A DNA stretch of 64,000 bases from Gammaproteobacteria bacterium (lineage in GTDB: Bacteria; Pseudomonadota; Gammaproteobacteria; Steroidobacterales; Steroidobacteraceae). A model generated the notes under the pieces. The model worked only from the letters and a program-made list of their open reading frames with translations, did no database searches and had not been told where the DNA came from. The DNA lies in assembly GCA_027459765.1 (NCBI GenBank), contig DAIDHD010000077.1:1-64000 (forward strand), written 5' to 3'. The translations under genes and the position numbers were made by a program. This document shows, piece after piece, positions 1 through 64,000 of this stretch; position 1 is the first letter of the stretch, and each line of letters opens with the position of its first letter.

Positions 1-1
1 G

Positions 2-505
2 GGGCCTGCGGTGGGCGCGGCCGCGACGGCCGCTGCCGCCGGCGCGTCCGGCGCCGCCGCGAACCCGTCCGGCGCTGCGGGCGCCGGCGCCGCGACGGGC
101 GGCGATTCGGCTGCCGCCGGCGGCGATCGCGCCGCCTATCAGGCGGCATTCACCCTATTGAAGCAAGGCCAGTACACCGAGGCGGCCGCCGCGTTTCGCA
201 AGTTCCTCGCCGATTACGCGGGCAGCGACCTCGCCGACAACGCGCAGTACTGGCTCGGCGAGGCACGCTACGTGAACCGCGAGTTCGGCGACGCGCGCGC
301 GGCGTTCCAGAAGGTGATCGATCAGTATCCGCAGTCCCGCAAGGTGCCGGACGCGATGCTCAAGGTCGGCTACTGCGACTACGAGCTGAAGGCCTACGGA
401 CCGGCGCGCGAGGTGCTGACCCGCGTGGCGTCGTCCTACCCGGATACGCCGGCGGCGAATCTGGCACGCCAGAGACTCGACAAGATGACGGCCGAGAGCC
501 ACTGA
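2..505 (+). CDS. cpoB: CpoB/YbgF, Tol-Pal-associated TPR protein (C-terminal part)
   Basis: The frame is open from the left edge, so only the last 167 codons are present. The visible part starts with an Ala/Gly-rich linker of about 40 residues and continues with three TPR-like repeats, each of the tol-pal YbgF type (AYQAAFTLLKQGQYTEAAAA, then the DARAAFQKVIDQYP and YGPAREVLTRVASSYP repeats). The family is periplasmic; it binds TolA and coordinates peptidoglycan synthesis with outer-membrane constriction at division. The stop codon overlaps the queE start (TGATG), and cpoB followed by queE-queC is a known gammaproteobacterial order. The N-terminal coiled coil and signal peptide must lie outside the window, presumably after tolB and pal. 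Confidence 0.9.
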   Translation, partial: GPAVGAAATAAAAGASGAAANPSGAAGAGAATGGDSAAAGGDRAAYQAAFTLLKQGQYTEAAAAFRKFLADYAGSDLADNAQYWLGEARYVNREFGDARAAFQKVIDQYPQSRKVPDAMLKVGYCDYELKAYGPAREVLTRVASSYPDTPAANLARQRLDKMTAESH

Positions 506-1206
506 TGTCCCTCGAGGTGCAGGAGACTCCCGCCACAGGCTCGCCGACCGCGGCGCCCTCGCGCGTGCCCCGACTGCGGATCAACGAGATCTTCCACTCG
601 CTGCAGGGTGAGGCCGACGCGGTCGGCTTCCCCAGCGTGTTCGTGCGCCTCACCGGCTGTCCGTTGCGCTGTACGTACTGCGACACGGAGTACGCCTTTC
701 ACGCCGGCGAGTGGCTGGAGCTGCCGGAGATCCTCGCGCGCGTGCGCGGCTACGGCGCGCGCCACGTCTGCGTCACCGGCGGCGAGCCTTTGGCGCAGCC
801 GAATTGCCTGCAACTGCTCGAACGGCTGTGCGATGCGGGCTACGCGGTCTCCCTGGAGACGAGCGGGGCCCTCGACATTGCCGGCGTGGACGCGCGCGTG
901 TCCCGCGTGGTCGACGTCAAGACGCCGGAGTCGGGCGAGGCGGCGCGCAACCGCATCGAGAATTTTCCGCACCTGACCGCGCGCGATCAGTTGAAGTTCG
1001 TCATCGGCTCGCGCGCCGACTTCGATTGGAGTCGCGAATTTCTCGCCGAACACGAGCTGGCGGGGCGCTGCCAGGTGCTGTTCTCGCCGAGCTACGGGAA
1101 GCTTGCGCCCACCGCGCTCGCGGATTGGATACTCGAGGAGCGTCTGCCCGTGCGCTTCCAGTTGCAGTTGCACAAGATCCTCTGGGGAGAGACTCCCGGA
1201 AAATGA
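505..1206 (+). CDS. queE: 7-carboxy-7-deazaguanine synthase (radical SAM)
   Basis: This 233-residue radical SAM enzyme converts 6-carboxytetrahydropterin to 7-carboxy-7-deazaguanine in the queuosine pathway. The [4Fe-4S] cysteines form a CX3CX2C motif at C52, C56 and C59 ([10 protein letters not shown]), the arrangement typical of QueE and related radical SAM enzymes. The family hallmark [10 protein letters not shown] precedes it at residues 27-36, and CVTGGEPL follows as the SAM-binding GGE motif. The ATG overlaps the cpoB stop by one base and the gene overlaps queC by ATGA, so the three genes are probably translated from one mRNA. Length is normal for the family. Confidence 0.95.
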
Positions 1207-1871
1207 GCGCCGCGATCGTACTGCTGTCGGGCGGACTCGACTCCGCCACGACGCTCGCGGTGGCCCGCGAGCGCGGATTCACCACCTATGCGCTGAGCGT
1301 TCACTATGGTCAGCGGCACAGCGCGGAGCTCGCGGCGGCGGCGCGCGTCGCCGCGCAGCTCGGCGCGCACGAGCATCGGATCATGAGCGTGGATCTCGCC
1401 GGTATCGGCGGCTCGGCGCTCACGGATGCCGCGCTCGCCGTGCCCGAGGCGCCCACCGACGGCATCCCGGTGACCTACGTGCCGGCGCGCAACACCTTGC
1501 TGCTCGCCCTGGCTCTCGGCTGGGCCGAGGTGGTCGGCGCCAGCGACATCTTCGTCGGCGTCAACGCGGTGGACTATTCCGGGTATCCCGACTGTCGTCC
1601 CGCGTTCATCGCAGCCTTCACTGCGCTCGCCAACGTCGCCACCAAGGCGGGCGTCGAGTCGCGGCCGTTCAGCATCCACGCCCCGTTGATCGATCTGTCC
1701 AAGGCCGACATCGTGCGCCTGGGTCTGCGGCTGGGGGTCGACTTCGGCGCCACCGTGTCGTGCTACCAGGCCGATGACGCCGGCCGTGCCTGCGGTCGCT
1801 GTGATGCCTGCCGGTTGCGCGCCGCGGGGTTCGCGGCGGCCGGCGTGGCCGATCCCACCCGTTACGTCTGA
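1203..1871 (+). CDS. queC: 7-cyano-7-deazaguanine synthase
   Basis: QueC (222 residues) makes preQ0 from 7-carboxy-7-deazaguanine, ammonia and ATP, the step directly after QueE. The N-terminal ATP-pyrophosphatase P-loop is SGGLDS at residues 9-14, and the C-terminal zinc site is a cysteine cluster (VSC...ACGRCDAC). The conserved [17 protein letters not shown] and [17 protein letters not shown] segments are also present. I chose the ATG at 1203 because it overlaps the queE stop by four bases and places the P-loop at the usual distance from the N-terminus. Open codons further upstream in this frame lie inside queE and are not needed. Confidence 0.95.
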
Positions 1872-1919
1872 CCGCGGCCTGTCGGCGGTCCGTTCTTTCT
1901 TCACGACGACAAGGACTTC

Positions 1920-2696
1920 ATGAACATCGACATTCGTTTCCCCCTCGCGTGCGCCGCGCTGCTCGCGGCAATGGCCTCCTCCCCGGCGCGCGCCGACGAT
2001 CCGCCGCCGCAGGGCGTGTGGACCGGCAAGGGCCAGGCGGGCTACACGTCCTCGCAGGGCAATTCCGTGGCGAAGTCGGCCAACGCGGCGCTCGACATGT
2101 CCTACACCGAGGACGTCTGGAAGCACGTGGCGCATCTCGGCGGGCTCTACGGGCAGAGCGCCGGCGTGACCTCGGCGGAGCGCTGGGATGCGGCCTGGCA
2201 GACGAACTACGCCATATCGAAACCGGCCTACGTCTTCGGGGCGCTGCGCTATCAGCACGACCTGTTCAGCGGCTTCATCTATCAGGAGAGCCTCGACACC
2301 GGACTCGGCTACAAGGTGATCGACAGCGCCGCCACCCAGCTCGATCTGCAGGTCGGCGCCGGTTACAAGCGCCTGCGGCCGGAGCAGCTGGTCCGTGATC
2401 CCACGGGCACGGTGGTGATCGCGCGTCTGTTTTCCGCGCCGCAGAGCGACGCCATCGGCACCGTTGGCGTCAATTTCTCGCACACCCTCACCAGCACGAC
2501 CACACTGACCGACAAACTCCTGGTCGAGTCCGGCTCGACCAACACGTTCGTGAGCAACGATCTCGCCCTGGCGGTGAAGATCTCGGCGAAGCTCGCGCTC
2601 AGCCTGGGGTACAACCTGCAGGACAACAGCAACCCGCCGCCGGGTGCGAAGCGCCTCGACAGCCTCGAGACGGTCAACCTCGTGTACGCCTTTTGA
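1920..2696 (+). CDS. DUF481 family outer-membrane beta-barrel protein (YdiY-like)
   Basis: A 258-residue protein starting with a signal peptide (about 25 residues, likely cleaved after ARA in SSPARADD). The mature part is rich in alternating aromatic/polar strands and ends in Phe (NLVYAF), as outer-membrane barrels do. The pattern GQAGYTSSQGNS followed by YVFGALRYQHDLFSGF and a late SLGYNLQDNSNPPPGAKRLD segment matches the DUF481 salt-induced outer-membrane protein family, whose function is not settled. The ribosome-binding site AAGGAC lies just before the ATG. It sits between queC and tRNA-Lys, a junction that is otherwise often conserved, so the gene may be a lineage-specific insertion. Confidence 0.85.
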   Translation: MNIDIRFPLACAALLAAMASSPARADDPPPQGVWTGKGQAGYTSSQGNSVAKSANAALDMSYTEDVWKHVAHLGGLYGQSAGVTSAERWDAAWQTNYAISKPAYVFGALRYQHDLFSGFIYQESLDTGLGYKVIDSAATQLDLQVGAGYKRLRPEQLVRDPTGTVVIARLFSAPQSDAIGTVGVNFSHTLTSTTTLTDKLLVESGSTNTFVSNDLALAVKISAKLALSLGYNLQDNSNPPPGAKRLDSLETVNLVYAF

Positions 2697-2723
2697 TCCC
2701 GTCCGCAGCGCGGGGTCGCGCGC

Positions 2724-2752
2724 GTGAACTGGGGCGCCGCTTCGGCTATCAT
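2724..2752 (+). promoter_or_regulatory. Likely sigma-70 promoter of the tRNA-Lys gene
   Basis: A -35-like GTGAAC at 2724-2729 is followed after 17 bases by TATCAT at 2747-2752. Transcription would start near 2759, eight bases before the mature tRNA. The same -10 hexamer (TATCAT) occurs in the metX promoter of this window. Confidence 0.5.
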
Positions 2753-2766
2753 TCGCGGCTCGCGTC

Positions 2767-2842
2767 GGGACGGTAGCTCAGTTGGTAGAGCAAGGCCCTT
2801 TTAAGGCTTTGGTCCTGGGTTCGAGCCCCAGCCGTCCCACCA
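2767..2842 (+). tRNA. tRNA-Lys (anticodon TTT)
   Basis: A 76-base cloverleaf with encoded CCA. The acceptor stem GGGACGG (2767-2773) pairs fully with CCGTCCC (2832-2838), followed by discriminator A and CCA (2840-2842). The D arm is GCTC...GAGC. The anticodon stem AGGCC/GGCTT encloses the loop CTTTTAA with anticodon TTT at 2800-2802. The T arm contains GGTTCGAGCC. It closely resembles proteobacterial tRNA-Lys(UUU). Confidence 0.97.
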
Positions 2843-2873
2843 ATGTCCTCGCAGCCGATGAGGAGATTTCCCG

Positions 2874-3449
2874 ATGAAGCACACTTTCCTGCGCTCGATC
2901 GTCCTGGTGAGCGGTCTCGTCCTGCTGGGCCACCCGGTGCGCTCGGCCGATTCGACGCCCACCCACGAGACCTACAGCGACGATGAAGTCGTCAAGCAGG
3001 CGAACGACTTCTTCGCCACCGGCGCGAAGGACCTCGCCGACGTGCTGGCGAAGGTGCTCAAGGAAAAGGGGCATCCGGTCGCGATCATCAAGGGCGAGGA
3101 GGCGGGTGGTGCGATCGCCGTGGGCGTGCGCTACGGGCACGGCGAGCTCGTCTTCAAGGGTGCTCCCGCGAGCACCGTCTACTGGCAGGGTCCGTCGCTC
3201 GGCTTCGACATCGGCGGCAACGCGGTGAAGACCTTCATCCTCGTCTACGACCTGCCGAACACCCAGGCGCTGTTCAAGCGGTTTCCGGGCGTGGAGGGCA
3301 GCCTCTACTTCGTCGGCGGGTTCGGCGTGAACTACGTGCAACGTGACGGCATCGCGCTCGCGCCGGTGCGCTTCGGCGTCGGCTGGCGCCAGGGAGTCGC
3401 CGTCAGCTACATGAATTTCTCGCCCAAGAAGCGCTACAACCCGTTCTGA
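2874..3449 (+). CDS. DUF1134/EipA-like exported envelope protein
   Basis: A 191-residue protein with a signal peptide (about residues 1-24, cleavage near RSADS). The rest matches the DUF1134 (EipA) family: YSDDEVVKQANDFF, a central GEEAGGAIAVGVRYGHGEL, VYWQGPSLGFDIGGN, and a C-terminal GVGWRQGVAVSYMNFSPKKR ending in NPF. In alphaproteobacteria EipA is a periplasmic protein needed for envelope integrity; that role is inferred here, not shown. The ribosome-binding site GAGGAG lies 8 bases before the ATG. The gene starts only 31 bases after tRNA-Lys with no terminator visible between them, so it may be transcribed as a tRNA-mRNA readthrough unit. Confidence 0.85.
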   Translation: MKHTFLRSIVLVSGLVLLGHPVRSADSTPTHETYSDDEVVKQANDFFATGAKDLADVLAKVLKEKGHPVAIIKGEEAGGAIAVGVRYGHGELVFKGAPASTVYWQGPSLGFDIGGNAVKTFILVYDLPNTQALFKRFPGVEGSLYFVGGFGVNYVQRDGIALAPVRFGVGWRQGVAVSYMNFSPKKRYNPF

Positions 3450-3459
3450 TCGGACCGCC

Positions 3460-3498
3460 GGGTTCTCGCGCTCCGCGCCGCGCGGAGCGCGAGAACCC
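3460..3498. terminator. Perfect 18-bp hairpin between convergent genes
   Basis: GGGTTCTCGCGCTCCGCG at 3460-3477 is exactly complementary to 3481-3498, with a 3-base loop (CCG). It lies 11 bases after the EipA-like stop and 30 bases before the yceI stop on the other strand. It is therefore placed to end transcription from both sides, although there is no clear T tract on either strand. Confidence 0.7.
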
Positions 3499-3527
3499 CC
3501 TCGACTTAGTCAGCGCTTCGGCGCGCT

Positions 3528-4103
3528 TCAGGCAGCGGGACTGCCCTCGACCTGGATCTGCAGCTCGACGCCCATCTTGAAGCCGTACGCCTTGCCGTAG
3601 TCGACGCCGAAGTCGTCGCGGTTGAGCTCGGCGGTGGCGTCCGCGCCGCAGACCTCCTTCTTGGTCATCGGGCTCATCATGCACTTGAAGGAGTCGATCT
3701 TGAGCGTGAGCGGCTTGGTGACGCCGTGCATGGTCAAGGTGCCCTGCGCCTCGGTCGGGGCATCGCCGTTCCAGCGCGTGAACTTGCCGCGGTAGACCGC
3801 CGTCGGGTACTTGGCGGCGTCGAAGATCTCGGCCGACTTCGCATGCTCGTTCATCTTCGCCATGCCGAAGTCGATCGAGCTCATGTTGACGGTGACTTCG
3901 ATCGAGCCGGTGTGTGCGGCCTTGTCGTAGACCACCTTGCCGCTGCTCTCGTCGAACTTGCCGCGCCACACCGACAGGCCGCCGAAGTGGTCGGCGGCGA
4001 AGCTCGGATAGGTGTGGTGCGGATCGAGCACGTAGGTCACCGGGGCGGCCAGGGCGCTCGCGCCAGCCAGCGCGGCCACCGAGGCCAAAGCAAATCGTTT
4101 CAT
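3528..4103 (-). CDS. YceI family periplasmic lipocalin-like protein
   Basis: A 191-residue YceI-type protein. A signal peptide covers roughly residues 1-19 ([19 protein letters not shown]). The mature chain begins with the family hallmark [20 protein letters not shown]. The family continues with [23 protein letters not shown], the [19 protein letters not shown] segment, and [12 protein letters not shown]. YceI proteins fold as lipocalin-like barrels that bind isoprenoid or quinone-like lipids; the ligand here is unknown. The gene has a good ribosome-binding site (AAGGAGCC on the minus strand) and is monocistronic, convergent with the EipA-like gene across a strong hairpin. Confidence 0.92.
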
Positions 4104-4269
4104 GCAAGGCTCCTTGGAACAGAGTTGACGCTATGATGCGCGCGGGCGGTTTGCGCCTGCCCGTGCGACGGGCCGGACGCGCCACCGCGCGCGGGCGCCC
4201 GATGATAGCCCAATCGCATCGTCACGCCGTCATCGGCGGCGCCGTTTAATTTGTGGAGGTTTCCGACAG

Positions 4270-4779
4270 ATGGATTTGTTCGCTGCCATCGAATCGAGAT
4301 CCTCGGCCGCCCGGGTGGTTGCACCGGGGCCGAGTCCTGCGCACCTCGAGCGCATTCTGGCCGCCGCGGCGCGTGCGCCCGACCACGGCCGGCTGCGGCC
4401 CTGGCGCTTCCTGGTGCTCGAGGGCGTCGCGCGCGAGCGCTTCGCCGACGCCGCCGCGGCGGCACGGCGGGCGCTGAACCCCGAAGTCGGCGAGGAACAG
4501 TTGGCGGCCGAGCGCGCCAAGCAACTGCGCTCGCCGACCCTGGTGGTCGTGGCCTGCCTGGTGCAGCGCGAAAACAGCAGGATTCCGGAGATCGAACAGG
4601 TGGTCGCGACCGCCGCGGCCACGCAGAACTTGTTCCTGGCGGCGCATGACCTGGGCTACGGCGTGATGTGGAAGACGGGCGTGCCGGCCTACGATGCCGG
4701 CGTCAAGGCCGCGCTCGGCCTGCGCCCCGACGATCACATCGTCGGCATCCTTCACCTGGGGACGCGGGCCGGCGCCTGA
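4270..4779 (+). CDS. Nitroreductase family protein (YdjA-like)
   Basis: A compact 169-residue FMN-dependent nitroreductase of the YdjA type. The segment RAPDHGRLRPWRFLVLEG is the conserved FMN-phosphate binding region, and a C-terminal HDLGYGVMWKTGVPAYD is typical of the group. Such enzymes reduce nitroaromatics or related electrophiles with NAD(P)H; the physiological substrate is unknown. The ATG has GTGGAGGT upstream at a suitable distance. Its last 28 bases overlap the 3' end of modC on the opposite strand, so the two genes are convergent and partly antisense. Confidence 0.88.
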   Translation: MDLFAAIESRSSAARVVAPGPSPAHLERILAAAARAPDHGRLRPWRFLVLEGVARERFADAAAAARRALNPEVGEEQLAAERAKQLRSPTLVVVACLVQRENSRIPEIEQVVATAAATQNLFLAAHDLGYGVMWKTGVPAYDAGVKAALGLRPDDHIVGILHLGTRAGA

Positions 4780-5873
4780 AAGGCGTGGCCGCGCAGAGAC
4801 ACCGATTTGACCAGCGCCCAGACGGGCGTGCCGGGAGCGAGCCCGAGGTCCCGGGTGGCGGCGCTGGTGATGCGGGCGAGCACGATGACGCCGCCCACGT
4901 CGATCCCGATCAGGTCGGAGGCCGCCTCGTCCGCGGTCACGGACACCACCACGCCGGGCAGGGCATTGCGCACGCTCAAGCCTCGCGGCGCCTCGGTCGA
5001 GACGATCACGTCGCGGGCGAGCAGCTGTACGCGCACCCGGGCCCCGGGCCGCAAGTCCGGGGCCGGCACCGACAGCTCGCCGCGTCCGACCCGCACGCAG
5101 CGCAGGTCGCCGGCGGCGTCGGGGTGGGCGGCGCCGGGCGTGGCGGCGACTTCGCCGTCGACCACGGCGCCCACCGCATCCGGACCGACGATGCGCCGCA
5201 CGCGCGCGTCCAGGCTCATGGCGCCGATGTCGCCCTGCGCCACGGTGCGCCCGTCCTGAAGCAGCACCACGTGCGTCGCCAGCCGCAGGATCTCCTCGAA
5301 TTGGTGGCTCACGTACACCATCGGCAGAGCGAGCGCGTCGCGCAGCTGTTCGAGGTACGGCAGCACCTCCTCGCGGCGGGCGGCGTCGAGGGAGGCGAGC
5401 GGCTCGTCGAGCAGCAGCAGCCGCGGCTGGGACAACAGTGCGCGGCCGATCGCGACGCGCTGCCGTTCGCCGCCGGAGAGCTGTCGCGGACCCCTTGCGA
5501 GCAGCTTGCCGAGGTCGAGCAGCCCGATCACCTGGTCCCAGCCGATGAACGGCGGCGCCTTGGCGCGCGACAGGGCGTAGCGCAGGTTGCCGGCCACCGA
5601 GAGGTGCGGGAACAGGCGCGCTTCCTGGAACACGTAGCCGATGCGACGCCGCTCGGCGGGCACGTGCACGCCGGCGTCGGTGTCCACCAGCACATGGCCG
5701 TCCACCTCGATGCGCCCCTGGTCGGCGCGCGTGAGCCCGGCGATCAGTTCGATCAACGTGGTCTTGCCGCATCCTGAGCGTCCGAACAGGGCCACCACGC
5801 CCGGTGCGGCCAGTTCGAAGCTCGCCTCCAGCGCGAAGTCCCCGCGGCGCTTGCGAACCGTTACGTTGATCAT
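4752..5873 (-). CDS. modC: Molybdate ABC transporter ATP-binding protein
   Basis: A 373-residue ABC ATPase with Walker A GRSGCGKT at residues 31-38, signature LSGGERQRVAIGRAL near 131, and Walker B LLLLDEPLASLD. After the ATPase domain, residues from about 285 onwards form a molybdate-binding (Mop/TOBE) domain, which is diagnostic of ModC rather than a general importer ATPase. It overlaps the modB stop by one base (5873), so the two are cotranscribed. No modA follows or precedes. The gene ends inside the convergent nitroreductase gene. Confidence 0.92.
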   Translation of the reverse strand: MINVTVRKRRGDFALEASFELAAPGVVALFGRSGCGKTTLIELIAGLTRADQGRIEVDGHVLVDTDAGVHVPAERRRIGYVFQEARLFPHLSVAGNLRYALSRAKAPPFIGWDQVIGLLDLGKLLARGPRQLSGGERQRVAIGRALLSQPRLLLLDEPLASLDAARREEVLPYLEQLRDALALPMVYVSHQFEEILRLATHVVLLQDGRTVAQGDIGAMSLDARVRRIVGPDAVGAVVDGEVAATPGAAHPDAAGDLRCVRVGRGELSVPAPDLRPGARVRVQLLARDVIVSTEAPRGLSVRNALPGVVVSVTADEAASDLIGIDVGGVIVLARITSAATRDLGLAPGTPVWALVKSVSLRGHAFQAPARVPR

Positions 5874-6565
5874 CAGCGCTCGAACCGGCGGCGCATCCAG
5901 CGCGCGAGCCCTTCCGAGACGAGCAGACCCGCCAGGCCGAGCGCGATCGACAGCGTGGCGAGGCGCGCCGCCTCCGCCTCGCCGCCCGGGGATTGCAGCG
6001 CCGTGTACAGCGCCAGCGGCAGGGTGCGCGTCTCGCCGGGAATGTTCGACACGAAGGTGATGACCGCGCCGAACTCGCCGAGCGCCGCGGAGAAGGCGGT
6101 CACGGCGCCGGCGAGCACGCCGGGCAGGATGAGCGGCAGCGTGACGCTCGCGAATCGGTCCACGGGACCCGCACCGAGGGTGCGCGCCGCGTCCTCGAGC
6201 CCGCGATCGACGTTCTCCAGCGACAGTCGTACGGTGCGTACGAGCAGCGGGAAGGACATCACCGCGGTGGCGAGCGCGGCGCCTGCGCGCGTGAACACGA
6301 GTTCAATCCCGCAGCAGCGCGCGAGCGCCGCGCCGAGCGGGCCGCGCGCGCCGAACGTGAGCAGCAGCAGGTAGCCCACCACCACCGGCGGCAGCACCAG
6401 CGGCAGGTGCACCAGGGCGTCGAGCAGGGTGCGGCCCGGGAAGCGCCGGCGTGTCAACAGCCAGGCGAGCGCCACGGCGAACGGCAGGCTCGCGGCGACG
6501 CTGCGCAGCGCGATGCCGAGGCTCAAGGCAAGGGCGTCGCGTTCACTTGGGCTGAGCCAGATCAT
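5873..6565 (-). CDS. modB: Molybdate ABC transporter permease
   Basis: ModB (230 residues) is the inner-membrane channel for molybdate uptake. It has five or so hydrophobic segments and the binding-protein-dependent permease EAA loop (LEDAARTLGAGPVDRFASVTLPL). The conserved ALGEFGAVITFVSNIPGETRTLPLALY region matches ModB specifically. The ATG at 6565 is the first codon of the transcription unit; the next gene upstream is hemH, on the opposite strand, with only 82 bases between. The usual third component, the periplasmic ModA, is therefore not encoded next to modBC. Confidence 0.93.
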   Translation of the reverse strand: MIWLSPSERDALALSLGIALRSVAASLPFAVALAWLLTRRRFPGRTLLDALVHLPLVLPPVVVGYLLLLTFGARGPLGAALARCCGIELVFTRAGAALATAVMSFPLLVRTVRLSLENVDRGLEDAARTLGAGPVDRFASVTLPLILPGVLAGAVTAFSAALGEFGAVITFVSNIPGETRTLPLALYTALQSPGGEAEAARLATLSIALGLAGLLVSEGLARWMRRRFER

Positions 6566-6647
6566 GTCGAGGCATCTACGAGGTGGTGGGGGCTGGCCCC
6601 GCGCAGGCAGTATACTGGCCGTTTACCGCCGTAACAGGAAGGGCAGC

Positions 6648-7673
6648 ATGGCTTTTTACCGCGCCGTCGCCAAGGCGCCGGCGGCGACGCCCGAGCGCGT
6701 CGGAGTCCTGGTCGTGAACCTGGGTTCCCCCGATTCGCCGTCGTATTTCTCGGTGCAGAACTACCTGCGCCAATTCCTTTCCGATCGCCGCGTCATCGAC
6801 ACCTCGCGGTTCGTCTGGCTGCCGGTTCTGTTCGGCTTCATCCTGCCGTTCCGGCCGATCCGCACGGTGCGCAATTACCGCAAGATCTGGGTTCAGGGCG
6901 GTTCGCCGCTGGTGGTGTACTCGCGGCGGCTCGCCAAGCGCATCGAGGAGTCGCTGCGCGCAGGCGGCGACGATCGGCTGCGAGTCGCTATCGCCATGAC
7001 CTACGGCCGGCCGAGCGTGGCGGCGGCGATCCGCGAACTCGCCGCGCAGAACTGCCGGCGGCTGCTGGTGCTGCCGCTGTACCCGCAGTACTGCTCCTCG
7101 ACCACGGGGTCGGTGTTCGACGCCGTCACGCGCGTGCTGCGCCGCTGGCGCTGGCTGCCCGAGACGCGTTTCGTGAACGACTATCACGACGATCCCGGGT
7201 ACATCGACGCGGTGGCCGAACGCATCGAGCGGCACTGGCGCGAGCAGGGCGAGCGCACGCACCTGCTGCTGTCCTACCACGGCATACCGGAGGTGTACGT
7301 GACCGAGGGCGACCCCTACCAGGCGCACGCCGAGAAGACCACGCGGCTCATCGTGGCGCGTCTCGGCCTCGCGGAGGGTGAGTGGTCGCACTGCTACCAG
7401 TCGCGATTCGGGCCCGTGAAGTGGCTGCAGCCCTACGCCTCCGACATGCTGAAGGCGCTCGCCGAGCGCGGCGTGCGCAAGCTCACCATGGTGTCGCCCT
7501 CGTTCGCGGTCGACTGTCTGGAGACCATCGAGGAGTGCGGGATCGAGTATCGCGACGAGTTCCGGGAACTGGGCGGCGAGAGCTTCTCGCTGGTGCCGGC
7601 GCTCAACGACGAACCGCGCCACGGCGAGTTGCTCGCGGCGGTGGTGCGCCGGCATCTCGCCGGCTGGATCTGA
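6648..7673 (+). CDS. hemH: Ferrochelatase
   Basis: HemH (341 residues) inserts Fe2+ into protoporphyrin IX to make protoheme. The N-terminus has GVLVVNLGSPDSPS, the middle has VLPLYPQYCSSTTGSVFD, and the catalytic histidine lies in LLSYHGIPEVYV, followed by CYQSRFGPVKWLQPY and SPSFAVDCLETIEE. These are all ferrochelatase landmarks. I chose the ATG at 6648 because it is preceded by AGGAAGG; codons upstream in frame lie in the promoter region. A 10-bp palindrome CAGTATACTG (6608-6617) contains a -10-like TATACT and may be where transcription is controlled. hemH is divergent from modB. Confidence 0.96.
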   Translation: MAFYRAVAKAPAATPERVGVLVVNLGSPDSPSYFSVQNYLRQFLSDRRVIDTSRFVWLPVLFGFILPFRPIRTVRNYRKIWVQGGSPLVVYSRRLAKRIEESLRAGGDDRLRVAIAMTYGRPSVAAAIRELAAQNCRRLLVLPLYPQYCSSTTGSVFDAVTRVLRRWRWLPETRFVNDYHDDPGYIDAVAERIERHWREQGERTHLLLSYHGIPEVYVTEGDPYQAHAEKTTRLIVARLGLAEGEWSHCYQSRFGPVKWLQPYASDMLKALAERGVRKLTMVSPSFAVDCLETIEECGIEYRDEFRELGGESFSLVPALNDEPRHGELLAAVVRRHLAGWI

Positions 7674-7707
7674 GCCGGGGACGCGGCGGCGCGCGGTATC
7701 CATCGCG

Positions 7708-8796
7708 ATGCTCGGCTACCTTTGTCTCGCCATCTGGCTGTATCTGGTGTTCGGGCACGGACGCTTCTGGCGCTCGGGACCCGAACTCGCGCCGTCGCGC
7801 CCGCGTGCGGCGCCGGCGGTCGACGTCGTGGTGCCGGCGCGCGACGAGGCCGCCACCATCGCAGCGGTGATCGCCTCGCTGCTGGCCCAGGACTATCCCG
7901 GCGAGTTCCGGGTCATCCTGGTGGACGACGGCTCGAGCGACGGCACGGCGCAGGCGGCGGGCAGTGCGCCGCGCCTCACGGTGCTCACCGCGCCGCCCAA
8001 GCCGCCGGGTTGGTCGGGCAAGCTCTGGGCGTTGTCGCAAGGCGTCGCGGCCGGCGGCGCGCCGGTGATTCTTTGCACCGACGCCGACATCGTCCACGAT
8101 CCTCGCCACCTGGCGAGCCTGGTGGCCCGCCTGGAGGAGCCGGCGGTCGACCTGGTGAGCGAAATGGTGCGGCTCAATTGCACGAGCCTCGCCGAACGGG
8201 CGCTGGTGCCGGCATTCGTGTATTTCTTCCAGATGCTGTACCCCTTCGCACGGGTGAACGACCCGGGCTCGCGGGTCGCCGCGGCCGCGGGCGGCACGGT
8301 GCTGATCCGCCGCGAGGCACTGGAGCGCATCGGCGGCATCGCCGCCATACGCGGCGCGCTCATCGACGACGTCACGCTCGCGCGTGCCGTGAAGCGCGGC
8401 GGCGCGGTGTATCTCGGGCACTCCGGCCTTGCCGCCTCCATCCGGCCGTATCCGGGCGCGGGCGACCTGTGGCGCATGATCGCGCGCACGGCGTTCACCC
8501 AGCTCGACTACTCGGCCGTGCTGCTGCTGCTCACCGTCGCCGGGCTCGCGCTGGTGTGGTGGGCCCCGGTTGCCGTGGCGCTGGCCGGCCACGGCGGGGC
8601 GCGCTGGGCCGCGGTGGGTGCCTGCGTGTTGGCGGCGGGCAGTTACCTGCCCACGCTCGCCCGCTATCGCGTGAGTCCGCTGTGGGCGCTCGCGTTGCCG
8701 GGCATCGCCGCCTTCTACATGGCGGCCACCATCGGCTCGGCCGTCGATCACTGGCGCGGTGCCGGCGCCACCTGGAAGCGCCGCGCCTACCCCTGA
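7708..8796 (+). CDS. HpnB-like family 2 glycosyltransferase (hopanoid-associated type)
   Basis: A 362-residue membrane-anchored GT2 enzyme. A short N-terminal membrane segment (GYLCLAIWLYLVFGHGRFW) is followed by the nucleotide-sugar domain: VDVVVPARDEAATI, the VDDGSSDGT motif, and CTDADIVHD (the DXD-like metal site). A later GALIDDVTLARAVKRGG segment carries the acidic residues of the acceptor side. The C-terminal third has three to four membrane helices. This architecture and the PPGWSGKLWAL segment match the HpnB family, named from its linkage to squalene-hopene cyclase loci. No hopanoid gene is visible within this window, so the lipid acceptor is unknown. The gene starts 35 bases after hemH and may share its transcript. 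Confidence 0.8.
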   Translation: MLGYLCLAIWLYLVFGHGRFWRSGPELAPSRPRAAPAVDVVVPARDEAATIAAVIASLLAQDYPGEFRVILVDDGSSDGTAQAAGSAPRLTVLTAPPKPPGWSGKLWALSQGVAAGGAPVILCTDADIVHDPRHLASLVARLEEPAVDLVSEMVRLNCTSLAERALVPAFVYFFQMLYPFARVNDPGSRVAAAAGGTVLIRREALERIGGIAAIRGALIDDVTLARAVKRGGAVYLGHSGLAASIRPYPGAGDLWRMIARTAFTQLDYSAVLLLLTVAGLALVWWAPVAVALAGHGGARWAAVGACVLAAGSYLPTLARYRVSPLWALALPGIAAFYMAATIGSAVDHWRGAGATWKRRAYP

Positions 8797-8858
8797 GTCT
8801 GCTCGGCGACGCTCATCCCCTTTTTGAGTTGCGGTGGCGGACCGCACGGGCGGGGCGG

Positions 8859-8888
8859 TTGCGCGGCCGCCGTCCGCGGTGCTAGATT
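8859..8888 (+). promoter_or_regulatory. Candidate promoter of leuL-leuA
   Basis: TTGCGC at 8859-8864 and TAGATT at 8883-8888 are separated by 18 bases. The predicted transcription start, about seven bases after the -10, falls at or next to the ATG of the leader peptide (8895). The leader mRNA could therefore be leaderless. This is an inference from sequence only; the -35 match is weak. Confidence 0.4.
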
Positions 8889-8894
8889 CGAACG

Positions 8895-8981
8895 ATGAAC
8901 CGCTCGTCGCGTGAGCCCGCACATCCTGCCGCCGCCTTCGCGGCCCGCGTGCTTCGACTGCGACTGCTGCTGCGCCGCTAG
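8895..8981 (+). CDS. leuL: Leucine-rich leader peptide upstream of leuA (attenuator)
   Basis: A 28-codon open frame ends with the residues VLRLRLLLRR. Five of its last nine codons before the final two arginines are leucine (CTT at 8952, CTG at 8958, 8964, 8967 and 8970). The stop codon TAG lies inside a hairpin, TGCGCC-GCTA-GGCGCA (8971-8986), and a larger hairpin follows before leuA. Clustered codons for the end product of the downstream pathway are the signature of ribosome-mediated attenuation as in enteric leu operons. There is no good ribosome-binding site, but the predicted promoter would make the message leaderless. It was too short to appear among ordinary gene calls. Confidence 0.65.
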   Translation: MNRSSREPAHPAAAFAARVLRLRLLLRR

Positions 8982-10802
<1,821 letters not shown>

Positions 10803-10881
10803 GGATCGCAGCGGCAGTTCGGGGCTCGGCGCGGCTTGTGCACCGCGGCGGGAGCCGGCGTGGAATGTTGCGCCGCCACCT

Positions 10882-10915
10882 GCCGGGTTGAACAGCCCGG
10901 CGAATCCGCTATAGT
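10882..10915 (+). promoter_or_regulatory. Promoter and hairpin before the lysAC-asd unit
   Basis: TTGAAC at 10888-10893 and TATAGT at 10910-10915 are 16 bases apart, the best consensus promoter in this intergenic gap. The -35 sits in the loop of a hairpin GCCGGG (10882-10887)/CCCGGC (10896-10901), which could also serve as the leuA terminator. It would drive the 72-residue gene, lysAC and asd. Confidence 0.55.
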
Positions 10916-10979
10916 GCGCAGGCCGCAACCGGCCCCGACGGTGCGATCCCTTTGATTTCCAGAGCTTTTGTTTACGAAA

Positions 10980-11198
10980 ATGAGCGAACGCGAAGACGAC
11001 CACTTCGACCTCGACGACGAGTTCCTGGGCGAGGCCGAGGACAGCCATGACTTCGATCCTCTGCTGGAGCGCCCCGAGCGGCGCCCCAAGGCGGCCGCAG
11101 CCCCGAAGCGTGGCAAGGCCGCGTGGAGCCGGGTCGAGGACGTGTTGGCGGACCGGCAGCTCGAAAAAGAGCTGCGCGACGTTTTCGAAGACGAGTAG
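10980..11198 (+). CDS. Small acidic protein, PA3496-family-like
   Basis: A 72-residue protein with a very acidic N-terminal half (DDHFDLDDEFLGEAEDSHDFD), a short basic Ala/Lys-rich linker, and a C-terminal helix of the form WSRVEDVLADRQLEKELRD. Small proteins with an acidic head and an R-x-EDxLExRxLxxEL tail are annotated as the PA3496 family of putative envelope integrity proteins; the match here is by pattern only. The ATG at 10980 was chosen over an in-frame upstream TTG at 10968. It lies 6 bases before the lysAC start, so the two genes are cotranscribed. Confidence 0.6.
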   Translation: MSEREDDHFDLDDEFLGEAEDSHDFDPLLERPERRPKAAAAPKRGKAAWSRVEDVLADRQLEKELRDVFEDE

Positions 11199-11204
11199 CA
11201 GGGC

Positions 11205-13856
11205 GTGAGCGTCACGCCGGCAGCCAGGGCCGGCGCCTCGGCGTCCGTGGAGCACGCCGCAACCGCCGCTTCGACGCCGCGCTGGGTGGTGCTCAAGTTC
11301 GGCGGTACCAGCGTTTCCTCCGCTTCCAACTGGCAGAACATTGCCGCCATCGTGCGCGCGCGCCTCGGCGCCGGTTTGCGCTGCGTGGTGGTGCACTCGG
11401 CGCTGTCCGGCATCACCGATCGGCTCGAAGGCCTGATCGGCGCGGCGCTGGCAGGCCGGCATGCGGACAAGCTCGCCGAGATCGAGGCGCGGCACCGGGC
11501 GCTCGCCGGTGACCTCAAGATTGCGCTCGGCGAGCGCTTCGGTGCGTTCTTCGCCGATCTGCGCCGCCACGCCGAGGCCATCGCGCAGCGGGGCGCCGTC
11601 GATGACCGCACTCGCGCGGCCGTCATGGCGAGCGGCGAGCTGCTGGCAACGTCGCTCGGCGAGAGTTTCCTCGCTGCCCAGGGTATCGCCACCACCTGGG
11701 TCGATGCGCGCCAGGTGCTCAAGGCCGAGCGTCGTTCGGGCGTCAACGACAAGGCGGGCGTGCTGTCCGCGACCTGCGACTTCGCGCCGGACGCGGCCCT
11801 CGCCGCGGCCTGGCAAGCCATCGACGGCGTGATCATCACGCAGGGGTTCATCGCCGCCAACGAGCAGGGCGACACCGTGCTGCTGGGGCGCGGCGGTTCG
11901 GACACCTCCGGCGCCTACTTCGCCGCCAAGCTCGCCGCCGCGCGCCTGGAGATCTGGACCGACGTGCCGGGGCTGTTCAGCGCCAATCCGCGCGCGGTGC
12001 CGGGCGCGCGGTTGCTGCGCGCCCTGCACTACGACGAGGCGCAGGAGATCGCCAGCAACGGCGCCAAGGTGCTGCACCCGCGCTGCGTGTTGCCGGTGCG
12101 CCAGTACGGCATTCCGCTGCACGTCTACGCCACCCAGGCGCCGGGCCTCGAGGGCACGATCGTCTCCGCGGACGTCGCCGACAGCGCCGCGCGAGTCAAG
12201 GCGATCGCCATCAAGAAGGGCATCACTCTGGTGTCGATGGAGAGCCCGGGAATGTGGCATCAGGTCGGCTTCCTCGCCGACGCCTTCCAGGTGTTCAAGG
12301 ATCAGGGGCTGTCGGTCGACCTCGTCTCCACGTCCGAGACCAACGTCACCGTGTCCCTCGATCCGGCCGCCAACACGCTCGACGAGGCGGTGCTCGCGCG
12401 GCTGCGGGCGGCGCTCGGCGCGCTGTGCCGGGTCGAGATCTTCGGCCCGTGTGCGAGCTTGAGCCTGCTCGGCCACAACATCCGCGGTATCCTGCACGAA
12501 CTGGGCGCCGCCTTCGAGCTGTTCCAGGATCAGAAGATCTACCTCGTCAGCCAGGCGGCCAACGACCTCAATTTCACCTTCGTCATCGACGAGACCCAGG
12601 GCGACCGGCTGGTGCAGGAGCTGCACCAGCGGCTCATCCAGCGCATCGGCTCGGACAAGGTGCTGGGGCCCACCTGGGAGGAATTGTTCGGCGCCGAGCG
12701 CGACGCGCGGCGCGCGCCCGCGGCCTGGTGGGAGCACCCGGACAAGCGGGCGCAGCTCATCGCCATCGCCGAGCGCGAGGAGGCGGCGTTCGTCTACGAC
12801 GCCGCGACGCTCGACGCGGCGGTGGCCGCGGTGCGCGGCGTCGGCGCGGTCGACCGCTGGGCGTACGCGATGAAGGCCAACTGGCACGCCGGGATCCTGC
12901 GCCGCTTTCACGCCGCCGGATTGATGATCGAGTGCGTTTCCGAGGGCGAGCTCGACTGGGCCTTCGCCGAGGTGCCCGGCCTCGCGCCCGCGGACGTGCT
13001 GTTCACGCCGAACTTCGCGCCGCGGCGCGAATACGCCGCCGCGCTCGCCCGCGGCGTGCACGTGACTCTCGACAATCTGCACCCGCTCGCCGCCTGGCCG
13101 GACCTGTTTCGCGGCCGGGAATTGTTCCTGCGCATCGATCCCGGCATCGGTCGCGGTCACCACGATCACGTGCGCACCGCCGGCGCCCACTCGAAGTTCG
13201 GCATCCCCGTGAGCGAGCTCGACACGCTCGAGCGCTTGATTCGCGACGTCGGTGCGCGTGTGGTCGGCCTGCACGCCCACGCCGGCAGCGGCATCTTCGA
13301 CGTGCACAACTGGACCGAGACCGGCGCGCTGCTCGCCGGGCTCGCGCGCCGCTTCCCGGAGGCGCGCGTGCTCGACCTGGGTGGAGGCCTCGGCGTGCCC
13401 GACCAGGCGGGCGGACGGCACTTCGATCTCGCCGCGCTCGATCGCGGCGTCGCGGCGCTGAAGCGCGAGTTCCCGGGCCGCGAGGTGTGGATGGAACCCG
13501 GCCGCTATCTGGTGGCGGAGGCGGGCGTTCTGCTCGCGCGCGTGACGCAGCTGAAGACCAAGGGTGACGTGCACTACGTCGGCGTCGCAACCGGCATGAA
13601 TTCGCTCATCCGACCGGCGCTCTACGGCGCGCACCACGAGATCCGGAACCTCACCCGTCTGGAAGCCCCCGCCACCGAGCGCGTCACCGTGGTCGGTCCG
13701 ATCTGCGAGACCGCGGACCAGTTCGGCGCCGATCGCTGGCTGCCTCCCACCGCCGAGGGTGACGTCGTGCTGATCGCCACTTGTGGCGCCTACGGTTACA
13801 GTATGGGTTCGAATTACAACCGTCGCCCCCCGGCGCGGGAGTTTCTGCTGGAATGA
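11205..13856 (+). CDS. lysAC: Bifunctional aspartate kinase / diaminopimelate decarboxylase
   Basis: An 883-residue fusion of the first and last enzymes of lysine synthesis. Residues about 25-480 are aspartate kinase: [28 protein letters not shown], and two ACT domains around residues 330-470 for feedback control. Residues about 490-883 are a PLP-dependent diaminopimelate decarboxylase; the PLP lysine is K557 in [10 protein letters not shown]. The [18 protein letters not shown] and [11 protein letters not shown] motifs follow. This LysAC fusion is characteristic of Xanthomonadaceae and relatives. Translation starts at GTG (11205), just after the small acidic gene, and the stop overlaps the asd start by ATGA. 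Being one polypeptide, it fixes kinase and decarboxylase amounts at one to one. Confidence 0.95.
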
Positions 13857-14968
13857 TCCCCATCGGCATCGTCGGCTGGCGTGGCATGGTCGGTTCCGTG
13901 CTGCTGGAGCGCATGCTCGCCGAGAAGGATTTCGACCTCGTCGAGCCGGTGTTCTTCAGCACCTCCCAGGCCGGCGCCGCGGCGCCGGCGATCGGCCGCG
14001 CGATCGGTCCGGTGCGCGATGCGCATGACATCGACGCGCTCGCGCGCCTGCCCATCCTGTTGAGCTGCCAGGGGGGCGACTACACCAGCGCCGTGCACGC
14101 GCGGCTGCGCGCCGCGGGTTGGCGCGGCTATTGGATCGACGCCGCCTCCACGCTGCGCATGCAAAAGGACGCCGTGATCGTGCTGGATCCGGTCAACCTG
14201 CCGGTGATGCAGGCGGCGGTCGAGCGCGGCGTGAAGGATTTCATCGGCGGCAATTGCACCGTGTCGCTCATGTTGATGGCGATCGGCGGACTGCTGCGCG
14301 CGGGTTTGGTGGAGTGGATCACGGCGATGACTTACCAGTCGGCGTCGGGAGCGGGTGCGCAGAACATGCGCGAATTGCTCGACCAGATGGGCGCGCTGCA
14401 CCGGGCCGCGGCGTCCGGTCTCGCCGATCCGGCATCTTCCATCCTCGCCATCGACCGGGCGGTCAGCGCTGCGCTGCACGCTGCGGACTTCCCCACCCAG
14501 GCGTTCGGCGTGCCGCTCGCCGCGAGTCTCATACCCTGGATCGACAAGGACCTCGGCGACGGCCGCAGCCGCGAGGAATGGAAGGGCGGCGCCGAGACCA
14601 ACAAGATCCTCGGGCGGGAGGCGTCGCCCGTGCCGGTGGAGAGCATCTGCGTGCGGGTCGGCGCCATGCGCTGCCACTCGCAGGCGCTCACCGTGAAGCT
14701 CACGCGCGACGTGCCGCTGGGCGAGGTCGAGCGCCTCATCGCCGCCAGCAATCCGTGGGTACGCGTGGTGCCCAACGAGCGTGAGGCGACCATCCGCGAG
14801 CTCAGTCCCGCGGCGGTGAGCGGCACGCTCGCCATACCCGTAGGGCGGCTGCGCAAACTCGCCATGGGCGGGGAGTACCTCAGCGCCTTCACGGTCGGCG
14901 ATCAGCTGCTCTGGGGCGCCGCCGAGCCGCTGCGACGCACGCTGCGCTTCCTGCTGCCGTCGGTCTGA
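13853..14968 (+). CDS. asd: Aspartate-semialdehyde dehydrogenase
   Basis: Asd (371 residues) reduces aspartyl-4-phosphate with NADPH to aspartate semialdehyde, the product feeding lysine, threonine and methionine synthesis. The NADP-binding start is [17 protein letters not shown]. The catalytic cysteine is C135 in [12 protein letters not shown], and the later [16 protein letters not shown] holds the conserved catalytic His region. Length and motifs match the gammaproteobacterial (E. coli) type rather than the short Gram-positive type. The ATG overlaps the lysAC stop, so kinase and dehydrogenase are translationally coupled; in-frame codons upstream belong to lysAC. The gene is convergent with zwf, 33 bases apart. 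Confidence 0.96.
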
Positions 14969-15001
14969 CCGCACGCCCGCGGCGCGCGGCTGCGCGGCAG
15001 G

Positions 15002-16462
15002 CTATTCCTCGCCGCGCCAGCCGAAGCCGTCGCGGCCGATGAGTGCGCTCGAGGCGGCGGGACCCCAGGTGCCGGCGGTGTAGATCTTCGGCCGGTCGTC
15101 GCACTGTTCCCAGCCGGCGATGATGGGATCGATCCAGCGCCACGCAGCGTCCAGTTCGTCGCGGCGCATGAACAAGGTCAGATTGCCCTTCACGGTGTCC
15201 ATGAGCAGACGCTCGTAGGCGTCGAGACTGCGTTCCTTGAAGGTCTCGCCCAAGTCCAGCGCGAGGCTCACGGGCTTCAGGCGCATGCCCTCGCCGGGGT
15301 TCTTGGCGAGAATGGTCATGGTGATGCACTCGTCGGGCTGCAGCCGGATCACCAGCTCGTTGGCGGTGTGCGCCGCCGGCGGGTGCTCGAAGATCGGGTG
15401 CGGCACCTCGGCGAACGTCACCACCACCTCGGTGAGGCGATCCTGCAGCCGCTTGCCGGTGCGCAGGTAGAAAGGCACGCCGGCCCAGCGCCACGAGTCG
15501 ATCTCCACCTTGAGCGCCACGAAGGTCTCGGTGGTGCTGTCGGGCGCGATGTCCGCCTCCTCGAGATAACCGGGCACCGGCACGCCGCGCACGGCGCCCG
15601 CCTTGTACTGGCCGCGCACCGTCTTTTGCAGCACCGCCTCGCCGTGGATCGGGCGCAGCGCGCGCAGCACCTTGAGCTTCTCGTCGCGTACCGCGTCGGG
15701 ATCGCTGGTGGCCGGCGGCTCCATCGCGAGAATGCACAGCAGCTGCAGGAGGTGGTTCTGCACCATGTCGCGCAGCGCGCCGGTCTTGTCGTAGAACGAG
15801 CCGCGGCGCTCGACGCCCAGCTCCTCGGCGACGGTGATCTGCACGTGGCGCACCAGCCCGCGCCGCCACAGCGGCTCGAACAGGGCGTTGCCGAAGCGCA
15901 GCGCCATGAGGTTCTGCACCGCCTCTTTGCCTAGGTAGTGGTCGATGCGATAGATCTGCCGCTCGCGGAACACGGATGCCACCGCGGCGTTGATGCGGTC
16001 GGCCGATACCGTGTCGTGACCGAGCGGCTTCTCGAGCACCACCCTCGATTCGGGCGTGACCAGATTCTGCCGCGCGAGGTTGTCGCAGATCACGGCGAAC
16101 AGGTCCGATGAGGTCGAGAAGAAAAAGACGCGCACCCGCGACTCGCGCCCCGCGAGCGCGGCGGCGAGATCGGCGTAGTCGGCGGTCGCTGCTGCGTCCA
16201 CCTTCACGTAGTCGAGGAGGCTCGCGAAGGTCGCCCAGTGCTGCGGGTCGAATTCACCGCCCAGGAACTCCCGGCACGCGACTTCGGCGCGCTCGAGGTA
16301 CTTCGCCCGCGACAGCGCCGTTCGGGCGACACCGATGATGCGGGCATCCGACGGCACCTGGCCCGCCGCGCAGCGCCGATAGAGCGCGGGCAGGAGCTTG
16401 CGCGTCACGAGGTCGCCCGTTCCGCCGAACAGCACCATGTCGAAAGGGGGCAGTACCGCCAT
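15002..16462 (-). CDS. zwf: Glucose-6-phosphate 1-dehydrogenase
   Basis: Zwf (486 residues) oxidises glucose-6-phosphate to 6-phosphogluconolactone with NADP+. The coenzyme site is [20 protein letters not shown] near the N-terminus, and the active-site signature is [15 protein letters not shown] chose the ATG at 16462 because GAGGAG precedes it by 7 bases and it gives the normal length. A longer in-frame start at 16561 would run through the shared regulatory region and is unlikely. It is divergent from edd, so glucose-6-phosphate oxidation and the Entner-Doudoroff pathway are arranged back to back around a palindrome. The usual 6-phosphogluconolactonase (pgl) is not adjacent. Confidence 0.96.
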
Positions 16463-16514
16463 GCCGCGACTCCTCGTGCACCCGTCATCGGGAAATATGC
16501 GCGAGACTAGCACT

Positions 16515-16528
16515 TGCAATCGGTTGCA
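16515..16528. promoter_or_regulatory. LacI-family-type operator between zwf and edd
   Basis: The 14-base sequence TGCAATCGGTTGCA has TGCAA and TTGCA arms about a central CG, the typical form of LacI/GalR-family operators. It lies 53 bases upstream of the zwf ATG and 32 bases upstream of the edd ATG, and could block both promoters. No LacI-family gene is present in this window, so the regulator is unknown. Confidence 0.55.
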
Positions 16529-16559
16529 GATAGGGGCCGGGCCTGTGGCAGAATGAGTC

Positions 16560-18389
16560 ATGGAGCAGAGTTCGAGGCAGCTTCACGTACGGGTGCGCGA
16601 GGTCAGCGAGCGGGTCCGCGAGCGCAGCCGCGGCAGCCGTGAGCAGTACCTCGAGCGCATGCGCGAGGCGCGCGAGCGCGGCACGCAGCGCGCGCGGCTG
16701 TCGTGCACCAATCTCGCGCACGGCTTCGCGGCCGCGGACGCGTCCGACAAGGCGGCGCTCAAGGCGTTGCGCTGGCCGAACGTCGCCATCGTCTCGGCCT
16801 ACAACGACATGCTCTCCGCGCACCAGCCCTTCGAGCGCTACCCGGCCATCATCAAGCGCGCCGCGCGCGAGGCGGGCGCGGTGGCCCAGTTCGCCGGTGG
16901 CGTGCCGGCGATGTGCGACGGCGTGACCCAGGGGCAGCCGGGGATGGAACTGTCGCTGTTCAGCCGTGACGTCATCGCCATGGCCACCGGCGTCGCGCTC
17001 GCGCACGCGATGTTCGACGCGGTGCTCTGCCTCGGCGTCTGCGACAAGATCGTGCCCGGCCTGCTGATGGGTGCGCTCTCGTTCGGGCAGCTGCCGGTGG
17101 TGTTCGTGCCGGCCGGCCCCATGCCCTCGGGTGTGCCCAACAAGGAAAAGGCGCGTGTCCGGCAGCTGTACGCCGAGGGCAAGGTCGGCCGCGATGCGCT
17201 GCTGGAGAGCGAGGCGGCGAGCTATCACGCGCCGGGCACCTGCACCTTCTACGGCACGGCGAACAGCAATCAGTTGCTCATGGAAGTCATGGGACTGCAC
17301 CTGCCGGGGGCGGCCTTCGTCCCGCCGAACACGCCGTTGCGGGACGCGTTGACCGCGGCCGCCACCGCCCGCGCCGCCGCCAGCACGGCACTCGGCGCCG
17401 AGTACCGGCCGCTCGCCGGGATCGCCGACGAGCGCGCCTTCGTCAACGCCGTGGTGGGCTTGCTCGCCACGGGCGGCTCGACCAACCACACGCTGCACCT
17501 GATCGCCATGGCGCACTGCGCCGGGATCGCGCTCAACTGGGACGACTTCAACGACCTGTCGGCCGTGGTGCCTTTGCTCGCACGCATCTACCCGAACGGC
17601 GCCGCCGACGTGAACCGCTTCCAGGCCGCCGGCGGCTGCGCCTTCCTGATCCGCGAACTGCTGGATGCCGGCCTGTTGCACGATGACGTGAGCACGGTGG
17701 TGGGAGCGGGTCTGCGCGCCTACACCCGCGAACCCTGGCTCGATGCGGGACGCCTCGCCTGGCGCGACGCTCCGGCCGTGAGCGGCGATCCCGACGTGCT
17801 GCGTGGCGTCGCCGCCCCGTTCAGCGACCACGGTGGCCTGCGGCTGCTCACCGGCAATCTCGGCCGCGCGGTGATCAAGACCTCGGCGATGGCGCCGGAA
17901 CACCACGTCATCGAGGCGCCGGCCGCGGTATTCGACGACCAGGAGGGCGTGCTGGAGGCCTTCCGGTCGGGCACGCTCGCGCGCGACGTCGTCGTGGTGG
18001 TGCGCTTCCAGGGCCCACGGGCCAACGGCATGCCGGAGTTGCACCAGCTCACCCCGGCGCTCGCCTCGCTGCAGTCGCGCGGCTTCAAGGTCGGCCTGGT
18101 TACGGACGGGCGCATGTCGGGCGCCTCCGGCAGCGTGCCGGCCGCCATCCACGTCACGCCCGAGTGCGCTTGCGGCGGGCCGCTCGCGCGCGTGCGCGAC
18201 GGCGATCCGGTCCGCATCGACTGCCACACCGGGGTGCTCGAGGCGCGCGTGCCGGAAGGCATCTGGTCGCAGCGCCAACCCGCCGCGCACGATCCGCGGG
18301 CGGCGGCGCACGGTTGCGGCCGCGAGCTGTTCGCGACGCTGCGCGGCGCGGCGCGCGCCGCCGAGGCGGGAGCGCTGACGCTGCTGTGA
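16560..18389 (+). CDS. edd: Phosphogluconate dehydratase
   Basis: Edd (609 residues) dehydrates 6-phosphogluconate to 2-keto-3-deoxy-6-phosphogluconate, the first dedicated Entner-Doudoroff step. It belongs to the IlvD/Edd family with an iron-sulfur cluster; the family features are [20 protein letters not shown]-like start, [55 protein letters not shown] and, near the C-terminus, [20 protein letters not shown]. The ilvD relative in this window (36488) is shorter and lacks the N-terminal extension seen here. edd is followed by eda after 35 bases and is divergent from zwf. Confidence 0.96.
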
Positions 18390-18424
18390 ACCGCCGGGGC
18401 ACGAGCCGGCAAGGAGCGACCTGA

Positions 18425-19063
18425 ATGAAGATCCGCGACATCCTCGCGCTGGCGCCGGTGGTGCCGGTGCTCACCATCGAGCGACTGGAGGACGCCGTGC
18501 CGCTGGCGCGGGCCCTGGTCGCCGGCGGACTGCCGGTGCTCGAGATCACGCTGCGCACCGAGGCCGCGCTCGCCGCCGTGAGCGCCATCCGCGCCGCCGT
18601 GCCCGAGGCCGTGGTGGGCGTGGGCACGCTCACCCGGCCGGCCGACTTCGCGGCCGCGGATCGCGTCGGCGCGCGCTTCGGCGTCTCGCCGGGCCTGACC
18701 CCGGAACTCGCCTCGGCCGCGCGCGGCGCACGCTTCCCACTGCTCCCCGGCGTGATGACGCCGACCGAGCTGATCGCCGGCCGCGCCGCCGGCTTCGAGG
18801 TGTTCAAGCTGTTCCCGGCGCAGCAGGCGGGCGGCGTCGAGATGCTCAAGGCGCTCGCCGGGCCGTTCCCGGACGCGCGCTTCTGTCCCACCGGCGGAAT
18901 CAGTCGAAGCACCGCGCCGGACTACCTCGCGCTTGCCAACGTGCTCTGCGTCGGCGGCTCGTGGGTGGCGCCGCGCGAGCGGGTGCAGGCACGCGACTGG
19001 GCCGCGATCGAGGCGCTGGCGCGCGACGCGGCGGCGCTGCGTCCGGCGCGCACGTCGGCCTGA
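18425..19063 (+). CDS. eda: KDPG aldolase (2-dehydro-3-deoxy-6-phosphogluconate aldolase)
   Basis: Eda (212 residues) splits KDPG into pyruvate and glyceraldehyde-3-phosphate. The catalytic Schiff-base lysine is K128 in [13 protein letters not shown]; the glutamate of the active site is in [11 protein letters not shown], and the phosphate-binding end is [15 protein letters not shown]. The fold is a single TIM barrel of normal length. The ATG follows AAGGAGCG and lies 35 bases after edd, so the two form an edd-eda operon, which makes the pathway from 6-phosphogluconate to triose complete here. Confidence 0.96.
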
Positions 19064-19137
19064 ACGCGCGCGCCGGCCGCAAATGCCGTAGCATCGCGGC
19101 TGCGAACCGGCGCCTCGCGCCGCACGGAGCGTGACGC

Positions 19138-20502
19138 GTGAAGGACTTGACGCAAGGGTCGATCGGCCGGCACCTCGCGGCCATGGCGCTGCCCATCGCT
19201 GCCGGCATGGTGTTCCAGACGCTGTATTTTCTGGTCGACCTGTATTTCGTCTCCGGCTTGGGTCCGGTGTCGCTCGCCGGTGTGAGCGCCGCGGGCAACG
19301 TCACCTTCGTCGTGTTCGCGGCGACCCAGGTTCTCAACATCGGCACCATGGCGCTGATCGCGCACGCCGCCGGGCGCAAGGATCGCGCCGAGGCCGGGCG
19401 CGTGTTCAACCAGGGCGCACTGCTCGCCGCGCTCCTCGCCGTGGCCACGCTCGCGGCCGGTTATCCGTTCGCGCGCCTGTACATGGGCACGCTCGGTGCG
19501 GATCCGGCCGTCACCGCGGCCGGCATCCGCTACCTCGACTGGTTCCTGCCCAACCTGGCGCTGCAATTTCCGGTGGCGGTGATGGGGGCTGCGCTGCGCG
19601 GCACGGGCATCGTCAAGCCGACCATGCTGGTACAGGCGTTCACCGTGCTGCTGAATGCGCTGCTCGCGCCCGTGCTGATCGCCGGCTGGGGCACGGGGCA
19701 CGCGCTCGGCGTCGCCGGCGCGGGCCTGGCGAGCTCGGGCGCGATCGCGGTCGGTACCGGCATGCTCGCCTATTACTTCTTGAAGCTCGAGAGCTTCGTG
19801 CGCTTCGACGCCCGCGCGCTGCGCCCCGACTTCGCGGCTTGGCGCCGCATCCTCGGCGTCGGTCTGCCCGCCGGCGGCGAGTTCGCGCTCATGTTCGTTT
19901 ACATGGGCCTGATCTACTGGATCGTGCGCCGGTTCGGCGCCGAGGCGCAGGCGGGATTCGGGGTCGGCATGCGCGTCATGCAGAGCCTGTTCCTGCCGGC
20001 GATGGCGGTGGCGTTCGCGGCGGGGCCCATCGTCGGCCAGAACTACGCCGCCGGGCACCCGGCGCGGGTGCGACGCACCTTCGCGACCGCGGTGCTGGTG
20101 ACCACGCTCATCATGGTGCCGCTCACTCTGCTGTGCCGCTGGCGCGGCGGGGTGTTCGTCGCGGTGTTCGCTGGGCACGGCGCGGCGCTCGAGGTGGGCA
20201 CGCAGTTCCTGCGCACCATCGCGCTCAATTTCGTCGCCTCCGGGTGCGTGTTCGCGTGTTCGGCCGTGTTCCAGGGACTCGGCAACACCATGCCGGCGGT
20301 GTTGAGTTCGGCGGGCCGCATCGTGAGCTTCGCCCTGCCGGCGCTCTGGCTTGCGTCGCGGCCGGATTTCACGCTCGCCGAGCTCTGGTACACGTCGGTC
20401 GCCAGCATGACCCTGCAGGCCGTGGCGAGCCTGTGGCTGGTTCGGCGCGAGTTCGCGCGCCGGCTGCCGGCCGCGTCCGCGCACCACGCGGCCGCGGCAT
20501 GA
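19138..20502 (+). CDS. MATE family efflux transporter
   Basis: A 454-residue multidrug-and-toxin-extrusion protein with about twelve hydrophobic segments. The N-terminus ([20 protein letters not shown], then [20 protein letters not shown]) and the internal repeat at mid-length ([20 protein letters not shown]) match the two homologous halves of MATE proteins. They export cations or drugs using a Na+ or H+ gradient; the substrate cannot be inferred. Translation starts at GTG 19138 with an upstream CACGGAGCGT. The stop overlaps the start of the next small membrane gene by ATGA, so both are coexpressed. Confidence 0.9.
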
Positions 20503-20744
20503 AGCTCAAGATCTGGATCGAGGTGGCCGGCTGGCTGGCCGCGGCGTTGATCCTCGCGGCCTACGCGCTGCTCTCCCTGGGCAAGCTCGAACCGCGCTCG
20601 CGCACTTATCAGTGGATGAACGTGGCCGGTGCGCTCGGTTTCATCGTCAACAGCGGCTGGAACGGCGCCTGGCCGTCCGTGGGGCTGAACGTGGTCTGGC
20701 TGGGCATTGCCTGGCACGCGCTGGCGCGCCTGCGGCGACCGTGA
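20499..20744 (+). CDS. CBU_0592-like small membrane protein
   Basis: An 81-residue protein with two to three hydrophobic helices. It starts with a short Lys-rich cytoplasmic stretch ([11 protein letters not shown]). The pattern WLAAALILAAYALLSLGKL, SRTYQWMNVAGALGFIVNSG, NGAWPSVGLNVVWLGIA matches the CBU_0592-like domain, found in small membrane proteins of unknown function. It overlaps the MATE stop by ATGA and is convergent with hisIE, 35 bases away. The role is unknown; coupling suggests it is made together with the exporter. Confidence 0.8.
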   Translation: MKLKIWIEVAGWLAAALILAAYALLSLGKLEPRSRTYQWMNVAGALGFIVNSGWNGAWPSVGLNVVWLGIAWHALARLRRP

Positions 20745-20779
20745 AGCGCGCCCGGCCGCGACGCCGGACCTGGCCGGGT

Positions 20780-21415
20780 TCAGGCGGTGCCGGATCGGCT
20801 CCGGTGCCGCGCCTCGAGCTCCGCGACCACGGCGGCGAGCGACAGGCCGCGCGCCTTCAGCAGAAGAAGCGTGTGGTAGAGCAGGTCTGCCGCCTCCGCG
20901 GTGACGTCGGCGTCGCTCTGAGCCACTGCGGCGAGCGCGAGTTCCAGGCCTTCCTCGCCGACCTTCTGCGCCAGCCGTCGCGGCCCGTCGGCCAGCAGCT
21001 TCGCCGTGTAGCTGCCCTCCGGACGCTCGGCCATGCGCCGCTCGATCACCCGCTCCAGGGTGGCGAGGAAGGCGAGCGACGCACTCGCCGCGCGCGGCGG
21101 CTCGGCGCCGAAGCAGGTCGGTGTGCCCGTGTGGCACACCGGGCCCGCGGGGCGCGCGAGCACCAGCAGCGTGTCGCCGTCGCAGTCGAGCGCCACGTCC
21201 TGCACGGCGAGGCCGTTGCCGGAGGTCTCGCCCTTGGTCCACAGTCGCGCTCGCCGGCGGCTCCAGAAGGTCACCAGGCCGCTCGCGCGCGTCGCCTCCA
21301 GCGCCTCGCGGTTCATGTAGCCGAGCATCAGCACCGCACCGCTGTCCGCGTGCTGCACGATCGCCGGCACCAGTCCGTCGGCCTTGTCCCAATCCACCCG
21401 GGTCGCATCGATCAT
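20780..21415 (-). CDS. hisIE: Bifunctional phosphoribosyl-AMP cyclohydrolase / phosphoribosyl-ATP diphosphatase
   Basis: HisIE (211 residues) catalyses steps two and three of histidine synthesis. The HisI part has [35 protein letters not shown] and the zinc-binding CDGDTLLVL...GPVCHTG. The HisE part begins near residue 115 ([15 protein letters not shown]) and has [14 protein letters not shown] with [13 protein letters not shown]. It is the last gene of the his operon and overlaps hisF by four bases (ATGA). The order IE fused is typical of gammaproteobacteria. Confidence 0.96.
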
Positions 21416-22179
21416 GGTCGCACCTCGATGCCGTTGGCGCGCAGCTCGCGCTTGAGCGCACCGATCTTAATCTCGCCGGAGTGGAACACGCTCGCCGCGA
21501 GCGCCGCGTCCACGCCGGCGAGGGTGAATACCTGCGCGAAGTGTTGCATGTCGCCGGCGCCTCCCGACGCCACCAGCGGCACCCGGCAGACGCGCCGCAC
21601 GGCGGCGAGTTGCTCGATGTCGTAGCCGCGGCGCACGCCGTCGCTCGCCATGCAGTTGAGCACGATCTCGCCCGCGCCGCGCGCCTGCGCCTCGAGCACC
21701 CACTCGAGAGTCCGCCGGCCGCCGTCGCGCGTTCGCCGCACGTCACCGGTGTACTGCTGCACCCGATAATCCTCGCCGACCGTCTGGCTGTCGATCCCGA
21801 CCACCACGCACTGTGAGCCGAAGCGCTCGCTCAGGCGGTCGATCAGCTCCGGGTCCTCGAGCGCGGGCGAATTGACCGACACCTTCTCGGCGCCCGCGCC
21901 GAGCACGGCCTCGGCGTCGGCCACCGAACGGATGCCGCCGGCCACGCAGAACGGGATGTCGAGCACCCGCGCCACGCGCGCGATCCAGGTGCGATCGACG
22001 GTGCGTCCCTGCGGGCTCGCCGTGATGTCGTAGAACACGAGCTCGTCGGCGCCCGCGTCGCGATAGCGCGCCGCCAGCTCGAGGATGCCGCCGACCACGC
22101 GGTGATCGCGAAAGCGCACGCCCTTGACCACCTCGCCGTCGCGCACGTCCAGGCAGGGCACTATGCGTTTGGCAAGAAT
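21412..22179 (-). CDS. hisF: Imidazole glycerol phosphate synthase cyclase subunit, apparent ATT start
   Basis: HisF (255 residues if it starts at 22179) is the cyclase half of imidazole glycerol phosphate synthase. The family start, normally MLAKRIIPCLDV, reads [15 protein letters not shown] here, with ATT in place of ATG. A strong GAGGAG lies 8 bases upstream, exactly where it should be for that codon. Frame positions just upstream contain no ATG, GTG or TTG, and the next GTG (22161) would lie 26 bases from that site and remove the first strand. Other landmarks are [23 protein letters not shown] and [12 protein letters not shown]. It overlaps the hisA end by 19 bases and hisIE by 4. Confidence 0.9.
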
Positions 22180-22901
22180 GGCTGCAACTCCTCGCGGGTG
22201 ATGCGTCTCTCGAGCAGCGCCTTGCCGCTCACCGCGGCGGCGGCGCCGGTCGCGGCGAGCGCGTGCAGGTCGGCCGCGTCGCGCACGCCGCCGGAGGCCT
22301 GCCAGGCGATGCGCGGCTCGCGCCGCACCGCCTCGGCGTACAGGGCGACGTTGGCGCCGCCGAGCGTGCCGTCGCGGTCCACGTCGGTGCACAGCACGTG
22401 CGCGAGGCCGAGTCCGGCGTAGGGCGCCAGCGCCTCCCAAAGCGACACGGTGCTCTGTCGCGTCCAGCCGTCGGTGGCGACGCGCGGCACCTGCGCCTCG
22501 TCGAGACGCACGTCGAATGCGAGCACGACGCGCTCGGGGCCGAAGGTCGTCAGCCAACCGGCCACATCGCGCGGGGCGCGCAGTGCCAGGCTTCCCACCA
22601 CCACGCGCGCCGCGCCCAGGTCGAGCAGCTCGCGCACCGTCTCGCGGTCGCGCACGCCGCCGCCCACCTGCAGCGCGAGCCGCGCCGCGCCGGCGAGCGC
22701 GCCGATCAGCGCGCGATTGGCGCCGCGGCCGTCGCGCGCGCCGTCGAGGTCGACGACGTGCAGCCAGTCGGCGCCGAGCGAGCGGTAGTGCGCGGCGAGG
22801 GCGAGCGGCTCCTCCGGGTAGCGCGTCTCGGCGGAGAATTCGCCGCGCAACAGCCGTACGCAGCGGCCGTCCTTCAGGTCCATGGCCGGGATCAGGCGCA
22901 T
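22161..22901 (-). CDS. hisA: ProFAR isomerase
   Basis: HisA (246 residues) is the phosphoribosylformimino-AICAR ribotide isomerase, a TIM barrel. The first catalytic aspartate is in [14 protein letters not shown], and the second lies in [13 protein letters not shown]. Two phosphate-binding loops are [11 protein letters not shown] and [11 protein letters not shown], the duplicated half-barrel features of the HisA/HisF family. It lies between hisH (10-base overlap) and hisF (19-base overlap), fully within the operon. Its last codons encode the ribosome-binding region of hisF. Confidence 0.96.
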
Positions 22902-23551
22902 GCGCGTTCCGGCTGCGTGCGCAGTTTCAGGAAATTGCCGAGCAGCCGCGCGCTGACGGCGGCCGAGCGCTCGGGGTGGAATTGCACCCCGTGGAAGTTG
23001 CCCGCGCTGACGCAGGCGCTGAACCTGCCGCCGTAGTCGCAGACCGCGTCGGTGGCGGGGCCGGGCGGCGCCGCATAGCTGTGCACGAAATATGCGTACG
23101 GTAGCGCGCCGAGATCGCGCAGCAGGGGGGCATCGCGCAGCGACGCCACCTGGTTCCAGCCCATGTGCGGAACCGGCAGATCGCCCGCGGGCCGCAGGCG
23201 CTCGACCCGGCCGGGAAGGATGCCGAGGCAGGTGGTCGCGCCGCCGGCGCCTTCCTCGGACCCGTCGAACAGGAGTTGCATGCCGAGGCAGATGCCGAGC
23301 ACCGGTTGCGTGAGTTCGGGCAGCAGCCGGTCGAGGCCGCGCGCCCGCAGCCGGCGCATGGCGTCGGCCGCGGCGCCCACGCCGGGCAGCAGCACGTGCG
23401 TGGCGGCGGCGATGCGGCCCGGATCGGCCGAGACGGTGACGCGCGCGCCGAGGCGTTCGAGCGCGAAGCCGAGCGATGCCACGTTGGCGCCGCCGCTCTC
23501 GACGATCACCGCGTCGGTGTCCGCGGTCGCGGTTCCCGAGGAGCTGGTCAC
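22892..23551 (-). CDS. hisH: Imidazole glycerol phosphate synthase glutaminase subunit
   Basis: HisH (219 residues) is the glutamine amidotransferase partner of HisF. The catalytic cysteine is in [17 protein letters not shown], and the His-Glu pair is in [21 protein letters not shown] and YFVHSYAA are HisH landmarks. It begins at GTG 23551, overlapping the hisB stop by GTGA; this adds a short Ser/Thr-rich N-terminal stretch before [17 protein letters not shown] compared with most HisH. It overlaps the start of hisA by 10 bases. Confidence 0.94.
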
Positions 23552-24624
23552 AGTGTGCCCTTGGTGGAGGGCAGGTCGCCGCCCTCGGTGCGCACCGCCT
23601 GGCGCAGGCAGCGGCCGACCGCCTTGAAGCAGGATTCGATCATGTGGTGAGCGTTCTCGCCGTGCACCCGCAGGTGCAGCGCGGCGCCGAGCGCCTCGGC
23701 GAGCGAGCGGAAGAAGTGCGGCACGAGTTCGGTGGGAAGGTCGCCGACCCGTTCGCGGCCGAAGCGCCCCTCCCACACGAAGTACGGGCGGCCGGACAGG
23801 TCGAGCGACACCGCGGCCTCGGCCTCGTCCATCGGCAGCACGAAGCCGTAGCGGCCGATGCCGAGCTTCCCGCCGAGCGCCTCGCGCAGCGCCTGGCCGA
23901 GGGCGAGCGCGCAGTCCTCCACCGTGTGGTGCTCGTCGACGGAGAGGTCGCCGCGGCAGCCGAGCGTGAGGGCGAAGCCGCCGTGCTTGGCGATCTGTTC
24001 GAGCATGTGATCGAAGAAGCCGAGCCCGGTGGATACCTCGATCGGTCCGGGGCGCGACAGGTCCACGTCGACCGTCACCTGCGTCTCGCGCGTCACCCGT
24101 TCGACGCGCCCGCGCCGGCCGGTGGCGAGGATGCGCGCGGCGATCGCCGGCCAACTTTCCTCCGTGGCGCCATTCAGCCGCACCCGCAGACCTTCGATGC
24201 CGAGATTGCGCGCGAATTCGATGTCGGTGTCGCGGTCGCCGATCATGTAGCTGCGCGTCCGGTCGATCGGATGCGCGCGCAGGAAGTCCTCGATCATGCC
24301 GAGCCGCGGCTTGCGGCAGGCGCAGTTCTCGTGCAGGAAGTGCGGACAGAAATAGACCGCCTCGAAAGTGATGCCCTGCGAGGCGAACAGCTCGACGATG
24401 AACTCGTGGGTCGGGTCGAAGCGCTCGCGCGGCAGGCTCGCGGTGCCCAGGCCGTCCTGGTTGCTCACCACCACGAAGGAGTATCCGGCGCGCTTCAGGT
24501 CGAGCAGCGCCGGGATCACGCCGGGCATGAGCCGCACCTTGTCCAGGCTGTCGATTTGCTCGTCGGCGGTCTCCTCGTTGAGGGTGCCGTCGCGGTCGAG
24601 GAACAGGATCGGGCGGGGGTTCAC
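23548..24624 (-). CDS. hisB: Bifunctional histidinol-phosphatase / imidazoleglycerol-phosphate dehydratase
   Basis: HisB (358 residues) does the sixth and eighth steps of histidine synthesis. The N-terminal HAD phosphatase has LFLDRDGTLNEETADEQ (nucleophile Asp), VVSNQDGLG, and a zinc-binding CPHFLHENCACRKP loop. The C-terminal dehydratase begins near residue 165 with TRETQVTVDVDL and contains HHTVEDCALALGQAL and EGRFGRERVGDLPTELV. The fused form is the gammaproteobacterial one. It lies 3 bases after hisC and overlaps hisH. Confidence 0.97.
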   Translation of the reverse strand: MNPRPILFLDRDGTLNEETADEQIDSLDKVRLMPGVIPALLDLKRAGYSFVVVSNQDGLGTASLPRERFDPTHEFIVELFASQGITFEAVYFCPHFLHENCACRKPRLGMIEDFLRAHPIDRTRSYMIGDRDTDIEFARNLGIEGLRVRLNGATEESWPAIAARILATGRRGRVERVTRETQVTVDVDLSRPGPIEVSTGLGFFDHMLEQIAKHGGFALTLGCRGDLSVDEHHTVEDCALALGQALREALGGKLGIGRYGFVLPMDEAEAAVSLDLSGRPYFVWEGRFGRERVGDLPTELVPHFFRSLAEALGAALHLRVHGENAHHMIESCFKAVGRCLRQAVRTEGGDLPSTKGTL

Positions 24625-24627
24625 GGG

Positions 24628-25689
24628 TTACAGGCTCCGCAGCAGTGCGTCGTTCTGGATCGGCGTGCCGACGGTGATCCGCACGGCATCGCCGAGTTGC
24701 GGGTAGGCGCGCATGTCCCGCACCAGGATGCCGGCGCGCTGCGCGCCGGCGAGGAACGCGGCCGCGTCACGGCACGCCACCAGGAGGAAGTTGGCGTCGC
24801 TCGGCCACACCCGCACCACCGCCGGATGGGCGGCGAGGGCGGCGCGCAGCCGCTCGCGCTCGGCGAGCGTGCTCTCGATGTGCGCGCGCGTCGCGGACGC
24901 CTGTGCCGGATCGAGCGCGCGCAGCGCCGCGTCCACGGAGGGCTGCGCGAGCGCGTAGGGCGGCAGCACGCGGCGCGCGAGTTCGACGATCGCCGGTCGT
25001 GCGAGCAGGGCGCCGACCCGAGCACCCGCGAGTGCGTAGGCCTTCGACAGGGTGCGCAGCACCACCAGGGTGGCGTGGCGATCGATGGCGGCGGTGAGGC
25101 TCGGCGCCGCCGACCACTCCACGTAGGCTTCGTCCACCACCACCAGCGCGCGTCCGTCGAGCGCGCGACAGACGGCGTCGACTTCGGACGCGTCCAGGCG
25201 GTTGCCAGTGGGATTGTTCGGCGAGCACAGATACACGAGCTTGACGCGCGGATTCCAGGCCGCAAGCAGGCGTGCGGCGTCGAGTTCCCAGCCGCGCTCC
25301 CGCTCGAGCGGCACCTCGAGCACCTGCGCGCCCTGGATGCGTGCCGCCACCTGGTACATGCCGAAGGTGGGGGTGCACTGCAGGATGGCGTCGCTGCCGG
25401 CGCGCAGGAACACACGCGACAGCACGTCGATGGCCTCGTCACTGCCACGCGTCGCGAGCACGCGCTCGCGCGGCACCTGATACGTGGAAGCGAGCCTCTC
25501 GAGCAACGGCTCCGGCTGGGGCTGCGGATAGCGGTTGAGCGGCCAGGCGCCGACGTCGCCCGGCGGCGTCCACGGTGCCTCGTTGGCGTGCAGGCGGGTG
25601 AGGTCGCGACGCCAGGCGGCATGCGCGTAAGGGGCGAGTTCCAGGATCTCGGGCCGCGCCAGCCGGCGCACCGCGTCGAGGTCGCTCAT
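24628..25689 (-). CDS. hisC: Histidinol-phosphate aminotransferase
   Basis: HisC (353 residues) is a fold-type I PLP enzyme. RLHANEAPWTPPGDV is the substrate-binding start, LATRGSDEAIDVL the cofactor-phosphate region, CSPNNPTGN the conserved turn, VVVDEAYVEW the PLP aspartate, and LRTLSKAYALAGARVG includes the PLP lysine. The ATG at 25689 overlaps the hisD stop by ATGA. In-frame codons further upstream belong to hisD. Length is typical. Confidence 0.96.
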   Translation of the reverse strand: MSDLDAVRRLARPEILELAPYAHAAWRRDLTRLHANEAPWTPPGDVGAWPLNRYPQPQPEPLLERLASTYQVPRERVLATRGSDEAIDVLSRVFLRAGSDAILQCTPTFGMYQVAARIQGAQVLEVPLERERGWELDAARLLAAWNPRVKLVYLCSPNNPTGNRLDASEVDAVCRALDGRALVVVDEAYVEWSAAPSLTAAIDRHATLVVLRTLSKAYALAGARVGALLARPAIVELARRVLPPYALAQPSVDAALRALDPAQASATRAHIESTLAERERLRAALAAHPAVVRVWPSDANFLLVACRDAAAFLAGAQRAGILVRDMRAYPQLGDAVRITVGTPIQNDALLRSL

Positions 25690-26984
25690 CGCAGCGCCTC
25701 GAGCCGCACGGTGACCGCTGCGGCGTGCGCGTCCAGTCCCTCCATGCGGGCGAGCGTCTGCGCCGTCGGTCCGAGCGCCGCGAGTCCGGGGCCCGACAGC
25801 TCCTGCACCGTGATGCGCTTCTGGAAGTCCTCCAGGCACAAGCCGCTGTGCGCGCGCGCGTACCCGTAGGTGGGCAGCGTGTGGTTGGTGCCGCTGCAGT
25901 AATCGCCCATGGATTCCGGCGACCAAGGGCCGAGGAACACCGAACCGGCGGCGCTGACCTGCGCGAGCCAGGAGCGCGGCTCGCGCACCTGCAGGATCAG
26001 GTGTTCCGGCGCGTAGTCGTTGGCGAGCGCGAGCGCTGCGTCGAGCGACTCGACCACCACCAGACGCACGTGCTGCACCGACTGCGCCAGGATGTCGGCG
26101 CGCGCGAGCCGCTGCCGCTGCCGTTCCAGGGCCGCCGCCACCGCCACCGCCAGCGCGCGCGCGGGGGTCACCAGCAGCGCCTGCGCGTCCGGACTGTGCT
26201 CGGCCTGCGCGAGCAGGTCGGCGGCGACGAACTCCGGGTTGGCGGTCTCGTCGGCGACCACCATCACCTCCGACACGCCGGCCGGCAGGTCGGCGGCCGC
26301 ACCGGCGGGATCGGACGCCACCAGCAGCTTGGCGGCGGTGACGAACGCGTTGCCGGGACCGTAGAGCTTGTCGCACTTGGGCACGCTCGCCGTGCCGTAG
26401 GCCATGGCGGCGATCGCCTGTGCGCCGCCGACCTTGAACACGTGGTGCACGCCCGCGCGGCGCGCCACCGCCAGCACCGCCGGATTGGCGCGGCCGTTGC
26501 GGTCCGGCGCCGTGCACATCACCCGCAGCGGACAGGCGGCGATCGCGGCCGGCACCGCCAGCATGATCGCGGTGGAGGGCAGCGGCGCGGATCCCGCGGG
26601 CACGTACAGTCCGACCGCGCGCACCGGCACGCTGCGCCGCTCGCAGATCACCCCGGGGGCGGTCTCGACGCGAATGGCGGGCGGCATCTGCGCAGCGTGG
26701 AACTTGTGCACCGTGGCGATCGCCGTGTCGATCGCGGCCAGCTGATCCTGGTCCAGCGCGCGCTCGGCGGCGTCGAATTCGCGCGCCGACACTTCGAGAT
26801 CCTCGAGCCTCACCGCGTCGAAGCGGGCCGTGTAGTCGCGCACGGCGCGATCGCCGTCGCGCCGAACGGCAGCGACGATGGCGCGCGCCGCGTCGCTCAC
26901 CGCGGCGGCGTCGCGTTGCGCGGGGCGGGCGAGGGCGGCCGCGCGGCCGGGCTCGTCCAGGGAATTCCAGTCGATCAGACGCAT
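25686..26984 (-). CDS. hisD: Histidinol dehydrogenase
   Basis: HisD (432 residues) does the last two oxidations of histidine synthesis and is a zinc enzyme. Landmarks are VGLYVPAGSAPLPSTAIMLA, KVGGAQAIAAMAYGTASVPK, GPGNAFVTAAK, QAEHSPDAQALLVTP, the histidine-rich APEHLILQV and GDYCSGTNHTLPTYGYAR segment. I chose the ATG at 26984 because it gives MRLIDWNSLDE and the normal length; longer in-frame codons run through hisG. It is 5 bases after the hisG stop and overlaps hisC. Confidence 0.96.
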   Translation of the reverse strand: MRLIDWNSLDEPGRAAALARPAQRDAAAVSDAARAIVAAVRRDGDRAVRDYTARFDAVRLEDLEVSAREFDAAERALDQDQLAAIDTAIATVHKFHAAQMPPAIRVETAPGVICERRSVPVRAVGLYVPAGSAPLPSTAIMLAVPAAIAACPLRVMCTAPDRNGRANPAVLAVARRAGVHHVFKVGGAQAIAAMAYGTASVPKCDKLYGPGNAFVTAAKLLVASDPAGAAADLPAGVSEVMVVADETANPEFVAADLLAQAEHSPDAQALLVTPARALAVAVAAALERQRQRLARADILAQSVQHVRLVVVESLDAALALANDYAPEHLILQVREPRSWLAQVSAAGSVFLGPWSPESMGDYCSGTNHTLPTYGYARAHSGLCLEDFQKRITVQELSGPGLAALGPTAQTLARMEGLDAHAAAVTVRLEALR

Positions 26985-26989
26985 GCAGG

Positions 26990-27904
26990 TCAGGCGAGCA
27001 TCTTCTCGACCGGCAGCACCAGCACCGAACTCGCGCCGACGCCCTTCAACTGCTCGAGGGTCTCCCAGAAGACGTTCTCGCGGCACACGGCGTGAACGGC
27101 GACGCGGTCGCCGAGGCCCTCGAGAGGGATCACCGTGGGCGCCTCGCTGCCCGGCAGCAGGCGCGCGATCGCCGGCAGCGCCGCGCGCGGCGCGTGCAGC
27201 ATGATGTACTTGCTGCCCTTGACCTCCTCCACGCCGTCGATGCGCATGAGCAGCCGGCGGGCCCAGTCCTGCTTGTCTTCCGGGATGGGCACCGGCGTGC
27301 GAATCAGCACCGCCTGGCTCTCGAGCACCACATCGGCGAGCCGCAGGTGGTTGGCCGCGAGCGTCGAGCCGGTCGACACCAGGTCGCAGATCAGGTCGGC
27401 GCGGCCGAGGCGCGGCGCGATCTCCACCGACCCCGACAGCACCACGATCTGTGCCTCCACGCCGCGCTCCTCGAGGTAGCGGCGCAGCACGTGCGGATAG
27501 GTGGTCGCGATGCGCCGACCGGCGAGCGACGCGGCGCCGCGGTACTCGAAGCCGTCGGGCACCGCGATGCAGAGCCGACAACGGCCGAAGTCGAGCCGGC
27601 GCACCACTTCGAACAGCGCAGGCTGCCCCGCGGCCTCGAACGCCAGCCGCTTCTCTTCCACCACGTTCAGGCCGACGAGCCCGAGATCGCACACGTCCTC
27701 CTGCACGAGATCGGGGATGTCGTCGTCGCGCACCAGGAGTACGTCGAGCGGCATGTTCTCGCCGTAGCACATGAGCTGGTCCTTGCCGCGGCTTACCTTC
27801 AGGCCGCAGCGCGACAGCAATTCGAGGGAGGCGTCGGTGAGGCGGCCGCTCTTCTGCAGCGCGATCCGCAGCCGCGCCTCGGCGGCGTTCGCCACGTCAC
27901 GCAT
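26990..27904 (-). CDS. hisG: ATP phosphoribosyltransferase, long form (HisG-L)
   Basis: HisG (304 residues) makes phosphoribosyl-ATP, the committed step of histidine synthesis. The catalytic domain shows RLRIALQKSGRLTDASLELL, VRDDDIPDLVQEDVCDLGLVG and CDLVSTGSTLAANHLRL (PRPP loop). Residues from about 225 on form the ACT-like regulatory domain, so this is the long hexameric type inhibited by histidine and independent of HisZ. It overlaps the preceding hisR gene by 8 bases. As first enzyme after the repressor gene, it is controlled both by expression and by allosteric feedback. Confidence 0.96.
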   Translation of the reverse strand: MRDVANAAEARLRIALQKSGRLTDASLELLSRCGLKVSRGKDQLMCYGENMPLDVLLVRDDDIPDLVQEDVCDLGLVGLNVVEEKRLAFEAAGQPALFEVVRRLDFGRCRLCIAVPDGFEYRGAASLAGRRIATTYPHVLRRYLEERGVEAQIVVLSGSVEIAPRLGRADLICDLVSTGSTLAANHLRLADVVLESQAVLIRTPVPIPEDKQDWARRLLMRIDGVEEVKGSKYIMLHAPRAALPAIARLLPGSEAPTVIPLEGLGDRVAVHAVCRENVFWETLEQLKGVGASSVLVLPVEKMLA

Positions 27905-28208
27905 GGGACTTCATCCTCTCGCTCACCACCCGGTAGCCGCCGTTGCCCGCCACCAGGTAGCGGGCGACGCGGCCGATGGTCGTCACGCTCACGCCGGTGT
28001 GGCGGTGGATCTCGCGGTAGGGCATGCCGCGCTCCAGCAGCTCGACCACGGCCCAGCGATCCGCCATCGCCTGCAGCTCGGCGGGGGTGCACAGGTCGCG
28101 AAGGAAGCTGCGGCACTCGTCAAGCGTGCGCAGGCTGAGAATGGCCGCGAACAGGGCGCGCTCGTGCTCCTTTTCCTGACGCGGGCTTACGGGGCGGTTG
28201 TTCTTCAT
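27897..28208 (-). CDS. hisR: YerC/YecD family TrpR-like repressor heading the his operon
   Basis: A 103-residue member of the TrpR superfamily (YerC/YecD type). Its helix-turn-helix is GMPYREIHRHTGVSVTTIGRVARYL near residues 60-85, preceded by the TrpR-like FLRDLCTPAELQAMADRWAVVELL. It is the promoter-proximal gene of the his operon, overlaps hisG, and has a perfect palindrome just before its ATG. In Xanthomonadales and several Gram-positive groups, genes of this family next to his genes are predicted histidine-responsive repressors (HisR). The name here is by that analogy, and self-repression is inferred. Confidence 0.85.
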   Translation of the reverse strand: MKNNRPVSPRQEKEHERALFAAILSLRTLDECRSFLRDLCTPAELQAMADRWAVVELLERGMPYREIHRHTGVSVTTIGRVARYLVAGNGGYRVVSERMKSHA

Positions 28209-28218
28209 GCCTGCTTCA

Positions 28219-28240
28219 ATGTATTAACGTGTTAATACAT
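28219..28240. promoter_or_regulatory. Perfect palindrome, likely HisR operator of the his operon
   Basis: Two 10-base half-sites ATGTATTAAC (28219-28228) and its exact complement (28231-28240) flank a central GT. The site ends 10 bases before the hisR ATG and is strikingly A+T rich in this GC-rich DNA. The half-site layout (TTAAC...GTTAA) resembles the TrpR operator class. It overlaps the most promoter-like stretch of the minus strand, so a bound repressor would block the operon start. Confidence 0.75.
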
Positions 28241-28288
28241 TAATCGAGCGGGCGGCGTGACGCAAGCGCGGCGTGGCGGCGTGCGCGC

Positions 28289-28318
28289 TTGACTTCGGCG
28301 CGCGGCACTCCCTATCAT
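28289..28318 (+). promoter_or_regulatory. Sigma-70 promoter of metX-metB
   Basis: TTGACT at 28289-28294 and TATCAT at 28313-28318 are separated by 18 bases, one of the best promoter matches in the window. The predicted start (about 28325) coincides with the first base of the riboswitch. Confidence 0.75.
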
Positions 28319-28325
28319 CCGCGGC

Positions 28326-28452
28326 CTCATCTAGACCGGCTGAGGGAAAGGCCCTTCGAAGCCGGGGCAACCACCGCGGTACCGCCCGTTCACAGGGCCG
28401 CGCGGAACGGTGCCAACTCCTGCGGCGCGCGGTCCGCGCGCCGGTAGATGAG
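28326..28452 (+). ncRNA. SAM-I (S-box) riboswitch upstream of metX
   Basis: The 127-base element is closed by P1, CTCATCTA (28326-28333) with TAGATGAG (28445-28452). Inside are the S-box core segments in order: GAGGGAAAGGCCC (P2b and the pseudoknot side), CGAAGCCGGGGCAACC (kink-turn/core), GGTGCCAACTCC, and a P4 hairpin CGGCGCGC/GCGCGCCG around GGTCC. Downstream, GAGC at the P1 3' end can also pair with GCTC after the hairpin CGCCG-AA-CGGCG, giving an alternative fold, and CTCC at 28505-28508 can pair with the metX ribosome-binding site. Low methionine/SAM would thus allow metX-metB expression. Confidence 0.88.
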
Positions 28453-28537
28453 CGGTGCCTCGCCGAACGGCGGGCTCCGGTGCCCAGCGCCCCCGCGCGC
28501 GCGGCTCCCCGGGAGTTTCACTACCTGGAAGGAGCGA

Positions 28538-29515
28538 GTGGCGAAGGTGATTCACGAGGTTCTGGAACTGCCGCGGCCCTTTCGGCTGCACCACGGCGAC
28601 GAACTCGACGCGCCGCGGGTCGCCTACCGCGTGGTGGGTGCGCCCGGGGCGCCGCTGGTCGCGGTGCTCGGCGGCATGTCGGCCGGGCGGGTGCTCGACG
28701 GCGAGGAGGGCTGGTGGTCGAGCATGGTGGGGCCCGGCCTCGCCATCGACACCGGCCGCTATCGGGCCCTCGGCATCGACTATATCGGCGGGCGCGGCGG
28801 CAGCTCGGCCCCGACTGGTGCGGCCGCCTTTCCGCCGGTCAGCTCCTTCGATCAGGCGGCCGCGCTCGCGGCCGTGCTCGGCAGTCTCGGCGCGGGCGCC
28901 TTGCACGCCATCGTCGGTGCCTCCTATGGCGGCATGGTGGCGCTCGCCTTTGCCGCACGCCACGCCGACCTCGTCGGGCGCATCGTGGTGATCAGCGCCG
29001 CGCACCGCGCCCAGGCGCTCTCCACCGCCTGGCGCAGCGTGCAGCGGGCGATCGTGCGCGACGCGCTCGCGCGCGGCGACGGACCCTCGGGCTTGAAGCT
29101 CGCGCGGGCGCTCGCGATGGCGACTTACCGCACGGCCGCCGAGTTCTCCATGCGCTTCGACGGTGAACCGCTGCGCGAGGGCGACCACTTCCGCTTCCCG
29201 GTGGAGGGTTACCTGTTCGCGCGTGGCGACGACTACGTGCGCAAGTACCGCGCCGAGTCCTTCCTCGCCTTGAGCGAATCCATCGATCTGCACCGCGTGG
29301 ATCCGGCCGAGGTTCGCGTTCCGGCGACGTTGATCGCGGTGCGCGACGACCAGCTCGTGCCGTGTGCCGACATGCGGGAGCTCGCCGCGCGCCTGGGCGG
29401 ACCCGCCGACTTCGTGGAAATCGATTCCCTGTTCGGGCACGACGCCTTCCTCAAGGAGAGCGCCGTGCTCGGTCCCATCGTACGACGAGCCCTCGCGGAG
29501 CCAACTTCCCCATGA
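28538..29515 (+). CDS. metX: Homoserine O-acyltransferase (MetX family)
   Basis: MetX (325 residues from GTG 28538) activates homoserine with an acyl-CoA in methionine synthesis. It is an alpha/beta hydrolase: the oxyanion region is AVLGGMSAGRVLDG, the nucleophile serine is in VGASYGGMVALAFAARH, and a C-terminal FGHDAFLKE supplies the catalytic histidine. The family includes both acetyl- and succinyl-transferases and the acyl donor cannot be read with confidence here. An ATG at 28448 lies in the riboswitch P1 stem and is rejected as start; GTG 28538 is preceded by GGAAGGAG. It overlaps the metB start by ATGA. No metW accompanies it. Confidence 0.9.
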   Translation: MAKVIHEVLELPRPFRLHHGDELDAPRVAYRVVGAPGAPLVAVLGGMSAGRVLDGEEGWWSSMVGPGLAIDTGRYRALGIDYIGGRGGSSAPTGAAAFPPVSSFDQAAALAAVLGSLGAGALHAIVGASYGGMVALAFAARHADLVGRIVVISAAHRAQALSTAWRSVQRAIVRDALARGDGPSGLKLARALAMATYRTAAEFSMRFDGEPLREGDHFRFPVEGYLFARGDDYVRKYRAESFLALSESIDLHRVDPAEVRVPATLIAVRDDQLVPCADMRELAARLGGPADFVEIDSLFGHDAFLKESAVLGPIVRRALAEPTSP

Positions 29516-30699
29516 ACGACGACAAGACATCGAAGCCCACCCGCCAGATCGCCACGCGCGCCGTGCGCGCGGCGCTGGAGAGCGACACCCAGTTCGGTGC
29601 GGTGGTGCCGCCGATCTACCTGTCCTCGAATTTCTCGTTTGCGGGCTACGGCAAGCCGCGCCGCTACGACTACACCCGTTCCGGCAACCCCACGCGCGAC
29701 GCGCTGGCGGCCGCGCTCGCCGACCTCGAGGGGGGAGCGGGCGCCGTGGTGACCGCGACCGGACTCGCCGCCATTCACCTGATCCTCGCGACCCTGCCGG
29801 CGGGTGCGCGCGTGGTGGCGCCGTTCGACTGCTACGGCGGCACCTACCGCATGCTGGCGGCGCTGGCCGCCAAGGGGGCGCTGGCGGTGGACTTCATCGA
29901 CCAGAGCGATGCCGCCGCGCTCGCCGCGGCGCTCGCGCGCCGACCGGCGCTGGTGTGGATCGAGACGCCCAGCAATCCGCTGCTGCGCGTGGTCGACATA
30001 GCCGCCGTCGCGGCGGCCGCGCACGCGGCCGGTGCGCTGGTGGCCGCCGACAACACCTTCCTGTCGCCGCTGTGGCAGCAGCCGCTCGCACTCGGCGCGG
30101 ATTTCGTGGTGCACTCGACCACCAAGTACCTCAACGGCCACAGCGACGTGGTCGGCGGCGCCGTGGTCGCCGCCGATTCGCAGCAACTCGCCAATCTCGG
30201 CTGGTGGGCGAACGCGCTCGGGGTGACCGGCGCGCCGTTCGACAGCTTCCTCACTCTGCGCGGCGTGCGTTCGCTGCACGCGCGCTTGCGCGTGCACGGC
30301 GAGAACGCCGCCGAGGTGGCCGCCGCGCTGGTCGCGCACCCGCAGGTCGAGCGCGTCTACTATCCGGGGCTGCCCACGCACCCCGGCCACGAGCTCGCGC
30401 GCCGGCAGCAGCAGGGCTTCGGCGCCATGTTGAGCTTCGATCTGCGCGGTGGCGAGGCCGCGGTGCCGGCGTTCCTCGAGGGCCTCGACTGCTTCACGCT
30501 CGCCGAGTCGCTCGGCGGCGTGGAGAGCCTGATCGCGCACCCGGCGACCATGACGCACGCCGGCATGGACGCCGCGGCGCGCGCGCGTGCCGGCATCGGC
30601 CCCGGACTCCTGCGGCTGTCGGTGGGAATCGAGGCCGCCACGGATCTGGTGGCGGACCTGCGCGCCGGGCTCGAGCGCGCGGCGCGCGCTCTCGGCTGA
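29512..30699 (+). CDS. metB: Cystathionine gamma-synthase / O-acylhomoserine lyase (MetB family)
   Basis: A 395-residue fold-type I PLP enzyme of the Cys/Met metabolism family. The PLP lysine is K205 in HSTTKYLNGHSDVVGG, with YDYTRSGNPTRDAL, WIETPSNPLLRVVDI and AESLGGVESLIAHPATMTH as further family motifs. Following metX directly and under the same riboswitch, it should use the O-acylhomoserine produced there, with cysteine (transsulfuration) or sulfide (direct route) as second substrate. The sequence alone cannot settle which. The ATG at 29512 overlaps the metX stop. It is convergent with leuB, with two bases between the stops. Confidence 0.92.
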   Translation: MNDDKTSKPTRQIATRAVRAALESDTQFGAVVPPIYLSSNFSFAGYGKPRRYDYTRSGNPTRDALAAALADLEGGAGAVVTATGLAAIHLILATLPAGARVVAPFDCYGGTYRMLAALAAKGALAVDFIDQSDAAALAAALARRPALVWIETPSNPLLRVVDIAAVAAAAHAAGALVAADNTFLSPLWQQPLALGADFVVHSTTKYLNGHSDVVGGAVVAADSQQLANLGWWANALGVTGAPFDSFLTLRGVRSLHARLRVHGENAAEVAAALVAHPQVERVYYPGLPTHPGHELARRQQQGFGAMLSFDLRGGEAAVPAFLEGLDCFTLAESLGGVESLIAHPATMTHAGMDAAARARAGIGPGLLRLSVGIEAATDLVADLRAGLERAARALG

Positions 30700-30701
30700 G
30701 G

Positions 30702-31772
30702 TCAGGCCCGCGCGAGCGCGGCGAGCACCGCGTCGCCGGCCGCGCGGGTCGAAATGCCGTCCCGGCCCGCGGGCGCGAGATCCGCGGGCAGGGCGCCGCC
30801 CTCGACCGCCTGCGCCACCGCCGCCTCGACGGCGGCGGCCTCCTCCGCGAGCCCGAGCGCGTGCCGCAGGAGCATCGCGCCGCTCAGTATGGCCGCGTAG
30901 GGATTGGCGATGCCGCGGCCGGCGATGTCCGGCGCCGAACCGTGGATCGGCTCGAACAGGCCACCGCGCCCGGAGGCGCCGATCGACGCCGACGGCAGCA
31001 GGCCCATCGAGCCGGCGAGCATGGAGGCCTCGTCGGTGAGGATGTCGCCGAACATGTTCTCCGTCACCAGCACGTCGAAGTCGCGTGGCCGGCGCAGAAG
31101 GTGCATGGCCGCGGCGTCCACCAGCATGTGCTCGCAGGCCACGTCCGCAAACTCCGCCGGCATGATCCGCTCGACCACCGCGCGCCACAGGCGCGAGGTC
31201 TCCAGCACGTTCGCCTTGTCCACGGAGGTGAGCTTGCGGCGGCGCGAGCGCGCGAGCGTCGCCGCGAGGCGCACCACACGCTCGATCTCCGCGACACTGT
31301 AGCGGCACTCGTCGACGGCCTCGGTGGCGGTGCGCTGCTTGGCGCCGAAGTAGATGCCGCCGGTCAGTTCGCGCACCACCAGGATGTCGACGCCGTCGAT
31401 CACCTCGGGCTTCAGGGGCGAGGCGTGCAGCACGGCCGGCAAGGGCGCCACGGGCCTCAGGTTCGCGAACAGCCCGAGCGCCTTGCGAAGATCGAGGAGT
31501 CCCTGTTCCGGCCGTACGCGCACCGCCGGACCCGACCAGGCCGGTCCGCCGACGGCGCCCAGCAGGATTGCGTCCGCGCCCCGGCAAAGCGTCAGGGTCG
31601 CGGCGGGCAGCGCCTCTCCCGTGGCGTCGATGGCGGCGCCGCCGATGAGAGCGTCGACGAACTCGAAAGCGTGTCCGCCGCGCTTCGCCACCGCGTCGAG
31701 CACGCGCACCGCCTCGGCGGTGACCTCCGCGCCGATGCCGTCCCCGGCGAGTACCGCGATGCGCGCCTTCAC
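30702..31772 (-). CDS. leuB: 3-isopropylmalate dehydrogenase
   Basis: LeuB (356 residues) oxidatively decarboxylates 3-isopropylmalate. The N-terminus is RIAVLAGDGIGAEVTAEAVRVL; the substrate region is PEQGLLDLRKALGLFANLRP; VVRELTGGIYFG, DKANVLETSRLWR, VTENMFGDILTDEASML and FEPIHGSAPDIAGRGIANP are standard LeuB motifs. It begins with GTG at 31772, overlapping the leuD stop by GTGA, and is the last gene of ilvC-leuC-leuD-leuB. The few in-frame codons upstream are inside leuD. Confidence 0.96.
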   Translation of the reverse strand: MKARIAVLAGDGIGAEVTAEAVRVLDAVAKRGGHAFEFVDALIGGAAIDATGEALPAATLTLCRGADAILLGAVGGPAWSGPAVRVRPEQGLLDLRKALGLFANLRPVAPLPAVLHASPLKPEVIDGVDILVVRELTGGIYFGAKQRTATEAVDECRYSVAEIERVVRLAATLARSRRRKLTSVDKANVLETSRLWRAVVERIMPAEFADVACEHMLVDAAAMHLLRRPRDFDVLVTENMFGDILTDEASMLAGSMGLLPSASIGASGRGGLFEPIHGSAPDIAGRGIANPYAAILSGAMLLRHALGLAEEAAAVEAAVAQAVEGGALPADLAPAGRDGISTRAAGDAVLAALARA

Positions 31773-32347
31773 CACGGGCGAGCCGCCTCGTAACGCTCGA
31801 TGGCGGCGCGCTGCGAGAGCAGGAAGCCGAGCTCGTCCACGCCGTGGAGCAGGCAGTGGCGCGCGAACGGTTCGATCGCAAACTCGACGCGCTCGCCGTC
31901 CGGCAGCGAAAGAGTGCGCGTCATGAGGTCGATCTCCACCTCGGCTCCCGGGTGCTCGATGAGCCAGCGCGCGTGCGCCTCGTCCACGACCACGGGCAAG
32001 AGGCCGTTCTTGAGCGCGTTGCTGCGGAAGATGTCCGCGATCTCCGTGCTGATCACCGCGCGGATGCCGAAGTCCACGAGCGCCCACGGCGCGTGCTCGC
32101 GCGAGGAGCCGCAGCCGAAATTGCGGCCGGCGACCAGTATCTGGACGTCGCGATAGCGCGGGTCGTTGAGCACGAACGAGGGATTGGGCGAGCCGTCGGG
32201 CAGGTAGCGCCAGTCCGCGAACAGTTGCCGTCCCAGTCCTTCCTTGGTGGTGGTGGTGAGGAAGCGCGCCGGTATGATCTGGTCGGTGTCGACGTTGGTC
32301 GAGTCGATGACGGCGGTGCGCGAGCGCAGCCGTGTGAACGCTTGCAT
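31769..32347 (-). CDS. leuD: 3-isopropylmalate dehydratase small subunit
   Basis: LeuD (192 residues) is the small subunit of isopropylmalate isomerase, which works with LeuC in a heterodimer. Landmarks are IDSTNVDTDQIIPARFLTT, LVAGRNFGCGSSREHAPWAL and ADIFRSNALKNGLLP. The ATG follows the leuC stop without a gap (TAA then ATG), so the subunits are translated in tandem in equal amounts. Its stop overlaps the leuB GTG start. Confidence 0.97.
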   Translation of the reverse strand: MQAFTRLRSRTAVIDSTNVDTDQIIPARFLTTTTKEGLGRQLFADWRYLPDGSPNPSFVLNDPRYRDVQILVAGRNFGCGSSREHAPWALVDFGIRAVISTEIADIFRSNALKNGLLPVVVDEAHARWLIEHPGAEVEIDLMTRTLSLPDGERVEFAIEPFARHCLLHGVDELGFLLSQRAAIERYEAARPW

Positions 32348-33748
32348 TTAGATCATCTCCCGCGGGTCCGCGATGCGGCCGGTCACGGCGGCCGCCGCGG
32401 CGGTGAGCGGGCTCGCGAGCAGCGTGCGCGCGCCGACGCCCTGCCGGCCCTCGAAGTTGCGATTGCTGGTGCTCACGGCGTATGCGCCTCTCGCCACAGT
32501 GTCGCCGTTCATGCCGAGACACATGGAGCAGCCCGACTCGCGCCAGTCCGCGCCGGCGGCGCGCAGCACGTCCGCGATCCCCGACGCCTCCGCCTGCTGC
32601 TTCACCCGCTGCGATCCCGGCACGATCAGGAGCTGCACGCCCTTGGCGACGCGCCGCCCCTTGAGTATCCGCGCCGCCGCCTCGAGGTCCTCGAGCCTGC
32701 CGTTGGTGCAGCTACCTATGAACACCACGTCCACCGGCTTGCCGATCATGGCCTCGCCGGGATGGAAACCCATGTACTCGAGCGCCTTGCGGTGCACGGC
32801 GTCGCCGTCGGCGCCGGGGACGGCGCCGGTTATGGGCACCACCATGCCCGGGTTGGTGCCGTAGGTGATCATCGGCTCGAGTGCGGCCGCGTCGAGGTCG
32901 AGGCGCGCGTCGAAGCGCGCCCCCGCGTCGCTGCCGAGCGCGCGCCAGCGCGCCAGCGCCTCGTCCCGGGCGGCGCCCCTGGGTGCTCGCGGCCGGTCGG
33001 CGAGATACGCGAAGGTGGTCTCGTCGGGCGCGATCATGCCGGCGCGCGCGCCGGCCTCGATCGACATGTTGCAAACGGTCATGCGCTCGTCCATCGACAG
33101 CGCGCGTATGGTGGAGCCGCGGTACTCGATCACGTGGCCGGTGCCGCCGGATACGCCGAGCCGGCCGATGATGGCGAGGATCAGATCCTTCGCCGTCACG
33201 CCGGGACGTAGCGCCCCTTCGACTTCGACGGCCAGCGTCTTCGGCTTGCGCTGCAACAGACACTGCGTGGCGAGCACGTGTCCGACCTCGGTGCTGCCGA
33301 TGCCGAAGGCGAGGGCGCCGAATGCGCCGTGGGTGCTCGTGTGACTGTCGCCGCAGACGATGGTGGCGCCCGGCTGGGTCACGCCGAGTTCAGGTCCGAT
33401 GACGTGGACGATCCCGCGGCGCTCGTCGGTGAGCGCGAACAGTTCCACCCCGAACTCGGCGGCGTTGCGCTCCAGTTGGCGCACCTGCTGCGCGGCCGCG
33501 TCGACGCGGATGGGCGCCCTCCCGAACACCTGGTCCGACTGCGTCGGGGTGGAGTGGTCCATGGTGGCGAGCGTCCGGTCCGGCCGCCGCACGGGCAGAG
33601 CTCGCTCGCGCAGCACGCTGAACGCCTGCGGCGAGGTGACCTCGTGCACCAGGTGTAGGTCCACGTACAGCACCGCCGGCGCCTCCGGCGTCTCCGGCAC
33701 CACTTCGTGCGCGGACCATACCTTCTCGAACAGCGTGCGTGCGCTCAT
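32348..33748 (-). CDS. leuC: 3-isopropylmalate dehydratase large subunit
   Basis: LeuC (466 residues) is the aconitase-family large subunit that holds the [4Fe-4S] cluster. The ligands are in [13 protein letters not shown] and in [19 protein letters not shown] near residue 60 and [20 protein letters not shown] are family signatures. It lies 19 bases downstream of ilvC and immediately before leuD, forming ilvC-leuCDB. Length is normal. Confidence 0.97.
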
Positions 33749-33767
33749 CGGCGCCTCCGCCGGCCCG

Positions 33768-34760
33768 TCAGGCCTTCGCGTCGTCGAGCCAGGGCATGCG
33801 CGCGCGCAGCTTGGCTCCCACCTTCTCGATCGGGTGCGCGAGATCCGCCTTCAGCAGCTTGGCGTACTTGCGCCGCCCCCCTTCAGTCTCGCGAATCCAC
33901 TGGCGCGCGAACTTGCCCTGCTGGATCTCGGCCAGGATCTTCTTCATTTCCTTCTTGGTGGCCTTGTTGACCACGCGCGGGCCGCGGGTGAGGTCGCCGT
34001 ACTTCGCGGTCTCGCTGATGAAGCGGTGCATCTTGGTGATGCCTCCTTCGTGCAGGAGGTCGACGATCAGCTTCAGCTCGTGCAGGCACTCGAAATAGGC
34101 GACCTCCGGCTGGTAACCGGCCTCCACCAGCGTCTCGAAGCCCTTCACCACCAGCTCGGTGGCGCCGCCGCAGAGCACGGCCTGCTCGCCGAACAGGTCC
34201 GTCTCGGTCTCCTCGGCGAAGGTCGTCTCCAGCACGCCGCCGCGGGTGCCGCCGATGCCGTCGGCGTATGCGAGCGCCTTGGCCTTGGCGCGTCCGCTCG
34301 CGTCCTGGGCGACGGCGAGCAGGCAGGGCACGCCGCGGCCCTGGACGTACTGGCGGCGCACCAGGTCGCCGGGACCCTTCGGTGCGATCAGCACCACGTC
34401 GAGGTCCTTGCGCGGCTTGATCTGCTTGAAGTGGATGTTGAATCCGTGCGCGAACAGCAGCGTCGCGCCCTTGCCGATGGAATCCTTCAGCTCGCCGTAG
34501 AGCGCCTTCTGCGTGAGGTCGGGCACCATCATCGCGACCACCGTCGCGCCCGCGACCGCCGCCTTCGGTTCCAGCACCTTCAGGCCGTCCTTCTTCGCCT
34601 TGGCGAAGCTGTCGCCCTTGCGCACGCCGACCACGACGTCGTAACCGCTGTCGCGCAGGTTGAGCGCGTGCGCCCGTCCCTGGCTGCCGTAGCCGAGGAT
34701 CGCGATTCGCGCTCCCTTCAGTGCCTTGCGGTCCACGTCCTTCTGCGAGTGCATGCGCAT
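33768..34760 (-). CDS. ilvC: Ketol-acid reductoisomerase (class I, short)
   Basis: IlvC (330 residues) converts acetohydroxy acids to 2,3-dihydroxy acids with NADPH and Mg2+. The cofactor motif is [20 protein letters not shown], followed by VVVGVRKGD. The acidic metal ligands are in [16 protein letters not shown] and the C-terminal [16 protein letters not shown]. It is the compact class I type. The ATG at 34760 has AGGAG upstream; a second in-frame ATG lies two codons later. Acetolactate synthase genes, often next to ilvC, are not present, and leuCDB follow instead. Confidence 0.96.
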
Positions 34761-35017
34761 GCTAGAGAGCTCCTGGCGATGTCTTTGCCGTTGTGCTTCG
34801 AAAAATCGGTTCCGAAGCGCGACTCCGGCCTCGGGGCCGGGTGCCTTGCCGCCGACGGAATCGCGAGCGAGTCGTTGGGGCTTGCGCGGGAACGCGCGAA
34901 GGAGGAGCAGCGTCGGAATCCCAAAATAGCACCACAGAATGGCCTATCATGCAAGCACCGGCGCGGTGCTCGCGCCGCCGCCGAGAAGCGACCGGCCATG
35001 CCAGAATCATCGCATCC

Positions 35018-36403
35018 ATGAACGCACACGATGCACCCGCGCTGCCGCTTTGGCTGCTCCACGAGGACGAGGTCGAGGCCTGGCGCGCCGGCCGCCCTCC
35101 GCACGTCGCGCGCTGGCTCGCCGAGCACGCCTTCAAGGGCGAACGTCACCGCGTGTTGCTGATCCCCGCGGCAGACGGGGCCGTGGATTTTGCGGTCGGC
35201 GGGCTCGGCAAGCGCCAGGGGCCGCTGTCCCTGTGGCACGCCGCGGGCTTCGCGGAACGGCTGCCGGCGCGGCGCTTCCGCCTGGCGCAGCAGTTCGGGG
35301 CCGCGGAGGCGACCCAGATCGCGCTCGGATTCGCCTACGGCGGTTACCGCTTTGAACGCTATCGGCCGGCACGCTCGGAACGGCCGGCGATGCTCGAGAC
35401 CCCGCTGAACGCCGACGCCGCCTACGTGTCGCTCGCGAGCGAAGCGCTCGACCTGGCGCGCGACCTCATCAACACCCCCGCCGGGGACATGGGTCCGGCC
35501 GAACTCGCCGCTGCCGCGCGCCGCGTCGCCGAGCGCCACGGCGCACGGGTCGAGGAGTGGGTCGGCGAGCAGTTGCTCGCCGCCGACTTCCCGGCCATAC
35601 ACGCCGTCGGCCGCGCGAGCGCGTCGCCCCCGCGGCTGATCGACATCGAGTGGACGCCGCCCGGCGGCAGCGACCGGCGCATCGTCGTGGTCGGCAAGGG
35701 CGTGTGCTTCGACAGCGGTGGCCTCGACCTGAAGCCGAGCAGCGGCATGGCGCTGATGAAGAAGGACATGGGCGGCGCCGCCGCCGCGCTCGCACTCGCG
35801 CACATGCTCATGAGCGCGCGCGTCCACGCACGCGTGCGCCTGCTGATCCCGGCGGTGGAGAACGCCGTCTCCGGCAACGCCTATCGTCCGGGCGACGTGC
35901 TCGCCACGCGCAAGGGCCTCAACGTCGAGGTGGGCAACACCGACGCGGAAGGGCGGTTGGTGCTCGCCGACGCGCTCGCGCTCGCCGACGCCGACGGCGC
36001 CGACCTGATCGTCGACCTGGCGACGCTCACCGGCGCCGCGCGTGTCGCGCTCGGACCGGAGCTGCCGGCGTTGTTCGCGAGCAACGACGGGCTGGCGATG
36101 GAGGTGGCGCAGGCCGGTGCCGCGGAGCACGACCCGCTGTGGCCGATGCCGCTGTGGATGGGATATGACGACGAACTCGCCAGCAAGGTGGCCGACCTCA
36201 ACAACGTCGCCGCGTCCTCTCTCGCGGGCGCGATCTTCGGCGCGCTGTTCCTGAAGCGCTTCGTCACGCGCACGCCCGACTGGCTGCACGTCGATCTTTA
36301 CGCCTGGAATCCGAAGGAACGTCCGGGACGGCCGGTCGGAGCGGAGGCGCAGGCGGTGCGGGCCCTGCATCGTTATCTCACGCGGCGCTTCGGGACGGCC
36401 TGA
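35018..36403 (+). CDS. M17 leucyl aminopeptidase family protein
   Basis: A 461-residue M17 metallopeptidase. The C-terminal catalytic domain has VGKGVCFDSGGLDLKPSSGM (metal ligands), KKDMGGAAAALALA, the family signature NTDAEGRLVLADAL, and IFGALFLKRFV. These enzymes remove N-terminal residues from peptides using two metal ions and assemble as hexamers. The N-terminal 150 residues are divergent from the E. coli PepA, so the gene is best called PepA-like. The ATG at 35018 was chosen; upstream in-frame codons overlap the ilvC promoter region. It is divergent from ilvC, 257 bases apart, with a TATCAT -10-like element at 34945-34950. Confidence 0.9.
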   Translation: MNAHDAPALPLWLLHEDEVEAWRAGRPPHVARWLAEHAFKGERHRVLLIPAADGAVDFAVGGLGKRQGPLSLWHAAGFAERLPARRFRLAQQFGAAEATQIALGFAYGGYRFERYRPARSERPAMLETPLNADAAYVSLASEALDLARDLINTPAGDMGPAELAAAARRVAERHGARVEEWVGEQLLAADFPAIHAVGRASASPPRLIDIEWTPPGGSDRRIVVVGKGVCFDSGGLDLKPSSGMALMKKDMGGAAAALALAHMLMSARVHARVRLLIPAVENAVSGNAYRPGDVLATRKGLNVEVGNTDAEGRLVLADALALADADGADLIVDLATLTGAARVALGPELPALFASNDGLAMEVAQAGAAEHDPLWPMPLWMGYDDELASKVADLNNVAASSLAGAIFGALFLKRFVTRTPDWLHVDLYAWNPKERPGRPVGAEAQAVRALHRYLTRRFGTA

Positions 36404-36487
36404 CAGGATGCCGTTGCGGCGCGGCGCGGCGCCTGTTTATCCTGCGGGCGACTCACCCATCGAGCCGTCATCGTCCGCAGGTGCCCC

Positions 36488-38173
36488 ATGCCGAGCCGCA
36501 AGCCATCCGATCCACGGAAATACTCGCGCGTCGTCGTCGAAGGCGTCACCCAGACGCCGAGCCGCGCCATGCTGCGCGCGGTGGGCTTCGAGGATGCCGA
36601 CTTCGGCAAGCCGCAGGTGGGCATCGCCTCCACCTGGAGCAATCTCACGCCGTGCAACATGCACATCGACGAACTCGCGCGGCTCGCCGCCGCGGGCGTG
36701 GAGGCGAGCGGCGCCAAGGCAATCACCTTCGGCACCATCACCGTCTCCGACGGCATTTCCATGGGCACTCCCGGCATGCGCTACTCGCTGGTGTCGCGCG
36801 AAGTGATCGCCGATTCGATCGAGACCGTGGTGGGCGCGCAGGGTTTCGACGGTCTGGTCGCCATCGGCGGCTGCGACAAGAACATGCCCGGTTGCATGAT
36901 GGCGATCGCGCGCCTCGACCGCCCGGCGGTGTTCGTCTACGGGGGCACCATTCGCCCGGGCGCGGAGCGTCGCGACATCGTCTCCGTGTTCGAGGCCGTC
37001 GGCGGGCACGCCCGCGGCACGGTGTCCGAACAGCAATTGAAGTACATCGAGCGCACCGCCATTCCCGGGCCGGGATCCTGCGGCGGAATGTACACCGCCA
37101 ACACCATGGCCTCCGCCATCGAGGCGCTCGGCATGAGCCTGCCGAACAGTTCGGCGCAGGAGGCCGTCTCCGGCGACAAGCGCGACGACTGCAGCCGCGC
37201 CGGCGCGGCGGTGGTGGAACTGGTCCGACGCGGCATTCGGCCCAGCGACATCCTCACCCGGCGCGCGTTCGAGAACGCAATCGCCGTGGTGGTCGCGCTC
37301 GGCGGGTCGACCAACGCCGTGCTGCATCTGCTGGCCATCGCGTCGGCGGCGGGCGTGCGCCTCTCGCTGGACGACTTCACCCGCATCGGCAAGCGCGTGC
37401 CGGTGCTCGCGGATCTGCGGCCGAGCGGGCGCTACTCGATGTCCGAACTGGTCGCGATCGGCGGCATTCAGCCGTTGATGAAGACGCTGCTGGACGCGGG
37501 CCTGCTGCACGGCGATTGCCTCACCGTCACCGGCGCGACGCTCGCCGCCAACCTCGCCGCGGCCGGCGCGTACCCGGAAGGTCAGGAAATCGTCCGGCCG
37601 CTCGCCGATCCGATCAAGGCCGACAGTCACCTCGTCGTGCTGTACGGCAATCTCGCGCCGGAGGGCGCGGTCGCCAAGATCACCGGCAAGGAGGGCTTGC
37701 GCTTCGAGGGGCGCGCGCGCGTGTTCGACTCCGAGGAGGCGGCGCTGCGCGGCATTCTCGGCGGTCGCGTGAGGAGCGGTGACGTGGTGGTGATTCGTTA
37801 CGAGGGTCCGCGCGGCGGGCCGGGCATGCGCGAGATGCTGAGCCCCACGAGCGCCATCATGGGCAAGGGACTCGGCGCGGAGGTCGCGCTCATCACCGAC
37901 GGACGGTTCTCCGGCGGCAGTCACGGATTCGTGGTCGGCCACGTCAGTCCCGAAGCGGCCAGCGGTGGGCCGCTCGCGCTGGTGCGCGCCGGCGACCGCA
38001 TCGCCATCGACGCGCAGCGGCGCGAGATCACGCTGCACGTGACGGCCGCCGAGCTCGCGCGCCGTCGGCGCGCGTGGAAGGCTCCCAAGGGTGCGCCGCG
38101 GCGCGGCGTGCTCGCCAAGTACGCGCGCTCGGTGACGAGCGCCTCGCGCGGCGCGGTCACCGACGTCGAGTGA
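36488..38173 (+). CDS. ilvD: Dihydroxy-acid dehydratase
   Basis: IlvD (561 residues) dehydrates dihydroxy acids to the 2-oxo acids of valine and isoleucine. Iron-sulfur ligands lie in [27 protein letters not shown] and [14 protein letters not shown]. The C-terminal end has [23 protein letters not shown]. The gene is preceded by a short noncoding stretch of 84 bases after the aminopeptidase and probably has its own promoter. Together with ilvC upstream it provides two of the common branched-chain steps. Confidence 0.97.
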
Positions 38174-38436
38174 TCGCGCCATCTAATTTTTCGCTATGAA
38201 AATCGATTGCCTGATGCACTGCGCACGCGCTGCAACGAGTGACGACGTGCTTGCAGTGCGGCGGTGAACTGTGTCACCCTCCGGCTTCGCCGAAGGACGT
38301 GGAGGGAGCACCGCCTGACGTATGCGGGTGGTGGTCATTTGCGGCGCGCGCATGAGGGAGGCGCGGCCGCGAGTCGTCACGACGAAACGACCTTCAAGCT
38401 GTAACGATCGATTAGGGGTAGGGTCGCAGCGGACTT
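38174..38436. other. Intergenic region between ilvD and tonB
   Basis: No gene is evident in this 263-base stretch. It contains a spaced inverted repeat CTGCAA (38230-38235) ... TTGCAG (38251-38256) and an imperfect stem around CCCTCCGGCTTCGCCGAAGG near 38278-38297. The tonB promoter should be here, but no strong -35/-10 pair stands out. Confidence 0.4.
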
Positions 38437-39084
38437 ATGTACAAATACGAAGAGCCATCGTTGTTCTCCGGCAAGCGAGGCATCGCCTTCATTGCCGTCA
38501 TCCTCATCCACGTGCTCGTCGGCTACGGGTTCTACTCTGGTCTGGCACAGCGCATCAAATCGGCGATCATCCCGCCGGTCGAGGTGTCGCAGATCGACAA
38601 GCCTAAGGAAGTCGACAAGCCGCCGCCGCCGCCGCCGAAGCTCGAAGAGATCAAGCCGTACGTGCCGCCGCCGGAGTTCGTCGACATCCAGCAGGCGCCT
38701 CCCGAGAACACCACGGCGATCACGACGGTGACGCAGACGTTGGCTCCGGCCCCCGTGGCGGCGCCGCCGCCGCCGCCGCCGGCACCCAAGAAGGTGACCA
38801 ACGTCGCCATGGACCCGCGCCACCCGCTGAAGATCGGTGAGGACTTCTATCCGGACGCCTCCAAGCGCGCCGGTGAGGAGGGCCGCTGCATCGTGCAGAT
38901 GACGGTCGCGGCGGACGGCAAGATCACCAACGAGTCGATCCAGCAGTCCTCGGGATTTCCTCGGCTCGACGAGGCGTGTCTGAAGGGTGTGCACGGGCAG
39001 CGCATGATGCCCGCCACCGAGGACGGCAAGCCCGTGTCGAAGACCGTGTCGATTCCGATCGTCTGGAAACTGACCGGCAGATGA
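38437..39084 (+). CDS. tonB: TonB family energy transducer
   Basis: A 215-residue TonB. An N-terminal membrane helix (IAFIAVILIHVLVGYGFYSG, with the typical His, H25) is followed by a proline-rich periplasmic spacer (KPPPPPPKLEEIKPYVPPPE, then APVAAPPPPPPAPKK) and a C-terminal TonB domain (FYPDASKRAGEEGRCIVQM to SIPIVWKLTG). TonB carries the proton-motive force from ExbB-ExbD to outer-membrane receptors. The gene begins the tonB-exbB-exbD1-exbD2 cluster. The ribosome-binding site is weak. Confidence 0.92.
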   Translation: MYKYEEPSLFSGKRGIAFIAVILIHVLVGYGFYSGLAQRIKSAIIPPVEVSQIDKPKEVDKPPPPPPKLEEIKPYVPPPEFVDIQQAPPENTTAITTVTQTLAPAPVAAPPPPPPAPKKVTNVAMDPRHPLKIGEDFYPDASKRAGEEGRCIVQMTVAADGKITNESIQQSSGFPRLDEACLKGVHGQRMMPATEDGKPVSKTVSIPIVWKLTGR

Positions 39085-39203
39085 GGGCCGCCGTCGGCAA
39101 CGGCGGCGTAACGAGGCGCGGGCGCCGACCCTCCGGTCGGCGCGCGCTCCACGACTGAATAAACCATCGAATAATCCGTTTCACCAGTAGAGGAAGTCGG
39201 TCC

Positions 39204-39947
39204 ATGCAAGAGACAGTCGTTGAAAACCCGTATGGCATCCAGGCGCTGATCGCGCAGGGCGACCTCGTCGCGCGCTCTACGCTGGTCATCCTGATCGTGA
39301 TGTCCCTGATGACGTGGTTCATCATGATCACGAAGTTCTTCGACCAGCGCCGCATGCGCCAACAGGCCATCGAGGCCGAAAAGGAATTCTGGAACTCCTC
39401 GAGCCTCACCGACGCGATCGCCAAGCTGAAGGGCAACGCGAATCCGTTCCGCGCGCTCGCCGAGACCGGCAAGCAGGCCTACGAGTACCACGAGACCAAC
39501 AAGACCCGCCTGTCGAGCGCCATCGGCACCAGCGATTGGATCACCGAGTCGCTGCAGCGCACCGCTGACCGCGTCGTGAGCCGCATGCAGTCGGGCCTGC
39601 CGGTCCTCGCGTCGGTCGGCTCCACCGCGCCTTTCATCGGTCTGTTCGGCACGGTGTGGGGCATCTACCACGCGCTGATCGCGATCAGCCTGGCGGGTCA
39701 GGCGTCGATCGACAAGGTGGCCGGCCCCGTCGGCGAGGCGCTGATCATGACCGCCATCGGTCTGTTCGTCGCGGTGCCCGCGGTGCTCGGTTACAACATC
39801 CTGCTCCGCCGCAACAAGGGCGTTCAGGAGTACGTCAGCCACTTCACCCACGAGTTGCACGCCTACCTGATCTCCGGCGCCAAGATGGGCCTCGGGATGA
39901 GCGCGACGCCGCCTGCGTCGTCGAAGCCCGCCGCGGCGGCGCGCTGA
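39204..39947 (+). CDS. exbB: ExbB/TolQ-type proton channel protein
   Basis: A 247-residue MotA/TolQ/ExbB family protein. It has three membrane helices: one near residues 22-42 (STLVILIVMSLMTWFIMITK), and two later around VLASVGSTAPFIGLFGTVWG and ALIMTAIGLFVAVPAVLGYN. The segment GSTAPFIGLFGTVWGI is the ExbB signature. With ExbD it forms the pentameric channel that energises TonB. The ATG has AGAGGAAG upstream. Following tonB by 119 bases, it is probably in the same operon. Confidence 0.95.
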   Translation: MQETVVENPYGIQALIAQGDLVARSTLVILIVMSLMTWFIMITKFFDQRRMRQQAIEAEKEFWNSSSLTDAIAKLKGNANPFRALAETGKQAYEYHETNKTRLSSAIGTSDWITESLQRTADRVVSRMQSGLPVLASVGSTAPFIGLFGTVWGIYHALIAISLAGQASIDKVAGPVGEALIMTAIGLFVAVPAVLGYNILLRRNKGVQEYVSHFTHELHAYLISGAKMGLGMSATPPASSKPAAAAR

Positions 39948-39970
39948 TCGGGCGCTAGGAGTCCTTCGTC

Positions 39971-40402
39971 ATGGCGATGAACATCGGCGGCAGCAGCGAC
40001 GAAGCCGAAGCGATGTCCGACATCAACGTCACGCCCCTCGTGGACGTGATGTTGGTGTTGCTCATCATCTTCATCATCACGGTCCCCGTGATCATTCAAC
40101 AGGTGAAGCTCCAGCTGCCAATCGCGACCAACGTGCCGACGCAGACCAAGCCGGAGAACATCACCATCGCGATCGACGCCCAGGGCAACATCTACTGGAA
40201 CACCAAGCGCCTGTCCGGTCAGGACGAGCTGAAGGCCGACCTGCGCACCATCGTGCGCATGGAGCCCCAGCCGGAAGTGCACATCCGCGGTGACTCGCAG
40301 GTGCGCTACCAGTTCGTCGGACAGGTGTTGGTGGCGACCCAGCAGATCGGCATCAAGAAAGTGGCGTTCATCACCGAACCGGATCATCCGGGCGGTGGTT
40401 AA
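39971..40402 (+). CDS. exbD1: Biopolymer transport protein ExbD (first copy)
   Basis: A 143-residue ExbD with one N-terminal membrane helix (NVTPLVDVMLVLLIIFIITV) carrying the conserved membrane aspartate, and a periplasmic domain with the ARIDAQGNIYWN-like and EVHIRGDSQVRYQFVGQVL features. It forms the stator core of the TonB motor. The ATG lies 23 bases after exbB. A second ExbD follows after 12 bases; the pair differ markedly in their periplasmic parts. Confidence 0.94.
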   Translation: MAMNIGGSSDEAEAMSDINVTPLVDVMLVLLIIFIITVPVIIQQVKLQLPIATNVPTQTKPENITIAIDAQGNIYWNTKRLSGQDELKADLRTIVRMEPQPEVHIRGDSQVRYQFVGQVLVATQQIGIKKVAFITEPDHPGGG

Positions 40403-40414
40403 GGAGACTCTCGC

Positions 40415-40834
40415 ATGGCCATGAACGTCGGTGGAGGGGGCGAGGGCAACTCGATGTCCGAGATCAACATGACGCCGTTGATCGACGTCATGCTGGTGCT
40501 CCTCATCATCTTCATCATCACCCTGCCGGTCATGACCCACGCGGTCAAGATCGACAATCCGCAGCCGCCGCCGCCCAATTTCAAGCCGCCACCGCCGCCC
40601 GAGGTCATCAATCTCTCGATCGACTTCGACGGCACGCTGCTCTGGAACGGGTCGCCGGTGGATCGCAAGACGCTGCAGGGCTACATCACCTCGGAGGCGG
40701 GCAAGGACCCGCAGCCCGAAGTGCACATCACGGTCGACAAGTTCGCCAAGTACGAGAAGGTGGCGCAGACGTTGGCCGACCTGCAGAGCCGCGGCCTGAA
40801 GAAGATCGGGTTCGTCAACAACGACCTCTTCTGA
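40415..40834 (+). CDS. exbD2: Biopolymer transport protein ExbD (second copy)
   Basis: A 139-residue ExbD. The membrane helix is EINMTPLIDVMLVLLIIFII with the same aspartate. Unlike ExbD1 its periplasmic stretch has a proline-rich hinge (NPQPPPPNFKPPPPPE) before EVINLSIDFDGTL and PQPEVHITVDKFAKYEKVA. Tandem, unequal ExbD genes behind one ExbB are known from Xanthomonas, where the second copy is dispensable for iron uptake but needed for other functions. The cluster ends here with two strong hairpins. Confidence 0.93.
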   Translation: MAMNVGGGGEGNSMSEINMTPLIDVMLVLLIIFIITLPVMTHAVKIDNPQPPPPNFKPPPPPEVINLSIDFDGTLLWNGSPVDRKTLQGYITSEAGKDPQPEVHITVDKFAKYEKVAQTLADLQSRGLKKIGFVNNDLF

Positions 40835-40841
40835 GGGACCT

Positions 40842-40900
40842 GCGGGTTCTTGGAAGAACCCGCCCGACGCAGACCGGCCGCGGCTCGCCGCGGCCGGTTT
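40842..40900 (+). terminator. Tandem hairpin terminators after exbD2
   Basis: The first hairpin is GCGGGTTCTT (40842-40851) with AAGAACCCGC (40854-40863). The second is ACCGGCCGCGG (40873-40883) with CCGCGGCCGGT (40888-40898) around CTCG, followed by TTT. The second has the form of an intrinsic terminator, and the pair isolates the exb cluster from the TPR gene. Confidence 0.75.
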
Positions 40901-40975
40901 CGCGGTCCCGGCGGGATGCGCCTCGATCGGCGCGCAAGGAACATGTCGAAACGCATCATGTCAACGAGGTACCCC

Positions 40976-42259
40976 ATGACTCATTCGATCCCGAGAGGGG
41001 CGGGCCTTCGCCTGCGGTCGACCGCCGCGTCCTTCGCGCTGGTTCTGCTCGCCGGCGTGTCGCTGGCGCTGGTCTCCGTCGGCGCGCGTGCCGCGGAGAG
41101 CAAGGAGAAGTCGCAGTCGGTGAGCCACATCATCGGCAAGGAAATGGCGGCGGCACAGGAGGCTCTGAAGAAGGGTCAGTGGCAGGACGCGCTGAAGAAC
41201 TGCCAGGCGGCGGAGGCGAAGTCGCCGCTGACGGCCTTCGACAAGAAGAGCATCTACGATTTCGAGGCGTTCGCCTACATCAAGATGCAGAACTACAAGG
41301 CGGCGCTCGAGGCCTACGACAAGGAGATCGCGACCGGCGCGGTCCCGGCGGGCGAGGTCAGCGACCTGAAGCACCGCATGTTCCAGTTGAGCGCCGCCAC
41401 CCAGCAATACGGCAAGGCGATCGAGATCGGCAAGGACCTCGCCGACGCCGGCAGCCTCAAGGTCGACGATTACGGCCTGATCGCCCAGCTCTACTTCCTG
41501 CAGAAGGACTGCAAGAACAGCGGCGCGTGGGCGGACAAGGCCGTAGCGGCCGCACGCAAGGCGGGTGAGGCTCCGAAGGAGAACTGGTACCAGTTCAAGC
41601 TGCAGTGCGCCTCCGACGCGAGCGACAACGCCGGCATGGTGTCGGCGCTGATCGACCTGGTGCGGCTCACCAACAAGACCAATTACTGGAATTCGCTGCT
41701 GCGCCTGGAGCGCCAGGACGAGCGCGACGACCATAACCTGCTGATGATCTACCGCATCATGTACGACACCGGGTCCATGAACGCGGACAGCGACTACATC
41801 GAGATGGCGCAGCTCCTCGGCGATGCGGCGCTGCCGGGCGAGGCCGCCACGGTGCTGGAGAAGGCGTTGGCCGCCGGCGTGGTCAAGGACGAGCACAAGG
41901 AGCGCACCAACCGCCTGCTCGGCGCCTTGAAGACCCGCGCCGACGCCGACAAGAAGGGCCTGCCGCAGTACGACGCCGAAGCGGCGAAGAACGCCCAGGG
42001 CGAGGCCAGCGTCAAGTTGGGCGAGGTGTACTTCGGTGCGGGCGACTACACCAATGCCGCCGCCGCCATCAACCGCGGCCTGCAGAAGGGCCAGGTCAAG
42101 CATCTCGACGAGGCTTACGTGTACCTCGGACGGGCGGACGTCGCGCTCAAGAACGTCGCCGATGCCAAGAAGGCGTTCGGTGGCCTGAAGAGCGTGCCGA
42201 ACATCAGCCCGCGGGTGCTGCGCCTGTGGGAGTTGTATTCGGAGAAGCTCGGTTCCTGA
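40976..42259 (+). CDS. Exported TPR-repeat protein
   Basis: A 427-residue protein with a signal peptide (about residues 1-37, cleavage after ARA in VGARAAES). The mature part consists of repeated helix pairs: an N-terminal TPR-like block (AAAQEALKKGQWQDALKNCQ), a central block around LRLERQDERDDHNLLMIYR, and a C-terminal block (VKLGEVYFGAGDYTNAAAAI, AYVYLGRADVALKNVADAKK). I chose the ATG at 40976 because GAGGT precedes it by 5 bases and it gives a clean signal peptide; an upstream in-frame ATG at 40943 would bury it. The position after tonB-exbBD suggests a periplasmic partner of TonB-dependent uptake; the role is unknown. Confidence 0.8.
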   Translation: MTHSIPRGAGLRLRSTAASFALVLLAGVSLALVSVGARAAESKEKSQSVSHIIGKEMAAAQEALKKGQWQDALKNCQAAEAKSPLTAFDKKSIYDFEAFAYIKMQNYKAALEAYDKEIATGAVPAGEVSDLKHRMFQLSAATQQYGKAIEIGKDLADAGSLKVDDYGLIAQLYFLQKDCKNSGAWADKAVAAARKAGEAPKENWYQFKLQCASDASDNAGMVSALIDLVRLTNKTNYWNSLLRLERQDERDDHNLLMIYRIMYDTGSMNADSDYIEMAQLLGDAALPGEAATVLEKALAAGVVKDEHKERTNRLLGALKTRADADKKGLPQYDAEAAKNAQGEASVKLGEVYFGAGDYTNAAAAINRGLQKGQVKHLDEAYVYLGRADVALKNVADAKKAFGGLKSVPNISPRVLRLWELYSEKLGS

Positions 42260-42271
42260 GGAGCGTACGCC

Positions 42272-42754
42272 ATGACCATCAAAGTCGGTGACCGGTTGCC
42301 GGAAGGCAAGTTCACCCGCATGACTTCCGACGGGCCGCGCAAGCTCGGCACCGACGAGCTTCTCAAGGGCAAGACGGTGGTGCTGTTCTCGGTGCCCGGT
42401 GCGTTCACGCCCACCTGTGACGCCAAGCATCTGCCGGGGTTCATAGAGCTCGCGCACAAGTTCAAGGCCAAGGGCGTGGACACGATCGCCTGCACCGCCG
42501 TGAACGACGTGTTCGTGATGAACGCCTGGGGCAAGACCAGCGGCGCCGGTGACCAGGTGCTGATGCTGGCCGATGGCAACGCCGAGTACGTCAAGGCGCT
42601 GGGCCTGGAGCTCGACGCCACCGGCTTCGGCATGGGTGTGCGCGGACAGCGCTTCGCCGTGGTTGCGAAGGACGGAGTCGTCACGCACCTCTTCATCGAG
42701 GCGCCGGGGGAGTTCAAGGTCTCGTCGGCGGAGCACGTGCTCGCACAACTCTGA
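42272..42754 (+). CDS. Peroxiredoxin, Prx5 type
   Basis: A 160-residue type II (Prx5) peroxiredoxin. The peroxidatic cysteine lies in VPGAFTPTCDAKHLPGF, with the catalytic Thr three residues before it. A second cysteine is in TIACTAVNDVFV, and WGKTSGAGDQVLMLADGN is a Prx5 landmark. It detoxifies peroxides with thioredoxin or glutaredoxin as electron donor. The gene starts 12 bases after the TPR gene, so the two form a unit. Confidence 0.94.
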   Translation: MTIKVGDRLPEGKFTRMTSDGPRKLGTDELLKGKTVVLFSVPGAFTPTCDAKHLPGFIELAHKFKAKGVDTIACTAVNDVFVMNAWGKTSGAGDQVLMLADGNAEYVKALGLELDATGFGMGVRGQRFAVVAKDGVVTHLFIEAPGEFKVSSAEHVLAQL

Positions 42755-42760
42755 CCGCTG

Positions 42761-42816
42761 GCCCGTACGGTAGCCGTTCCGGGATGAACCTGTCGGCTGG
42801 CGACTACCGTGCGGGC
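42761..42816 (+). promoter_or_regulatory. 13-bp inverted repeat enclosing the fusion-gene start codon
   Basis: GCCCGTACGGTAG (42761-42773) pairs with CTACCGTGCGGGC (42804-42816) with one T-G pair and no bulge; the loop is 30 bases. The GTG start codon of the next gene (42809-42811) lies inside the 3' arm, so the folded RNA would hide the start. It could be a translation switch, an operator or a terminator of the peroxiredoxin gene. Confidence 0.55.
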
Positions 42817-45121
42817 GCTTGAGACATCGCCGCCGTCCTTCGCCATCGCGGAGGCCGAGCGGCTGGTACGCGACGCTTACGGGCTCGCGGTCACGGCCGC
42901 GCCGCTCCCCGGCGAGCGCGACAGCAATTTTCGCATCCACTGTGCCGACGGACGGTCGTTCGTGCTCAAGGTCGCCGATCAGGGCCGCGAGCCCGCGGCG
43001 GCCGAGTGCCACGTTCGCGCCTTGCGCCACGTGGAGGCGACGGATCCCGGCTTGCCGGTGCCGAGGGTGGTGCCGACGCTCGGCGGTGACGATCTCGTCG
43101 CGCTGACGCGCGGCGGTGACACGCTCGCGGCGTGTCTGCTGTCCTTCCTGGCGGGCAGGCCGCTGGCCGAGGTATCCCTGGACGCTGGCCTCGCCGGTCA
43201 GGTCGGCCGGCTCCTCGGCCGCTTGGACCGCGCTCTACAGGGCTTTTTTCATCCGGTTCTCGGCCGTACCCTGGCGTGGGACTGCCGGCAACTGCCGGCG
43301 CTGGCCGCGTGGGTGGGCGGCGTCGACGGCGTGTCGCTGCCCGCCGAGCTGCGCCGTGCGGTGGCGATCTACGAGGCTGCAGCGCCCGCGCTGGCGGGTC
43401 TGCGGGCGCAGGCGGTGCACGCCGATGCCCACGCTCACAATCTGCTCGTCGACCCGGCGACTGCGACGCTGTGCGGCCTGGTCGATTTCGGCGACATGAT
43501 CCACGCGCCGTTGATCCTCGAGCCGGGCGTCGCGCTCGCGGAACTTGCCATGCAGGGCGGCACGCAGGCCGAGTCGCTGGCGCAGCTCGTGCACGGCTAC
43601 GCGCTGCAGCGACCATTCGAGGCCGGCGAGGTGGAGTTGCTCTACGTGCTGGCGGTCGCGCGTCACGCGACCACGCTGCTGGTGCATGCCTGGCGCGTGC
43701 GTCACGATCCGGCGGGTGCGCAGGCGCTCGCACCGCTGATCGCACCGGCCACCGAGTCGCTCGCCGAACTGCTCGACGATCGCGAACGCTTCACGCGCCG
43801 CTGGCTCGATGCCGCCGGAGCCGTCAACGCGTCACCCGTGCCCGGCACCGGCGCCGGTTCGGCACCGGTGGACCTGGAGCGCCGCCGGCGGCTGCTCGGC
43901 GCGCACGCCGAGCTCTTCTATCGCGAACCGCTGCACCTGGTGCGCGGACGCGGGGTCTGGCTCTACGACCGGGCCGGACGCGCATATCTCGACGTGTACA
44001 ACAACGTGCCGCACGTCGGGCACTGTCACCCGGCGGTGGTGGAGGCGATTGCCCGCCAGAGCGCCACGCTCGCCACTCACACCCGTTATCTGCACGGGCT
44101 GATCCTCGACTACGCGGAGCGGCTGGTCGGGCGCCTGGGGGCGCTGAACGCCTGCATCTTCGTCAATTCCGGCAGCGAGGCGAACGACGTCGCCTGGCGC
44201 ATGGCGAAGTTCGCCACCGGCCACACGGGTGGCGTCGTCATGGCGCACGCCTACCACGGGATCACCGATGCGGTGGCGGCGCTCACGCCGGCTGGCGGCA
44301 CCCACGAGCCGCACGTGGTCAGCGTGGCCGCGCCGCCGGTCGAGGCGCGCGCCGAGCGCCCGTCCAGCCCGGCGGCGCTGGCCGCCGCCGCGGCAGCCGG
44401 AGCCGGTGCGGTCGCCGAACTCGCGGCGCGCGGCCATCGGCCGGCGGCCTTCTATCTGGATTCGGGCCTGACGAGTTCCGGCATCCACGATCCGCCGCCC
44501 GACTGGCTCGAGGCACTGGTGGCGCCGCTGCGCGCGGCGGGCGCACTGCTGGTCGGCGACGAGGTGCAGTACGGCCTCGGCCGTTCGGGTTCGCACTTCT
44601 GGGGCTTCGAGCGTCGCGGATTCGCGCCGGACATCGTCACCCTCGGCAAGCCGGTGGGCAACGGTTTCCCGCTCGGCGTGGTGATCGCCCGCCGCGAGCT
44701 CGTCGAGGCCTTTCAGGCGCGTTTCGGCCTCTTTTCGACCTTCGGCGGCAATGCGGTCGCGGCGGCGGCGGGCCTCGCCGTGCTCGACGTGATCGAGCGC
44801 GAGGGACTGCAGGGGCGGGCGCTCGACACGGGCGCGTACGCGCGCGCATTGCTCGATGAGGTGGCGGCGCGGCACCCGATGCTCGGACGGGTGCGGGGCG
44901 CGGGCCTGCTCCTCGGTTTGCCGGTGCGGGGCGACACCCTCGATGACGCCAAGCGCCGTGCCCGGCGGCTGGTGGATCGTCTCGCGGCCGAGCACGGCGT
45001 GCTGACCGGCCTCGAGGGGCCGGACGCCTGCGTGCTCAAGCTACGGCCGCCGCTCGTGTTCGAGCGGCAGCACGCCGACCGCCTCGCCGCGGAGATCGAC
45101 GCCGCGGCGCTAGCCGATTAG
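42809..45121 (+). CDS. Fusion of APH-type small-molecule kinase and class-III PLP enzyme
   Basis: A 770-residue two-domain protein. Residues about 1-330 are an aminoglycoside-phosphotransferase-like kinase: the catalytic loop [13 protein letters not shown] (D206, N211) and the metal-binding D226 in LVDFGDM. After a Pro/Ala-rich linker, residues about 355-768 are a class-III aminotransferase fold: [26 protein letters not shown], the PLP aspartate in [17 protein letters not shown], and PLP lysine K614 in [12 protein letters not shown]. In vertebrates, AGXT2L1 and AGXT2L2 are phospho-lyases for phosphoethanolamine and phosphohydroxylysine, and a separate kinase makes the hydroxylysine phosphate. 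A fused kinase plus lyase is thus predicted for an amino alcohol, but the substrate is unknown. Translation starts at GTG; the stop overlaps etfA by 12 bases. Confidence 0.75.
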
Positions 45122-46051
45122 CCGGTCGATCTCCGGCACCACCTGGAACAGGTCGCCCACGAGTCCCACGTCGGCCACCTCGAAGATCGGCGCCTCCGGA
45201 TCCTTGTTGATGGCGACGATGGTCTTGGCGTCCTTGATGCCCGTCAGGTGCTGGATGGCACCGGAGATGCCGATGGCGACGTACATGTCCGGCGCGATGA
45301 TCTTGCCGGTCTGGCCGACCTGCATCTCGTTGGCCGCGTAGCCCGCGTCCACCGCGGCGCGCGAGGCGCCGACGGCCGCGCCCATCTTGTCGGCGAGCGC
45401 GAACAGCATCTTGAAGTTATCGGCGCTGCCGAGCGCGCGACCGCCCGAGATCACCCGTGCGGCCGTCTGCAGGTCCGGCCGCTCGGAGGCCGCCGTCTTC
45501 GCGCCCACGTAGCGCGTGTGTGCGGGCAGGGCCACTTGCAGCGTCCGCGACTCGACCGCGGCGCTGCCGCCGGCGGGCGCCGACTCGAAGGAAGCCACGC
45601 GCACCGTGGCCACCACCTTGTGCGCGGGATCGGCCTCGACCGTGATGATGGCGTTGCCGGCGTAGATGGGCCGGCGGAAGCGGTGCGGCGCCTCGACGGC
45701 CATCAGGTCGCTCACCTGCGGCGCACCGAGCAGTGCGGCCACACGCGGCATCAGATCCTTGCCGAAGCTCGTCGAAGGACCGAAGATGTGCGAATGGTCG
45801 GCCGCGAGCGCCGCCACCTGCGGCGCGAGCACGGCGGCGAGCGGGTGGGTGTTTTCCGGCCGGTCGACGCGCAGTACCGACTTCACGCCCGCGATCGCGG
45901 CCGCCTGCGCGGCCACCCCCGCCGTGTCGGCGCCGAACAGCGCCACGCTGATCTCCCCGCCGGCGATGCCCGCCGCGCAGGTCACGCACTTCGCCACCGC
46001 CGGGTTCAACTGCCGCCCGTCGTGCTCGCCTACGATCAGTATCTTGCTCAT
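45110..46051 (-). CDS. etfA: Electron transfer flavoprotein subunit alpha
   Basis: EtfA (313 residues) binds FAD and forms a heterodimer with EtfB that takes electrons from acyl-CoA dehydrogenases. The N-terminal domain begins [15 protein letters not shown]. The C-terminal FAD domain has [43 protein letters not shown], and [20 protein letters not shown]. The ATG overlaps the etfB stop by four bases. Its 3' end overlaps the fusion gene on the other strand by 12 bases. Confidence 0.96.
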
Positions 46052-46800
46052 CGGATCAGCCCCTTCTTCTTGAGCACGTCCACCAGTTCGGCGACGTCCT
46101 TGACCATGATGCCCTTCTGGCGCTGCGCCGGCGGGTCGGTCTTGACCACCTTGAGGCGCTGCTCGGCGGCGACTCCCAGGGAGTCGAGCGCGATCACGTC
46201 GAGCGGCTTCTTCTTCGCCTTCATGATGTCGGGCAGCTTCACGTAGCGCGGCTCGTTGAGCCGCAGGTCCACCGTGATCACGGCCGGAAGGTCGATCTCG
46301 ATGGTCTCCAGTCCGGCGTCCACCTCGCGGGTCACCGCGGCCTTGCCGCCGGCGATCTCCACCTTGGAGGCGTAGGTCGCCTGCGGCCGGTCCCACAGCG
46401 CCGCCAGCATCTGCCCGGTCTGGTTGGCGTCGTCGTCGATCGCCTGCTTGCCGAGGAAGACGATGTCCGGGTTCTCCTTGCGAACCAGCGCGAGGAAGGC
46501 CTGTGCCGCCGTCAACGGCTCGATCGGCGCCGTGGTTTCCACCAGCACGGCGCGGTCGGCGCCCATCGCGAGCGCGGTGCGCAGCTGCTGCTGCGTGTCG
46601 GGAACGCCGATGCTCGCCGCCACCACCTCGACGTTGCCGGTGCGCTCCTTGATGCGCAGCGCCTCCTCCAGCGCGATCTCGTCGAACGGGTTGACGCTCA
46701 TCTTGACGCCGTCGAGCATCACGCCGCTACCGTCCGGCTTGACGCGCACGCGCACGTTGTAATCGACGACGCGCTTCACACACACCATGATCTTCTGCAT
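46048..46800 (-). CDS. etfB: Electron transfer flavoprotein subunit beta
   Basis: EtfB (250 residues) binds AMP and completes the ETF dimer. Landmarks are CVKRVVDYNVRVRVKPDGSG, NPFDEIALEEALRIKE, LGKQAIDDDANQTGQMLAAL and TVDLRLNEPRYVKLPDIMKA. It lies 12 bases after the iclR-type gene and overlaps etfA by ATGA. The trio is one operon. No ETF-ubiquinone oxidoreductase or acyl-CoA dehydrogenase is adjacent. Confidence 0.96.
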   Translation of the reverse strand: MQKIMVCVKRVVDYNVRVRVKPDGSGVMLDGVKMSVNPFDEIALEEALRIKERTGNVEVVAASIGVPDTQQQLRTALAMGADRAVLVETTAPIEPLTAAQAFLALVRKENPDIVFLGKQAIDDDANQTGQMLAALWDRPQATYASKVEIAGGKAAVTREVDAGLETIEIDLPAVITVDLRLNEPRYVKLPDIMKAKKKPLDVIALDSLGVAAEQRLKVVKTDPPAQRQKGIMVKDVAELVDVLKKKGLIR

Positions 46801-46812
46801 CGGAAGGTCCTT

Positions 46813-47601
46813 TCAGGAAATCGCCGCCGGCGCGGGTGCGACGGCGGCCGCCCGCTGCCCGAACGACTCGGCGAGACGCGCGGCGCCGGCGCGCAGGGCC
46901 GGCAGGTAACGCTCCTCGGCGAGGTCGGCGGGCAGGACGGTGGATTCGAACCGCAGGCTCAGGGCCGCGGGGGAGGTCGACTCGAGGGGCACCGGCACCG
47001 CGATCTCGGCCGCCCCGTCGGCGTGCTCGATGAGCGCGTGGCCGCGGGCGCGGATCGCTTCGACCTCGCGCTCGACCAGGTCGCGCGGCGTGGAGCCCGC
47101 GCCCGGCTGGCGCACGAGTCCGGCGAGCAGCTGTGCACGCTCGCCCTCCGCGCAGGCCGCGAGGTGCGCGCGGCCGCTGGCCGTGTCGAGCAGCGGCAGG
47201 CGCATGCCCGCGAAGCGCCGCTGCAGCGCCAGCGGCGACTCCCGGTCGCTGCTCGCGCGCACCATCATGACCGCCCCGCGGCGCGTGGCGAGCGCCACCG
47301 GCCAGAGCACTTCGCGCCCCAATTCGAGCACCAGCGGCTCGGCCGCTTCGCGTACCCAGGCCTCGTCGTCGAAGCCCCGGCTCAAGCCGCGCACGCGGAT
47401 GGTGATGCGGTAGCGCTCGTCCGCGGGATCGCGCGCCACGAAGCCGCCCTCGCACAGGGTCTCCAGGATGCGGTACACGGTCGTGCGCGGCAGGCGGATC
47501 TGCTGGGCGATCTCGGTGACGGTGGCGCCGTCGCGGGTGTTGAGCACGGCGAGCGCATCGAGTCCGCGCACGAGCGCGCGGATGGGACGTGTGGACTCCA
47601 T
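46813..47601 (-). CDS. IclR family transcriptional regulator
   Basis: A 262-residue IclR-type regulator starting at MESTRPIRALVRGL. The winged helix includes ATVTEIAQQIRLPRTTVYRILETLCEGGFV near residues 26-56, and the C-terminal effector domain has DTASGRAHLAACAEGE, RARGHALIEHADGAAEIAVP. A longer in-frame start at 47685 adds 28 residues but would run through the palindrome at the start codon, so I prefer 47601. It is transcribed with etfB-etfA (12 bases apart) and probably regulates that operon; the ligand is unknown. Confidence 0.85.
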   Translation of the reverse strand: MESTRPIRALVRGLDALAVLNTRDGATVTEIAQQIRLPRTTVYRILETLCEGGFVARDPADERYRITIRVRGLSRGFDDEAWVREAAEPLVLELGREVLWPVALATRRGAVMMVRASSDRESPLALQRRFAGMRLPLLDTASGRAHLAACAEGERAQLLAGLVRQPGAGSTPRDLVEREVEAIRARGHALIEHADGAAEIAVPVPLESTSPAALSLRFESTVLPADLAEERYLPALRAGAARLAESFGQRAAAVAPAPAAIS

Positions 47602-47609
47602 GGAGTCCA
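47592..47609. promoter_or_regulatory. Perfect 18-bp palindrome over the iclR-type start codon
   Basis: TGGACTCCATGGAGTCCA is exactly self-complementary. The start codon of the regulator (47599-47601 on the minus strand) is its centre. Several IclR-family regulators bind palindromes with TGGA...TCCA ends, so this is a good candidate for an autorepression site that blocks iclR-etfB-etfA. A plain coding coincidence is unlikely at 18 bases. Confidence 0.65.
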
Positions 47610-47734
47610 AAAGTGTAGGTACTGCGGGGCGCCTTGTCCAACCGGGGCGCCGGGCGAGGCGTCCGGCGTCCGCGCGTTCCGCCAACCGGCGGTGGAACGA
47701 CCTGGATGGGCGTCCCGCCGCCGGTGTGCGTGCC

Positions 47735-49147
47735 TCAGTTCGGCTGGAAGCGGGTCAATGTCTGCGCCGCGGCGCCGGAGCCGATCTGGATGGTGTTCGC
47801 ATCCACGACGGTGTACGCGAACGATCCCGACACGGTGACCCCGTCGGCGAGGCCGGCGGTCCCGTTGGTATCCACCGCCACGGTGCAGGTCGAGGGATTG
47901 GCATCCCAGGAAACCGTGCCGCTTGAGTCGGTGTAGCAACCGTACTCCAGGCCGGCGAGCGTATTGGAGTATGCGTCCGCCTGGGTGCTCAGGATCAGGT
48001 AGTGGCCGTCGGTGCCGAAAGCGCCGACGCTCTGCTCGCGCGAATTGCCGGCGCCGAAGGCACCCACGATGGAGGTGGCGACCGACGGCACCGCGGTCGC
48101 CGTGAACGTCGGAGTCCCCGAACCCGTGAGCGTGATCACCGTGCTCGATCCCGACCCCGCGATCGACGCCTGCAGGGCCGGCAGAGACGACACGCCGTTG
48201 TTGAACAAGCCGCAGCTCGCATTCCCGTCCAGCACCGCATTGACGAACTGGAATACCCCGGTGCTCTTGTTGAAATTATAGACACCATACTCGACGCCGT
48301 TGCCGTTGTTCGGCGGGCAATTGGAGTCGTTGCTGACCACGGCGAAGATGTAGGTGCCGTCGGGATACAGAGCGATCCAGCGTTCTTTGTTGGTGTCGGC
48401 CGACGACGATACCTGGTACAGGCCCTGCAGCGGGTCGGTGGTATTGCTGAAACAGCTGATCTGCACGCTGGTGATGTCGGCCGCCGAGTGTACGTAACCG
48501 TGCGCCGAGGTCGCGAGGCACGTCTCGCCGGCGGGCTGGGCTGCGATCGACACGTTGTACTCGGTGTAGCTGGTGCCCGAGGCGGGCAGGGTGTAGCCGT
48601 TCGGGAAGACGAAGCTCGTCGCCCCGGCCGATACCGGCAGCGTCTGGGTCGCGCCCGCGGCGAGCACGGACAACTGCAGGCCGGCGGCGGTGAGCCCGGA
48701 GATGCCGCCGCCCAGCGTATACGCCGTGGGCGCGTTGGTCGCGCAAGTGACGGTCACGCTGGTCACGTTGGCACTGGCGGTACCCGAGCCGGCCGCGACG
48801 CTGCAGGTCTGGCCACCCGGCTGGGTGCCGACAGTCACCGCATAGGCGCCGCCGGCGGCGATCGCCGTCTTGAAGGTGAAGGCGCCGTTCGCCGACACGG
48901 TGAGGGCGTCGCCACCGTTGTCGAGCAGTACGACACTTTCCCCGGACGCGAGTCCGGACAGAGTGCCGCCGATGGTGTACGTGGTGGTGCCGCCGCCGGA
49001 TCCACCGCCCCCCGACCCGCTCCCGCCCGAGCTGCCGCCGGAGCTGCCGCTGCCGCCGCCCCCGCAGGCGGCCAGAGCGGCGGCGGCCAGTAATGCGAGG
49101 CCACGGCACCTGATACGTCGTGAGCAAAGCGAGGTCCATGAGTACAT
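47735..49147 (-). CDS. Gly-rich exported lipoprotein with repeat modules
   Basis: A 470-residue predicted lipoprotein. The signal peptide runs to the lipobox LAAC (residues 25-28), and a glycine/serine-rich linker (CGGGGSGSSGGSSGG and on) follows. Residues about 55-130 form a module found repeatedly in proteobacterial surface proteins (YTIGGTLSGLASGESVVLLD ... TSVTVTC); a second, weaker copy covers about 133-225. The remaining half has no recognised family and contains FAVVSNDSNCPPNNGN and DGHYLILSTQADAYS. The ATG at 49147 has GGAGG 9 bases upstream. It is divergent from a CadC-like regulator. Function unknown. Confidence 0.75.
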   Translation of the reverse strand: MYSWTSLCSRRIRCRGLALLAAAALAACGGGGSGSSGGSSGGSGSGGGGSGGGTTTYTIGGTLSGLASGESVVLLDNGGDALTVSANGAFTFKTAIAAGGAYAVTVGTQPGGQTCSVAAGSGTASANVTSVTVTCATNAPTAYTLGGGISGLTAAGLQLSVLAAGATQTLPVSAGATSFVFPNGYTLPASGTSYTEYNVSIAAQPAGETCLATSAHGYVHSAADITSVQISCFSNTTDPLQGLYQVSSSADTNKERWIALYPDGTYIFAVVSNDSNCPPNNGNGVEYGVYNFNKSTGVFQFVNAVLDGNASCGLFNNGVSSLPALQASIAGSGSSTVITLTGSGTPTFTATAVPSVATSIVGAFGAGNSREQSVGAFGTDGHYLILSTQADAYSNTLAGLEYGCYTDSSGTVSWDANPSTCTVAVDTNGTAGLADGVTVSGSFAYTVVDANTIQIGSGAAAQTLTRFQPN

Positions 49148-49421
49148 GACAATAATCCTCCGGCTGTCGGCCTGTGGAACCAAGTGATCGCGCGCGGCCG
49201 CTCTGTCAGGCAGCGAACCGGGTGTCGCGCCGACCTGGAGCAGGGCGCCCCAACGCGTCGGCAGTGCATCAATACGCCGACGACGCGTCCGGAGTCCTGA
49301 AAGCGCCACCGAATTCTTCCGAAGAAACCTGAAAATCGAGAGCATCCCGAGGGTTATACTTTTCGGAGAACAACAATCGGCCGGGCACGGTGCCTCGACG
49401 GCCGTGCGGGAGCAATCAAGC
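49148..49421. other. Divergent intergenic region, lipoprotein / CadC-like regulator
   Basis: No gene is seen in these 274 bases. Notable are a TTCTTC-C-GAAGAA inverted repeat (49314-49326), a -10-like TATACT at 49355-49360 and a hairpin GCACGG/CCGTGC (49385-49390/49402-49407) just before the regulator's ribosome-binding site. Promoters for both genes must lie here. Confidence 0.5.
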
Positions 49422-51332
49422 ATGGATGTGCCTGCGGGCGCGCCGCTTCGCGTTGGATCGTGGTGCCTCGATCCGCAGCGCGACTGCATTTCGCGCGCGG
49501 GCCAACGCGTTCAGCTCGAGCCGCGACTCATGCGCTTGTTGCGATTGTTCACTCGCCACGCGGGCGAGACGTTGAGCATCGAGCGCATACTCGAGGACGT
49601 CTGGGGCGACGTCGTGGTCACGCCGGACTCGGTATACCAGGCCGTCGGCGCCTTGCGGCGCGCGCTGGGCGAGGGCGAGGACGGGGGGGAGTACATCGCC
49701 ACCGTTCCACGGCGCGGCTACCGGCTGGTGGCCCCGGTTGTTCCCGTGGCGCCTGAAATGCCGGCGTATTCGCCGGCACCGGTCGCCGCGATGGCCGCGA
49801 GCCGAAGTGCGCAGCGGCCGCATGTGGGGGCCGTCGTGGCGACGCTCGCCCTGGCCGCCTTGGTGGCGCTCGGCGCCACCGTCCCCCGGGCTTTGCGCCA
49901 GTCGGCGGATCCGCCGGCTCGAACGCCTGCCGCGAGCGCGGCGGGTGGCGCGGAGGCCGCGCGGCCAGCGGCCGTTGCGCCGCCTTCCCTGGCCGTACTG
50001 CCGTTCCAGGACTTGAGTTCCGCGCGCGATCAACAGTACCTCGCCGATGGTATGGCGGAGGAGCTGATGGCCAGCCTGGCCGCCATGCCGCACCTGCGGG
50101 TCATCGCGCGAACTTCCTCGGTCGCGGCGGCGCGCGACGGCGCGGACGCGCGCGAGGTGGCACGACGGCTCGGCGTGACCCACGTGATCGAGGGCAGCGT
50201 GCGCCGCGACGGCGGCAGCGTACGCGTCACCACCAAGCTGGTGCGTGGTGTCGACGGGGTCACGGTGTGGTCGCAGACCTACCAGCGTGAACTCGGCAAC
50301 CTGTTCGCGATTCAGGATGACATCGGCACCGCCGTCGGACGCTCGCTTGCGCTCGTGATCGCGGGCGGCGAGGTGGGTCCCCGCGCCGGCCGCACAGAGG
50401 TGCCGGAGGCACACACCCAGCTGCTGCTGGCGCGCGAGTTGATGCGGCGCGGCGGACCCGAGGCCTGGCGGCGTGCTCTGGAGGCACTGGACCGCGCCGT
50501 GGCGCAGGACCCCGGATATGCGGCGGCGGTCGCCGCACGCGTGCGCGTCGAGTCGAACTTCTACGACTGGACCAGCGAGCCGCGATGGCTGGAACGTGCC
50601 ACCGCCGACGCCGACCGCGCGATCGCCCTGGCTCCGCAGCTCGCCGACGGATTCGCGGCGCGCGCCGACCTCGAGCAGTGGTACCAGTTCGACTGGTCCG
50701 GGGCGCAAGCGGATCTCGAGCGCGCGCACGCGCTCGAGCCGTTCGACGTCGAAGTGCTCAGCGGAGAAACCCGATTGCTCGCCAGCCTTGGGCGGCTCGA
50801 CGACGCGCTGGCCATGCAGCGCAAGGCGGTCGCCCTCGATCCGATCTCGGTCACCACGTGGCGGGATCTGGGGTTCATCTTGACCGAACTCGGGGACTAC
50901 GGCGCCGCCGACGAGGCTTTGCAGCACTGCCTGCAGATCGACCCGGATGACGCCTACGCGCACAGCGACCTGGGCAAGCTGCGCCTGTTGCAGGGGAAGT
51001 TCGCGGCGGCGCGCGCCGCCTTCGAGCGCGTCACGTTCGAGCCATTGCGGCTGCGCGGACTGGCGAGCGCGGAATACTCGCTGGGACATCGCCGGCTGGC
51101 CGACCGATACCTGCGCGAGATGATTCACCGGTACGATCGCAAGGACGCCTATCAGATCGCCGAGGTGTACGCGTGGCGCGGCGAGCGCGGTGCGGCCTTC
51201 GGCTGGTTCGAGCGCGCAGTCAGGCAGCGCGATGCGGGACTCGGGTATCTCAAATTCGACGTGCTGATCGCGAGCGTCCACGACGATCCCCGCTACCGGA
51301 CGTTGCTCGCGCGCATGGGATTGCCGCCCTGA
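49422..51332 (+). CDS. CadC/ToxR-like transmembrane regulator with TolB-like and TPR domains
   Basis: A 636-residue one-component regulator. Residues about 10-105 are an OmpR/PhoB-type winged helix (RAGQRVQLEPRLMRLLRLF, ILEDVWGDVVVTPDSVYQAV, YIATVPRRGYRLVAPV). A single membrane helix lies near 132-155 (VGAVVATLALAALVALGATV). The periplasmic part begins with a TolB/FlgO-like domain (PSLAVLPFQDLSSARDQQYL, VTHVIEGSVRRDGGSVRV) and continues with TPR-like repeats to the C-terminus. The chosen ATG (49422) has GGGAG upstream; a GTG at 49404 is possible. It senses an unknown signal outside the cytoplasm and may control the divergent lipoprotein. Confidence 0.85.
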   Translation: MDVPAGAPLRVGSWCLDPQRDCISRAGQRVQLEPRLMRLLRLFTRHAGETLSIERILEDVWGDVVVTPDSVYQAVGALRRALGEGEDGGEYIATVPRRGYRLVAPVVPVAPEMPAYSPAPVAAMAASRSAQRPHVGAVVATLALAALVALGATVPRALRQSADPPARTPAASAAGGAEAARPAAVAPPSLAVLPFQDLSSARDQQYLADGMAEELMASLAAMPHLRVIARTSSVAAARDGADAREVARRLGVTHVIEGSVRRDGGSVRVTTKLVRGVDGVTVWSQTYQRELGNLFAIQDDIGTAVGRSLALVIAGGEVGPRAGRTEVPEAHTQLLLARELMRRGGPEAWRRALEALDRAVAQDPGYAAAVAARVRVESNFYDWTSEPRWLERATADADRAIALAPQLADGFAARADLEQWYQFDWSGAQADLERAHALEPFDVEVLSGETRLLASLGRLDDALAMQRKAVALDPISVTTWRDLGFILTELGDYGAADEALQHCLQIDPDDAYAHSDLGKLRLLQGKFAAARAAFERVTFEPLRLRGLASAEYSLGHRRLADRYLREMIHRYDRKDAYQIAEVYAWRGERGAAFGWFERAVRQRDAGLGYLKFDVLIASVHDDPRYRTLLARMGLPP

Positions 51333-51405
51333 CGGTACCACCGTCGCGCTGCGGCGGGCGGCATCGATTTGGTAGCATCCGCCCCGCGTTCCTCGATGCG
51401 GGGCC

Positions 51406-52347
51406 ATGGCCGGTGTGATGCTGAAATTCCTCCTGCGACGTCTACGCGTGGCCGTGCCGACCCTGTTCGTGATCGTCACCGCGAGCTTCTTCCTGGTGCG
51501 GCTCGCGCCCGGCGGGCCGTTCGACCAGGAACAGGCGCTGCCGCCGGAGATCCTCGCCAACCTGCAGCGCGCCTACGGCCTGGACCGGCCGCTGTGGGTG
51601 CAGTACGGACGCTACCTCGAGGGGCTCGCGCACGGCGATTTCGGGCCCTCGTTCCGGTACAAGGACTTCACCGTGACCGAACTGATCGCGCAGGGCTTCC
51701 CGGTGAGCGCGGAGCTCGGGCTGCTCGCGCTCGCCGTCGCCCTGGCGTGCGGCGTGCCGCTCGGCATCCTTGCCGCCCTCGCGCGCCGGCCGCTGCTCGA
51801 CCGGGGTCTGATGCTGTGCGCCGCGCTCGGGCTCGCCGTGCCGGCCTTCGTGCTCTTGCCGCTGCTCGGCCTGGTCTTCGGCGTGCACTGGCGCTGGCTG
51901 CCGGTGGCCGGCTGGGAGCCCGGTTCACCGCGCTTCCTGGTGCTGCCGGTGTTCGCGCTGGCGCTGGCGCCGTTCGCCTACGTCGCCCGTCTGACGCGCG
52001 GCGGCATGCGCGAGGCGCTGGCGAGCGACTACGTGCGCACGGCGCACGCCAAGGGGTTGCCGCTGTCCGCGGTCGTCTGGCGGCACGCGCTGCGCCCGGC
52101 GCTGTTGCCGGTGGCGAGCTACCTGCCGCCGGCGGTGGCCTCGATCATGACCGGTTCGCTGGTGGTCGAGTCCATCGCCGGACTGCCGGGCATCGGTCGT
52201 TATCTCGTGCAGGGCGCTCTCAACCGCGACTACACCCTCGTGATGGGCATGGTCATCGTCTATTCGGCCATCCTGGTCCTCATGGGACTCCTGGTCGATC
52301 TGCTCTACCTCTGGCTGGACCCGCGCATCGCGCTGGAGCGCGCGTGA
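51406..52347 (+). CDS. oppB: Oligopeptide ABC transporter permease
   Basis: An OppB/DppB-type permease of 313 residues with about six membrane helices. The first helix is TLFVIVTASFFLVRLAPGGPF, which includes the family motif LAPGGPF. The EAA loop is RTAHAKGLPLSAVVWRHALRPAL, and the ending ESIAGLPGIGRYLVQGALNRDYTLVMG is typical. An ATG at 51418 (MLKFLLRRL) is an equally good start. It begins the oppBCDF set and overlaps oppC by GTGA. Confidence 0.9.
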   Translation: MAGVMLKFLLRRLRVAVPTLFVIVTASFFLVRLAPGGPFDQEQALPPEILANLQRAYGLDRPLWVQYGRYLEGLAHGDFGPSFRYKDFTVTELIAQGFPVSAELGLLALAVALACGVPLGILAALARRPLLDRGLMLCAALGLAVPAFVLLPLLGLVFGVHWRWLPVAGWEPGSPRFLVLPVFALALAPFAYVARLTRGGMREALASDYVRTAHAKGLPLSAVVWRHALRPALLPVASYLPPAVASIMTGSLVVESIAGLPGIGRYLVQGALNRDYTLVMGMVIVYSAILVLMGLLVDLLYLWLDPRIALERA

Positions 52348-53201
52348 ACGGCGCGGGCGCGCTGCCGCTCTGGCGGCGGCTGGGCGCCGATCGCGCCGGC
52401 GCGGCCGCGGCGCTTTTCCTCGCCTTGATCGCGTCGATCGCCCTGCTTGGGCCGCTGGTCAATCCCAACGATCCCGCCGCCATCGACTGGCACGCGATCG
52501 CGGTCGCGCCGCGGCTCGAGGGGGCGCACTGGTTCGGCACCGATCGTCTCGGCCGCGACGTGTTCGTGCGCACCTGTGACGGCGCGCGAGTCTCGCTGCT
52601 GGTGGCGCTGGTCGCCACGGCGATCAGCGTCGGCATCGGCATCCTCTACGGCGCCGTGGCCGGCTACGCCGGCGGCCGCGTGGACGAGTTGATGATGCGC
52701 CTGCTCGAGGTGCTCGACGGTCTGCCGCTGCTGTTCTTCGTGATCTTCCTGACGGTGATCTTCGGCCGCGGCGAGACCCTGCTGTTCGCCGCCATCGGCG
52801 CGGTGGGCTGGCTCAGCATGGCGCGCCTGGTGCGTGGGCAGACCTTGAGCCTGCGCCGCCGTGAATTCATCGAGGCCGCGGTCGCGCTTGGCGCCGGCCC
52901 CGCGCGCGTCATCGGCGTGCACGTGCTGCCCAACGTACTCGCCCCGGTGATCGTCTACGCCACGCTCACGGTGCCGCAGATCGTGCTGTTCGAGAGCTTT
53001 CTGAGCTTCCTCGGCCTGGGGGTGCAGGAGCCCGCGGCGAGCCTCGGCACGCTGGTGGCGGAGGGCGCCGCGGAGATGCAGGCCGCGCCCTGGATACTGC
53101 TCGCGCCCGGCCTCTGCCTCGGCGTGCTGCTGCTCGCCCTGAACGTGCTCGGCGACGCGCTGCGGGACGCGTTCGCCGCGCGCGCGGCGGTCGGCTCGTG
53201 A
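52344..53201 (+). CDS. oppC: Oligopeptide ABC transporter permease
   Basis: An OppC/DppC-type permease of 285 residues. It has an N-terminal helix, the conserved HWFGTDRLGRDVFVRTCDGA motif, an EAA loop EFIEAAVALGAGPARVIGVH, and ESFLSFLGLGVQEPAASLGT near the end. The start is GTG at 52344, overlapping the oppB stop by GTGA; in-frame codons upstream lie within oppB. It forms the transmembrane pore with OppB. Confidence 0.92.
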   Translation: MNGAGALPLWRRLGADRAGAAAALFLALIASIALLGPLVNPNDPAAIDWHAIAVAPRLEGAHWFGTDRLGRDVFVRTCDGARVSLLVALVATAISVGIGILYGAVAGYAGGRVDELMMRLLEVLDGLPLLFFVIFLTVIFGRGETLLFAAIGAVGWLSMARLVRGQTLSLRRREFIEAAVALGAGPARVIGVHVLPNVLAPVIVYATLTVPQIVLFESFLSFLGLGVQEPAASLGTLVAEGAAEMQAAPWILLAPGLCLGVLLLALNVLGDALRDAFAARAAVGS

Positions 53202-54160
53202 GCGCGCTGCTCTCCATCGAGGCGCTGTCGGTGCGCTATCCGGGCGCCGGCCGGCGCCCGGCCGTCGCGGAGGTGAGCCTTTCGGTACGGCCGGGAGAGT
53301 GCGTGGGCGTGCTCGGCGAGTCGGGCAGCGGCAAGACCCAGACCTTCCTCGCCGCGCTCGGCTTGCTGCCGCGCACGGCGGTCGCCACCGGCAGCGTGCG
53401 CTTCGAAGGACGGGAACTTCTCGGCTTGCCGCGCGCCGCGTTGAACGCGGTGCGTGGCGCACGCCTCGGCATGGTGTTCCAGGATCCCGTGACGGCGCTG
53501 ACTCCGCATCTGCGCGTCGGCGTGCAACTTGCCGAGGCGCGGGTCGCGCACGGCGGCGCCAGCTGGCGGCAGGCGTCATCCGAGGCCGAGCGCATGCTCG
53601 AACGCGTCGGCATCGCCGAGCCGCGGCGGCGCCTGCGCCAGTATCCGCACGAGCTCTCGGGAGGCCAGCGGCAGCGCGTGCTCATCGCCATGGCGGCGAT
53701 GAATGCGCCGGCCTTGTTGATCGCCGACGAGCCCACCTCGGCGCTCGACGTCACGCTGCGCGGCCAGGTGCTCGAGGTGCTGCGCGAGCTCAGACGCGAC
53801 GCCGGCACCGCCGTGGCGCTGGTGAGCCACGACCTCGCCGCGGTGGCGGCGCTCGCCGACCGCACCCACGTGATGTATGCGGGACGCGTGGTGGAGGTGG
53901 CGCCGACCGCGGCGCTGCTGCGCCGGCCGCGCCACCCCTACACCGCGGCGCTGCTCGGCTGCTCGATCGGCATCGCCGCGCCGCGCACGGGCCGCCTGGC
54001 GACCCTGCCCGGGCAGCCGCCGGCGCTCGACGAGCCGGTGTCCGGGTGCGCGTTCGCCGCGCGCTGCGCACGCGTCACGCCGCACTGCCTGACCCGGCTG
54101 CCGCCGCTGCGGCCCGTGGGCGATTCGCTCGCCGCCTGCCACGAGCCGCTCGAGGCATGA
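53198..54160 (+). CDS. oppD: Oligopeptide ABC transporter ATP-binding protein
   Basis: A 320-residue ABC ATPase: Walker A GESGSGKT at residues 40-47, signature ELSGGQRQRVLIAMAA, Walker B LLIADEPTSALDVT. The C-terminal extension contains the cysteine-rich oligopeptide/dipeptide motif (GCAFAARCARVTPHC ... LAACHEPLEA), which can hold an iron-sulfur cluster. Start is GTG 53198, overlapping oppC. It pairs with OppF below. Confidence 0.92.
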   Translation: MSALLSIEALSVRYPGAGRRPAVAEVSLSVRPGECVGVLGESGSGKTQTFLAALGLLPRTAVATGSVRFEGRELLGLPRAALNAVRGARLGMVFQDPVTALTPHLRVGVQLAEARVAHGGASWRQASSEAERMLERVGIAEPRRRLRQYPHELSGGQRQRVLIAMAAMNAPALLIADEPTSALDVTLRGQVLEVLRELRRDAGTAVALVSHDLAAVAALADRTHVMYAGRVVEVAPTAALLRRPRHPYTAALLGCSIGIAAPRTGRLATLPGQPPALDEPVSGCAFAARCARVTPHCLTRLPPLRPVGDSLAACHEPLEA

Positions 54161-54951
54161 ACGAGCCGCTGCTCGAGGTGCGCGGATTGTCGGTCGCCTA
54201 TGGCGCCCACCCGGCGCTGCGGGCGGTCGATCTTCAGGTGCGAGCCGGCGAGGTCGTCGGATTGGTGGGCGAGTCCGGCGCCGGCAAGTCGACGCTGGCG
54301 CGCGCCGTGCTCGGTCTGGTGCGAGCCGACTCGGGCAGCGTGCGCTGGCGCGGCCAGGAGCTCGCCCGCGCCTCGCGGCACGCCTGGCGCGCGGCGCGGC
54401 GCGAGGTGCAGATTGTGTTCCAGGATCCGCTCGCCAGTCTCGATCCGCGCCAGACGGTCGGCGAGATTCTGGCGGAGCCGCTCGCGGTGCACGAGCCGCG
54501 CTTAGGAGCAGGCGCGCGCGCGCGGCGCGTGGCCGCGATGCTCGAGCGCGTCGGTCTGCCGGCGGACGCGGCGACACGGCGCCCGCACGACTTCAGCGGC
54601 GGCCAGTGTCAGCGCATCGCCGTCGCGCGCGCGATGATGCTCGCGCCGGCGCTGCTGGTCTGCGACGAGCCGGTGAGCGCACTCGACGTCTCGATCCAGG
54701 GCCAGATCGTCAACCTGCTGCTCGACCTGAAGGCGCAGACCGGCGCCGCGCTGCTGTTCATCAGCCACAACCTGCCGGTGGTGCGCCAGATCAGCGACCG
54801 GGTGTGCGTGCTGTACGGCGGCCGGGTGGTGGAGAACGCGCCCTGCGAGGAGCTGTTCGCGTCGCCGCGCCATCCGTACACCCGGGAGCTGCTCGCCGCG
54901 GCGCCCGATCCGCTGGTGGCACTTGCCCGCCGCGAGCTCGTGTATCCTTAA
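54157..54951 (+). CDS. oppF: Oligopeptide ABC transporter ATP-binding protein (short)
   Basis: A 264-residue ABC ATPase with Walker A GESGAGKS (residues 38-45), signature FSGGQCQRIAVARAMM, and Walker B LLVCDEPVSALDVS. It ends soon after PRHPYTRELLAAAPDP and so lacks the cysteine-rich C-terminal extension present in OppD and in most OppF (about 320-330 residues). The ATG overlaps the oppD stop by ATGA. A substrate-binding protein gene is not in the cluster. Confidence 0.9.
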   Translation: MNEPLLEVRGLSVAYGAHPALRAVDLQVRAGEVVGLVGESGAGKSTLARAVLGLVRADSGSVRWRGQELARASRHAWRAARREVQIVFQDPLASLDPRQTVGEILAEPLAVHEPRLGAGARARRVAAMLERVGLPADAATRRPHDFSGGQCQRIAVARAMMLAPALLVCDEPVSALDVSIQGQIVNLLLDLKAQTGAALLFISHNLPVVRQISDRVCVLYGGRVVENAPCEELFASPRHPYTRELLAAAPDPLVALARRELVYP

Positions 54952-54957
54952 ATCCAC

Positions 54958-56190
54958 ATGAAGCCGCGCCAGAGTTTGCGTGCGAGCGACGGGCTCGCCA
55001 ACGTCCGCTACGAGATCCGCGGCAAGCTGGCGCGGCGCGCGCAGTCGCTGGAACGCCTGGGCTACGACATCGTCTCGCTCAACATTGGCAATCCGTTCGC
55101 CTTCGGCTTCCGTACACCGGAGACCATGCGTCTCGCGATGATCGAGAACCTGCGCTCGAGCGAGGGCTACGTGCACCAGAAGGGCATCTTTCCGGCGCGC
55201 GAGGCCGTGGTGATGCAGCAACAGGAGCGCGGCGTGCGCGGCGTCACCGCCGAGGAGGTGTTCATCGGCAACGGCGTGAGCGAGCTCATCGACCTCAGCT
55301 TGCGCGCGCTGCTCAACCCCGGCGACGAGGTGCTGGTGCCGAGCCCGGACTACCCGCTGTGGTCCGCGGCCGTGAATTTGAACGGCGGGCGCGCGGTGCA
55401 CTACGCGTGCCGGGCCGAGCGGGACTTCGTGCCCGATCCCGAGGAGATGGAGGCGCTGCTCACCGCCCGCACGCGGGCGCTGGTGATCGTCAATCCGAAC
55501 AATCCCACCGGCGCGGTGTACCCGCGCGAGACGCTGGCCGCCATCGCGAGCCTCGCCGAGCGCCATCGGCTGGTGGTCTTCGCCGACGAGATCTACGACC
55601 ACATTCTCTACGACGGCGCGCAGTTCGTGCCGATGGCGACGCTCGTTCAGGGCACCCTTTGCTGCACCATGAGCGGCCTGTCGAAGGTGTACCGCGCCTG
55701 CGGCTACCGCGTGGGCTGGGCGGTGTTCTCGGGCGACACCGAGAGCGCCGCCGAATACCTCGGCGGCCTGGAACTGCTGAGCTCGTTGAGACTGTGCAGC
55801 AACGTGCCCGGCCAGTGGGCGGTACAGACCGCGCTCGGCGGCTATCAGAGCATTCGCGAACTCACCCGCCCCGGGGGACGGCTCCACGAGTCCCGCCGCG
55901 CCATCATCGAGGGCGTCGCGCGCAGCCGCTATCTGCGGCTGCGCCGTCCCATGGGCGCGCTGTACGCCTTCCTCGAGGTGCGCGACGACGTGCTCGAGGA
56001 TTTCGACGATCAGGCCTTCGCGCTCGAGCTCCTCGAGCACAAGCACGTGCTGGTGGCGCCGGGCGTGAGCTTCAACGTGCCGTACCGCAACTGCTTTCGC
56101 ATCACCAACCTGCCGGAACCGGACATCCTGGCGACGGTGTTCGCGCGCATCGAGGAACTTCTCGATGCGCGGGCCGCTGCGGCGTCGTGA
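54958..56190 (+). CDS. alaA: Alanine-type aminotransferase (AlaA family)
   Basis: A 410-residue fold-type I aminotransferase of the AlaA/AlaC type. The PLP lysine is K243 in SGLSKVYRACGYRVGW; IGNPFAFGFRTPE near residue 41, NPNNPTGAVYPRETL and FADEIYDHILYDG are typical, the last holding the PLP aspartate. AlaA makes alanine from pyruvate and glutamate. It starts 6 bases after oppF and is followed closely by the nuclease genes. The name is a family-level assignment; another amino donor is possible. Confidence 0.85.
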   Translation: MKPRQSLRASDGLANVRYEIRGKLARRAQSLERLGYDIVSLNIGNPFAFGFRTPETMRLAMIENLRSSEGYVHQKGIFPAREAVVMQQQERGVRGVTAEEVFIGNGVSELIDLSLRALLNPGDEVLVPSPDYPLWSAAVNLNGGRAVHYACRAERDFVPDPEEMEALLTARTRALVIVNPNNPTGAVYPRETLAAIASLAERHRLVVFADEIYDHILYDGAQFVPMATLVQGTLCCTMSGLSKVYRACGYRVGWAVFSGDTESAAEYLGGLELLSSLRLCSNVPGQWAVQTALGGYQSIRELTRPGGRLHESRRAIIEGVARSRYLRLRRPMGALYAFLEVRDDVLEDFDDQAFALELLEHKHVLVAPGVSFNVPYRNCFRITNLPEPDILATVFARIEELLDARAAAAS

Positions 56191-56209
56191 CCTCGGGCGG
56201 TTCGCGTCA

Positions 56210-58867
56210 GTGACGGTGGTGAGCGACGCGTCCCCGGAGCTCCTGCCGCGCGCTCTGGCCGAGGCCATCGACCGCGGCGCAACGGTGCTCGCGCCCGGCG
56301 GCGAAATCGCCGCGCGGGTGTTCGCCACCGCCGAGCAGGCACAGCGCGCGCGCGGACTCGCCGTGTGGCCGACGCCCCGGGTGTACGACGCCAACACCTG
56401 GCTGCGCCAGCGCCACGTCCGCCGCCAGCTCGTCGATCCGTCGCTGCCGCGCTGCCTCGAGGACACGGAGGAGCGCGAGTTGTGGCGCGAGGTGATCGCC
56501 GCCACCGAGGTCGATGCGGAGACCGTCGACACGGCCGCGCTGGTCGGGGCGGTGCGCCGGGCCCGGCGCACGCTCTACGATCACCAGATCCCCGGCGCTG
56601 CGCTCGGTCGCTACGACACCGCCGAGACGCGTGCGCTCGGCGCGTGGCTGCGCGCCTTCGAGGCACGGCTGCGCGAGCTGCGCCTCACCACCCTCGAACA
56701 CCTCTGGCAGGACGCGGCGCTCGCGCCGGAGGAGCCCGTGGTCTGGCTCGCCAGCCCCGAGTGGCGGCCTCAGGCGAGCCGCTGGCTGGCGGCGTCCGCC
56801 GCACTGCGCATCGAGCCTGTGTCCGTACGGGCCACGGCACGGCGCCTGAGCGCGGCCTGCGACGCGGCGGAACTCGCGGCGGCGGCCGAGTGGGCGCGAG
56901 CGGGCGCCGCCGCGAGGCCCGGTGCGCGCCTGTGGCTGTGCATTCCCGATCTTGCCGCCCGCCGTGATGCCGTACGCGACGCCTTCGACGCCGCGCTCGC
57001 GCCGCGGCGCTTGCAACTCGGGGCGGGTGACGTCGAGCCGCCGTATGCGATCGCCGGCGGCACTCCGCTCGCCGCCTATGCGCCGGTGCGCTGTGCGCTC
57101 GCGCTGCTCGCGGCGAGCCACGAAGCGGTGCCATTCGAGGAGTTCAGCGGCCTGCTGCGCGAACCCGGGCTCGTCGAGGGCGCGCGGCCCGGCGCCGACG
57201 CGGCGCGCCTCGATCTGCTGTTGCGCCGCTACGGCCCGGCCGAGGCGCCGCTCGCGCAGTGGCTCGCGCTCGGCGCCCGTCTCGCGCGCGACGACGGCGG
57301 CGGGCCGCCGGAGCCGCTGCTGCGGCTGGCGGCCGCGCACGAGGTGCTGGCCGCAACCCAAGGCCGACGCCCGCTGAGCGCCTGGGTGCGTACCTGGATC
57401 GAGGCGTGGCACGCCGGTCCCTGGCGCGGACGCGCGCACTGGTCGAGTGTCGAATATCAGGCCGCCGAACGACTGCGCGCGCTGCTCGACGGGCTGGCCG
57501 CCGGCGACCCGGTGTATGGGGCCCGCAGCCGTCGCGCGGCGGAGGGCATCCTGCGTCGGGCGGCGGGCGAGACCGCCTTTCAGCCGTCGACGGGCGTGCC
57601 GCCGATCTGGATCACCGGTCGGCGCCACGATCCCTGGCTGGCGCAGGACGGGCTCTGGGTCATGAATTGCGATGCCGAGCACTGGCCGCCGCCGCCGGAT
57701 CCGGCGCCGCTCCTGCCGCTCGCCTTGCAGCGCGAGTACGGCGTGGACGACGCCGATCCCGCGCGTCGCTGCGCGTCCGCGCGGATCTTGCAGGAGGCCT
57801 GGATGGCGCGGGCCGCCGAGGTGGTCTGGAGCGCCGCCGCCACGGGGGACGGCCACGCGGCGACGCCGAGCGCGCTGCTGCCGGACGCGTCGCCGTTCGA
57901 GGCGTCGGCGCCACCGCGACCGCACTGGCTGCGTCAGCGCGCGGCCGCCCCCGCGTTGGAGTCGATCGCCGACGGCCGCGCGCCGCCGTTCGCCGCGCCC
58001 GAGGTCACCCGCGGTGTGGCCACGCTGCGTGCGCAATCGTCCTGTCCCTTCCGTGGCTTCGCCGAGACGCGGCTGCGCGCCGAGCCGCTCGTGCGGCCGC
58101 TGCCGGGCTTCGACGAACTCGAACGCGGCCGGATGCTGCACGAGGCGCTGGAAGTGGTCTGGGGCACGCTCGGCAATTCGGCGGCGCTCGAGCGGCTCGA
58201 TCCGCAGGCGCAGGCGCGGCTGCTCGACGCGGCGGCGGAGCGCGCGCTGGCGCGTGCCGTGCAGCGGCGCGATCCGGGCGAGCCGTGGCGGCGGCGCGAG
58301 CGGGCGCGGCTACCGCAGCTGCTCGCGCGCTGGCTGGAGGTGGAGCGCGCCCGCGCACCGTTCACCGTCGAGGCGCTCGAGGCGCCGTCCGCCGGCGTGC
58401 GGCTCGGTCCGCTGGAGCTCGGGGTGCGGATCGATCGCGCCGACCGGCTGCTCGACGGCGGACGGTTGCTCATCGATTACAAGACCGGCAATCCGAACGC
58501 GGATTGGCGCGGCGAACGGCCCGCCAATCCGCAATTGCCGCTGTACGCGCTGCTGCAGCCGGAGGGACTGGTGGGGGTCGCCTATGGCGTGATCAACGCC
58601 GCCGGCTGCCGCTTCGTCGCCGAGTGCGAGCGCGCCGGCGTATTCGCACCGGGCTCGCGGCGCACCAAGCTCGAGGAGAAGGCCGATTTCGCAGCCCTGG
58701 TCGCCGACTGGCGCCGGCGGCTGGAGGTGCTCGCCAGCGAGTTCGCACAAGGCGACGCCAGGCTCGCGCCGGCGCCCGCCGCCTGCGCGAACTGCGCCTT
58801 GCCGGGACTGTGCCGCGTCGGCGACGCGCTGCGCGACGAGCCGGTCGAGGAGACGGCGCCCGCATGA
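56210..58867 (+). CDS. AddB-like PD-(D/E)XK exonuclease, probable DNA repair protein
   Basis: An 885-residue protein with an N-terminal helicase-like region lacking a clear Walker A and a C-terminal RecB-type nuclease: GGRLLIDYKTGNPNADW holds the D-x-K catalytic core. Four cysteines bracket this domain as in AddB: one in QSSCPFRGFAETRLRA and three in CANCALPGLCRVGD, probably a [4Fe-4S] cluster. Its size and place before the helicase fit the family called probable DNA repair protein, the AddB half of an AddAB-type system. I took the GTG at 56210; an ATG at 56165 lies inside alaA. It overlaps the next gene by ATGA. Confidence 0.8.
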   Translation: MTVVSDASPELLPRALAEAIDRGATVLAPGGEIAARVFATAEQAQRARGLAVWPTPRVYDANTWLRQRHVRRQLVDPSLPRCLEDTEERELWREVIAATEVDAETVDTAALVGAVRRARRTLYDHQIPGAALGRYDTAETRALGAWLRAFEARLRELRLTTLEHLWQDAALAPEEPVVWLASPEWRPQASRWLAASAALRIEPVSVRATARRLSAACDAAELAAAAEWARAGAAARPGARLWLCIPDLAARRDAVRDAFDAALAPRRLQLGAGDVEPPYAIAGGTPLAAYAPVRCALALLAASHEAVPFEEFSGLLREPGLVEGARPGADAARLDLLLRRYGPAEAPLAQWLALGARLARDDGGGPPEPLLRLAAAHEVLAATQGRRPLSAWVRTWIEAWHAGPWRGRAHWSSVEYQAAERLRALLDGLAAGDPVYGARSRRAAEGILRRAAGETAFQPSTGVPPIWITGRRHDPWLAQDGLWVMNCDAEHWPPPPDPAPLLPLALQREYGVDDADPARRCASARILQEAWMARAAEVVWSAAATGDGHAATPSALLPDASPFEASAPPRPHWLRQRAAAPALESIADGRAPPFAAPEVTRGVATLRAQSSCPFRGFAETRLRAEPLVRPLPGFDELERGRMLHEALEVVWGTLGNSAALERLDPQAQARLLDAAAERALARAVQRRDPGEPWRRRERARLPQLLARWLEVERARAPFTVEALEAPSAGVRLGPLELGVRIDRADRLLDGGRLLIDYKTGNPNADWRGERPANPQLPLYALLQPEGLVGVAYGVINAAGCRFVAECERAGVFAPGSRRTKLEEKADFAALVADWRRRLEVLASEFAQGDARLAPAPAACANCALPGLCRVGDALRDEPVEETAPA

Positions 58868-61800
58868 GCGCATCCACGAGCGACGCGCCGGCCCGTACCC
58901 GCGCCGTGACCACGCCCGGTTCGGTGCTGGTCCAGGCGCCGGCCGGCTCGGGCAAGACCTCCTTGCTGGTGCAACGCTATCTGCGACTGCTCGCCACGGT
59001 GCAGGCGCCCGAGCGCATCCTCGCGCTCACCTTCACGCGCCGCGCCGCGCGCGAGATGCGCGAGCGCGTGCTGCGCGCGCTCGCCGCGGCGGCGGGGGAG
59101 ACGCGCCCGCCGCAGCTCAGCCCCTCGACCTGGGCGCTCGCGCAGGCCGCGCGCGCGCAGCTCACGATGCACGGCGTGGACGTCGAGGCGCAGCCGGCGC
59201 GGCTGCGCATCGAGACCATCGACTCGTTCAATGGCTGGCTCGCGGCGCGGCTGCCGCTCTCGGCCGGCGTGGGGGTGCGTCCGGAGTTGCTGGAGGATCC
59301 GCAGCCCTTCTACGAGCTCGCGGCGCGCCGCGCGCTCGCCAGCCAGGGCGAGGACGCCTTCGCCGATGCGGTGGAGCGGCTACTCGGCTGCGACGATCAG
59401 CGCTGGGCCGCGCTCGCCAAGCTGCTCGCCTCGATGCTCGGTAGCCGCGAGCGGTGGCTGCCGCTGCTGGTCGGTCGTCTGGAGGCGGCGCACGCCCTCG
59501 ACCCCGAACGGCTGGCGACGATTCGCCGGCACATCGAGGAGGATCTCGCGCTGCTCATCGAGCGCACGCTCGGCGGCGCGCTCGAGCGCATCGGCGCCGA
59601 GCGCATCGCAGCGCTCTCGGGGCTGCTGCACGCAGCCGCGGCACGCGTGCCCGAGCGCGCCGATCTCGAGCCCTGGCGCAGCGATTCGCGGCCGCTGTCG
59701 GCGCGTGCCGCCGACGCCGCGCGCTGGCGCGGGCTCGCCGCGATCCTGCTCACGAACGACGGCAAGTACCGCAGCTCGCTCACCAAGAACGAGGGCTTCC
59801 CGCGCGGCTGCGCCGACAAGGCGCCGCTGCTCGATCTGATCCAGGAACTTGGGCGCGATGCACGCCATCTCGCGCTGCTGCGCGAGATCCGCGAATTGCC
59901 GCCGCCGGCCTACACCGACGCCCAGTGGGAGCGGGTGCGTGACGTCGCGCAGGTGCTCGTGCTCGCCGCGGCGGAGCTCGCCCGGCTGTTCCGCGAACGG
60001 GGCGCCGCCGACTTCCCGGCGGTGTCCATGGCGGCGTTGCGCGCGCTCGGCGGGGAGATGCAGCCGAGCGACCTCGCGCTCGCGCTCGACTATCGGCTCG
60101 AGCACGTGCTGGTGGACGAATTCCAGGACACCTCGGGTGCGCAACTCGAGCTGTTGCGGCGGCTCACGGCGGGCTGGACGGATGGCGACGGCCGCAGCCT
60201 GTTCTGCGTCGGCGACCCGATGCAGTCGATCTACGGCTTTCGCCAGGCCGAGGTGCGCGCCTTCCTCGAACTCGCCGAGTCCGGGATCGGCGCCGTGCCG
60301 TTCTCGGTCGAGCGACTGAGCAGCAACTTCCGGTCACACCCGGCGCTGGTGGCATGGATCAATCGTACCTTCGCGAGCATCCTGCCCGCGCACGACGACC
60401 GCGACCGGGGTGCGATCGCATTTCGGCCGAGCGAGGCGGGGCGTGCGCTGCCTGCGACGGATGCGGCCCAGGATGGCTACGCCGGCCGGGTCGATTTGCT
60501 GGGCTTTGAGTCCCGTGCCGCGGAGGCGGTCGCGCTCGCGGCACGCCTGGCCGCGGTCCGGGCGCGACACCCGGACTGGCACGTGGCGGTGCTGGTGCGC
60601 GCGCGCACGCACGCGCGCGAACTCGCCGCCGCGTTGCGCGCCGCCGGCGTCGCCTACCGGGCGCTCGACGTGGAGCCGCTCGAGCAGCGGCCGGCGGCGC
60701 GCGATCTCATCACCTTGGCGCGTGCCTGGCTGCACCGCGCCGATCGCGTGGCCTGGCTTGCGCTGCTGCGCACGCCCTGGGTCGGGCTCGAGCTCGCCGA
60801 TCTGCTGCGGATCGGACGCGCGGGCGGCCTGGTCCTTGACGCGCTCGACGATCCGGCGCTGCTCGCCACGCTCAGCGACGACGGCCGGCGCCGCTGCCTG
60901 CGCCTGCGTGGCGTGTTCGCGGCCGCGTTCGAGTCGCGCCCGGACGCGGACCTGGCGCGCACGGTCGAGCGGCTCTGGCTCGCGCTCGGCGGCGCCGCCT
61001 GCGCCGCGGACGCGCGCGCGCTCGAGGACGCCGCCGACGTGCTGGCGCACCTGCGCGCGCTCGAACGGCGCGGACTGCCGGATCCTGCCGATCTGCCGCA
61101 GGCGTTCGCGGGTCTGTTCGCGCGCGAGCCGGTGGCGGGCGCGGTCGAGATCATGACCATCCACAAGTCCAAGGGCCTGGAGTTCGATTACGTGGTGGTC
61201 CCCGCGCTGGAGCGCGGCGTCTCGGCGCGCGACGAGTCCCTGCTCACGTCCTGCCAGTTCGCGCGCACCGGCCGTGACGGCTGGGTGTTCGCCGCGCGCC
61301 CGCCGGTCGGCGCACCGGCCGACCCGCTCGCCGCCTACCTGCGCAGCCTGCAGCGCGACGCCGGCGAGCTCGAGGCGCAGCGCCTGCTGTACGTGGCCTG
61401 CACGCGCGCCAAGAGCGGACTGTTGCTGTCCGCGGTGGTGCCCGCCGAGGCGACCACCGCGGCCGAGATCCCGTGGCAGCCGCGCGCCGGCAGTCCACTG
61501 GCGGTGCTGTGGCCGGTGGTGGGTGCGCAGTGGCGCCACCAGGCGGCGCAGGAGGACGGCGTGGCGCCGCCCGTGGCCGCCGCCCTGGAGGAGCCCGCCG
61601 CCGCCGGCGTCCTGCGCCGCGTGCCGGTGGATTTCGTGCCGCGCCCGCCGGCGGAGGAGGGGATCGGTGCAGCGCCCGCCGCGGCGCCGGGCGTGCGCCC
61701 CGAGGCGCCGCTGTTCGACTGGGCGGGGGAGACCGCGCGCCAGGTCGGCATCCTGGTGCACGCCGAGCTCGAGCGGCTGGAGGTCGACGCAGTGGACGTC

Positions 61801-62240
61801 GCGCAGGTGCAGGCGCGCGAGGCGCGCTATCGCGAGTGGTTCGCGCGTCACGGAGTGCCCCCCGAACACCGCGCCGGCGCTGCGCGGCGCGCGGTAGAGG
61901 CGCTCTGCGGCGTGCTCCGCGACGCGCGCGGGCGCTGGATCCTCGAACGAGGCCGGCCGGACGACGCGCGCGAGTGGGCGCTGTCGGGCGTGCTGGAGGG
62001 CGAGATCGTGCATGCGGTGTTCGATCGCAGCTTCGTCGCGGCGGACGGGGTGCGCTGGGTCATCGACTACAAGACCAGCACCCACGCGGGCGGCGGCGTC
62101 GAGGAGTTCCTCGACCGCGAGGTCGTGCGCTATCGGCCGCAGCTCGAGCGCTACGCGGCGCTCGCACGCCGGCTGGGGCCGCAGCCGGTGCGCGTGGGCC
62201 TGTACTTCCCGTTGCTCGCGGCCTGGCGGGAGTGGGCGCC

Positions 62241-62244
<4 letters not shown>
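58864..62244 (+). CDS. AddA-like UvrD-family helicase/nuclease
   Basis: An 1126-residue protein. The helicase part has Walker A APAGSGKTSL (Lys 31), ILALTFTRRAAREMRERVL, the Walker B-like LVDEFQDTSGAQLELL, CVGDPMQSIYGFRQAEV and, later, MTIHKSKGLEFDYVVVP. The C-terminal RecB-like nuclease has VRWVIDYKTSTHAGGGVEE. Together with the preceding AddB-like protein it should form a two-subunit helicase-nuclease that resects double-strand ends for recombination. It overlaps the preceding gene and murJ (GTGA). Confidence 0.85.
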
Positions 62245-63845
<1,601 letters not shown>

Positions 63846-63885
63846 CCGCGCCGCGCGTGGCCACGCTGCGCCTTTGCTCGCCGCC

Positions 63886-64000
63886 TCAGAGCGACAGTTC
63901 GAGATCGATCGGAATGCGTCCCGAGGAATCCCGGGGCCGCACGGATGCGAGTTCCTCGATGCGAGCGTGCAGCGCCGCGGGCACGTTGCCGCGTTCGCGC
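63886..64000 (-). CDS. C-terminal fragment of an unidentified gene
   Basis: A minus-strand frame runs open from the right edge to a stop at 63886-63888, giving about 38 residues ending RIPIDLELSL. The segment ARIEELASVRPRDSSGR precedes it. No family is recognised from so short a piece. It is convergent with murJ, 40 bases away. Confidence 0.45.
   Translation of the reverse strand, partial: RERGNVPAALHARIEELASVRPRDSSGRIPIDLELSL

Follow-up and report, generated by a model that had tools for sequence, protein, structure and literature searches.

A putative AUU start codon of hisF, conserved in Steroidobacterales and probably held by an overlapping HisA codon

What determines the first codon of a gene when that codon is also part of the gene before it? 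The question is raised by the histidine operon in a 64,000-nucleotide stretch of a Steroidobacteraceae genome (hereafter the window), in which, according to a preliminary description, hisF appears to begin with ATT on the minus strand, has GAGGAG eight bases ahead of it, and is preceded in frame by GCC, GCA, GTT, GGA and CGA – that is, by no ATG, GTG or TTG. All of this is borne out by the sequence: the minus strand around 22180 reads GCGAGGAGTTGCAGCC ATT CTTGCCAAACGCATAGTGCCC, the eight bases between GAGGAG and ATT are TTGCAGCC, and the hisF frame (ATT CTT GCC AAA CGC ATA GTG CCC TGC CTG GAC GTG) translates to full HisF. Coordinates are given in Table 1.

HisF has two matches in the genome (assembly 94.86% complete): the hisF of the window and HisA. 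Family cut-offs are passed by hisB, hisH, hisF and hisIE; the score of HisA is 1 bit below the TIGR00007 cut-off of 228.95. The genes upstream are presumably hisG, hisD and hisC, as named from their translations. Beside the operon, on the plus strand, are open reading frames (16560–20502) whose translations we take to resemble Edd, KDPG aldolase and a MATE-type transporter.

Table 1. Features of the hisA–hisF region of the window.
Feature	Position	Strand	Evidence
ATT, putative hisF start codon	22177..22179	-	sequence; ATT 141 and ATA 12 among 171 order genomes read
hisF, 255 aa plus stop TGA	21412..22179	-	NCBIfam TIGR00735, 320.3 bits vs cut-off 294.55, residues 2–254
GAGGAG Shine-Dalgarno core, 8 nt before ATT; doubles as HisA Glu-Glu codons	22188..22193	-	sequence
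hisA, 246 aa, stop TAG 22163–22161	22161..22901	-	open reading frame; TIGR00007, E 1.2e-67, 227.9 bits
hisA/hisF overlap, 19 nt; hisF in -1 frame relative to hisA	22161..22179	-	coordinates; hisA stop at +16 in 131/153 ATT/ATA loci
TTC, HisA Phe242, covering bases 2–3 of the putative hisF start codon	22176..22178	-	sequence
hisIE, ATG overlapping hisF stop (ATGA)	20780..21415	-	open reading frame; NF002747, 260.9 bits vs cut-off 187
hisH	22892..23551	-	TIGR01855, 194.4 bits vs cut-off 105.4

A first set of 60 genomes yielded HisF in 49 (a fiftieth had a match at the level of HisA only), and a set of 246 genomes from the order yielded it in 211; combined, the two sets contribute 226 genomes with HisF. 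Among the matches listed, the start was read in 171 of the 226, the other 55 being mostly weaker matches. Codon 1 in these 171 genomes is ATT in 141, ATA in 12, ATG in 14, GTG in one and another codon in three, with near-identical genomes included in the counts. Three loci (L043, L044 and L049) have no start codon at this position (CCC, GCG and ACC) and carry an in-frame ATG 8–11 codons upstream. ATT or ATA is present in 9 of the 15 families read; neither occurs in the 27 class-level loci read outside the order (L052–L078, from the 38 out-of-order genomes matching at E 1e-60 or better), and 14 outgroup rows have an ATG start. Among 80 named loci, some of which may duplicate genomes of the order sample, 16 have ATT and two have ATA; these 18 are metagenome bins titled Gammaproteobacteria or Proteobacteria, with five exceptions (three Chromatiales, one Steroidobacteraceae and one Rheinheimera). 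Because the same codon is kept in relatives (ATT or ATA in 153 of the 171 order genomes read), sequencing error is excluded as the source of ATT.

HisF might nonetheless begin at a canonical codon elsewhere, either far upstream within hisA or, in the window, at the GTG of codon 7 (22161–22159). The frame of the window is open upstream to a TTG at 22557, 126 codons away and deep within hisA, and an in-frame ATG, GTG or TTG occurs upstream in 63 of the 153 ATT/ATA loci, 24–128 codons off and inside hisA. However, no upstream start can be common to all, because 86 of the 137 ATT/ATA loci with a visible in-frame stop upstream have no ATG, GTG or TTG between that stop and codon 1; in 36 ATT/ATA loci the stop lies at most five codons upstream, again with none of the three between. 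Comparison among relatives with the same overlap, as the preliminary description had envisaged, thus yields no common upstream start. The GTG at codon 7, for its part, is the first downstream start in one locus of 153 – the window – and its use would cut the first strand. Elsewhere the first downstream ATG, GTG or TTG is at codon 6 in one locus, at codon 10 in five, and in 146 of 153 either not found or at codon 12 or later, past D11: this residue, which we take to be the catalytic aspartate, is present in all 153, window included. Codon 2 was also considered as a start and rejected, being CTN (CTT, CTC or CTG) in 125 of the 153 and CCN in 28. A canonical start elsewhere is therefore very improbable. 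The chance is slighter still that HisF is made as a HisA–HisF fusion by -1 frameshifting in the overlap, a route for which the -1 frame of hisF and an A_AAC tetramer ahead of the window's hisA stop would be suitable (heptamers were sought by eye, in the window): just 69 of the 153 ATT/ATA loci have an AAAN tetramer, 63 have Arg as residue 4, and the start region of the window is not unusually folded, 193 of 200 shuffles folding at least as well (z +1.48, a value on which RNA structure was also set aside as a feature of the start). Codon 1 is thus the one place that fits a common hisF start, and we infer that initiation occurs there. Conservation across relatives lends strong support to an ATT start of hisF and to the view that this ATT is a trap for automatic annotation. 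The GTG at codon 7 of the window is likely to be taken for a start by gene callers.

Bases 2 and 3 of hisF codon 1, plus the next base, make up one HisA codon. Where the next base is C, ATT specifies Phe in HisA, ATA Tyr, ATC Ser and NTG Cys. In all 153 ATT/ATA loci hisA crosses codon 1 in the same frame, as established by script for 151 and by reading for L183 and L273. The residue that hisA encodes at this place is Phe in 141 of 141 ATT loci (139 by script, two by reading) and Tyr in 12 of 12 ATA loci. Under the plain script rule, by which a locus overlaps if hisA crosses codon 1 in frame, there are 161 overlapping loci: 153 with ATT or ATA and eight with NTG (one ATG-G specifying Trp, seven NTG specifying Cys). 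In the AlphaFold model of the window's HisA (mean pLDDT 94.5), Phe242 is the last residue of the last helix (236–242), in a final block that averages 83; a PDB sequence search with HisA returned solved HisA relatives, and the four alignments shown stop at residue 238, short of Phe242. The hisA–hisF junction of Escherichia coli (L137) resembles that of the window in hisA stop offset, in frame and, approximately, in the position of the Shine-Dalgarno sequence, but its ATG-TTG gives Cys-Trp in HisA (ACWQNA) where the ATT-CTT of the window gives Phe-Leu (PFLPNA). The outgroup HisA proteins, whose hisF starts with ATG, likewise have Cys-Trp at the start overlap or end at Cys.

If the aromatic residue matters, then the codon should depend on whether the aromatic site of HisA lies over it. 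Sorting loci by reading their HisA tails, which was done after the starts had been seen, places the aromatic site on codon 1 in 158 loci: 141 ATT/Phe, 12 ATA/Tyr, one Trp (L269, with ATG followed by G) and four NTG/Cys. The same sorting leaves 13 loci in which the site is not under codon 1, and among these ATT/ATA is found in none, ten having ATG at codon 1 and three an upstream start. Three of the 13 (L033, L035 and L223) were so classed because a longer HisA tail ends in Cys at the ATG and the aromatic residue lies upstream, in EAFLPD and EAYLPD tails. An aromatic residue (Trp, Tyr or Phe) is kept at the matching place, as judged by eye, in 12 of the 13 off-site tails (RQWLRG, VRWLAD, VRWLAA, RKWMRV, RRWLEG, RAYL, DAFLPG, EAFLPD twice, EAYLPD, PWLRG and PWLRA); the tail of L049 is ambiguous. 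The requirement is not absolute, because NTG with Cys occurs on site in L024, L046, L042 (where Trp follows Cys) and L244 (where HisA stops at Cys). HisA of two related Lysobacterales (L096 and L097) ends in Cys without an aromatic residue.

A further prediction concerns ATC, which should serve as well as ATT or ATA if selection acted on a weak hisF start alone. ATC was found at codon 1 in 0 of the 153 loci. In the same genes, Ile at codon 7, shortly after the place where hisA usually stops, is encoded by ATC in 74, ATT in 72 and ATA in 3 (n=149), and Ile codons at positions 8–94 are ATC in 516 cases, ATT in 232 and ATA in 60.

Two other observations concern the overlap. Where codon 6 of hisF (22162–22164 in the window) specifies Ile among the 153 loci, 113 of 135 cases use the rare ATA, probably because this codon also carries part of the hisA stop: dual coding again. 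As for the position of that stop, it falls 16 nt beyond the first base of the start in 131 loci of 153, 4 nt beyond it in one and 28–52 nt beyond it in 21. In these 21 (L007, L011, L013, L159–L161, L163–L166 and others) the +16 stop is lost and HisA has gained tails such as SSPA.

A quick tree of 185 rows was built from partial HisA plus HisF; it contains long branches, and 68 of its 181 inner branches are open. On this tree ATT is clustered, and ATT/ATA versus the rest requires 12 changes; the ATA label requires nine gains or losses, at least five of them on starred branches, gain and loss not being told apart. Independent pairs contrasting site-on-start with ATT/ATA number four on starred branches and six on all branches. 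Over 200 pairings, 3.9 pairs on average go in the same direction and 0.0 in the opposite; with so few pairs the contrast is not significant (median P=0.125). Binomial and Fisher values take no account of relatedness and were given no weight as evidence.

The last Shine-Dalgarno 4-mer is 8 nt from codon 1 in 112 of 153 ATT/ATA loci, and 7–9 nt away in 146. The median Shine-Dalgarno:anti-Shine-Dalgarno energy of these 153 loci, -8.4 kcal/mol, is stronger than that of 15 NTG loci of the order (-3.3) and slightly weaker than that of 60 named NTG loci (-9.5), a comparison that led us to reject unusual compensation by the Shine-Dalgarno sequence at ATT/ATA loci. Re-initiation near a stop is described as coupling genes, and excess IF3 as repressing non-canonical starts (PMC2268962, PMC5472188). 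In one in vitro study, raising IF3 to 1.5 uM lowered to 31.1% the fraction of full-length product that arose from AUU with anticodon CAU (PMC10158994). IF3-sensitive, hisA-coupled initiation of hisF would be a likely consequence of an AUU within the overlap, and HisF output may be reduced or linked to IF3. Unusual control of initiation as in infC, which the preliminary description raised, is plausible.

Natural AUU or AUA starts are known for infC, pcnB, cvfC1 and ccpN. The start of infC is given as ATT in E. coli and ATC in Streptomyces (PMC5472188), and as AUA in Staphylococcus aureus, where cvfC1 and ccpN have conserved AUU/AUA starts that yield about 10% of AUG output in poor medium and up to 30%, for ccpN, in rich medium (PMC13009471). 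Streptomyces sigR has a conserved GTC start that was misannotated (PMC5472188), and in one reconstruction a single ancestral AUG start of 61,358 had switched to AUU (PMC5622118). The hisF start resembles that of infC in being a conserved, non-canonical AUN codon that is likely to be IF3-sensitive, and differs in that infC uses its start for autoregulation of IF3, whereas hisF is a biosynthetic gene whose codon is shared with an overlapping gene. With cvfC1, ccpN and sigR it has in common a start kept across a taxon and a strong Shine-Dalgarno sequence or ribosome-binding site; their starts, however, are tied to low expression or regulation, that of hisF to a residue in another frame.

The lineage appears, from sequence, to possess a second non-canonical start, of a known kind. 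Of 18 infC loci scanned, 13 are listed and provide the counts, with the start placed by us: in ten, the genome of the window (L294) included, ATC GCA stands at the expected start after GGAGG. One of the loci (L281) has GGAG instead of GGAGG, and another (L288) has a TTG two codons before the ATC. No such ATC start was seen in three of the 13 (L283, L284 and L298).

Why, then, has ATT been kept? Our hypothesis, which we consider probable, is that AUU persists because an aromatic residue of HisA is spelled by its last two bases and the C that follows. Under this hypothesis initiator tRNA-fMet would begin translation of hisF at AUU, in an operon whose hisA extends 19 nt into hisF. The TTC so formed encodes Phe242, the residue that closes the last HisA helix, and a canonical NTG followed by C would force Cys in its place; given that HisA of this lineage mostly keeps an aromatic residue at this position, presumably because fitness requires it, hisF would be confined to AUU (Phe) or AUA (Tyr). 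The strong and well-spaced Shine-Dalgarno sequence would offset so weak a codon, probably together with ribosomes that end hisA just downstream. Some of the conservation might be due to common descent alone.

The codon might alternatively be kept for regulation, as in infC: a weak, IF3-sensitive start would limit HisF or tie it to IF3, with the HisA residue a by-product. The order-wide conservation and strong Shine-Dalgarno sequence would fit such a role, as would the low output of the conserved S. aureus starts, and since infC appears to start with ATC in the genome of the window and in 9 of the 12 other loci listed, IF3-sensitive starts may be in use in the lineage. But ATC, apparently used by infC, is absent from codon 1 of the 153 hisF loci, ATT/ATA occurs in none of the 13 loci whose HisA site is elsewhere, and ATG-G, giving Trp, exists in L269: none of these follows from control of hisF alone, and we think regulation an unlikely reason. 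Somewhat less likely again is a neutral relic, in which ATT was fixed once by chance and inherited as good enough. The clustering of ATT on the tree and the ATG of the outgroup rows are what a relic would leave, and the overlap would make change harder; yet ATT to ATC is a single transition that is never seen among the 153, whereas the ATA label has changed repeatedly, and ATG, one base away, is uncommon as long as the genes overlap (7 of the 161 such loci).

Conserved non-canonical starts are already known; what is new is an order-wide one tied to the protein sequence of an overlapping gene. Among the open-access papers listed in literature searches we saw no report of a non-canonical hisF start, or of a start fixed by a residue of an overlapping gene. 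Whether dual coding accounts for the non-canonical codon throughout the order, with the HisA residue outweighing hisF initiation and hisF thus tied to hisA translation and to the level of IF3, is in our judgement evenly balanced. Natural AUU/AUA starts have been described for few genes, and hisF is a housekeeping gene that keeps one over much of an order. Its natural variants (ATA, ATG-G and lost overlap) act as a set of experiments on why ATT is kept. HisF may be truncated or mis-started in the annotation of this group, and overlapping genes suggest themselves as a place to seek further non-canonical starts. If the hypothesis is true, histidine synthesis in these bacteria would be linked to the state of the initiation machinery.
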